From contig ONEJ01000101.1 of assembly GCA_900316805.1 (NCBI GenBank), positions 1 to 37,483 of the forward strand: a stretch of 37,483 bases of DNA. Reading direction: 5' to 3'. The DNA is from an uncultured Lachnospiraceae bacterium. Its GTDB lineage: Bacteria; Bacillota; Clostridia; Lachnospirales; Lachnospiraceae. The position numbers were made by a program, and so were the translations under genes. Below are positions 1 through 37,483 of this stretch, piece after piece (position 1 is the first letter of the stretch; each line of letters starts with the position of its first letter). Below the pieces are notes generated by a model. It made no database searches and had not been told where the DNA came from. It saw only the letters and a program-made list of their open reading frames with translations.

Positions 1-261
1 AGTTTGGAACTGCCAAGCACGTTAGGAATTGTTTGCAGGAAGATTGCTCAGAAACTGGATGGATTTGAAGGATTTCATTTTCACCAGCTGCGACACACCT
101 ATACAAGCAACCTTCTGGCAAATGGAGCAGCACCAAAGGATGTGCAGGAACTGTTAGGACACTCAGATGTCAGTACCACAATGAATGTCTACGCTCACTC
201 CACGAGAAAAGCCAAACGGGAATCCGCAAAGTTACTTGATAAAGTGGCAGGCAACGACTAA
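1..261 (+). CDS. Tyrosine recombinase (integrase), C-terminal fragment
   Basis: The reading frame is open from base 1, so the 5' part lies outside the window; 86 residues are visible. They form the C-terminal half of a tyrosine recombinase catalytic domain: the HQLRHTY box (second Arg of the R-H-R triad), LLGHSDVSTT (His) and the nucleophile Tyr in NVYAH. This family cuts and rejoins DNA at attachment sites to integrate or excise phages and integrative elements. The gene ends with a charged Lys/Arg tail typical of Tn916-like and phage integrases. An integrase at the edge of housekeeping DNA suggests that this is one end of a mobile element and that an attachment site lies within a few hundred bases downstream. 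Which element type it belongs to cannot be told from this fragment. Confidence 0.9.
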   Translation, partial: SLELPSTLGIVCRKIAQKLDGFEGFHFHQLRHTYTSNLLANGAAPKDVQELLGHSDVSTTMNVYAHSTRKAKRESAKLLDKVAGND

Positions 262-265
262 ATAA

Positions 266-373
266 AACTTTCCCTTATTTCCCTTACGATTATCTCATAA
301 GGGCAAAAATAAGGGAAAATACATATCATTTCACTAACGACTTAGCTGGAAAGCCTGTAAAATAGGGAAAGTT
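266..373. repeat. TTTCCCTTA direct and inverted repeat array after the integrase
   Basis: TTTCCCTTA occurs twice in tandem (269-277, 278-286). Its reverse complement occurs at 310-318 (TAAGGGAAA) and, with one mismatch, at 298-306. AACTTTCCCT (266-275) is repeated inverted at 364-373. The inner copies can pair as a hairpin (269-286 with 298-318, with a 3-nt bulge). The position, starting 5 bp after the integrase stop, fits either integrase arm-type binding sites near the element end or a terminator for the integrase. The distal element end would be needed to define the att core. Confidence 0.55.
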
Positions 374-476
374 AGAAAGATATTTCGGCAAATTAGAATT
401 GAGCTTTCATCTATTTGTATCCTTTCATTCGCTGCTTAGAAAAGTTTGGGGCTGACTATAAAATACAATTTGATAT

Positions 477-527
477 AAAAATAGAGCTAATGTATAAATT
501 CAAAACTTATACATTAACCCTATTTTT
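477..527. terminator. AT-rich hairpin, possible bidirectional terminator
   Basis: Arms 477-497 and 507-527 are 21 bp each and complementary except at two positions that can wobble on one strand. The loop is 9 nt. Each strand ends in a TATTTTT run, so the hairpin could stop transcription from both sides: plus-strand reads from the integrase and minus-strand reads from the GGDEF-EAL gene. The stem is AT-rich, so strength is uncertain. Confidence 0.45.
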
Positions 528-549
528 GCCACTTGGGCTGCATCCCGAA

Positions 550-782
550 CTGCGTATAAGTTGCTGCAGGCAATACGCATTCAGCCACGGCGCATTTGTA
601 TTTTCGTTACAGTTCACAGGTATGTGAACTGTAACGGTTTTGGGCAATGCTCCCGCATGCAAAATTGTCCAAAACTGCAAACGGCAGACTTTCATACGGT
701 ATTTTCGGTTCCGAAAATACCTACCTGTGAACAGTAGCGTATTTTCCTTACCTTATACGCAGAAAAATCCGTGTGGGAAGTT
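550..782. repeat. Structured palindromic region, relative of the 7323-7635 element
   Basis: No gene is seen here. Local perfect or near-perfect hairpins are 551-557/573-579, 605-618/623-636 (14-bp arms, loop GGTA), 637-648/664-675 (one mismatch) and 698-708/711-721 (11-bp arms, 2-nt loop). Long-range pairings compete with them: 550-560 with 752-762, and 612-622 with 722-732, both 11 bp and perfect. The right edge, 765-782, matches the end of the 313-bp palindrome (7617-7634) at 17 of 18 bases. On the minus strand this lies directly after the stop of the GGDEF-EAL gene, so it would be the 3' end of that transcript. Confidence 0.6.
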
Positions 783-790
783 TTTATTAT

Positions 791-3502
791 TTATGTATCG
801 CTCTCTTTCATCACATTCTCTCTCATGAAGGCATCGTAAAATTCTTCCTTAGGAACCGGCTTGCCAAAATAAAATCCCTGAATCATCTCCGCCTTCGTCT
901 GCTTAAGGATCTCCACCTGTTCCTTGGTCTCGATACCCTCCACAATACAGTGGATACCAAGATCATTGATGAGGCTGGTCATGTAATCCAGCACGATACG
1001 GCTTTTCTGATTCTTGGTAATCTCCATTACCATAGAGCGATCAATCTTGGCCGAATCAAAATCATACTGGATCAAAACAGACAGATTCGAATAGTGGCTT
1101 CCAAAATCATCCATGGAAAGCCTGAAACCAAGCTGTTTCAGATTATTGGCCACATCCTTGATGACAACATGATCCATGTCACCGATGGTCTCTGTCACCT
1201 CAATATGTATGAGTCCCGTGGAAATACTGTATTTTTCGGTCATTTCTCTGACCCGATTTACAAGGTCCGGATACATAATGGTCATCTTGGAGAAATTCAC
1301 GGAAATCGGTATCATCCTGTGCCCGCACTGCAACTGCTCCTGCTGGTACTTAAACACCTCCTCCAGCACATACAGGTCAATCATATGCACCAGATTATAG
1401 CGCTCCAGAATCGGGATAAATACCCCGGGTCCAACAATTCCCAGTTCGTCATCGATCTGGCGGACAAGTGCCTCTGCACCCTCCGTCCGACTGGTATGGA
1501 TGTTTACCTTCGGCTGCAGATAAACCAGATAATGTCCCCGGTTCATCAGATCCGTGACTTCATCGATCACGCTCTGTTCCATTCGATTGATCAATTCGGA
1601 GCCATGCATCAGCTTGAGCTTATCATTGTTCATGACTACCTCAGCCTCCGTGATCTGAGCGCGGATCCGTGGATGCACACTCCAGCTGTATCCCAATGCA
1701 ACACCAATTTCCAGGTTTTCCAGCTCCCGTCTTACCTGAGTGACCAGAAGTTCTATATCCTGCTTACTGATATCCGGGCAGACCACTAACATCTGATCCT
1801 CATCATAACGGAAGCACCGATAATCCCTGCAGACCTTTTGCAGGACATCTGCCACTTCCACCAGCTTCTTATTCCCCTTCATGTAGCCAAACTGCCTGTT
1901 GATATCAGCCAGATGGATCACATCCGTTGTGATCACGCCGAAGGATTCAAAAACGTTGTTTTTATTTTCCACGGTCCACTGGGTGTAAACTGCGCGGTTC
2001 CACAGCCCCGTCAACTTATCGTGGGTTCTGTCGTATTCCTGCTTCTCCGTCAAATGATCGTGCAGAATGCGAAGCAGCAGACAGGACTCTATCATGCGAA
2101 GGATCGCCGTCTCCTTTGAATGTCTTCTCGGATTAATGACGAGAAGCACACAGGTATGCTCCTCCTGTTCCCGAATGGCCGAAGCGGCCAGAGACCAGAT
2201 CCGGCTTTCCGTCAGGAAATCGTACAGCCGCCTGTGTTCCGCCTGAAAACTAATGACATTCTCCACACGGACTTCTCCTGCATTTACCACAAGATCAATG
2301 AGAGGCTTCAGCTTTCCTCCGTCAAACATCTTTCTGATTTTGGAAGCCATCTCCATGGCGCTTTCTTTATGGCTTTCCCGGATATGAGCTAGTTTCCCAG
2401 CTTCCCCATAAAACAGACAAACACTGTCTGCATCGAAGAACTCCACAAGGGAAAACAGCACACTCTGCACCCCGTTATCATAGCTTTCAGAAACAATAAG
2501 ATTCTGGCATTGCTGCAGCTGCTCTAAAATATCCTGGGCATTTCCTGCGATGGGTGTCAGTGGCTGTAAGCTGCTGTTCTTCGCCTGCTGGTCAATCTCC
2601 TGCTCCACATCCTGATAGAAGATAATCCTGTTTTTCCCTCTGCGCTTTGCTTCATAAACCGCCTGATCTGCCTCGTAATACAGATCCTGAAAGCTCATGC
2701 CCCGGCTTCCCAGGATGCTCACCCCCATGGATGCACAGTATTCCATGTCAAAAATGATGGATTTCAGCCTCTTCCTCAACCGCACACAGAATTCCTCCAT
2801 CTCGCTGCGATCCGAGAAATTCCATACAAAGGCTGCGAACTCATCTCCACCAAGCCGGCCTGCTACGCCCCGGTTACGAACCATATCACCAAGGATCTCT
2901 CCGGTCTGGCTTAACACCAGGTCTCCCACCGCGTGTCCCTGGGTATCATTGATCATCTTGAAATCATCAATATCCATCATGAGAAACAAGGCATTGGATT
3001 TACAGTCCCGGATGGATTTTTCACAGATTTCCTCAAAGGACATATGATTATACACATTCGTGAGAACGTCAAGTTCTGCCTGTCTCTTAATCTTCTCACT
3101 CTGCACCTTTTCCTTATGAACAGAAAGAAAACGGCCAACGATCCGTTCAACGCTGCCATCACTGCCGGCAACACTTACCAGATAGAAACGATGCCACTCC
3201 GGTATTTTCCCCTTTTCTAAAAAATGAGCATCCACCACTGTGTGGGTTGGCTTTTTCATACAGGCGCGGATTGCTCTCTGGTACTTCTTCCTGTCCTCCG
3301 GCGTGATGAAAACTTCCCCTGCTCGTTTATTATTCAAATAACCCGGAATCTGATAAAGCATCACAAACTGCCCATCCACAATTTTGTATACAAATGCCTC
3401 GTCAGATGCAACATCATATTCCAGAATCTTTTCCCGATTCTGTTCCACGATCATTCGTAACAGTTTGCTGTTGTTCTCTTCTTCCCTCTTATTGATATCC
3501 AT
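791..3502 (-). CDS. PAS-like / GGDEF / degenerate GGDEF / EAL cyclic-di-GMP protein
   Basis: A 903-residue soluble protein with no signal peptide or membrane segment. Order: PAS-like region (about 20-135); GGDEF diguanylate cyclase domain (about 140-305) with intact RLGGDEFA; GAF-like linker (about 320-465); a second GGDEF fold (about 475-620) whose motif is degraded to RYDEDQM; C-terminal EAL phosphodiesterase domain (about 640-890). The EAL catalytic set looks complete: GAEALVR, SVNFS, EVTET, MDDFG, AKIDR, EGIET and QGFYF. It could therefore make and break cyclic-di-GMP, probably with the second GGDEF as a regulatory domain. The start chosen is ATG at 3502. A TTG at 3538, overlapping the stop of the HAD gene and preceded by AAGG, is an alternative that adds 12 residues. 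It is the last gene of the purine-HAD cluster. Confidence 0.9.
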   Translation of the reverse strand: MDINKREEENNSKLLRMIVEQNREKILEYDVASDEAFVYKIVDGQFVMLYQIPGYLNNKRAGEVFITPEDRKKYQRAIRACMKKPTHTVVDAHFLEKGKIPEWHRFYLVSVAGSDGSVERIVGRFLSVHKEKVQSEKIKRQAELDVLTNVYNHMSFEEICEKSIRDCKSNALFLMMDIDDFKMINDTQGHAVGDLVLSQTGEILGDMVRNRGVAGRLGGDEFAAFVWNFSDRSEMEEFCVRLRKRLKSIIFDMEYCASMGVSILGSRGMSFQDLYYEADQAVYEAKRRGKNRIIFYQDVEQEIDQQAKNSSLQPLTPIAGNAQDILEQLQQCQNLIVSESYDNGVQSVLFSLVEFFDADSVCLFYGEAGKLAHIRESHKESAMEMASKIRKMFDGGKLKPLIDLVVNAGEVRVENVISFQAEHRRLYDFLTESRIWSLAASAIREQEEHTCVLLVINPRRHSKETAILRMIESCLLLRILHDHLTEKQEYDRTHDKLTGLWNRAVYTQWTVENKNNVFESFGVITTDVIHLADINRQFGYMKGNKKLVEVADVLQKVCRDYRCFRYDEDQMLVVCPDISKQDIELLVTQVRRELENLEIGVALGYSWSVHPRIRAQITEAEVVMNNDKLKLMHGSELINRMEQSVIDEVTDLMNRGHYLVYLQPKVNIHTSRTEGAEALVRQIDDELGIVGPGVFIPILERYNLVHMIDLYVLEEVFKYQQEQLQCGHRMIPISVNFSKMTIMYPDLVNRVREMTEKYSISTGLIHIEVTETIGDMDHVVIKDVANNLKQLGFRLSMDDFGSHYSNLSVLIQYDFDSAKIDRSMVMEITKNQKSRIVLDYMTSLINDLGIHCIVEGIETKEQVEILKQTKAEMIQGFYFGKPVPKEEFYDAFMRENVMKESDT

Positions 3503-3534
3503 AACCCCATCCCCATTGCAAATTACACAATCAT

Positions 3535-4170
3535 TCAATTTAAAACCTTATCAGCTGCCTCAATCAGTTCCTCAAAGGAATGAACCTTCGGTACATCCTC
3601 ACTGACCGTACCAAATCCGTAGGCTGCATGAATAAACTTGATCCCTGCCTGTCTGCTGGAATCATAATCCCCCTGAATATCTCCTACATATACAGCATCC
3701 TCTAATTGATTTCTCTGGTACAAAAGGGCGATATTTTCTCCCTTGGACTTATCATTATTGCCGTAACACTCAATGTCCTCGATCAGGTCATGAAACTTGT
3801 AATGATCTAAAAAAGCCTCAATGTACCCGGCCTGACAGTTGCTGACAATATATAAGTGATACTTCTTTTTCAGTACTTCCATGGTCTGACGGATCTTGGG
3901 GTACAAAGTGCCCCCATGCTCCCGCAGATACTCATTCTCATATTCCCCGCACCGGTCCAGAAGCTCCATACGCTTTTCCTTCGGCAGGTCAGCAAAAAGA
4001 ATATCCGCAATCACATCCATAGTCTTTCCCATGACAGACTGCATATCTTCCGCCGTCAGCGGTTCTCTCTGATAGTCGCTCTGACGGATGACCTCATTCC
4101 AGGAGGCCACTACCTCCGGCGCTGAATCCCAAAGGGTTCCGTCCATATCAAAAATGATACCTTTTTTCAT
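3535..4170 (-). CDS. HAD-family phosphatase (phosphoglycolate phosphatase-like)
   Basis: 211 residues, the usual length for a HAD subfamily IA hydrolase. Motif I is FDMDGT (nucleophile Asp and acid-base Asp) at residues 7-12. Motif II is IVSNC. The motif III Lys is in NNDKSKGEN, and motif IV is VGDIQGDYDSS. A helical cap lies between motifs I and II. The family removes phosphate from small metabolites such as 2-phosphoglycolate, sugar phosphates or pyrophosphate; the substrate cannot be read from sequence. The start codon overlaps the purD stop (ATGA) and its own stop touches the GGDEF-EAL gene, so it is translationally coupled on both sides. The neighbourhood hints at a nucleotide or sugar-phosphate clean-up role, which is inference. 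Confidence 0.88.
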   Translation of the reverse strand: MKKGIIFDMDGTLWDSAPEVVASWNEVIRQSDYQREPLTAEDMQSVMGKTMDVIADILFADLPKEKRMELLDRCGEYENEYLREHGGTLYPKIRQTMEVLKKKYHLYIVSNCQAGYIEAFLDHYKFHDLIEDIECYGNNDKSKGENIALLYQRNQLEDAVYVGDIQGDYDSSRQAGIKFIHAAYGFGTVSEDVPKVHSFEELIEAADKVLN

Positions 4171-5441
4171 GCCTCATCAATTGCCTTTCCGATATCGTGG
4201 CGCATATATTTATTGTCAAAATCTACCCATTCTGTTGCCTCATAGGCTTTGGCTCTTGCTTCCTTTAAATCTTTTCCGGTTGCGGTAATGCCCAGAACAC
4301 GGCCTCCGTTTGTAACGATGCGTCCATCCTCATCAAACTTTGTGCCTGCATGGAAACAGAAGTAGTCATCTTTTCCATCGAAGTTCTCCATTCCGGAAAT
4401 CGGAAATCCCTTCTCATAGGCAACCGGGTAGCCATCGGAAGCCAGTACAACACAGACAGCTGCATTATCCTCAAACTGCAGATCTATGCTATCCAGTTTT
4501 CCTTCCACACATGCCTCCATGACATCTATAATATCGTTTTTCATGCGGGGAAGTACCACTTGTGCCTCCGGATCACCGAATCTGGCATTGTACTCTAAGA
4601 CCTTCGGTCCATCCTCTGTCAGCATCAGCCCGAAGAAGATCACACCGGTAAATGGTCTTCCCTCTGCAGCCATAGCATCTACCGTTGGCTGATAAATATA
4701 CTTCTGGCAGAAATCATCCACTTCCTTGGTGTAGAAAGGACTCGGAGAGAAATTACCCATACCACCGGTATTCAGTCCCTGATCCCCGTCCTTTGCACGC
4801 TTATGATCCTGTGCGGAGGACATGATCTTGATAGTCTTTCCATCCACGAAGGAAAGAACGGATACTTCACGCCCCGTCATGAATTCTTCAATAACCATAG
4901 TATTTCCGGCGTTTCCGAATTTCTTGTCCTCCATGATGGTGTGGACGCCTTCCTTTGCTTCCTCAAGGGTATTACAGATTAATACACCCTTTCCCAACGC
5001 CAGGCCGTCTGCCTTCAGTACGATAGGCATTTTTGCGGTCTCAAGATATTTCAAGGCTTCCTGTGGGTCTGTGAAGTTCTCATATGCCGCTGTGGGGATA
5101 TGGTATTTTTTCATCAGATCTTTGGAAAAGGCCTTGGAGCCCTCCAGAATGGCTGCGTTTTTGCGGGGACCGAATACTTTAAGGCCCTCTGCCTCAAATA
5201 CGTCAACGATTCCGCCTACCAATGGGTCGTCCATGCCTACGATGGTGAAATCGATGGCTTTCTCTTTGGCGAAAGCCACCAGCTTGTCAAATTCCATGGC
5301 ACCGATGGATACGCACTCTGCAAGGGCTGCGATTCCGGCGTTTCCCGGTGCACAGTATATTTTATCTACACGTGGGCTCTTCGCCACGCTTGTAACGATG
5401 GCGTGCTCGCGGCCGCCGCTTCCTACTACAAGAACTTTCAT
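4167..5441 (-). CDS. purD: Phosphoribosylamine-glycine ligase (GAR synthetase)
   Basis: Second step of de novo purine synthesis: joins glycine to 5-phosphoribosylamine using ATP. 424 residues, full length for PurD. The N-terminal VVGSGGREH marks the dinucleotide-like N domain. The ATP-grasp part carries KADGLALGKGV (about 143-153), and EYNARFGDPEAQ (about 286-297) is the metal/ATP site signature. The open frame extends upstream to 5528, but the ATG at 5441 is the true start: it begins MKVLVVGSGG and has GAGGAG 6-7 bases before it. It follows purN with a 163-bp gap and overlaps the HAD phosphatase start by 4 bases. Confidence 0.97.
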   Translation of the reverse strand: MKVLVVGSGGREHAIVTSVAKSPRVDKIYCAPGNAGIAALAECVSIGAMEFDKLVAFAKEKAIDFTIVGMDDPLVGGIVDVFEAEGLKVFGPRKNAAILEGSKAFSKDLMKKYHIPTAAYENFTDPQEALKYLETAKMPIVLKADGLALGKGVLICNTLEEAKEGVHTIMEDKKFGNAGNTMVIEEFMTGREVSVLSFVDGKTIKIMSSAQDHKRAKDGDQGLNTGGMGNFSPSPFYTKEVDDFCQKYIYQPTVDAMAAEGRPFTGVIFFGLMLTEDGPKVLEYNARFGDPEAQVVLPRMKNDIIDVMEACVEGKLDSIDLQFEDNAAVCVVLASDGYPVAYEKGFPISGMENFDGKDDYFCFHAGTKFDEDGRIVTNGGRVLGITATGKDLKEARAKAYEATEWVDFDNKYMRHDIGKAIDEA

Positions 5442-5465
5442 GTTTTTTCTCCTCGCTTTTAGGTC

Positions 5466-5498
5466 GGCAATCATCAGAGGGGGTATGAAGTGATTGCC
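5466..5498. other. Hairpin in the purD leader
   Basis: GGCAATCA (5466-5473) and TGATTGCC (5491-5498) form a perfect 8-bp stem upstream of purD. On the plus strand it is followed by TATTTTTG and looks like a terminator, but no plus-strand gene ends here. On the minus strand it lies about 25 bases before the purD start and could affect mRNA processing or ribosome access. A consensus TTGACA lies further upstream at about 5574-5579 (complement), with no convincing -10 box. Confidence 0.4.
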
Positions 5499-5604
5499 TA
5501 TTTTTGTTGTGAATGCGGGCAGGCACATTGCATATTCTTCTCAGTACTATCTAATAACCATCACAAAAAGTATTGTGTCAACAAACTTATTTTACGATGT
5601 CTAG

Positions 5605-6231
5605 TTAATCCGAGATATGTACCTTACCATCTACTACGGAGACTTTACCGTTCGCGATCAGGTCGATGGCGCAGGGAAGGATCTTCCACTCGGCCTGCTC
5701 CATGACGCGGCGCTGTAAGATTTCCGGGGTATCTCCCTCTTTTATTTCTACGGCTTTCTGCAGGATGATGGGGCCGGTGTCGGTTCCCTCGTCTACAAAG
5801 TGTACGGTAGCTCCGGTGACACGGACGCCGCGGGCCAGGGCTCCTTCGTGTACCTTCAGGCCATAGTAGCCTTTGCCGCAGAAGGAGGGGATTAAGGACG
5901 GATGGATGTTGATGATGCGGTTTCTGTATTTCTGGATCATCTGCTCCGGAATGACTACAAGGAAGCCCGCCAGTACTACCAGATCTACCTGATAGCTGTC
6001 CAACTGCCGCAGGAAGTCCTCGTTGAAGGCTTCTCTTGATTCATAATCCTTGGGGCTGATGCAGATGGCTTCTATGCCATGGTTCTTTGCCCGCTCTAAG
6101 GCGTAGGCTCCCGGATTGTTGCTGATGACAACGGAAATCTGTGTGTTTGTGATGATTCCGTTATCAATGGCATCCATGATGGCCTGCAGGTTTGTTCCGC
6201 CTCCGGATACACATACTGCTATTTTTAGCAT
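5605..6231 (-). CDS. purN: Phosphoribosylglycinamide formyltransferase
   Basis: Transfers a formyl group from 10-formyl-tetrahydrofolate to GAR, the third purine step. 208 residues, normal for PurN. It begins [17 protein letters not shown], the phosphate-binding GGGTNLQ loop. The catalytic block is present: [10 protein letters not shown] (Asn and His) and [19 protein letters not shown] (the Asp-containing loop). The start overlaps the end of purM (ATGCTAA), which indicates coupling. Confidence 0.97.
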
Positions 6232-7250
6232 AATGTTACGCCTTTCTCTCCCTCTGTGATCTTACCTACGATATATGGGGTATCTCCGGCTGCCCTGATA
6301 GCTTCCATGGTCTTATCCACGTCAGCAGGATCTACTGCCAGTACCATACCAAGACCCATGTTATAGGTATTGTACATCATATGCTCTTCTACATCGCCCT
6401 CACGTGCCATCAGGGTAAAGATTGGAGGAACCGGATAGCTGTTCTTCTCGATCACGGCATGCTTGCCCTCCGGAAGCATACGTGGAACATTCTCATAGAA
6501 GCCGCCTCCCGTGATGTGGCTGCATGCTTTTACACGGACACCGGCATCCTTGATGGATTTTAATGCCTTCACATAGATGCGGGTTGGTGCAAGAAGTGCC
6601 TCGCCCAGTGTGGTTCCCAGCTCATCAATATATGTATTCAGTGTTTCTTCGTTCATGCGGAAAATCTTACGCACCAGAGAAAATCCGTTGGAATGAACTC
6701 CGGAGCTTGCCATTCCGATCAGCACATCATCTGCCTTAAGGTCGGCACCGGTAATGATATCCTTCTCATCCACGATTCCTACGGCAAAGCCTGCCAGATC
6801 GTACTCATCCTCCGGCATCAGTCCCGGATGTTCTGCGGTCTCGCCGCCGATCAGTGCACAGCCGGACTGCTTACAGCCCTCTGCCACACCGCTGACGATG
6901 GTAGCGATCTTCTCAGGATAATTTTTGCCACAGGCAATATAATCTAAGAAAAATAATGGCTCACCGCCTGCACAGGCAATATCGTTCACGCACATTGCCA
7001 CACAGTCAATTCCGATGGTATCATGCTTGTCTAAAAGGAATGCCAGTTTAATCTTTGTTCCAACTCCGTCCGTTCCGGATACCAGTGTAGGCTTCTCCAT
7101 ATTCTTAAATGACTCCATAGAAAAAGCACCGGAGAATCCGCCCAGTCCGGTCAATACTTCCGGACGCATTGTATTCTGTACGTACTTCTTCATAAGCTCC
7201 ACTGACTTGTATCCAGCCTCAATATCCACACCGGAATTCTTGTAATCCAT
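6225..7250 (-). CDS. purM: Phosphoribosylformylglycinamidine cyclo-ligase (AIR synthetase)
   Basis: Closes the imidazole ring of AIR using ATP, the fifth purine step. 341 residues, full length. PurM landmarks are visible: [13 protein letters not shown] at the N-terminus, [30 protein letters not shown] and [12 protein letters not shown]. The start at 7250 is preceded by AGGAGG (7258-7263, complement). Between purE and purM lies the 313-bp palindrome, so purM may need its own promoter; a weak candidate is at 7283-7312. The stop overlaps the purN start. Confidence 0.97.
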
Positions 7251-7282
7251 TGATTTTTCCTCCTAAAAACGTATTTGCCTGT

Positions 7283-7312
7283 ATTTTATCATATTTTCCA
7301 GCATTTTAGCAA
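7283..7312 (-). promoter_or_regulatory. Possible purM promoter
   Basis: On the minus strand, TTGCTA (7307-7312) and TAAAAT (7283-7288) are separated by 18 bases, about 35 bases before the purM start and downstream of the long palindrome. The match is moderate in AT-rich DNA. Confidence 0.35.
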
Positions 7313-7322
7313 TTATTAATTC

Positions 7323-7635
7323 AAACTTCCCACATGGATTTCCCATCGCCCCCGCCTGCCACATGGATTCTCCGGGGATGGATAGCGGAACTCGCATCAA
7401 ATTGCTGATTTGTCTGGTATCGCATTTCGGCTCTTTTTAGATTTACGTTCATTCGACAGCTGGACACTTCCGGCCTGGAATCCGCCTGAAGTGTTCAGCT
7501 GGCGAATGTACACGAACTTAGAGCCGAAATGCGATACCTGACAAATCTACGCAATTTGTGCGAAATATTCCTCTATCCATCTCCGGAGAATCCATGTGGC
7601 AGGCGGGGGCGATGGGAAATCCATGTGGGAAGTTT
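7323..7635. repeat. 313-bp long palindromic element between purE and purM
   Basis: The outer arms 7323-7375 and 7583-7635 are perfect 53-bp inverted repeats. After one mismatch pairing resumes (7377-7385 with 7573-7581), then 7416-7434 with 7520-7538 (shifted by 4 bases), then 7450-7470 with 7488-7508 (two mismatches). A 17-nt loop (7471-7487) remains. Total arm length is about 148 bp. CCACATGGATT occurs twice inside the left arm (7330-7340, 7359-7369). The direct repeat TTATTAAT flanks the element (7313-7320, 7639-7646) and could be a target-site duplication, though it is AT-rich. No ORF is encoded. It starts 6 bp after the purE stop. Half and diverged copies are at 12118-12203 and 550-782. 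It resembles a MITE or large REP-type element, but I do not recognise a named family. Confidence 0.9.
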
Positions 7636-7641
7636 TAGTTA

Positions 7642-8142
7642 TTAATAGTTTTTATAACCTACTTCCTGAAGGCGTGCGTTCTTGGCTTTTACCTGCTCCT
7701 CCAGATTCTTTGCGTAATCCTTGACCTTTGCCAGGATTTCTTCGTCTCCTACTGCTAAAATCTTTGCAGCAAGAATGGCTGCGTTCTTGGCGCCGTCAAT
7801 GGCAACGGTAGCCACCGGGATTCCCGGGGGCATCTGCATGATGGAGAACACGGCATCCATGCCGTCCAGCTTGCTTCCTGCGAGAGGTACACCGATAACC
7901 GGCAGGGCAGACAGTGCTGCGCACATGCCCGGAAGAGCTGCTGCCATTCCCGCTCCTGCGATCAATACCTTTTCTCCTCTTTCCTCTGCGCCCCTTACCC
8001 ACTGGATCAGTTCATCGGGCTCACGATGGGCTGAGATAATTGCCATCTCATAATCGATACCCAGTTCCTCCAGCATTTCTGCGGCTTTTGCCATGACCTT
8101 AAGGTCCGAGTCACTTCCCATTACAATTCCTACCTGTGGCAT
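7642..8142 (-). CDS. purE: N5-CAIR mutase / AIR carboxylase
   Basis: Carboxylation step of purine synthesis, forming CAIR. 166 residues, normal PurE length. It starts PQVGIVMGSDSDLKVM, the conserved phosphate-binding segment, followed by IISAHREPDEL (catalytic His), GAGMAAALPGMCAA and PVIGVPL. No purK lies next to it. Where I recall E. coli PurE having GAGGAAHLPG, this protein has GAGMAAALPG, with Ala in place of His. It may thus be the class that uses CO2 directly rather than N5-CAIR, which is an inference. The ribosome site AAGGAGG lies 7-8 bases before the ATG. It is first in the purE-M-N-D order. Confidence 0.96.
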   Translation of the reverse strand: MPQVGIVMGSDSDLKVMAKAAEMLEELGIDYEMAIISAHREPDELIQWVRGAEERGEKVLIAGAGMAAALPGMCAALSALPVIGVPLAGSKLDGMDAVFSIMQMPPGIPVATVAIDGAKNAAILAAKILAVGDEEILAKVKDYAKNLEEQVKAKNARLQEVGYKNY

Positions 8143-8197
8143 TTTTGTTTCCTCCTTATGTTTTCCCTCACATATTTCATCTATATTCAGAGTTCAT

Positions 8198-8213
8198 ATC
8201 CTGTATACAGGAT
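8198..8213. promoter_or_regulatory. 16-bp perfect palindrome upstream of purE
   Basis: ATCCTGTATACAGGAT is a perfect palindrome 55 bp upstream of the purE start and 14 bp beyond the stop of the M29 gene. It could be an operator for a dimeric regulator of purE or a small 3' hairpin. The same half-sites recur at 10764-10780. Confidence 0.4.
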
Positions 8214-8226
8214 TGATTTCTGCCCG

Positions 8227-10293
8227 TTACATATCTTCCAGCGGTTCATTCAAAGGCTCCGTCCCCGGCACCACGAACCGTCCGTCCGCGATAATATCCT
8301 CCGTTGTCCCATCCTTACGGATCACCGTGATCCGGTCTAACTCATCGTAAGGAATGGTGATGTCTGTGTGACAGTTAAAATAAGCCTGTGACACATCCGT
8401 TTTCCGAAGCAGGGAAATCTCATTGTCCCTTGCCACGATGGCTCTTCCATCCGGATTATACGTCATATGATCCTCGTCATAGGTGTAGCAGGTATCCCCC
8501 ACGGCAAAGTGGGGACCGGTTTTCTCTGCGATGAGAATCGGCAGCTTATCTGAAATGTCATATTGCCTTGCCATCCGATAGGCGGTGGTATTGGTACCGA
8601 TGGCAAATTCGCCCATGGGCAATGTTTTGTGGTGGAAAAGGACGTTGTCCTCGATATACCGCCGGTTCTCCTCCTCCGATGTAAAGTTGGTGCAGGAATA
8701 ACGAACCACCCGTCCTTCCTCAAACTCCAGCTTCAGGTTTTCAAAACGCAGGTCATTGAGATAAACCTGGCTCACAAAAAGTGTCCCTTCCGTTCCCTTC
8801 AGTACCGGCGTGGTAAACACCTCTCCCACGGGAATATTCACATCTGCCACGCAGTTTTCAAAGGCCGTTTCCTTCTTCGAATCCGTAAGGGGATAGATTT
8901 TCACATACAGGTCTGTGCAGTTACCGTTTTTGCCGGTAATGTGAACCCGGTCCGCCGAATCCATAACCTCAATAATCTTCTGCTGCATATCCCGGTACAG
9001 GGTATAATCCAGCGTGTTAATCCGCAGGGTTTCTTCAAATATCGTTTCAAACTGCTCCCCGATGGAGGGCAGCGGAAAAGCAATAATGGTAAAGCTTCTC
9101 TCTTCCCCGTGAATATAGCGATTGATGAGACTGCTTTTCTCACTTCGCAAATGCACGGACAGCTTCTGCTGCTTTTCTTTATATTGCAGGCGCTCTTTCT
9201 TCTGCTGCGGAGCAAAAGGGGTCTGCCCGAATACATCGATGACCGCAGGTCCTCCGTACAATGGTGCCTGTTTCTTCTGCTGTTCCCACACCAGACGATC
9301 CACCTCAAGGCTGCGCTCCACAAAGGCCTTATCCAGCCATAAGGAGTCATCCTCCTTATGGTCATAGCTGTACTGCCGGTTCAGCGTAACAGAATAAGGC
9401 TTCAGCACCGGCTTTAACCCTATTTTTTCAAAATTGGAAACTGCTGCCCGTATCATGCGTTCAAAACCCATGGGATAACGGATCTCCACCACAGATTTTA
9501 AAGAAATATCTTTGCCGTTTGCGGCAAACCCAATCCGGTATCCTTCCGTAAAAACATCTGCCATGGACTGAATTTCTTCCTGTGGCAGTTTCCATAAAAA
9601 TACAGCGGTTTTCTTTTCATCCTCTCCGATGCACAATCCATACCGGTACAGATAGGAAGGCTCCGACAGATCCGCCTCCATCACAATGTCAAAAGCGAGA
9701 TGTCCCTTTGCCGGATCCAGCAGCCTTGTGATGGCTTCCTCGTTAAAGATTTCCGTGTAATCGTGCATAAAGGAATACAGGATATCCTTCAGTTCCTGTC
9801 CCCTCAGCTCCTTTGGATTTTCAAAACAGTTAAACAGTTCCACCAGAAGCTCTGCATAAATGCACAGGAAACGGATATCTCCCTCCATACAGTAGGGATA
9901 AATTCCGTGAATCTTTGCGTCTACAACAGAGAGAATCTGTCCGAACTCCTCTCCCAGCTTCTCTGCCGCAAAGGAAGGATTTGCATAGCTGTCTTTGTAA
10001 TCCGGTTCCTGCAGATCCAGAAACAGCCGGCGGTTTAACCGGATTCCATCCTTTTCGCTCATGGCAGACAGTTTCCCCTCAAGAGCCGCCTGCGTCAAGG
10101 CATAGAGGTTTAAAAGAAGGTCTGCCATCTGGACAAAATAGTCCTGATACCCTTCTTCGATGCTTCCGGCATGCTCACTTCGGATTTCCTCCAGCCGTTC
10201 CATCATAAGCTCCAGCCGCTCCCAGTATTCCTCGTTTCTACTGTTTTGCATTTCCTTATTTTCCATCGAACAAATAACCTCGGTTTCTACCAT
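8227..10293 (-). CDS. M29-family (thermophilic-type) aminopeptidase
   Basis: 688 residues, longer than the classical ~410-residue M29 enzymes because of a large N-terminal extension. The C-terminal third carries the M29 hallmarks: DVNIPVGEVFTTP, PMGEFAIGTN and AEKTGPHFAVGDT, which hold the metal-binding Glu and His residues of a two-metal exopeptidase. The N-terminal ~330 residues are helical and acidic, without a signal peptide, so the enzyme should be cytoplasmic and act in peptide turnover. The ATG at 10293 was taken; an in-frame ATG at 10266 is equally possible, and neither has a strong ribosome site. Long M29 proteins of this type are common in Clostridia (from memory). Confidence 0.85.
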   Translation of the reverse strand: MVETEVICSMENKEMQNSRNEEYWERLELMMERLEEIRSEHAGSIEEGYQDYFVQMADLLLNLYALTQAALEGKLSAMSEKDGIRLNRRLFLDLQEPDYKDSYANPSFAAEKLGEEFGQILSVVDAKIHGIYPYCMEGDIRFLCIYAELLVELFNCFENPKELRGQELKDILYSFMHDYTEIFNEEAITRLLDPAKGHLAFDIVMEADLSEPSYLYRYGLCIGEDEKKTAVFLWKLPQEEIQSMADVFTEGYRIGFAANGKDISLKSVVEIRYPMGFERMIRAAVSNFEKIGLKPVLKPYSVTLNRQYSYDHKEDDSLWLDKAFVERSLEVDRLVWEQQKKQAPLYGGPAVIDVFGQTPFAPQQKKERLQYKEKQQKLSVHLRSEKSSLINRYIHGEERSFTIIAFPLPSIGEQFETIFEETLRINTLDYTLYRDMQQKIIEVMDSADRVHITGKNGNCTDLYVKIYPLTDSKKETAFENCVADVNIPVGEVFTTPVLKGTEGTLFVSQVYLNDLRFENLKLEFEEGRVVRYSCTNFTSEEENRRYIEDNVLFHHKTLPMGEFAIGTNTTAYRMARQYDISDKLPILIAEKTGPHFAVGDTCYTYDEDHMTYNPDGRAIVARDNEISLLRKTDVSQAYFNCHTDITIPYDELDRITVIRKDGTTEDIIADGRFVVPGTEPLNEPLEDM

Positions 10294-10356
10294 GATACTT
10301 TCTGTTTGTCAAAATGTCTCTGCCACCAGCTGGCGATTCACAGCCCCGGCATATCG

Positions 10357-10686
10357 TTATAGGAAAAACCCCAGCACATATGTGCCGCCCCAGCACACCA
10401 GTCCCAGCACCGCCAGAAAGCAGGAGAGCCGCGGGAACAGTTTAAAGGAGTCCTCCTCCTTCAGACTCCCCGCTGCCACCACCAGCACCACAATGGACAA
10501 AAGCACCGCCATAACACCTGCGCTGCCAAAATAAGCGGACAGCCTGCCATCGCAGCGAAAAGCCAGTATCACAAATACCAGATACCAGACCAGCAGAAGT
10601 CCCGCCAGAATGGAGGCTGCAATCCCCCGCTTCGAATGTGTTTTTTCCGTAAATTTATAAGAGCCGCGTCTTCTGCGCTTCCTCAT
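10357..10686 (-). CDS. Small basic membrane protein (possibly DUF6142-like)
   Basis: 109 residues from the ATG at 10686, which has AAAGGAA 6 bases upstream; the open frame further upstream is not supported by codon sense or a ribosome site. The N-terminus is highly basic (RKRRRRGSYKF) followed by TEKTHSKRGI, then three hydrophobic segments (about 25-45, 57-77, 87-107). The positive N-terminus should be cytoplasmic. The TEKTHSKRG block reminds me of DUF6142 proteins from Lachnospiraceae, which I cannot verify here. No function is assigned. It lies between the VanZ-like and aminopeptidase genes. Confidence 0.75.
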   Translation of the reverse strand: MRKRRRRGSYKFTEKTHSKRGIAASILAGLLLVWYLVFVILAFRCDGRLSAYFGSAGVMAVLLSIVVLVVAAGSLKEEDSFKLFPRLSCFLAVLGLVCWGGTYVLGFFL

Positions 10687-10763
10687 ATGATTTCCTTTCC
10701 GTCGATCTTCTTTCTGTAATCCATGCTTTGCCAACACATACAGGGATTCCGGACATTTGATGT

Positions 10764-10780
10764 TCCTGTATCTTACAGGA
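10764..10780. promoter_or_regulatory. TCCTGTA/TACAGGA inverted repeat
   Basis: TCCTGTA (10764-10770) and TACAGGA (10774-10780) are 7-bp inverted half-sites with a 3-nt spacer, in the 112-bp gap before the small membrane protein gene. The same half-sites are fused without a spacer at 8198-8213. The differing spacing argues against a single rigid dimer site. Confidence 0.35.
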
Positions 10781-10798
10781 TATCCCGGTACATCTGAA

Positions 10799-11278
10799 TT
10801 AATTCTGCTTTCGCATCCATAATCCATGAAGAACCCTGTATATCAGGTATCCAAGAATCCCGCCCAGGGTATTTAAAATCAGATCGTCCACATCAAAACA
10901 CCCCAGCTTTGTCAGAAGCTGCACCGTTTCCACCGACAGGGAAAAGAGAAAGCTAAGGACCAGGATCTGCATTCCGTTTAATTTCTTTCCCGTAACTGCC
11001 GGAAGGAAAAATCCCATGGGCATAAAGGCGATGATATTTCCGAATACATTGACGAAAAACGCATGAAATCCCACCACATGGCGGTAACGGATAAACCTTG
11101 TAATCTCCTTGAAGGGTGTCAGATTATACCTGAAGGGGATCCGATCATACTGGTATCCCGTATGCTGCGCCTGGATTCTCCCAAATCCTTCCGAAAAAAA
11201 CAAAAAGTACAGAAGCAGAACCAGATAACAGACAAACAGAAACACCGCCCAGCCCCTGTGGCGCTTACTTGCAGCCAT
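10799..11278 (-). CDS. VanZ-like membrane protein
   Basis: 159 residues from the ATG at 11278. VanZ-family landmarks are present: YNLTPFKEI, NVFGNIIAFMPMGFFLP, and SVETVQLL followed by FDVDDLILNTLGGILGY. Four membrane segments are predicted by eye (about 9-30, 70-90, 98-116, 128-150). VanZ itself lowers teicoplanin susceptibility, but most chromosomal homologues have no known role. The gene overlaps the end of pyrE. A TTG start at 11299 with AAAGG 6 bases upstream would add 7 residues and is a real alternative, as the ATG lacks its own ribosome site. Confidence 0.87.
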   Translation of the reverse strand: MAASKRHRGWAVFLFVCYLVLLLYFLFFSEGFGRIQAQHTGYQYDRIPFRYNLTPFKEITRFIRYRHVVGFHAFFVNVFGNIIAFMPMGFFLPAVTGKKLNGMQILVLSFLFSLSVETVQLLTKLGCFDVDDLILNTLGGILGYLIYRVLHGLWMRKQN

Positions 11279-11945
11279 ACTGTTCGTAATACTTGTCAAT
11301 CTGTGCCTTTAAGGTGTCATCGATCACAACCTTCCCCTGACAGGTGTGGTTGTACAGATGCTCTACCACTTCCTCCATGGTGACAATGGCTCTTGCCTCA
11401 AAACCATAGGTTTCCCGAATCTCATCCAATGCGCTCATCTTGCCGCCCAGACCTACCTCCATGCGGTTTAAGCTGACCATCAGCCCTACGATGGTAACGT
11501 CTGCGGCACCACGAACCTTCGGCACCGTCTCCTCCATGGACTTTCCGGAGGTGGTCACGTCCTCGATCATCACCACGCGGTCTCCATCCTTCAAGCTGCT
11601 TCCCAGGAAACCGCCCTTGTCTGCACCGTGATCCTTAGCTTCCTTTCGGTCAGAGCAGTAACGGATCTCCCTGCCATATAATTTGCTGTATGCGATGGCT
11701 GTAACCACCGCAATGGGAATTCCCTTATAAGCCGGTCCGAAGAGCACGTCAAAATCATCCCCGTAATTCTCATGAATTGCCTTGGCATAGTACTCTCCCA
11801 GACGCATCAGCTGGCTGCCGGTCACGTAAGCTCCCGCATTCATAAAAAATGGCGATTTTCGACCACTCTTCAAGGTAAAATCGCCAAATTTTAACACATC
11901 ACTTTCCACCATAAATTCAATAAATTCTTCTTTATATGCTTCCAT
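11265..11945 (-). CDS. pyrE: Orotate phosphoribosyltransferase
   Basis: Adds the ribose-phosphate of PRPP to orotate, forming OMP. 226 residues, normal length. The PRPP-binding motif is VVMIEDVTTSGKSM, and the N-terminal LKSGRKSPFFMNAG and the FGPAYKGIPIA loop are typical of PyrE. It is separated from pyrD by an intrinsic terminator and a half palindromic element, and has its own promoter at 11999-12027, so it forms a unit distinct from pyrCFKD. AGGAGG precedes the ATG. Confidence 0.97.
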   Translation of the reverse strand: MEAYKEEFIEFMVESDVLKFGDFTLKSGRKSPFFMNAGAYVTGSQLMRLGEYYAKAIHENYGDDFDVLFGPAYKGIPIAVVTAIAYSKLYGREIRYCSDRKEAKDHGADKGGFLGSSLKDGDRVVMIEDVTTSGKSMEETVPKVRGAADVTIVGLMVSLNRMEVGLGGKMSALDEIRETYGFEARAIVTMEEVVEHLYNHTCQGKVVIDDTLKAQIDKYYEQYGCK

Positions 11946-11998
11946 TTATTCTAAAACCTCCTGTTATCAAGGCATGCCGCCTATTGGATATCGACCCT

Positions 11999-12027
11999 AT
12001 TCTATCATAAAAGCCTGACTGTTTCAA
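11999..12027 (-). promoter_or_regulatory. pyrE promoter
   Basis: Minus-strand TTGAAA (12022-12027) and TAGAAT (11999-12004) with 17-bp spacing, about 54 bp upstream of the pyrE start and just downstream of the pyrD terminator. Confidence 0.6.
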
Positions 12028-12053
12028 TGCGAAATTGCACTGCTTTTATTGAC

Positions 12054-12088
12054 AAAAAGGCGTATGAAATCATCCAATCTCATACGCC
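12054..12088 (-). terminator. Intrinsic terminator after pyrD
   Basis: GGCGTATGA (12059-12067) pairs perfectly with TCATACGCC (12080-12088). On the minus strand the stem is followed by five U (12054-12058). It ends the pyrCFKD transcript before pyrE. Confidence 0.85.
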
Positions 12089-12117
12089 AGGGTCTCTGAG
12101 CAATATTCCTTTATGGG

Positions 12118-12203
12118 AACTTCCCACATGGATTTCCCGCGTTTTTGTCCGCCACCGGGATTCTCCGGGAATGAGGAGTGGGCGGATAGCGAAATCAGCG
12201 GCA
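12118..12203. repeat. Half copy of the palindromic element, after pyrD
   Basis: The first 21 bases (12118-12138) are identical to one end of the 7323-7635 palindrome. GGATTCTCCGGG (12158-12169) and GGATAGCG (12184-12191) align with 7365-7376 and 7380-7387. The second arm is missing, so this copy cannot form the long hairpin. It abuts the pyrD stop codon (12212). Confidence 0.75.
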
Positions 12204-12211
12204 AACTGCCA

Positions 12212-13120
12212 TCAGCGCTCGTGCACCGCGCCCACCAGCTCGCGAATGTCACTTACCTGATACTTTCTCATATAGTCTTCAATTCCTGCAACAATTTTTT
12301 CCGTCACAGCAGGATCCGTAAAGTTGGCAGTTCCAACAGATACTGCAGTGGCTCCCGCAAGGATCATCTCGATGGCATCCTCCGCGTTCATGATTCCGCC
12401 CATACCGATGATGGGGAGATTCACTGCCTGAGCCGTCTGATATACCATCCGCACAGCCACCGGATGGACCGCAGGTCCCGACATGCCGCCGGTCTTATTA
12501 GCCAGCACAAAGCAGCGGCGGTTGATATCGATTTTCATTCCCGTAATGGTGTTGATGAGGGAAAGGGCATCAGCTCCCCCTGCCTCGGCGGCTTTCGCCA
12601 TCTCCGTAATATCCGTCACATTGGGGCTTAACTTCATGATCACCGGCTGCTTCGCATGGTTTTTCATCTCTCTGGTGATAGCCTCCACCGCCTTGGGATC
12701 CTGTCCAAAAGCAATGCCGCCCTCCTTTACGTTGGGGCAGGAAATATTGATTTCCAGCATATCCACCGGTTCATCGGAAAGGCGCTCTACCACCTCCACA
12801 TACTCCTCGGTGGAATGTCCGCACACGTTCACAATAATCTTCGTATCATATTTCTTCAAAAAGGGAATGTCCCTCTGGCAGAAAAGCTCGATGCCGGGAT
12901 TCTGCAGCCCCACGGCGTTTAGCATACCGCCATAAACCTCTGCCACACGGGGTGTGGGATTTCCTTCCCATGGCACATTGGCAACACCTTTCGTTACCAC
13001 CGCCCCCAGCTTATTTAAATCCACAAACTCGCTGTACTCTGCTCCTGACCCGAAGGTTCCGGAAGCTGTCATCACCGGGTTCTTTAATGTAACTCCGCAC
13101 AGATTCACACTGGTATTCAT
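12212..13120 (-). CDS. pyrD: Dihydroorotate dehydrogenase, class 1B catalytic subunit
   Basis: Oxidises dihydroorotate to orotate with FMN. 302 residues. The active-site Cys is in EINISCPNVKEGG, characteristic of class 1 enzymes. TASGTFGSG at the N-terminus and GMGGIMNAEDAIEMILAGA near the C-terminus are the FMN phosphate-binding parts. The adjacent pyrK makes this the NAD-linked class 1B heterotetramer. Its ATG overlaps the pyrK stop by one base (TAATG), implying coupled 1:1 synthesis. Confidence 0.97.
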   Translation of the reverse strand: MNTSVNLCGVTLKNPVMTASGTFGSGAEYSEFVDLNKLGAVVTKGVANVPWEGNPTPRVAEVYGGMLNAVGLQNPGIELFCQRDIPFLKKYDTKIIVNVCGHSTEEYVEVVERLSDEPVDMLEINISCPNVKEGGIAFGQDPKAVEAITREMKNHAKQPVIMKLSPNVTDITEMAKAAEAGGADALSLINTITGMKIDINRRCFVLANKTGGMSGPAVHPVAVRMVYQTAQAVNLPIIGMGGIMNAEDAIEMILAGATAVSVGTANFTDPAVTEKIVAGIEDYMRKYQVSDIRELVGAVHER

Positions 13121-13911
13121 TACAGCTCTACCTCCTTCGCATCAAAGACCGGACCTTCCTTACAGATCCGCTTGTTCTTTACATTGGAATGTTCATCCTT
13201 CTCCTTCGACTTGCAGACGCAGGCAAGGCAGGCACCGATTCCACAGGCCATGCGCTCCTCCATGGAAATATAGCAGTCCATTCCCTGCTCAGCTGCATAC
13301 GCCTTCAGTGCCCGAAGCATGGGTGTAGGGCCACAGGCATAGATCACATCTGCTGTAAGCCCATTCTCCCGGATTGCATCCAGCACATTCCCCTTTGTAC
13401 CCACACTGCCATCCTCGGTTGCCACAATGGTCTCGCCCCAGGCTTCAAATTCCTCTTTCAAAAAGGTATTGGCATCCCGGTATCCCATGACGATCTGAAA
13501 CTCTGCCGATGAATTTTCTTTCATCTGCTTTGCCAGTTCCAGCATCGGCGGTACACCAATTCCTCCGCCGATCAGGAATGCTTTTTTGCCCGGCTCTACC
13601 GTAAAGCCATTGCCCAAAGGCCCTAAAATACGAACAGAATCTCCCTCTTTCCATTTGGAAAATTCCTCTGTTCCGGTGCCCTCCCCTGTGACCCGGTACA
13701 CCAGCCGCAGCGTGCCCTTCTCCCCATCAATACCACACAGGCTGATGGGTCTTGGCAGAAGCTTGCTGGCATCTGCGCTGTACACCGATACAAACTGACC
13801 GGCCTTCGCATGGGCCGCGATGTCCTTCGTCTGAATTGTAAGATCAAAGATGCCGGCTCCGAGGCTTTTCTGTGAAACCACTACTGCCGTCTCTTGAAAT
13901 TTTTCGCTCAT
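13120..13911 (-). CDS. pyrK: Dihydroorotate dehydrogenase electron transfer subunit
   Basis: Passes electrons from PyrD FMN to NAD through FAD and a [2Fe-2S] cluster. 263 residues, normal length. The FAD-binding motif is LPRPISLCGID, the NAD-binding glycine loop is LIGGGIGVPPM, and the cluster cysteines are in CGIGACLACVC with a fourth Cys in KRICKEGP. It lies between pyrF and pyrD on the same transcript. Confidence 0.97.
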   Translation of the reverse strand: MSEKFQETAVVVSQKSLGAGIFDLTIQTKDIAAHAKAGQFVSVYSADASKLLPRPISLCGIDGEKGTLRLVYRVTGEGTGTEEFSKWKEGDSVRILGPLGNGFTVEPGKKAFLIGGGIGVPPMLELAKQMKENSSAEFQIVMGYRDANTFLKEEFEAWGETIVATEDGSVGTKGNVLDAIRENGLTADVIYACGPTPMLRALKAYAAEQGMDCYISMEERMACGIGACLACVCKSKEKDEHSNVKNKRICKEGPVFDAKEVEL

Positions 13912-13941
13912 TTTCTTTCTCCTGACCTGGTATTTCTTTTA

Positions 13942-13980
13942 AATGGGCGGCACAGCTTGTTTTCCGCTCTGACGCCCATT
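13942..13980 (-). other. Hairpin between pyrF and pyrK
   Basis: AATGGGCG (13942-13949) and CGCCCATT (13973-13980) are perfect 8-bp inverted repeats in the 84-bp gap. On the minus strand the stem is followed by TTAAAAG, too poor in U for a clear terminator. It may stabilise or process the polycistronic mRNA or reduce read-through. Confidence 0.45.
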
Positions 13981-13995
13981 ATCTCTGTTTCCAAC

Positions 13996-14928
13996 CTATT
14001 TATTCTCAAGTGCCCCGGAAATATCCGCGATCATATCCTCTACCGCAAGGCGGGATGCCTCCGCAAAATTCTCCGGTGTGATACCTTTCTCTTTGTACTT
14101 ATCCTGCTTATAAGCGGCGATAATTCCACGGGAGGAATTGACAATTGCTCCCAGTCCGTCCTCGTTGAAAAAATGCACCAGATCCTTGCCCTGTCCGCCC
14201 TGAGCGCCATAGCCAGGTACTAAGATAAAGGACTTGGGCATGATCTTACGTAAGATTTTCCCTTGTTCGGGGTAAGTAGCTCCTACAACGGCTCCCACAT
14301 AGCTGTAGGAATCTCCCATGCAGTCACTGCCCCACTCGGCAACCTTCTCGCCTACCAGTTCGTAGAGGGGACGGCCGTCAATCAGGCGGTCCTGGAACTC
14401 CCCGCTGGAAGGATTGGAAGTCTTTACCAGAATAAAAATACCCTTTCTCTCTTCCTTGCAGACATCTACGAAGGGCTTGATGCCATCGGTTCCAAGATAA
14501 GGATTAACCGTAGCAAAATCCTCATCAAAGCCGGCATAGCTCTTGCTGCCGATCTGCACCCTGCCCAGATGACCTGTGGCATAAGCTGCGGAGGTGGATC
14601 CGATATCCCCCCGCTTCACATCGCCAATCACCACCAGATCCTTCTCGTGGCAGTAGTCCACGGTTTTCTGGAAAGCCTTCACGCCCTCGAGACCAAACTG
14701 CTCATACATGGCGATCTGAGGCTTTACCGCCGGAATCAGGTCGTAGGTGGCATCCACAATGGCTTTATTGTACTGCCAGATGGCTTCCGCTGCACCTGCC
14801 GGGGTCTCTCCGAACTCCTCAAAAGCCTTTTGCTGGATATGCTCCGGCACATAGGACAGCATAGGATCCAGTCCCACTACGATAGGAGCTTTCGTCTTCT
14901 TTATTTTCTCGATCAATTTGTTAATCAT
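13996..14928 (-). CDS. pyrF: Orotidine 5'-phosphate decarboxylase, type 2
   Basis: Decarboxylates OMP to UMP, the last pathway step. At 310 residues it belongs to the longer type 2 group. The catalytic Asp-Lys-Asp array is in IGDVKRGDIGSTS; substrate-binding blocks are VVGLDPML at the N-terminus and LVPGYGAQGGQG and IVNSSRGI near the C-terminus. It is the second gene after pyrC, 59 bp downstream. Confidence 0.97.
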   Translation of the reverse strand: MINKLIEKIKKTKAPIVVGLDPMLSYVPEHIQQKAFEEFGETPAGAAEAIWQYNKAIVDATYDLIPAVKPQIAMYEQFGLEGVKAFQKTVDYCHEKDLVVIGDVKRGDIGSTSAAYATGHLGRVQIGSKSYAGFDEDFATVNPYLGTDGIKPFVDVCKEERKGIFILVKTSNPSSGEFQDRLIDGRPLYELVGEKVAEWGSDCMGDSYSYVGAVVGATYPEQGKILRKIMPKSFILVPGYGAQGGQGKDLVHFFNEDGLGAIVNSSRGIIAAYKQDKYKEKGITPENFAEASRLAVEDMIADISGALENK

Positions 14929-14987
14929 GTCTTTTTCCCCTTCTTCCTTTTTACTATTTCATGATTCCAAGAAATTCAAAACCATGA

Positions 14988-16325
14988 TCATTTTTTCCTG
15001 ATTTCGTTATATACTACAGTTCCATCACAGATGGTACACTTCACGCGGCCGGTGACCTCTCTGCCATCAAAAGGTGTATTCCTTCCTTTCGAAGCAAAGG
15101 TATTTTTGTCAATCTTATATGTTTCTTCCGGATCAAAGATTACAAGATCCGCCGCCTTCCCCGGTGCAATATTTCCCTTGTCCAGACCGATGATCTTCGC
15201 AGGATTATAGCTCATTTTCTCTGCCATCTGCATAGGGGTCAGATAACCTCCCATCACCAGTTCCGAATAGGTCAGGCAGGCAGCCGTCTCCAGCCCAACG
15301 ATTCCAAAGGGAGCCTTCTTCATGGACTGATTTTTATCCTCAAAGGTATGAGGTGCATGATCTGTGGAAATCACATCCATGATGCCATCCCGCAGACCTT
15401 TTTTTAATGCCTCCACATCCTCCTTTCTGCGGAGGGGTGGATTCATCTTATAATTGGTATCCACATCCAGATCGCTGGGAAGGAAAATTCCCGCAGCCAA
15501 CTCCGGCTCATGAGCCCTGATATCATCGGAGGTCAGGGTAAAGTGATGGGGACAAACCTCGGCAGACACACGGACACCCAGATCCTTGGCAAATTTTACC
15601 AGCGCAACAGAATCCTTTGTGGAACAGTGGCACAGATGCAGGTGTACCCCGGTCTCCCTCGCCAGAATAATATCTCGGGCCACGATCACATCCTCCACAG
15701 CATTTGAAATGCCCGGCATATGGAATTCCTCCGCCTTTTCGTCAGCATTCATTACTCCCGGCCCTGCAAGGGTCTTGTCCTCACAATGGGCCAGCACCGG
15801 AATGCCAAGTCTTTGTGCTTCCCGCATTCCCTCTCTGCAGAGCTTTGCATCCATCACGGACTTTCCGTCCTCGCTGACAGCAGGAATTCCGGCTTTTACC
15901 ATGGCCTCCATATCAGAGAGAACTGTTCCCTCCTGCCCCTTTGTGATGGCTCCCACCTGGAGCACATGGATGCAGTGACCATTTTCTGCCTTCCTGTGGA
16001 CATAGTTGATCACGTCCGGATTATCGGCCACCGGGCGAGTGTTGGGCATGGTAAGCACGGTGGTATAGCCACCGTGGGCAGCTGCCTCCATCCCGGAAAA
16101 AATGTCCTCTTTCTGTTCAAATCCGGGATCTCTGAAATGCACATGCAGATCAATAAAGCCCGGCATCACATAACAGCCCTCAGCAGAAATCGTCCGGTCT
16201 GCATTCTCCCCCGAAAGATCTGCCTCAATTTTTTCAATCTTGTTTCCCTTAATCAGGACATCCGCTTTTTCATCCAGCCCGGTTGCCGGATTCAGCACAT
16301 GTCCTCCCTTAACCAATAATGTCAT
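14988..16325 (-). CDS. pyrC: Dihydroorotase, class I
   Basis: Cyclises carbamoyl aspartate to dihydroorotate. 445 residues, the class I length. The metal site is LHVHFRDPG (HxH), with further ligands in the HLCHCS and HHFTLT segments and the catalytic Asp in STDHAPH. The start lies only 5 bases after the papain-like protease stop; AGAGGA within the end of the protease gene supplies the ribosome site. No pyrB or carAB is in the window, so the earlier steps are encoded elsewhere. Confidence 0.97.
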   Translation of the reverse strand: MTLLVKGGHVLNPATGLDEKADVLIKGNKIEKIEADLSGENADRTISAEGCYVMPGFIDLHVHFRDPGFEQKEDIFSGMEAAAHGGYTTVLTMPNTRPVADNPDVINYVHRKAENGHCIHVLQVGAITKGQEGTVLSDMEAMVKAGIPAVSEDGKSVMDAKLCREGMREAQRLGIPVLAHCEDKTLAGPGVMNADEKAEEFHMPGISNAVEDVIVARDIILARETGVHLHLCHCSTKDSVALVKFAKDLGVRVSAEVCPHHFTLTSDDIRAHEPELAAGIFLPSDLDVDTNYKMNPPLRRKEDVEALKKGLRDGIMDVISTDHAPHTFEDKNQSMKKAPFGIVGLETAACLTYSELVMGGYLTPMQMAEKMSYNPAKIIGLDKGNIAPGKAADLVIFDPEETYKIDKNTFASKGRNTPFDGREVTGRVKCTICDGTVVYNEIRKK

Positions 16326-16330
16326 ACCTT

Positions 16331-17992
16331 TTATCCTCTCTTACCGGAAGCCTTCACTGCCGCAGAAGGCTTTCCTGTGAATTTTACTCCGTTGCTCTTC
16401 TGGCAGGCTCGAACCTTATAATAATAGGTTTTTCCCTTCTTCAAGCCGGTATCTTTATAGCTTTTCCCCGTAACCGTCGCAATTTTCCGATAGGTTCCGT
16501 TTTTGCTGTCACTGCGGTATAATTCATAGCCCCAGGCTCCGGGTGACGATGTCCAGGCAATCTTTACGGAGGTAGTGGAGACTGCTGCCGTTTTGATTTT
16601 GGCAACCGTACCCACGCCGGAATTCGTCTGGTCTGTGTAACCCTTGATACAAAGATTTCCTACCTTCTGGTTCTGATAGCTTACTGCCACATCCTTCCAG
16701 ACCCCATTCTGATATAGAAAACTCTGCTTTTTTTTGATCCCGGCGGTACTTTTTATGGGGTACTGGCGGATTGCAAGTTCCATGTCGACCCCGGCATTCT
16801 TTTTCCCCAGTTCTACAACAATTCCATATCGGCTGCCTTTATCAAGAGACACCGGCTGCTTCAGGGGAATGGTATAGGTACCTGCACAGGTTGTCTGCCC
16901 GGAAACGGCAGTTTCCAGAATCCCGCTTCTGGGATTCGAAAGATTCGAAAGATTCGAATAAATCTTAATGGTATAGGGAACCGACGTATCCTCATTTAAG
17001 GTAATCGATACAGCCCGCAGCAGCTGACTGTCTGCTCCCTGCACCTTATACACGTTGGCAGACACCGGACAGTTGAAGAGTTTTCCCACAATGGGACATC
17101 CATCATACTGGTAAATGTAATCATAATTGTCCGCCGGCTCAAAATCCATAATCCAGGCATTGGACTCCAGGGATTTGTCCTCATAAGACAGCCAGAAGTA
17201 ACTGTACAGATCGTCTGCGGTGGTCTCTGACCAGCTGTTTCTTACCAGCCACGCCCCATTTTCTTTGGGCTTGTTCTTGAAATTATCTGCCGGAAAATCA
17301 TCATCCCAGCCCACGATCACTGCTGCATGGTTGGGAACATACAAATAACCGGAACGGTCACAGTAATAGGTTGCCACCGTCCTTCCCTGATAGGCGGCTC
17401 TTTGATCAAACTCTCCTCCCATAGAAAAGTAAAAACCGATTCCTGCAGCCCCATGCTCCATAATTTCCTGTTTTACCTGATTTCTATTCTTATGGATATC
17501 CAAAATCGAAATGTTCTGCAGATGGGCAGCCTGGGAAGTTCCCTGTCCCTGATAGGAATCTGCCAGGGAATAGGGTGCTGATTCTTCCGAAACCAGACCT
17601 CTCCACTGCAAAAGGGTTCTGGAACAGTAGTTCAGGTTTCCCCCCACATCCAGATAATCCGTCATGGTAGAAAGCCCGTCCCCCACAGTTCCCCCAAAGG
17701 CATCCCAGGAGGGATGACAGGTGTCATAAGCCAGAGCCAGTTCACTCAGATCAATGTTTTTATCTGAACTCTGATTGTCTGCAATCAGATCCATCTCCGC
17801 CAGAGAAACCGCCGCAAAAGCCCAGCAGGTGGCGTAATCCCCCTGATTTCTGGTGGAGGGATATTTCTCTGCCACCTGCGAAAGATTGTTCATGTAAGCA
17901 GAAGGTGTATTCTGTGCTGCCTGAACAGGGACTGCCGGCACCATGACAGCAAAAGCAAGTGACGCCGCTAAAATTCTGTGGTTTTTATTCAT
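16331..17992 (-). CDS. Secreted papain-like (C1) cysteine protease with Fn3 domain
   Basis: 553 residues. A Sec signal peptide (residues 1-26) ends in VPVQAAQ. The C1A catalytic set is present: NQGDYATCWAFAA (oxyanion Gln and Cys, about 49-61), NHAAVIVGWDDDF (His) and LVRNSWSE (Asn). A beta-rich middle region follows, then a fibronectin type III domain (about 465-545: AAVSTTSVKIAW ... YYYKVRAC). No sortase motif or membrane anchor is seen, so it is probably released or loosely wall-bound. Proteases of this build occur widely in gut Clostridia. It has its own strong promoter and stands 5 bp ahead of pyrC, so it is likely the first gene of the pyrimidine transcript, which is unusual. Confidence 0.9.
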   Translation of the reverse strand: MNKNHRILAASLAFAVMVPAVPVQAAQNTPSAYMNNLSQVAEKYPSTRNQGDYATCWAFAAVSLAEMDLIADNQSSDKNIDLSELALAYDTCHPSWDAFGGTVGDGLSTMTDYLDVGGNLNYCSRTLLQWRGLVSEESAPYSLADSYQGQGTSQAAHLQNISILDIHKNRNQVKQEIMEHGAAGIGFYFSMGGEFDQRAAYQGRTVATYYCDRSGYLYVPNHAAVIVGWDDDFPADNFKNKPKENGAWLVRNSWSETTADDLYSYFWLSYEDKSLESNAWIMDFEPADNYDYIYQYDGCPIVGKLFNCPVSANVYKVQGADSQLLRAVSITLNEDTSVPYTIKIYSNLSNLSNPRSGILETAVSGQTTCAGTYTIPLKQPVSLDKGSRYGIVVELGKKNAGVDMELAIRQYPIKSTAGIKKKQSFLYQNGVWKDVAVSYQNQKVGNLCIKGYTDQTNSGVGTVAKIKTAAVSTTSVKIAWTSSPGAWGYELYRSDSKNGTYRKIATVTGKSYKDTGLKKGKTYYYKVRACQKSNGVKFTGKPSAAVKASGKRG

Positions 17993-18005
17993 TCTGCCTC
18001 CGGTT

Positions 18006-18021
18006 TTCCTGCAAGCAGGAA
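18006..18021. repeat. Short TTCCTGC/GCAGGAA hairpin in the protease leader
   Basis: A 7-bp stem with a 2-nt loop, 14 bp upstream of the protease start codon. On the minus strand, the 16 bases GTTCCTGCTTGCAGGA also occur exactly in the palindrome at 37411-37469. Confidence 0.4.
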
Positions 18022-18083
18022 CACGTTTTCTTTGATGGTATTTCCTTCATAAATTGTGCCGCCCCACGGCATGGCACACTCCT

Positions 18084-18113
18084 ATTATATGTTTTTCTCC
18101 GTGCTTCTGTCAA
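18084..18113 (-). promoter_or_regulatory. Sigma-A promoter for the protease-pyr unit
   Basis: Minus-strand TTGACA (18108-18113) and TATAAT (18084-18089), both consensus, with 18-bp spacing. The expected start gives a leader of about 85 nt to the protease ATG. Confidence 0.75.
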
Positions 18114-18125
18114 CATGGCAGAACA

Positions 18126-18161
18126 TAAAAAGGAGCTCCCGCACTTTATGCAAAAGCTCCT
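18126..18161 (-). terminator. Intrinsic terminator after dapB
   Basis: AGGAGCT (18131-18137) pairs with AGCTCCT (18155-18161). On the minus strand the stem is followed by TTTTTATG. It begins 8 bases after the dapB stop and lies just ahead of the protease promoter. Confidence 0.75.
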
Positions 18162-18169
18162 CAAATTCA

Positions 18170-18931
18170 TCATTTTGCTGCGATAACATCTGCCATATCG
18201 TAGTGCCCCGGCCCTTTGTCCTGCAGATACTTGGCTGCTTCCACCGCACCCTTGGCAAATACTGCCTTGGAATATGCCGTATGTTTAAACTCAATGACCT
18301 CATCCTGGCCTGCAAAGATCACTTCATGCTCCCCTACAATATTGCCACCGCGGACAGCGGAAATACCAATCTCATAAGGATCTCTCTTCTTTCTCTCCTG
18401 GCTTCGGTCATACTTGTATGTATAGGCCTCATCCAACGCCATATTCATAGAATCTGCCAGAGCAATGGCTGTACCGCTGGGCGCATCCAGCTTCTGGTTG
18501 TGGTGCTTCTCCACAATCTCCATGTCAAAGCCTGCCGGTGCAAATACCAGCGCCGCCTTCTTAAGAAGCTCCATCAGCGTATTGATTCCCAGGGACATAT
18601 TGGCTGATTTTAAGATGGCAACCTTCTCGTAGGCCTTCTCTACCTTTTGCAGCTGTTCCTCGGAAAGTCCCGTGGTACACAGAACAACCGGAATCTGTTT
18701 TTCCACACAATAGTCGATCAGCCCATCCACTGCGGATGCATTGGAAAAATCAATGATGACATCCGCTTCCACATTGCAGTCCCAAAGGCTTGCAAAAACG
18801 GGATAATCATTCGAAATCCCATCATACTGGTCAATTCCGGCAACAATTTCAATTTCCGGATCCCGGGCACAGATTCCTGTAATACACTGTCCCATTTTTC
18901 CATTGCAGCCGTTCATAATTGCTCTTGTCAT
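18170..18931 (-). CDS. dapB: 4-hydroxy-tetrahydrodipicolinate reductase
   Basis: Second committed step of the lysine/diaminopimelate branch: NAD(P)H-dependent reduction of the DapA product. 253 residues, normal length. NGCNGKMGQ (7-15) is the nucleotide-binding glycine loop, and the catalytic block EKHHNQKLDAPSGTA carries the His pair, Lys and the DAPSGT substrate loop. AAAGGA lies 8 bases before the ATG. It is the second gene of the dapA-dapB operon and ends at an intrinsic terminator. The product also feeds dipicolinate in spores and peptidoglycan. Confidence 0.97.
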   Translation of the reverse strand: MTRAIMNGCNGKMGQCITGICARDPEIEIVAGIDQYDGISNDYPVFASLWDCNVEADVIIDFSNASAVDGLIDYCVEKQIPVVLCTTGLSEEQLQKVEKAYEKVAILKSANMSLGINTLMELLKKAALVFAPAGFDMEIVEKHHNQKLDAPSGTAIALADSMNMALDEAYTYKYDRSQERKKRDPYEIGISAVRGGNIVGEHEVIFAGQDEVIEFKHTAYSKAVFAKGAVEAAKYLQDKGPGHYDMADVIAAK

Positions 18932-18971
18932 TTCTCTTATGTCCTTTCTCTATTCCGTCGGGTTCCTGCTT

Positions 18972-19859
18972 CTAGTTCAGAATCCCGTACTCTCTCATCA
19001 CCTGGACAAGCTTCTTTGCATTGTCCTCTCCCATCTCACAAAGAGGTGCGCGCAGCGGGCCTGCCTCCAGTCCCATCAGATTCAGTGCCTTCTTTACCGG
19101 AATCGGATTTACCTCAGAGAAGAGGGCATCTACCAGTGGAAGTGCCTCAAGCTGCAGCTTTCTTGCTGTTTCCAGATCTCCCTTAAAGAAGCTGTCGCAC
19201 ATTGCATGCACTTTCGCCGGGGCAACGTTGCTCCATACAGAAATCACACCGATGGCGCCAATTGACATAAGGGGAACCACCAGTCCATCCTCGCCGGAAT
19301 ACATATCAATCTTGCCGTCTGTAAGATTCATAGTCTTAGAAGCCTGGGCAACACTGCCGGTTGCCTCCTTGATTCCCACAATATTCTCCTTTGTGGCAAA
19401 GAGCTCTGCCACAGTCTCAGGTAAAATATTGCAGCCGGTACGGCTTGGAACATTGTACATGATGATCGGGCACTTGGTACTGTCTGCAATCTGGGAATAA
19501 TGAGCGATGAGCCCTGCCTGTGTTGCCTTATTATAGTAAGGCGTCACAATCAGAAGTCCGTCTGCTCCGGCCTCCTCTGCCTCCTGGGACAGCTGGATCG
19601 CCGTTCTTGTACAGTTGGATCCGGTTCCTGCTATCACAGGAATTCTCCTCCTGGTAAAATCAATTGCAGCCTTGATCACATCCCGGTGCTCCTCCATGGT
19701 AAGGGTTGCACTCTCGCCGGTGGTTCCGGCAATAATGATGGCATCTGTACCCTCGTTGATCTGACGGTTGATCATCTCCTCCAGCTTATCATAATTGATC
19801 TCGTAATTCTCTTTCATTGGTGTTACGATTGCAACACCTGCTCCCTTAAAAATTGCCAC
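18972..19859 (-). CDS. dapA: 4-hydroxy-tetrahydrodipicolinate synthase
   Basis: Condenses pyruvate with aspartate semialdehyde. 295 residues, normal length. Motifs: AGTTGESATL (pyruvate site), MYNVPSRTG (catalytic Tyr) and GIKEATG (Schiff-base Lys). The start chosen is GTG at 19859, because AAAGGAG lies 8 bases before it; the TTG at 19877 would place that ribosome site inside the gene. Expression is controlled by the lysine riboswitch and terminator directly upstream. Confidence 0.96.
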   Translation of the reverse strand: MAIFKGAGVAIVTPMKENYEINYDKLEEMINRQINEGTDAIIIAGTTGESATLTMEEHRDVIKAAIDFTRRRIPVIAGTGSNCTRTAIQLSQEAEEAGADGLLIVTPYYNKATQAGLIAHYSQIADSTKCPIIMYNVPSRTGCNILPETVAELFATKENIVGIKEATGSVAQASKTMNLTDGKIDMYSGEDGLVVPLMSIGAIGVISVWSNVAPAKVHAMCDSFFKGDLETARKLQLEALPLVDALFSEVNPIPVKKALNLMGLEAGPLRAPLCEMGEDNAKKLVQVMREYGILN

Positions 19860-19939
19860 TGTCCTGTCTCCTTTCAATTTACACTTTATCTTATTACCAG
19901 CATATGACGCAAAGAGAAAAACGTACTTCCCTGCAAATG

Positions 19940-19967
19940 AAAAGACCAGCCATGATAAGAGCCGGTC
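19940..19967 (-). terminator. Riboswitch-controlled intrinsic terminator
   Basis: On the minus strand GACCGGCU (19960-19967) pairs with GGCUGGUC (19944-19951), including G-U pairs, and is followed by UUUU. It lies between the lysine aptamer and dapA, the expected place for the OFF structure when lysine is bound. Confidence 0.65.
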
Positions 19968-19986
19968 AGTTTGTTTCTGTAATCCT

Positions 19987-20155
19987 GATAGCTCTCCATC
20001 TGCGCGCTGCGCTTCTGACAGTCATACGGCTGTTAACCGTATGCCCAAGAAAAGAACTGCAGACATCCCTTTCTTTCGGCGCTCCTCCCTTTCTGCTGTG
20101 TTCTCCTGTGCCTGCCACATCCCACAGCCTACTCATAATTTGCGCAACCTCTACC
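19987..20155 (-). ncRNA. Lysine riboswitch (L box)
   Basis: About 169 nt on the minus strand upstream of dapA. The conserved L-box blocks appear in order: GGTAGAGGTTGCGCAAAT, ATGAGTA, GAAAGGGAGGAGCGCCGAA, then CATACGG paired with CCGTATG (20023-20029 / 20037-20043), ACTGTCA, and GGAGAGCTATC. P1 closes between GGTAG (20151-20155) and CTATC (19987-19991). The B. subtilis lysC leader has the same order of elements. It should repress dapAB when lysine is abundant by favouring the terminator at 19940-19967. Confidence 0.92.
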
Positions 20156-20176
20156 ATATGCTATTCACTTGTCATT

Positions 20177-20205
20177 ATCATAGCACCCCAATGCATTTTC
20201 GTCAA
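20177..20205 (-). promoter_or_regulatory. Promoter of the dapA leader
   Basis: Minus-strand TTGACG (20200-20205) and TATGAT (20177-20182) with 17-bp spacing. The start would fall near 20170, about 15 nt before the aptamer. It sits immediately after the stop of the corrinoid adenosyltransferase gene. Confidence 0.78.
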
Positions 20206-20206
20206 T

Positions 20207-20692
20207 TCATTTTTCTGGTGCAATATTATAAATTTCATCGGCATATTCCCGGATACTGTCATCCAACACCCTGCCGGTACAGACAAGGGTCATTTCCTCC
20301 GGCTTTGCGGCAAACAAGTCCCGCAGTTCCTCCGGAGAAATTACCTTCTCATCCATGATTCCCAGCACCTCGTCAAGAATCAGCATGTCGCAGGCGCCGG
20401 TGGAAACAACCTTTTTCCCATAATTGAATCCATTGCGCAGGTTCATGACTTCCTCCTGCCTAGCACTCTCAGGCAGCTCCTCAAAACATTCATCCGACTT
20501 TGCAAAACGAAAGACTTTGATCTCCGGCTCCAGCCGATTTAGAAACATCAGCTCGTTCTCGTTCTTCTCCTTCAGAAACTGGATCACAATGACACTCTTC
20601 CCCTCACTGGCCAAGTGGATCGCATTCCCAATTGCTGCTGTCGACTTACCATGTCCCTCTCCATAATAAATCTGTATCACGCCTTTTTCCAT
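20207..20692 (-). CDS. cobO: ATP:corrinoid adenosyltransferase (CobA/CobO/BtuR type)
   Basis: Transfers the 5'-deoxyadenosyl group of ATP to cob(I)alamin or its precursors to make coenzyme B12. 161 residues, slightly shorter than the usual 170-200. The modified P-loop is YYGEGHGKSTAAIG, then LILDEVLGIMDE and TLVCTGR, the family order. The ATG at 20692 is preceded by GGAGG at 5 bases; ATGs further upstream lack spacing. It follows the SSB gene by 100 bp on the same strand. No other cobalamin genes and no B12 riboswitch are in the window, so the assignment to salvage versus synthesis is open. Confidence 0.88.
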   Translation of the reverse strand: MEKGVIQIYYGEGHGKSTAAIGNAIHLASEGKSVIVIQFLKEKNENELMFLNRLEPEIKVFRFAKSDECFEELPESARQEEVMNLRNGFNYGKKVVSTGACDMLILDEVLGIMDEKVISPEELRDLFAAKPEEMTLVCTGRVLDDSIREYADEIYNIAPEK

Positions 20693-20792
20693 AACTGCCT
20701 CCATAGGACTGATGTCCTTACTAACAAACAATAATATGTAAGATACCACAAACAGTCCCAAGAATCAAGTCTGTAGCTATTTTCCCTCCTAA

Positions 20793-21419
20793 TTACTCCA
20801 AATATTCAATTTTGCTGACAGATACCTCGTAGGCCGTGCGTTTCTGCGCCTCTGTCTCACTGATCTTCTTCACATACTCCCTGCTCTGGATTCTTCCCCA
20901 GATCTGCACATGGCTTCCCACCGTAAAACCGGAGGCAAATCTGGCATTTCTGCCCCAGCAGATACATGGAATGTAATCGGATTTTCCGTAGGAACGGTTG
21001 ACTGCCACAAGCAGATCCGCAATCTCCCTTCCCAGAGGCGTCTTGCGGTAAACAGCCTCCTTGCAGATAAACCCGTCAAGAAAAATCTGATTCTGTGCAT
21101 TTTCCTCCTCCGGCTCATCCACCGGTTCAAATTCCCTTGCAAACACGGAAAGCACCAGCCTGTTTTTGTGTTCCTCATGGCGGTTGAAGGAGCGGAATTG
21201 TCCGGTGATATAGACGAAATGACCGATGGCGCTCTCCTTCACATTCACCAGCCGCTCCGACACCATGACCGGAATGCAGTCGGCAAAATTGGACAGGCGG
21301 CTGACAGAAACGTCCACCATATAAAAGCCTTCTCCGTACACCTCATGACTGAACACGAAATCCGATACAATTTCTCCCATAATAGTTACCTGGTTGTTTT
21401 CAAACATTTTATCTGACAT
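20793..21419 (-). CDS. Single-stranded DNA-binding protein with two OB folds
   Basis: 208 residues made of two related halves. The N-terminal OB fold is about 7-95 (VTIMGEIVSDFVFSH ... GHFVYITGQFRS). The C-terminal fold, about 110-208, has the recognisable SSB pattern ETPLGR-like KTPLGREIADLLVAVNR, YIPCICWGRNA, and VQIWGRIQSREYVKK. Unlike canonical SSB it ends EYLE without the acidic DDIPF-type tail that recruits partners. Such double-OB SSBs occur in Clostridia as accessory paralogues (from memory). GGGAG lies 8 bases before the ATG. It is divergent from typA. Confidence 0.85.
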   Translation of the reverse strand: MSDKMFENNQVTIMGEIVSDFVFSHEVYGEGFYMVDVSVSRLSNFADCIPVMVSERLVNVKESAIGHFVYITGQFRSFNRHEEHKNRLVLSVFAREFEPVDEPEEENAQNQIFLDGFICKEAVYRKTPLGREIADLLVAVNRSYGKSDYIPCICWGRNARFASGFTVGSHVQIWGRIQSREYVKKISETEAQKRTAYEVSVSKIEYLE

Positions 21420-21551
21420 GAATTTTCTCCCTTCCTTTTGTGAAATCGTTGTTAGGGTTATTTTTTACCATTTTTAGGTTGGTAGAAATCATCAAAGCAT
21501 GTCGATAAGTAAAACGAAATATGTGCAAATCAACAAATGGCACAAAATCTC

Positions 21552-21579
21552 TTGCGAAAATGCGTTTTTATGATAAAAT
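21552..21579 (+). promoter_or_regulatory. Possible typA promoter
   Basis: TTGCGA (21552-21557) and TAAAAT (21574-21579) with 16-bp spacing, about 50 bp upstream of the typA start. Confidence 0.5.
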
Positions 21580-21590
21580 GGTACAAGTCC

Positions 21591-21611
21591 ATAGAATATA
21601 GAATATAGAAT
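21591..21611 (+). repeat. Three tandem ATAGAAT copies in the typA leader
   Basis: ATAGAAT is repeated exactly three times just after the likely transcription start and before the AGAAGG ribosome site. It is probably a slippage-prone microsatellite; copy number could change the leader length. Confidence 0.7.
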
Positions 21612-21632
21612 AAAGAAAAGAAGGTTAAAGTT

Positions 21633-23477
21633 ATGACAACAACCAGAGATGATATTCGTAACATTGCAATTATCGCCCATGTCGACCACGGCAAAACGAC
21701 CCTGGTGGACGAACTGTTAAAGCAAAGCGGTGTGTTCCGTGAGAATCAGGAAGTGCAGGAGCGCGTCATGGATTCCAACGATATCGAGCGTGAGCGCGGT
21801 ATCACAATTCTTTCCAAAAACACTGCCGTTTTTTATAAAGACACGAAAATCAATATTATCGACACCCCCGGACATGCAGATTTCGGCGGCGAGGTAGAGC
21901 GTGTCCTTAAGATGGTCAACGGCGTTGTCCTGGTGGTAGATGCCTTTGAAGGAACCATGCCCCAGACCAAATTCGTACTGATGAAGGCGCTGGCCTTAAA
22001 TCTTCCGGTTATCGTCTGCATCAACAAAATCGACCGGCCGGAGGCCCGTCCCGAGGAAGTGATCGATGAAGTGTTAGAGCTTTTCATGGATCTGGATGCT
22101 TCCGATGAGCAGTTAGACTGTCCTTTCATTTACGCATCTGCCAGAGACGGCTATGCCATGTACAACTTAGATGACGAGAAGAAGGACATGACTCCTCTCT
22201 TTGAGACCATCGTCAATTACATCCCGGCACCTACCGGTGACCCGGATGCCAATACCCAGGTGCTCATCAGCACCATTGATTACAACGAATATGTCGGCCG
22301 TATCGGTATCGGTAAGGTAGACAACGGATGCCTTAGGGTCAATCAGGAAGCCGTGGTTGTAAACCACCACGATCCGGACAAACTGGAAAAGGTTCGTATC
22401 AGCAAGCTCTACGAGTTTGATGGTCTGAATAAAGTAGATGTCACAGAGGCAAAAATCGGCTCCATCGTAGCCATTTCCGGTATTGCAGATATTCATATCG
22501 GAGATACCATCTGTGCCCCGGAAAATCCGGAAGCTATCCCCTTCCAGAAAATTTCCGAGCCCACAATTTCTATGAACTTTATCGTCAATGACAGTCCTCT
22601 GGCAGGTCAGGAAGGAAAATATGTCACCTCCCGCCACATCCGCGACCGTCTGTTCCGGGAGCTGAACACCGATGTCTCCCTCCGCGTGGAGGAGACCGAC
22701 AGTCCGGACAGCTTGAAGGTTTCCGGCCGTGGCGAGCTTCACCTGTCGGTTCTCATTGAGAACATGCGCCGTGAGGGCTATGAATTTGCCGTCAGCAAAG
22801 CCGAGGTTCTCTACAAATATGATGAGAACGGCAAGAAATTAGAGCCAATGGAAATCGCTTATGTGGATGTTCCGGACGAATTTTCCGGTGCCGTCATCTC
22901 CAAGCTGCAGCAGAGAAAGGGCGAGCTGCAGAACATGGGCTCCATCGCCGGGGGCTACACAAGACTGGAGTTTAAGATTCCGTCCCGTGGACTTATCGGC
23001 TACCGTGGGGAGTTCATGACAGATACCAAGGGTAACGGAATCATCAATACGATTTTTGATGGCTATGAGCCATTCCGGGGCGAGATTGCTTACCGCTCCA
23101 CCGGTTCCCTGATTGCTTTTGAGTCCGGCGAATCCGTAACCTACGGTCTTTTCTCCGCACAGGAGAGAGGTACTCTCTTTATAGGCCCCGGCGAAAAGGT
23201 ATACTCCGGCATGATTATCGGACAGAGCTCCAGAGCCGAAGACATTGAGTTAAATGTCTGCAAGAAGAAGCATCTGACCAACACGAGATCCTCCTCCGCA
23301 GATGAGGCTCTGACACTGGTTCCACCTAAAATTCTAAGCCTTGAACAGGCACTGGATTTCATCGATACCGATGAGCTTCTTGAGGTGACACCGGAGAGCC
23401 TTCGTATCCGTAAGAGAATCCTGGATCCGACCCTTCGTAAGAGAGCTTCTATTGCTAAGAAGAATGCTATGAAATAA
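21633..23477 (+). CDS. typA: Translational GTPase TypA/BipA
   Basis: 614 residues, standard length. A ribosome-associated GTPase of the EF-G group that helps 50S assembly and stress adaptation. G1 is [12 protein letters not shown] (about 15-26), the switch region is RERGITI, G3 is DTPGHADF, G4 is NKIDRPEA and G5 is YASARDGYA. The domain III/V parts and the TypA C-terminal domain follow ([11 protein letters not shown], and the basic [12 protein letters not shown] end). AGAAGG precedes the ATG. It is monocistronic between its own promoter and a strong terminator. Confidence 0.98.
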
Positions 23478-23498
23478 ATTTTTATTTGTATTGAAAAA

Positions 23499-23548
23499 GA
23501 AGGAGACGGGCATGTTTTCCAAGGAAAGCATGCTCGTCTCCTTCTTTT
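23499..23548. terminator. Bidirectional intrinsic terminator, typA / HD-GYP gene
   Basis: 16-bp arms at 23499-23514 and 23529-23544 with a single G-T wobble, flanked by an A run on the left and a T run on the right. Both strands therefore end in a U tract. It serves convergent typA and the HD-GYP gene. Confidence 0.88.
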
Positions 23549-23605
23549 ATTGTGAGAGAACTCTTGTACCCTGCACGGAATAATCACCCTTACATTATTA
23601 AAGGA

Positions 23606-24997
23606 TTACTCATGCATCTCGTAATTCTTATCTTCGTCTATTATTTCTAGCATTACCTCCGCAATCCCAGGATCAAACTGGCTTCCCCTGCCCTTTTCAA
23701 TTTCTCCCCGAACAACCGACTGGGGCAAAACATCCCGGTAACTTCTCTTGGAAGTCATGGCATCATAGGCATCTGCAACCCCGATGATCCTTGCAATTTC
23801 GGGAATTTCCGTTTCTTTTTTATGATCCGGATACCCCCTTCCATCATATCTTTCATGATGAAATCTCGCTCCTATGGATATATCCGGCAGTTCCGTAATT
23901 TCACTCAGAATACGGGAACCGATCACCGGATGGGTTTTAATGATCTCATATTCCTCGTCGGTTAACCGGCTGGGTTTATTGATAATCTCTACCGGGATTC
24001 CAATCTTTCCGATATCATGAAGCAGGGCGGTATACTGGATCCGCTTTATATCTGCCCCCTGATACCCCATTCTCTTTGCAATCATTACGGAATATTTCGC
24101 AACCCTCGTAGAATGCCCATTGGTGTAAGAATCCTTTGCATCGATGGTATTTGCCAGAGCCTGTACCATTTGAAGGGATAAGTGCTGGGTTTTTTCATAA
24201 TAATAGGCACGCTTATTTCCCTGCATGATCAATATAATAATGGTTATAGAGAGAATAAAGGATACCATTCCCGTGAGAACCAAATTGGATACAAATTGCC
24301 CTGCCACATCTGAAATAAGTGTATCCTGATCCAGTTCCTCCAAATCTGCCGCATTTAAATTTTGACTTTCCTGGTCCGTTTTTTCCGCCTCTTCCACCTC
24401 TAAATTGATACTTTCCTCTTCTGTTTTCTCCGCCTGGATTTCTGACTGCTGCTGTAACAATGTCATGGAATATCCCAGCATACTGGAAAAGGCCATCATA
24501 AGACATCCCACGATACACAACAGAAGGGTTTCCCATTTCTGCAGCTTTCTGTCTCCCATCTGCGATTCAAACCGGTGCCTCCAATTCTTTCCTTTCACAT
24601 AAAATAGAAGCAAAAAAGCCAGAATCCCTCCATAGACTAAGAGAATATACCGGATATCATCCACCACTAATCCTATTGCCATGCTTACCACTAAGAAAAC
24701 CGGCATAATGATTCCATTGACAATCCCCGCGATAGGAATTACCAGGAAGAATCCCGCGAACCTATGGGTCGTTCGAGCCAATGAAATATTGGTTCCGACA
24801 ATCAGGAACAAACATAATTGTGCGAAGACCTCCCCCAAAAGCAGATCACACAGAATTAATAAAACGACAGCCCCGATATTGAAATACTGCTGCTTTTTCC
24901 CTTCCAGATTTTTTTCCAAAAAGACATAGCGCCGGCATAGCGAAAGCGCAATGAACATAATCGTAATCTCAATAGATGCACCTATCATTCCCAACAT
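23606..24997 (-). CDS. Membrane HD-GYP domain protein (probable cyclic-di-GMP phosphodiesterase)
   Basis: 463 residues. The N-terminal ~150 residues hold about five hydrophobic segments. A basic cytoplasmic stretch (KGKNWRHRFESQ), a membrane segment (about 157-180), an acidic Glu-rich external loop (about 185-232) and a last membrane segment (about 238-262) follow. The C-terminal HD-GYP domain (about 280-455) has LLHDIGKIGIP, HHERYDGRGYP and DAYDAMTSKRSYR, the metal ligands and GYP loop of active enzymes. The acidic external loop may sense cations or pH, which is inference. The promoter is at 25068-25096, and GGGGGA precedes the ATG. It shares a bidirectional terminator with typA. Confidence 0.92.
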   Translation of the reverse strand: MLGMIGASIEITIMFIALSLCRRYVFLEKNLEGKKQQYFNIGAVVLLILCDLLLGEVFAQLCLFLIVGTNISLARTTHRFAGFFLVIPIAGIVNGIIMPVFLVVSMAIGLVVDDIRYILLVYGGILAFLLLFYVKGKNWRHRFESQMGDRKLQKWETLLLCIVGCLMMAFSSMLGYSMTLLQQQSEIQAEKTEEESINLEVEEAEKTDQESQNLNAADLEELDQDTLISDVAGQFVSNLVLTGMVSFILSITIIILIMQGNKRAYYYEKTQHLSLQMVQALANTIDAKDSYTNGHSTRVAKYSVMIAKRMGYQGADIKRIQYTALLHDIGKIGIPVEIINKPSRLTDEEYEIIKTHPVIGSRILSEITELPDISIGARFHHERYDGRGYPDHKKETEIPEIARIIGVADAYDAMTSKRSYRDVLPQSVVRGEIEKGRGSQFDPGIAEVMLEIIDEDKNYEMHE

Positions 24998-25474
24998 TCT
25001 GTCGTCCCCCAGGTTCTATTTTCATCTTATTTCATCTTAGAAAAGCTGAGTTTTCCTCCATGATACTATTATAGGACTTAATCCCATGGTCCGCAAGTCG
25101 TTTACAATTCTTGTCGCCCATTATCCTCATATCACTGCCGATATTTTGGGCGGCAGAGACCAGTTTCAGTTTATGTCACCCATAAAATAGAAATGACATG
25201 GGCACATGGGTTTATTGGAAGTGTCCCACAATCGTGAACATCACCTGTATCGGAAATCACAACTTTAGTGCCACCTGCCGGCTTCTTCCATAACAAAAAT
25301 TTACGCTCAGCTGATGCAACAAAAGTTGCTACATTCCACACTGTATTTATGTAAGCAATACTCATTATGAAAATGTTCCCCTGAAAAAATAATTTTAAGT
25401 CAAAAAGAGTTTTTCATTTCTAAAAAGGGGACTTCCATAATGGTACATGAGTTTTGCACAGAAAGGAGACTTTT
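24998..25474. other. 477-bp gene-poor gap between HD-GYP gene and lipoprotein gene
   Basis: It contains the HD-GYP promoter (25068-25096) and a small stem CTGCCG/CGGCAG (25135-25156). A 64-codon minus-strand open frame (25171-25365) has only a distant AGGGG before its ATG and no match to a family I know. It could be a gene remnant. No strong promoter for the plus-strand lipoprotein was found. Confidence 0.5.
25068..25096 (-). promoter_or_regulatory. Promoter of the HD-GYP gene
   Basis: Minus-strand TTGCGG (25091-25096) and consensus TATAAT (25068-25073) with 17-bp spacing; leader about 63 nt. Confidence 0.65.
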
Positions 25475-26395
25475 ATGAAGAAAAAGAAGACAGGATTATG
25501 GGTTGGAATGGTTGCTATAGGGGTGCTTTTTTTCGGTTGTGGTAAAATAAATTCCGCCCAAAACAATGAAACTGCTGTTAGCAATACCGATGCTAATGAG
25601 GCTTCTGGAATTATCAATAACACACTCGCAGCAGACAATTCTCTCCACACCTCTGATGAAACTGACTCTGCCCAAATGAGTCCTCAAATAAACAGTGAAA
25701 CAATTTCCTTGAAAATCGTAGACGGGGCAAAGAAGGAAGAACTGATTCTAGCGGGGAAAGGTGCAAATGATGTATATTCCCTTCCTCTTAAGGATATTCC
25801 GGTATATCTTGACGGAAAATCTGCGGATGCCTCCGCACTAAAGGACGGAATAACTGTAACTATCTCCTATGATGGTTCCGTACTGGAAACCTTTCCTGCC
25901 AAGCTGGGGTCTGTAGATGGAATCTATGCTTACAGCCAGATTTCAGACAATACTGCCGGTGAAACTCCTTATGACTTAAGCGGTCTGTACCTGAAAGTAT
26001 TGGAGGATCTCTGGGACACCGATCCCGCACTGAACGAAGACAGCCAGTACATCAGCATTGACCTGTCGCAGGCTCCGGGCAATCTCACGGAAGGTGAAAA
26101 ATCCGCCATTGCCTGGATCTTCGCCAGCAAACACAATGCGGAGCCTATGACTTTGTCCTATCAGGAACTGGTAGATCAAGGCTATGTGAAAGAAATGGCC
26201 TGGAAAAACGGTATCCTGTTTTGCATCAAAAGTATTGGAAAGCAGAAAAAATCTGCCAATAAGCAACAGCTGAATTTTGATGCCAGCAAATGGCGCAGTG
26301 GTGACGGAGCCATCTTCTTCAACAACTGTACGGCTTCCCCGACAAAGGACGGAATCTGGACAGACTACGCGGTTGGAAATTTTGCGATTTCCTAA
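25475..26395 (+). CDS. Lipoprotein of unknown function
   Basis: 306 residues from the ATG at 25475, which has AAAGGAG 6 bases before it (an upstream in-frame ATG at 25454 has none). A lipoprotein signal peptide KKKKTGLWVGMVAIG precedes the lipobox LFFGC (Cys 21). A Ser/Thr/Asn-rich linker (about 22-75) follows, then a globular part with beta-rich sequence (TISLKIVDGAKKEEL) and a C-terminal alpha/beta region (PGNLTEGEKSAIAWIFASKH). I do not recognise the family. It should sit on the outer face of the membrane. It is followed by a terminator hairpin and stands in an accessory-looking patch. Confidence 0.82.
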   Translation: MKKKKTGLWVGMVAIGVLFFGCGKINSAQNNETAVSNTDANEASGIINNTLAADNSLHTSDETDSAQMSPQINSETISLKIVDGAKKEELILAGKGANDVYSLPLKDIPVYLDGKSADASALKDGITVTISYDGSVLETFPAKLGSVDGIYAYSQISDNTAGETPYDLSGLYLKVLEDLWDTDPALNEDSQYISIDLSQAPGNLTEGEKSAIAWIFASKHNAEPMTLSYQELVDQGYVKEMAWKNGILFCIKSIGKQKKSANKQQLNFDASKWRSGDGAIFFNNCTASPTKDGIWTDYAVGNFAIS

Positions 26396-26401
26396 GAAAC
26401 A

Positions 26402-26449
26402 GAGCCAATGATTCGTGACATATTCACGAGTTCATTGGCTCCTCCTTTT
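26402..26449 (+). terminator. Terminator after the lipoprotein gene
   Basis: GAGCCAATGA (26402-26411) pairs with TCATTGGCTC (26432-26441), with an inner TCGTGA/TCACGA stem (26413-26418 / 26424-26429). It is followed by CTCCTTTT. It starts 6 bases after the stop codon. Confidence 0.62.
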
Positions 26450-26564
26450 ACAGATTTTCTTTTTACAAATGCTCGTAAGACACGAGTGCCTCAGTAGGAA
26501 TGCGGGTTGTAACATGTCGCTCCGGATCTCAAAAAGTAAGTATATCTGCATACAGGAAATACCC

Positions 26565-26930
26565 ATGAAATTTGATAAAGATCAGTTTAACTGCCCGGTT
26601 GAAGCCACCTTATTTTTGATTGGCGGAAAATATAAACCCTTAATTCTCTGGCACTTAATTAAACAGCCCCTACATTATATGGAACTACAGCGCCTTATTC
26701 CAAAGGCCACACCCAAAATGCTTTCCCAACAGCTTCGTGATCTGGAAAGCTGCAACCTGATCCATCGGGAAGTCATACCTGAAAAGCCTCCTAAAACAAT
26801 CTATTCCCTTACGCCTTTTGGTCGGAGTGCCATTCCGGTTTTGGAGGCTATGTGTAACTGGGGCGAACATTATCTGAATGAATTAGATTTGGAAACACCT
26901 TGCTGTGCCTCTAAGAGGGATCCTATTTAA
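26565..26930 (+). CDS. HxlR-family winged-helix regulator
   Basis: 121 residues from the ATG at 26565, with AGGAAA 7 bases before it. The HxlR pattern is clear: FNCPVEATLFLIGGKYKPLIL (the conserved Cys sits at the redox-sensing position in HypR/YodB-type members), then LIPKATPKMLSQQLRDL (recognition helix) and the wing REVIPEKPPKTIYSLTPFG. Members often sense reactive electrophiles or thiol stress and control a neighbouring oxidoreductase; no such gene remains here. Its 3' end overlaps the truncated hydrolase on the other strand by 8 bp. It ends with a Cys pair (PCCASK). Confidence 0.92.
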   Translation: MKFDKDQFNCPVEATLFLIGGKYKPLILWHLIKQPLHYMELQRLIPKATPKMLSQQLRDLESCNLIHREVIPEKPPKTIYSLTPFGRSAIPVLEAMCNWGEHYLNELDLETPCCASKRDPI

Positions 26931-27396
26931 TCAATTCCCGTAAATATTCCTCCTTACTTTCCATAAAATACCCGCAGTGTCCCAGGGAATCCAGCTCCAC
27001 GAATCGGCTGTCTTTATACTTCCTGATTCTGGGCAGACAAAGTCCGGCAATATCCTTCTTCCCATACACAAAGGTAATTTTTCTCTGGGATGAAACACTT
27101 AATTCGGGTGTGCTCATACCATAACAGCTTTCTATTAAATTGCGCAGACTTTCTATTGCAACAATTGGTGCAACATACTGCTGGGCTTCTCCCATTCCGT
27201 GAAAACACTGATTCAATTCCTTAACCGTGTTTTCCGGATGCTTCCTGATGTTCAACAGGCATTTCCTGTATTTGTGAAAGAAGAAATTTTTGATTACCTT
27301 GGGGAATTTGAATATGGGAGCGCTGTCTACAATTACCTGCTCCACTTTATCCTGATTTTTGCCAAAATAGTGAAATGCGATATTGCTTGGTTTCCC
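26923..27396 (-). pseudogene. 5'-truncated alpha/beta hydrolase
   Basis: The frame is open from an in-frame stop (27397-27399) to 26923. It encodes the second half of an alpha/beta hydrolase: the strand after the nucleophile elbow (DKVEQVIVDSAP), a helical lid, then ITFVYGKKDIAG (catalytic Asp) and DSLGHCGYFMES (catalytic His). The first half, including the oxyanion strand and the GxSxG nucleophile, is missing, and only about 50 bp separate the stop from the hflX end. A GTG at 27345 could start a 140-residue product, but it would lack the nucleophile. It is most likely a remnant left by a deletion or rearrangement. Confidence 0.72.
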
Positions 27397-27446
27397 TTAT
27401 TTCCATATGTTTTAATTTTCAAATTCGTCCTCTCCCATCCATCGAT

Positions 27447-28691
27447 TTACAGCTTCCCATAAACCTCCATCGGTACATAAGCTTTAATGGCAATCCCCTC
27501 CGGCACATACTCCTCCGAGATCAGCTCCCCGGAAGACCGCACCAGCTGAATCACTCCTGCCTGAGCATAGGGAATCACCCGCTCCACATAGATCTTGTCC
27601 TCCCGCAGCATCTCTACCAGCAGAGACTTTACCTCTTCAAGTCCCTCCTCCTTTGCGGCTGAGATCATCAGGATGTGATCCGCCCGGAAATCCTGTAAGG
27701 GTTCCTCATGATCTGCCTGATCCATCTTGTTAAACAAGGTGACAATCTTTTTGTTGTTAACTCCCAGGCGATCCAGAGTCTCGTATACAATATGCATCTG
27801 TTTGTCCCTCTGGGGATTGGAAGCGTCCACCACATGGAAAATATAGTCCGCATACTTCGCCTCCTCCAGAGTACTCTTAAAGGCCTCAATGAGATGATGG
27901 GGCAGCTTTCGTATAAAGCCTACCGTATCCGTCAAAAGCACCTTCTGCTGTCCTTCCAGTTCCAGCAGCCGGGTGGTGGGATCCAAGGTGGCAAAAAGCT
28001 TGTCCTCCTCCAACACCTCCGCGTGGGTAAAATGGTTCAAAAGGGTGGATTTCCCGGCGTTGGTGTAGCCTACAATGGCCACCACCGGAAGGGCATTCTT
28101 CTCCCGTTTCGCCCGGGTAATCTCCCGGTGCTTTACCACTTCCTTCAATTCCCGGTTCAGCTGGGCAATCCGGTCGTTGATGAGACGTCTGTCAATCTCC
28201 AGCTTCTTCTCTCCGGGACCTCTGGTACCGATTCCTCCTCCCAGTCTGGACATGGATCTTCCCAAACCGGTAAGACGGCTCAGGCGGTACTTTAACTGCG
28301 CCAATTCCACCTGAATCTTTCCTTCGCTGGTGGTGGCCCTGGAGGCAAAAATATCCAGAATAATCAATGTCCGGTCCATTACCTTCGTATCCAGAAGGGT
28401 TTCCAGATTCTTCAACTGAGCCGGTGCCAATTCGTCATCACAGACAATACCGGTAGCACCGGTACTGTGAATGAGTTCTGCAATCTCCTCCACCTTTCCG
28501 GTTCCCACATAGGTGCCCGGGTGAATTCTCTCCCGCTTCTGGATCAGGATTCCCACCACGGAAGCTCCCGCCGTCTTAACCAGTTCCGCCAGTTCCACAA
28601 GGGAATCCTCGGCATCATCTCCATCCTGCTCACTGATTCCCACCAGAACAACTCTTTCCTCAATTTTTTCTGTCTCAAATGCTTCCGCCAT
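27447..28691 (-). CDS. hflX: GTPase HflX
   Basis: 414 residues, full length. A ribosome-binding GTPase that splits or rescues stalled ribosomes under stress. The N-terminal domain carries HPGTYVGTGKVEEI; the linker has GGIGTRGPGEKKLEIDRR; the G domain has GYTNAGKSTLLN (G1), TLDPTTR (G2), DTVGFIRKLPHHL (G3) and NKMDQ (G4). The ATG overlaps the stop of the TPR lipoprotein by one base (TAATG), with GGAG 9 bases upstream, so the two are co-transcribed. Confidence 0.97.
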   Translation of the reverse strand: MAEAFETEKIEERVVLVGISEQDGDDAEDSLVELAELVKTAGASVVGILIQKRERIHPGTYVGTGKVEEIAELIHSTGATGIVCDDELAPAQLKNLETLLDTKVMDRTLIILDIFASRATTSEGKIQVELAQLKYRLSRLTGLGRSMSRLGGGIGTRGPGEKKLEIDRRLINDRIAQLNRELKEVVKHREITRAKREKNALPVVAIVGYTNAGKSTLLNHFTHAEVLEEDKLFATLDPTTRLLELEGQQKVLLTDTVGFIRKLPHHLIEAFKSTLEEAKYADYIFHVVDASNPQRDKQMHIVYETLDRLGVNNKKIVTLFNKMDQADHEEPLQDFRADHILMISAAKEEGLEEVKSLLVEMLREDKIYVERVIPYAQAGVIQLVRSSGELISEEYVPEGIAIKAYVPMEVYGKL

Positions 28692-29656
28692 TATCTTGTC
28701 TCCAAAAAGGTACTCTCTCTCTTGGCATCCTCATCAGAGGGATACTTGGACAGATAGTCCTTCATCATTTTTTTCGCAGAGGCAAAATCTCCACTATACT
28801 CATACGCTGCTATTGCACTCTTCATCAGGCTCTGCCGATTCGGAATCTCCTCCATGGCAAGGGCTGCATTGAAATAGGTCAGAGCCTCCTCATAGTCCTG
28901 CTGCTCCATCTCATTGGAGCCCAATTCATACAGATCGTAAGAGGTTGCCGTTCCGCTGTCCAAATATTCCTTCACGCAGGCCTTGGCCTTCTGGGTCTCT
29001 CCTCCCTCTTCATAGGTCAACGCCAGATAATAGGAGGCAAGGGGAATCTCTCCTTCCTTCGCCTTCGTCAGGTAGGTAATGGCATTCTCCATATCCTTCA
29101 GAAGAAAACAGATTCTGCCCTTGTACAGATTATCCTCTGACTTGTCGCCTTTAATATCCATGGCCTTATTCAGAATCTTCTGCCCCTCCTGCTCCATATC
29201 ATGAGCGCTCATGGCCTGATAGATTCCAATATACAGTTCATAGTTTTTGGGGTCCTTTTTCATAGCCTGCTCATAATCGTCACAGGCTTCCTTGGATTTT
29301 CCCTGATCAAAATATAGATTGCCTCTGAGATAGTATGCCCGTGCATCCTTATTATAATCAATGATCGCATTATAAGTCTCAAGGGCACCTTCCGTATCTC
29401 CGCTGGCGATCTGTGCTTTCGCCTTGTAAAAGCAGATATCGATCTCCCTCTCTCCTACTTTCCCCAGAGACTGATCCAACGCATTCTGAAAGGCCGTAAG
29501 CGCATCCTCATATTTTCCATTTTCCAGGCAGGTAATACCATACTGGCGGTAGGCATCCTGCTCTTTGGTATCCGTTTTCCCACAAGCTCCGGCGGACACT
29601 GTCAGCATGGAAGCAAGTGCCAGCACAGCTGCTTTATGTAATATATCTTTTTTCAT
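28691..29656 (-). CDS. TPR-repeat lipoprotein
   Basis: 321 residues from the ATG at 29656 (GGGAG 6-7 bases upstream). A lipoprotein-like signal MKKDILHKAAVLAL ends in VSAGAC, with Cys 25 as the acylation site. Eight tetratricopeptide units fill the rest; examples are LENGKYEDALTAFQNAL, DQGKSKEACDDYEQAMKK and EQQDYEEALTYFNAAL. It is probably a surface-anchored scaffold for protein contacts; the partner is unknown. It has a perfect consensus promoter and is coupled to hflX. Confidence 0.9.
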   Translation of the reverse strand: MKKDILHKAAVLALASMLTVSAGACGKTDTKEQDAYRQYGITCLENGKYEDALTAFQNALDQSLGKVGEREIDICFYKAKAQIASGDTEGALETYNAIIDYNKDARAYYLRGNLYFDQGKSKEACDDYEQAMKKDPKNYELYIGIYQAMSAHDMEQEGQKILNKAMDIKGDKSEDNLYKGRICFLLKDMENAITYLTKAKEGEIPLASYYLALTYEEGGETQKAKACVKEYLDSGTATSYDLYELGSNEMEQQDYEEALTYFNAALAMEEIPNRQSLMKSAIAAYEYSGDFASAKKMMKDYLSKYPSDEDAKRESTFLETR

Positions 29657-29730
29657 GATTCTCTCCCGGTTTTGCAATTTCAATCCTATATCATCATGGC
29701 GATTGCGTATGCATCTTTTAACTATTATTT

Positions 29731-29759
29731 ATTATAATAAAGGACTGATGGTTTGTCAA
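29731..29759 (-). promoter_or_regulatory. Consensus promoter for the TPR-hflX operon
   Basis: Minus-strand TTGACA (29754-29759) and TATAAT (29731-29736), both perfect, with 17-bp spacing, about 75 bp before the lipoprotein start. Confidence 0.82.
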
Positions 29760-29765
29760 AATAAG

Positions 29766-29806
29766 AAAGGAACATATACCGGTTATTTCCCAGTATATGT
29801 CCCTTT
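29766..29806 (-). terminator. Terminator-like hairpin after the small membrane protein gene
   Basis: 13-bp arms 29767-29779 and 29793-29805 with one wobble position. On the minus strand the stem is followed by TCTTATTTT. It lies between the stop at 29861 and the TPR promoter. Confidence 0.55.
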
Positions 29807-29860
29807 TCTCTTTTCATGATTTATATCTGTGCTATGATATAGCACTCGTCAGAAGGATGA

Positions 29861-30166
29861 TTAGTAGTTCATCATCCCCATCATCATAATCACTCCGGCG
29901 ATGGAATTGATCAATGTGATCAGCAGTCCGATGGAAGAACAGATGATACCGGCAATCGCCATCTTCTTTCCGCCCTTCTTCATACCCATTGCCCCCATCA
30001 CGATACCAACGATAGATACCGGATACCCGAACAGTGGAATAAGCCATGCGATAAAACTGCAGATTCCAAGCACCAGTGATGCGATGGACTGTCCCTTTTT
30101 CTCAGGCTGCATCATAGGCGAATTGTACATATTCTGCTCACCATTGTAACCATTAAAATCTGACAT
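29861..30166 (-). CDS. Small membrane protein (DUF4190-like)
   Basis: 101 residues. An Asn/Met-rich hydrophilic N-terminus (about 1-25) is followed by two hydrophobic hairpin segments (SIASLVLGICSFIAWLIPLF and MAIAGIICSSIGLLITLI) separated by a basic MGMKKGGKK turn, and a Met-rich end. The A(S/L)LxLGI...GIVxGxxG pattern is that of DUF4190-type proteins; their function is unknown. AAGGAGG lies 8-9 bases before the ATG, and a promoter is at 30213-30241. Confidence 0.82.
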   Translation of the reverse strand: MSDFNGYNGEQNMYNSPMMQPEKKGQSIASLVLGICSFIAWLIPLFGYPVSIVGIVMGAMGMKKGGKKMAIAGIICSSIGLLITLINSIAGVIMMMGMMNY

Positions 30167-30212
30167 AATCTAAACCTCCTTAATCGTTTCCCTTTTGTCA
30201 AAGAACGATACC

Positions 30213-30241
30213 ACTATAACAGACAAGAAAGTTTCTGACAA
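30213..30241 (-). promoter_or_regulatory. Promoter of the small membrane protein gene
   Basis: Minus-strand TTGTCA (30236-30241) and TATAGT (30213-30218) with 17-bp spacing, in the 104-bp gap after glgP. Confidence 0.6.
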
Positions 30242-30270
30242 GAAGATTCTGGCAAAGCAGAACGAAAGTA

Positions 30271-32520
30271 CTATAATTTCCAGATGTCCTCGTTGTACTG
30301 ACGAATGGTACGGTCAGATGAGAAGAATCCTGCCTTGCTGATGTTAACTAGCATCTTCTTAGCCCAAGCCTTGCGGTCTGCGTAATCATCGTAAGCCTTT
30401 TCTCTGGTCTCCACGTAAGCATCGAAATCCGGGAAGGTCATGAACCAGTCCTTATTGAGAAGCTCATTGTACAGTCTCTCAAGATTCTCTCTGCAGCCAA
30501 CCTTCATTACTTCATTGCTCACGATAAAGTCTACGGCACGCTTTAAGTTCTCATTGTTCTCATAGTAAGTGATGGACTTGTAATCGCCTCTCTCATAACG
30601 ATTGATAACGGTCTGAGAGTCCTCACCGAAGGTGTAAATATTGTCATCACCCACAAGCTTTGCAATCTCTACGTTAGCTCCGTCCATAGTACCAAGAGTA
30701 ACCGCTCCGTTTAACATGAACTTCATGTTACCGGTTCCGGATGCCTCCTTGGATGCAAGAGAGATCTGCTCAGAAATATCACAGGCCGGAATCATCTTCT
30801 CAGCCATTGTCACGTTATAATTCTCAACCATAAACACCTTCAGGTATGGGCTTACCTGTGGATCGTTGTTGATGATCTGCTGTAAGCAGAGAATCAGATG
30901 GATGATATCCTTTGCAATGACGTATGCAGGAGCAGCCTTTGCACCGAAGAATACGGTAATCGGTGTCTTCGGAAGCTTGCCTTCCTTGATTTCAAAATAC
31001 TTATGGATTACATACAGTGCATTCATCTGCTGTCTCTTGTACTCATGCAGACGCTTTACCTGAATATCGAAGATAGAATTCTCGTTGATATCCATACCCT
31101 GCTTGTTCTTCAGGTATGCAGCAAGCTCTCTCTTCTTCTGATCCTTTACAGCCAGAACCTTGTCCAATACGGCATCGTCATCGATGTACTTACCAAGCTT
31201 CTCCAGCTCATCAGCATCCTTCTTCCAGCCATCACCGATCAGTTCTGTAACGAGGTTGGAAAGCTCTGGGTTACATGCCATCAGCCAGCGGCGGAAAGTA
31301 ATTCCGTTGGTCTTGTTATTGAATTTCTCCGGATAGAGCTTGTAGAAATTGTTCAGCTCGCTGTTCTTAAGGATCTCTGTGTGCAGGTAAGCAACACCAT
31401 TGACACTGTATCCGTAATGGATATCCATGTGTGCCATATGTACAAGACCATCCTTAATAATATAGGTGCTCTCATCACTGACCTTCAGACGGATACGGCT
31501 GTCAAGCTCACGGATGATGGGCATCAGCTGTGGAACTGCCTTATTCAGGAAATCCATCGGCCACTTCTCAAGAGCCTCTGCCAAGATGGTGTGGTTGGTA
31601 TATGCACATACCTTGGAAACAATCTCAATGGCCTCATCCATAAGGATTCCTCTCTCCATCAGCTGACGGATCAGCTCCGGAATTACCATGGATGGATGGG
31701 TATCGTTAATCTGAACTGCTGCATAATCAGCAAGGTCATGTAAATCAGATCCCTTTGCTACAGCCTCATCAAGAATAAGCTTTGCTCCGTTGCAGACCAT
31801 GAAATACTGCTGGTATACACGAAGCAGTCTTCCCTTGTCATCAGAATCATCCGGATACAGGAAAAGGGTTAAGTTCTTCTCGATCTGGCTCTTATCGAAA
31901 TCAATGGTATCGCCTACAAGACCCTCATCGACTGATTCGATGTCGAAAAGATGAAGCTTTGTAGTACGGTTGTTGTAGCCAACCACATCAATATCATACA
32001 TTCTGGACTGAACAGCGAAGCCACCGAAGTTTACCGTATTGGTAACATCTGTCTTCGTGAGCCAGCTCTGCTGCTCGATCCATGGGTTCGGCGTCTCTTT
32101 CTGAAGATTGCGGTCAAATACCTGTTTAAATAATCCAAGATGGTAATTAAGACCTACACCATCACCATTTAAGCCAAGTGTTGCAATAGAATCTAAAAAG
32201 CATGCTGCGAGACGTCCAAGTCCACCATTACCCAACGACGGCTCCGGCTCAATCTCCTCGATCTCTGCCATAGATTTACCAGATGCCTCAAGCTCTGATT
32301 TCACACTGTCATAAACACCAAGATTGATCAGATTATTGGATAAAAGCTTTCCAATCAGAAACTCAGCAGAGATGTAATACAGCTTCTTTTTCCCCTCGTT
32401 GCTGCATTTCTCATCTGCCAGCTGCTTGACCATATCAAGAAGTGCAAAGTAAACCTCCTCGTTGCTGCACTTCTCAATGGTCTTGTTGTACTTCATAGAT
32501 ACTGCTTTTGATAATGTCAT
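30271..32520 (-). CDS. glgP: Glycogen/alpha-glucan phosphorylase
   Basis: Releases glucose 1-phosphate from glycogen or maltodextrin using phosphate and pyridoxal phosphate. 749 residues, a little shorter than E. coli GlgP (about 815). [21 protein letters not shown] at the N-terminus, [21 protein letters not shown] and KRLHEYKRQ are family blocks. The PLP Lys is in [14 protein letters not shown]. The ATG at 32520 is chosen because GGGAGG lies 8 bases before it; the longer frame to 32541 would include that site. It is divergent from the AraC regulator. Confidence 0.96.
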
Positions 32521-32592
32521 TCTTTTGTCCTCCCAAAACAAATTGAACTATTACTGATGAGATTAAGTATAGCCGTTTCTTAGAGAGGTGTC

Positions 32593-32622
32593 TTGTCTTA
32601 TCCGTGCAAAAACTGATACAAT
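32593..32622 (+). promoter_or_regulatory. Promoter of the AraC regulator
   Basis: TTGTCT (32593-32598) and TACAAT (32617-32622) with 18-bp spacing, about 50 bp before the araC-type start in the 153-bp divergent gap with glgP. Confidence 0.5.
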
Positions 32623-32673
32623 TCTATCATTTTTTCATTTACAAACCGGTGGAAATTTGCTAGGATAACTATT

Positions 32674-33558
32674 ATGAACATGCTTGAATATGAGAACTAT
32701 CACGAAAACATCATACACGGAGATCTGGTTTTTCCCTACAGTATGTATATTTGCACAATTCCGCTTGATTTCCCCAATGTGCCCCTGCACTGGCATGACG
32801 AGATGGAACTGATCTATGTAAAAAAGGGATCCGGGAAAATCACCATTGATCTGGAGGTACATCCGGTGGAAGCGCCAACTCTGGCTCTTGTCCTGCCGGG
32901 ACAGCCCCATGCCATCGACCAGGCTCCGGGTCAGTCCATGGAGTACGAGAATATTATCTTTCACCCGAATATGCTGCTGTCCAAGCAGGCGGATATCACA
33001 TCCTCCGGTTTTCTCACCCCACTTATGGACAGGGAAATATCTGTCCCCTCCATATTTACACCGGACAATGCTTATTACCGGGAGCTGATCGCTCCCATCG
33101 ATGCCTGCGATGAAATTGGAAAGACAAGACCGGAGGGCTACGAGCTTTTTATCAAAAGCCAGCTCTTTTCCTTCTTTTTTGTACTGGACAACCGTTACCG
33201 GAATACCGAAAGCCGCAAAGAGAACCAGAAAAAGCTGGATAAGATGAAGATCATACTGAAATACATCGAGAACCATTATCAGGAACGGATTTCCATCGCT
33301 GATGTGGCAGATGCCGTAGGTTTCTCCGAATCTCATTTCATGCGGTATTTCAAATCCGTCATGGGTACTTCCTTTGTGGATTACCTTAGGGATTTCCGCC
33401 TTATCATGGCTTCCCGGCTGCTTCGCTCCTCGGAGGATACCATATTGGATATCGCATCGGAGGCCGGCTTTGAAAATCTATCGTATTTTAACCGTGCCTT
33501 CAAACAGAAGTACCACACGACTCCCAGCCGGTTCCGCCGGGAGAATCAGAACAGATAG
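32674..33558 (+). CDS. AraC-family transcriptional regulator
   Basis: 294 residues. The N-terminal part (about 1-180) is a cupin-like sensor with PLHWHDEMELIYVKKGSG and LVLPGQPHAI. The C-terminal double helix-turn-helix (about 190-292) has ISIADVADAVGFSESHFMRYFK and ILDIASEAGFENLSYFNRAFK, ending TTPSRFRRE. These regulators usually bind a sugar or related ligand. The divergent glgP makes carbohydrate storage or maltodextrin use a likely target, by position only. AGGA lies 8 bases before the ATG. Its 3' end overlaps the PAP2 gene by 13 bp, tail to tail. Confidence 0.93.
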   Translation: MNMLEYENYHENIIHGDLVFPYSMYICTIPLDFPNVPLHWHDEMELIYVKKGSGKITIDLEVHPVEAPTLALVLPGQPHAIDQAPGQSMEYENIIFHPNMLLSKQADITSSGFLTPLMDREISVPSIFTPDNAYYRELIAPIDACDEIGKTRPEGYELFIKSQLFSFFFVLDNRYRNTESRKENQKKLDKMKIILKYIENHYQERISIADVADAVGFSESHFMRYFKSVMGTSFVDYLRDFRLIMASRLLRSSEDTILDIASEAGFENLSYFNRAFKQKYHTTPSRFRRENQNR

Positions 33559-34046
33559 TATCCGGTTCCCCAGATTACTGCGGCAAAGACAAAGGATGCC
33601 AGCACGTCACTGATATAGTGTACCCCGGACACCACGCGGATCACCGCGATTCCTGCAGAAAAAGCCAGAAAAAGAATCCCCATTCCTATCAGATGTGGCT
33701 GCATGCAAACCGTCAGCGCGATCACCGCGGCAGAAAACACATGACGACTGGGAAAGGATTTCCCTTTGGTGTCCTTGGGGATCACCGGTTCCGTCTCAAA
33801 TTTCTCATAAGGTCTTTTTCGATTGCACATTCCCCGGAAAACCGTAACAGCTATAAATCCATCCAAGGGAACCAGAATTGCCTTAAGAAGTCCCGGATCT
33901 TTCCGGCAAAAAAGCCAGAAAACCAGCAGGGGATAAGATATAAATATGATTCCCGAAAACAGGTCGTTTAATCTATGTAACGACTTAGCCAGTCCCGAGT
34001 GATCCCGAAATGGCTGAGTCATTTTGAAATACGTTTCTTTTGTCAT
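33546..34046 (-). CDS. PAP2-family membrane phosphatase
   Basis: 166 residues with about four membrane segments. The three PAP2 signatures are present: NRKRPYEKF (KxxxxxxRP type), SFPSRHVFSA (PSGH variant with Arg) and IRVVSGVHYISDVLA (SRxxxxxHxxxD type). The family removes phosphate from lipid phosphates such as phosphatidic acid or undecaprenyl pyrophosphate on the outer face of the membrane. The gene lies 15 bp after the Asn-rich lipoprotein gene, so both may share a transcript. Confidence 0.9.
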   Translation of the reverse strand: MTKETYFKMTQPFRDHSGLAKSLHRLNDLFSGIIFISYPLLVFWLFCRKDPGLLKAILVPLDGFIAVTVFRGMCNRKRPYEKFETEPVIPKDTKGKSFPSRHVFSAAVIALTVCMQPHLIGMGILFLAFSAGIAVIRVVSGVHYISDVLASFVFAAVIWGTGYYLF

Positions 34047-34061
34047 AAGTAAAATCTCTTT

Positions 34062-34472
34062 CTAACGTCCGTTGCCCATGGTGCCGTTGGTGTTTCCACC
34101 GGTGGTCTGGTTGGTTTTACTGTTGGTGTTTGGGGTATTGTTGTTGGTTGTGTTGTTGGTATTATTATTTGTGGTATTTTCCGTACCATCCACAATATCC
34201 TCCACGCCATCCACCACAGCATCTCCGGCATCCTCCACGCCATTTACAATATCGTCACCGACATTTTCCACATCCTGTCCCACATTCCCATTATTGGTGT
34301 TTCCGTTGTTGGTTCCATTATTATTGGTTCCGTTTCCGTTATTCGTGGTGTTATTTTCCACACCGTTGGTATCCGGCACCGCGTTATTCTGATTTCCGGT
34401 GCCGCATGCAGCAAGCATGCAGATTCCGGCTGCCAGCATCCCACTTATCAACAGAACTTTCATTTTCTTCAT
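34062..34472 (-). CDS. Asn/Thr-rich lipoprotein
   Basis: 136 residues from the ATG at 34472 (GGAG 7 bases upstream; the ATG at 34481 is too close to it). The signal is MKKMKVLLISGMLAAG with lipobox MLAAC. The mature part is low complexity: Asn/Gly/Thr blocks flank a central acidic region with a repeated VEDxxDxVVDGVEDIVDG-like pattern that could form an amphipathic helix. It is probably a surface-exposed spacer or wall protein. No function is known. Repeats at the DNA level make length variation likely. Confidence 0.83.
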   Translation of the reverse strand: MKKMKVLLISGMLAAGICMLAACGTGNQNNAVPDTNGVENNTTNNGNGTNNNGTNNGNTNNGNVGQDVENVGDDIVNGVEDAGDAVVDGVEDIVDGTENTTNNNTNNTTNNNTPNTNSKTNQTTGGNTNGTMGNGR

Positions 34473-34581
34473 CACACACATCTCCTTTTATTACATATTG
34501 TGTAACCGTAATGGTATTTACAAAGGAAGTATGTGTAAATCCATGTGGTGATATACATCGTAAAACAAAACTTTACAAATA

Positions 34582-34941
34582 TCAATGCTTTTTCATTTTG
34601 GGTTGGGCAATCAGAGAGGCAATATAGGAAAAAACCAGAGCTGCCGACAGCCCCAGGGCACAGTTTTTAAAGCCCCCTAAGAAAATGCCGAGAAAACCTT
34701 CTTTATCTATCATTTCCTTCACGCCCTTCCAAAGGTTATTGCCAAAGCCCATGAGAGGCACATTGGCACCGGCCTTGGCCCAGTCGGAAAAAGGGCCGTA
34801 CAGCCCAAGAGCCCCAAGCACCGCCCCAAGGCAGACAAGAAGCACCATAATGCGCCCCGGCAGCATTTTGGTTTTTTCCATTAAGATCTGGGACAGGGCA
34901 CAGATGATGCCGCCCACTACAAATGCAATCAAATAATCCAT
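34582..34941 (-). CDS. spoVAE: Stage V sporulation protein AE
   Basis: 119 residues with four membrane segments. It begins MDYLIAFVVGGIICALSQIL and contains GPFSDWAKAGANVPLMGFG and GGFKNCALGLSAALVFSY, as in SpoVAE(b). It is part of the SpoVA channel in the spore inner membrane that moves calcium dipicolinate during sporulation and germination. GGAG lies 9 bases before the ATG. It follows spoVAD by 167 bp, a larger gap than usual for this operon. Confidence 0.94.
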   Translation of the reverse strand: MDYLIAFVVGGIICALSQILMEKTKMLPGRIMVLLVCLGAVLGALGLYGPFSDWAKAGANVPLMGFGNNLWKGVKEMIDKEGFLGIFLGGFKNCALGLSAALVFSYIASLIAQPKMKKH

Positions 34942-35108
34942 TCTTGATTTCTCCTTTTTTATTTTTCAATCAATTCATGGAACTGTGCAATATTTGTTGA
35001 TTACTAATTCAGAAAATAAAACACCTCCACGCTAATATATGCTCGTTACTTATTTCCCATTTTACCGGACTCTTTCAATAAAATGTCTCTTCATCTTCTC
35101 AGCCCGGA

Positions 35109-36140
35109 TTACAGGCACGCCTCCAGCACAACCCCGTGGGCGATAGCCGGGATAGTCTCTCCCTCATTAAAACTTACCGTGGAAAGAAGAGCTCCCGTGG
35201 GTACAAACAAAATCCGTTTCAATTCCCCATTCGCCAGCATCGGAAGGAAGTGGGCACTCAATGTAGTGGCGGCACATCCACAGCCGGAACCTCCGGAGCC
35301 CACCCCCTGGGTTTCCCGGTCATAGATGAGCATTCCGCAGTCCTCATGAACACTGCTGATGTCGTAACCCTTTTCCGACAACAGGTCAAAAAGAATTTTC
35401 TGCCCCACAGCCCCCAGATCCCCGGTGATGATCCGATCGTAATCGGAAGGCTTTCTTCCGAAATCCTCCAGATTCTGTGCAATGAGCTGGCAGGCCGCGG
35501 GCGCCATGGCCGCGCCCATATTCATGGAATCCTTGAAGCCATAGTCCACGATTTTTCCGGTGGTGATCCCGGTGATTTTTGCCAAGGGTCGCTTCCCGCC
35601 GTTGCGCTCCTTACCGGCAAGAACAAAGGCTCCTGCCCCGGTCACCGTCCAGGTGGCGGAAACCGGTCTTTGATTGGCGTATTCCAATGGAAAACGAAAC
35701 TGCTTTTCCGCACTGGCAAAGTGGCTGGAGGTTACCGCCGCCACATAATCCGCGTATCCGGCAGCCACCGTCATAGCACTTAGAGCCAGTGCCTCCCCGC
35801 AGGTGGAACAGGCTCCGAAAAGACCGAACAACGGAATCTCAAAAGTTTTCAGTCCAAAAGAGGAAGCAATGAGCTGACCCAGAAGATCCCCTGCGAAAAG
35901 ATACCGCACATCCTTTGGATCCTTCCCTGATTTTCCGATTGCAAGAGTCAGGGCCTCTTTCTGTAAGCTGCTCTCCGCTGCCTCCCAGTTATCCTGCCCG
36001 AATTTATCGTCATCGCCAATACAGTCAAATTCCTGTGCCAGAGGGCCCTCTCCCTCCTTGGTGCCCACCACCGAGGCACTGCCTATAATTAAAGGAGCCT
36101 CTGAAAACAAGAGACTCCCCTTTCCAATCTGCCGATTCAT
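35109..36140 (-). CDS. spoVAD: Stage V sporulation protein AD
   Basis: 343 residues, full length, with a thiolase-like fold. The family uses it to bind dipicolinic acid for uptake into the forespore. Landmarks: APLIIGSASVVGTKEGEGPL, LFGLFGACSTCGEAL (thiolase-type Cys loop), TGAGAFVLA and GSGGSGCGCAATTLS. GGGAGA lies 5-6 bases before the ATG. SpoVAC, normally encoded just upstream, is not found: upstream DNA holds an oppositely oriented orphan ORF. Confidence 0.96.
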   Translation of the reverse strand: MNRQIGKGSLLFSEAPLIIGSASVVGTKEGEGPLAQEFDCIGDDDKFGQDNWEAAESSLQKEALTLAIGKSGKDPKDVRYLFAGDLLGQLIASSFGLKTFEIPLFGLFGACSTCGEALALSAMTVAAGYADYVAAVTSSHFASAEKQFRFPLEYANQRPVSATWTVTGAGAFVLAGKERNGGKRPLAKITGITTGKIVDYGFKDSMNMGAAMAPAACQLIAQNLEDFGRKPSDYDRIITGDLGAVGQKILFDLLSEKGYDISSVHEDCGMLIYDRETQGVGSGGSGCGCAATTLSAHFLPMLANGELKRILFVPTGALLSTVSFNEGETIPAIAHGVVLEACL

Positions 36141-36192
36141 GCCATCTCTCCCTTCTGCATTTTTATGGAATAGAGATAGTTTGTATCAAAAA

Positions 36193-36591
36193 ATGTTAAA
36201 TTATTCTGTTTTTATTAAAACAGGGAAAAATCACCGAACGGAAAAAGATTGGAATGTGATTAAAGATTTGCTTTCAGAAAAATCCGTAATTACAATGAAT
36301 TCAATGAATAAAAAACTTTTCCGAAAAACCAGTATTGAGAATATCTTTACAAACCAAGGCTTTCTCCTTGTGTTTTCCAATATAGATGACTGCATCAATT
36401 ATGTTAAATGGTTTAATCAGCAGATTATGCGAGATGGTTCTTTTGAGATCAGGACGATACCATTGAAAGATGTACTGGAAATTTCTGACAGGGAATGTAT
36501 ACCCGTGGCAATTGACATAAATCCTGTCACGCAGGGGCACTTTATTTATTACCAAAAAGGGAAAATGACAGCGGGTATTCTTCCTCGCTAA
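36193..36591 (+). CDS. Hypothetical protein, weak SseB-like resemblance
   Basis: 132 residues from the ATG at 36193, without a recognisable ribosome site. The middle, GFLLVFSNIDDCINYVKWF, then EIRTIPLKDVLEISD and VAIDINPVTQGHFIYY, recalls the SseB N-terminal domain (value segment, position segment, NP motif), but the match is faint. It is divergent from spoVAD and more AT-rich than its neighbours. It is an isolated single gene, possibly acquired or decaying. The frame extends upstream to 36058 inside spoVAD, but that part reads as antisense shadow. Confidence 0.55.
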   Translation: MLNYSVFIKTGKNHRTEKDWNVIKDLLSEKSVITMNSMNKKLFRKTSIENIFTNQGFLLVFSNIDDCINYVKWFNQQIMRDGSFEIRTIPLKDVLEISDRECIPVAIDINPVTQGHFIYYQKGKMTAGILPR

Positions 36592-36686
36592 TGTATAATT
36601 TTCACTCGTCTTGCCCCCCGCAAAATTCGTAACATTCTTCTCCCCATCAATGCGCCATCATAACAGTATACATATTTTATAACAGC

Positions 36687-36731
36687 AAAAATCCGCCACA
36701 GGATTCCCTTCGGAATCCCACGGCGGATTTT
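36687..36731 (-). terminator. Intrinsic terminator of the DUF6033-like gene
   Basis: AAAATCCGCC (36688-36697) pairs with GGCGGATTTT (36722-36731), with an inner GGATTCC/GGAATCC stem in register (36701-36707 / 36712-36718). On the minus strand a U run follows. Confidence 0.82.
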
Positions 36732-36759
36732 CCTGATCCATACATTTTACCATTGCGTT

Positions 36760-37296
36760 TTAAATCGCTGCGCTAAACCGTTCCCCCGGATAAACCTGCT
36801 CACTTTTCACCTTGTCCCAGTCGATTCCCCCAATTTTTTCCATCAGTTCTTCCTCTGAGTCTGCCTCTATCGTCACCCGTTTCACAGAATCATCCTTCTT
36901 ATCATAGGGATTCTTTTTATCAGCTTTTTCTGCGGATTTCTCTTCCTGGGCTTTTTTCTCTTCTGCACGTTTTTCCTTTGCTTTTTCTGCCAGTTCCTTC
37001 TGCTTGGCAGAGGACTTCTCCAATTCTGCGAATATCGTCATGGAACCGTCATCGTTAAAAGCAACGGCGATCTTATCATCCCCGTCATCAGCGACTATGA
37101 AATCATAGTCCCCATAATCTTTTCTCAGTTTATCTAAGTATTCCTTGGCCTTGTCTGACAGTTTTGATTCACTGGTTTTCGCCAGCTGCCCATTTCCGGA
37201 TTCCGTGGATTTTACCTTTTCCTCTTTCCTGTTCTGCTTCTGAACCAGACTGTTGTAATAGTTCTGGCTGCCGGTTACTCCATTGGTTGTAATCAT
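36760..37296 (-). CDS. Charged coiled-coil protein, DUF6033-like
   Basis: 178 residues, no signal peptide. It begins MITTNGVTGSQNYYNSLVQK, then LSDKAKEYLDKLRKDYGDYDFIVAD and a strongly charged helix (about 93-135: EKAKEKRAEEKKAQEEKS), and ends with EELMEKIGGIDWDKVKSEQ. I recall similar Lachnospiraceae proteins listed as DUF6033, which I cannot check here. The function is unknown; Lys/Glu-rich helices suggest a coiled coil. AGGAGG lies 8 bases before the ATG, and a clear terminator follows. Confidence 0.82.
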   Translation of the reverse strand: MITTNGVTGSQNYYNSLVQKQNRKEEKVKSTESGNGQLAKTSESKLSDKAKEYLDKLRKDYGDYDFIVADDGDDKIAVAFNDDGSMTIFAELEKSSAKQKELAEKAKEKRAEEKKAQEEKSAEKADKKNPYDKKDDSVKRVTIEADSEEELMEKIGGIDWDKVKSEQVYPGERFSAAI

Positions 37297-37410
37297 TGTG
37301 TATACCTCCTTGTAATCACAATCTGTAAATCCCTTTACCTGTGTCTTATTTTTATATCGGTATATTCCATGCCATTTATTAGAATACCCTAACTAATTAT
37401 TATGATACAA

Positions 37411-37469
37411 GGGTCAAAAGGTCAGAACTCGTTCCTGCTTGCAGGATAAGAGCTCTGACTTGTTGACCC
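37411..37469. repeat. 59-bp imperfect palindrome at the right edge
   Basis: GGGTCAA/TTGACCC (37411-37417 / 37463-37469) and GTCAGA/TCTGAC (37421-37426 / 37454-37459) pair in the same register. Inside lies the TTCCTGC-tt-GCAGGA hairpin (37432-37446). It could be a REP-like intergenic repeat or the terminator-like end of a gene beyond the window. The remaining DNA from 37297 holds no gene. Confidence 0.6.
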
Positions 37470-37483
37470 GCACACACATGAGG

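Follow-up and report, generated by a model that had tools for sequence, protein, structure and literature searches.

Giant, probably mobile hairpins of gut Lachnospiraceae, a family recognised from a palindrome between purE and purM

The window analysed here, i.e. the whole stretch of 37,483 nucleotides from an uncultured Lachnospiraceae bacterium, carries a large palindrome between two purine genes, and the question is how it came to lie there and what keeps its arms complementary. The upstream gene is purE (7642-8142, minus strand; PF00731) and the downstream gene is purM (6225-7250, minus strand; PF00586/PF02769); purN- and purD-type genes lie beyond them. The palindrome ends 6 bp from the end of purE, and purM starts 72 bp past its other side, which is where the original prediction had placed it (6 bp after the purE stop, about 70 bp before purM). 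The genome of the window, G000 below, is a 2.25-Mb draft in 103 contigs and is 82% complete.

The palindrome is real. Its arms at 7312-7390 and 7568-7646 are 79 nt long and 94% complementary, and a second paired block lies at 7407-7434/7520-7547. The outer left arm (7323-7390, plus strand) and its reverse complement, the outer right arm (7568-7635, minus strand), pair perfectly over the outermost 53 bp, as read directly from the sequence. The inner left block (plus strand, GATTTGTCTGGTATCG...), with which the inner right block (minus strand) pairs, belongs to a layer common to the relatives, called the B layer below. The segment 7312-7646 folds with a minimum free energy of -246.6 kcal/mol, compared to -94.4 (sd 5.7) for 100 dinucleotide shuffles, none of which folds as well (z -26.7). 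Arm search, direct reading and fold thus bear out the predicted near-symmetric palindrome with perfect 53-bp arms. The suggestion that the outer arms are newer is not supported as stated: the inner differences between left and right are common to the relatives, and the centre is deleted here. In other words, the inner mismatches are not simply decay, since the relatives keep the same left/right differences at these positions (read by eye).

A consensus scan for terminator-like sites, i.e. for a short GC-rich stem with a run of T behind it, gave none in 7200-7760, and no Rfam 15 family matches the palindrome region at its gathering score. MIR821 was rejected as a candidate on the window copy; its E-value is low, but with 48.8 bits it stays below its gathering score of 249. 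We likewise dropped a small ORF in the right arm, as its frame hits stops in other species (read by eye). Elsewhere in the window there is a Lysine riboswitch (RF00168, 103 bits) at 19981-20161 on the minus strand, and a 26-bp inverted repeat with a 2-nt spacer (92% complementary) at 23495-23548 is possibly a terminator.

How the palindrome arrived is answered by comparison with an empty site. A purE match is present in 59 of the 62 genomes of the genus, and the closest, with a 97% identical PurE, is that of G018; the spacer comparison took in 8 of the fetched purE loci. On either side of the insertion point the purE-purM spacer of G018 can be aligned with the window, and it has no sequence between the two parts, i.e. 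the site is empty. Window positions 6201-7320 and 7639-9200 map to G018 positions that overlap by exactly 8 bases, and the insert is therefore 318 bp plus the duplicated TTATTAAT. The empty allele reads GCAATTATTAATAGTTTTTATA, while the window reads GCAATTATTAATTC[element]TAGTTATTAATAGTTTTTATA, so that TTATTAAT occurs once in G018 and twice in the window, at 7313-7320 and 7639-7646, around the 318 extra bp. By this comparison the inserted element spans 7321-7638 (plus strand, left arm first) and has the form TC-AAACTTCC...GGAAGTTT-TAG. The right copy of the duplication includes the purE stop codon (7642-7644), and the C-terminus of PurE is ...EVGYKNY in both genomes. The predicted target duplication is thereby supported, with 8 bp that are single at a clean empty site. 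The 76 nt around the target in G018 fold at -1.6 kcal/mol (z 0.5), i.e. there is no stem-loop at this one site. In the mRNA of the purine operon, a very stable hairpin would be expected between purE and purMND.

The element is also not alone. In G000 the end motif AAACTTCCCRCA has 50 occurrences and its reversed control none; in G018 there are 26 against a single control occurrence. When facing motifs are merged by hand they define 43 places in G000 and 19 in G018; one of them, inside a gene on contig C103 of G000, looks like chance. The window arm matches many other places in both genomes, and the copies at many of these loci have similar outer arms. Copies range from 34-bp hairpins with little beyond the ends up to about 510 bp, and some are solitary ends. 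The window itself holds such a remnant at 765-783 (minus strand), 7 bp from the stop of a GGDEF/EAL gene (791-3538), and a decayed, one-armed fragment of the same family at 12118-12173 (plus strand). The multi-copy family together with the clean empty site in G018 supports mobility, and both parts of the proposed check, on copy number and on empty alleles with one TTATTAAT, turned out as expected of a mobile element.

Flanking direct repeats are found at a minority of the copies. Repeats of at least 7 bp (7 to 11 bp) flank 6 of 26 complete copies, against 3.7% of 650 cross-pairings; the figures are 4 of 26 against 0.6% for at least 8 bp and 2 of 26 against 0 of 650 for at least 9 bp. The remaining 20 copies show no clear repeat. 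A spread from 7 to 11 bp fits a single DDE enzyme only loosely. A second site that is filled in G018 and empty in G005 belongs to locus L049 (G018:C14, 38866-40526), where a gene is flanked by two complete hairpins at a distance of about 1 kb from each other; this gene region is present in G005 without the second hairpin. The site lies directly before the AAGGAG of the downstream gene, and the two alleles differ by 14 extra nt beyond the element, with no clear duplication. At the site of L048 the element is absent from G005, with a divergence too great for reading a duplication, and no empty site for L038 was found in 5 genomes. Near some copies there are further peculiarities. Around position 1008 of L059 a response-regulator-like frame appears to enter a one-ended element fragment, possibly as a truncation or fusion (by eye), and L184 has tandem 61-bp repeats and 33-bp repeats adjoining an element end (554-1041 and 1370-1486).

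The window copy is not the full form. Its positions 7319-7491 correspond to 943-1116, and 7484-7653 to 585-756, of the query that contains a 509-bp element of G018; compared with that element 186 bp are missing, the core included, and the two matches overlap by 8 bp at the junction (7484-7491). To judge from these alignments the window copy is a deletion derivative, and the 8-base overlap is as after a deletion between short repeats. The 509-bp copy of G018 lies between a perfect TTGACA-16-TATAAT site and a ribosome-binding-like sequence, and given these flanks it may well be transcribed.

Core-bearing relatives are about 250-660 bp long and patchily distributed across Lachnospiraceae, as is expected of mobile DNA. 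A core pattern with 19 fixed bases matched 23 stretches in genome contigs, 11 of them from the bin CAMFDG01 (G018); most of the others come from metagenome bins that carry the label Lachnospiraceae, Lachnospira, Eubacterium, Clostridiales, Eubacteriales or Bacillota, but Eubacterium sp. AF22-9, which is not labelled as such a bin, is among them too. In Lachnospira eligens circular plasmid records match as well (NC_012780.1 and NZ_CP085937.1), that of strain ATCC 27750 with a copy of 513 bp, and one of Agathobacter rectalis (NZ_CP143948.1) matches the core part only; a search of plasmids with the outer arm gave no match. Phage records gave none either. Among viral contigs the core pattern has one match, coding-like by eye and without a palindrome, a stricter core pattern has none, and the end pattern has 7, all of which lack a facing partner end in the next 3.5 kb downstream, so these 7 are probably chance. 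A covariance model of the core, which was run with strict filters and would miss copies lacking a core, recognises 6 of the 62 genus genomes and, in the order, 4 of 392 genomes from 3 of 173 genera (own genome counted in both), while a DNA search with the 509-bp element matches 7 of the 62. The outlier among the matches, a strongly diverged relative of the core in G411 (L231, 1476-1681; E 8.8e-12), lies upstream of the start of a gene that is guaB-like by eye.

From outside to inside the element has short ends, variable arms and the B layer, followed by a stem that varies and, innermost, a core of about 155 nt. In the window clade the recurring ends are TC-AAACTTCC / CTA-AAACTTCC. Ends with AAACTTC are found in the clade of G000 and G018 and in some others; they were not recognised in the G044, L. 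eligens or A. rectalis-type copies. The B layer is missing in some copies, and a layer can be absent from both arms at once, e.g. in the 262-bp copy L165. In three G018 copies (L054, L089/L162 and L163/L180) one side of the apical stem has two additional small hairpins, the same in all three, which looks like the spread of a subfamily after that insertion.

The core has conserved mismatched loops, whereas the arms around it differ between genomes and nevertheless pair within each element. We aligned 15 cores, without L054 and L089, which have the extra hairpin insert; the rows include near-identical or orthologous sequences (L075/L139, L096/L102/L103). Of the 57 consensus pairs 35 have double-sided changes. 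The share of paired cells is 93.8%, compared to 79.7% in shuffled alignments, and double-change cells number 142 against 46.7, values that none of 500 shuffles reaches; in the number of pair types the alignment does not exceed the shuffles (87 of the 500 reach its value), and the other four of the five covariation measures may be inflated by the relatedness of the sequences. Conservation in the core is higher in unpaired columns than in paired ones, with majority frequencies of 0.86 and 0.78. The own distal arms of an element score 39-130 against each other in 16 of 17 elements (19 in UBA2821), and the best foreign arm scores 14-28; from this set of 20 elements, 3 without a recognisable core boundary were left out, and one more was placed on a fallback boundary.

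Such a pattern could mean that a structured, large non-coding RNA is the functional unit, its RNA genes being spread by retrotransposition or transposition. The strong covariation and the conserved internal loops of the core speak for this, and so does the RNAalifold consensus structure of the core with 32 G.U against 10 A.C combinations, a count that is biased since RNAalifold treats G.U as paired. Under selection for pairing in RNA one would expect a greater tolerance of G.U than of A.C. Selection on RNA was in fact the explanation favoured at first, for the covariation and the G.U excess, and it was dropped when the excess disappeared in structure-free recounts. Mismatches counted directly in the arms of 17 elements are 62 G.U and 58 A.C, and the counts on 27 elements, each oriented by hand, show no clear G.U excess (core 62/44, p 0.10; arms 98/125, p 0.08). 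Moreover, the Rfam searches gave no credible match in the window region or, in a permissive search up to E 5, in seven loci, and the window copy has no core. We therefore regard the RNA explanation as unlikely. As A.C is as common as G.U, the pairing of the arms seems to be kept at the DNA level rather than by selection on RNA. The mechanism is perhaps template switching, which we infer rather than observe: inverted template switching has been proposed for hairpins, and inverted loops or spacers are described, in the sections of PMC8794818 and PMC8604942 drawn on here, and a DNA-level correction of that kind fits the mismatch counts. At the orthologous site shared by L096 and L103 the flanks are in one orientation (5,961 bp, 88%), while the inner 210 bp are reversed (95%), and L102 shows the same inversion of the interior relative to its flanks when compared with L103. 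At another orthologous site G014 (L060) and G016 (L061) keep opposite halves of the element.

The position of the copies at genes has to be weighed as well. Of 24 complete copies, 14 have the end of a gene no more than 17 bp away (raw count with a crude ORF caller; L211 and L184a of the 26 were left out). In a second set of 15 palindromes (six G382 loci, five G044 loci, four others), both ends lie no further than 21 bp from the stop codons of two convergent genes in 6, and at least one end does so in 11, again as raw counts with a crude ORF caller. The gene-end position may reflect a preference, survival only there or an outward growth of the arms. The last of these corresponds to a palindrome that grows in place, i.e. 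a small gene-end hairpin that is extended outward by inverted template switching, with the one flank copied onto the other, until it is stopped by coding sequence. The convergent stops are in accordance with this, as are the outer arms of G044 and G382, which pair with themselves and yet are little or not at all shared between copies (the G044 copies have only the inner part in common), and the arms of L256, which run into both coding ends. However, when L256 was compared with orthologs for the overwriting of one gene tail by the other, both tails looked largely native, which does not support overwriting except perhaps of the last few codons; the window copy is a clean insertion with a target duplication, and similar outer arms recur at many loci of G000 and G018. 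Growth in place has on the whole a low probability in our view, although it could hold for G044 and G382 and yet be false for the window. The proximity to stop codons, also seen after purE inside an operon, would equally suit an element of the REP/BIME kind that benefits the host at the 3' end by protecting the upstream mRNA or setting operon stoichiometry. We consider this very improbable: the element is absent from the purE-purM spacer of the closest relative, the core model has no match in 56 of the 62 genomes of the genus, and the gene-end position may simply reflect which insertions survive. A false inverted duplication produced by assembly at the contig ends of metagenome bins has one point in its favour, as at least 25 of the host bin's 206 contig ends break off within the element (hand tally). 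Complete copies nevertheless lie inside contigs of several genomes and in the circular L. eligens plasmid records, and the arms differ between genomes, which refutes an artefact for the family and leaves it next to no credence here. The truncated contigs rather indicate that full-length copies are probably under-represented in the draft.

The explanation that we favour, and hold to be probable, is a non-coding, MITE-like foldback element in the form of a giant palindrome that is mobilised in trans, often at gene 3' ends, with the pairing of its arms kept at the DNA level. An integrase or transposase acting in trans would recognise the element ends and would cut AT-rich DNA in a staggered manner, often at gene 3' ends, while inverted template switching within the hairpin would maintain the complementarity of the arms and flip the interior. 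The original prediction had called for a transposase in trans; this fits in so far as no ORF of at least 80 aa overlaps 7321-7638, but the enzyme itself was not found, and no autonomous copy or transposase with these ends was recognised in the drafts of G000 and G018 (82% and 80% complete). The only inward-facing pair of ends 1-3 kb apart in these two genomes is formed by the two hairpins around the gene of L049. A bolder, rather doubtful idea is that of self-perpetuating mobile DNA hairpins: the single-stranded hairpin would move or serve as a template, a protein would read its conserved mismatched loops, and the arms would be recopied from each other continually, in some genomes reaching up to or into neighbouring genes, so that the arms would be free in sequence and only self-complementarity, short ends and loops would be inherited.

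Long palindromes are generally regarded as unstable in bacteria, as in E. coli with SbcCD, and yet one genome has dozens of end motifs and several have copies of 500-660 bp. The family allows tests of the tolerance of long palindromes, of how arms stay complementary without evident selection on RNA, and of how non-coding elements move in common gut Lachnospiraceae. In practical terms, contig ends of the bin stop in the element, as counted above, and operons such as that of purE and purM receive a hairpin of very high stability.

What we describe is a mobile giant hairpin family in gut Lachnospiraceae for which no earlier description was recognised when an open-access library was searched, most subscription journals being outside this scope. 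We do not claim membership in a named family, since no parent transposon was found. The EFAR (Enterococcus faecalis repeats) are palindromic, very variable in length and built of modular, nested segments; their empty sites are known and they insert into small stem-loops. Compared by description and not by sequence, the present element is similar in its palindromic form, variable length, nested modules and known empty sites, but the empty site of the window, the one examined, folds no better than shuffles. REPs are located at gene 3' ends. In the sections of PMC3733652 used here, the REP/BIME or GTAG/CGTC-tagged palindromes are units of 20-40 bp with a terminal tag; these are palindromic repeats too, whereas the present unit is up to about 660 bp long and comes with a target duplication, the units themselves being compared by size rather than by tag or RAYT transposase. 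The similarity to bacterial MITEs, as far as the sections of PMC10969869 used here describe them, is broader: both are small, non-coding and multi-copy, with inverted termini, a target duplication, size variants and truncated copies. The 318-bp window element is within the MITE size of under about 600 bp, although some relatives reach about 660 bp; it has terminal inverted repeats and a target duplication, although most copies show no repeat; and the copies are dispersed over the 43 and 19 places mentioned. Unlike in those MITEs, the arms here pair along nearly the whole element, there is a conserved core of mismatched loops, the arms are replaced wholesale between genomes, and no parental insertion sequence was found. 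Finally, the maintenance of hairpins by template switching predicts, in the sections of PMC8794818 and PMC8604942 used here, a homogenisation of arms and an inversion of the loop or spacer; complementary arms and an inverted interior are likewise seen in this family, although the cases described there are RNA hairpins and inverted repeats of yeast genes, whereas here it is a mobile element.
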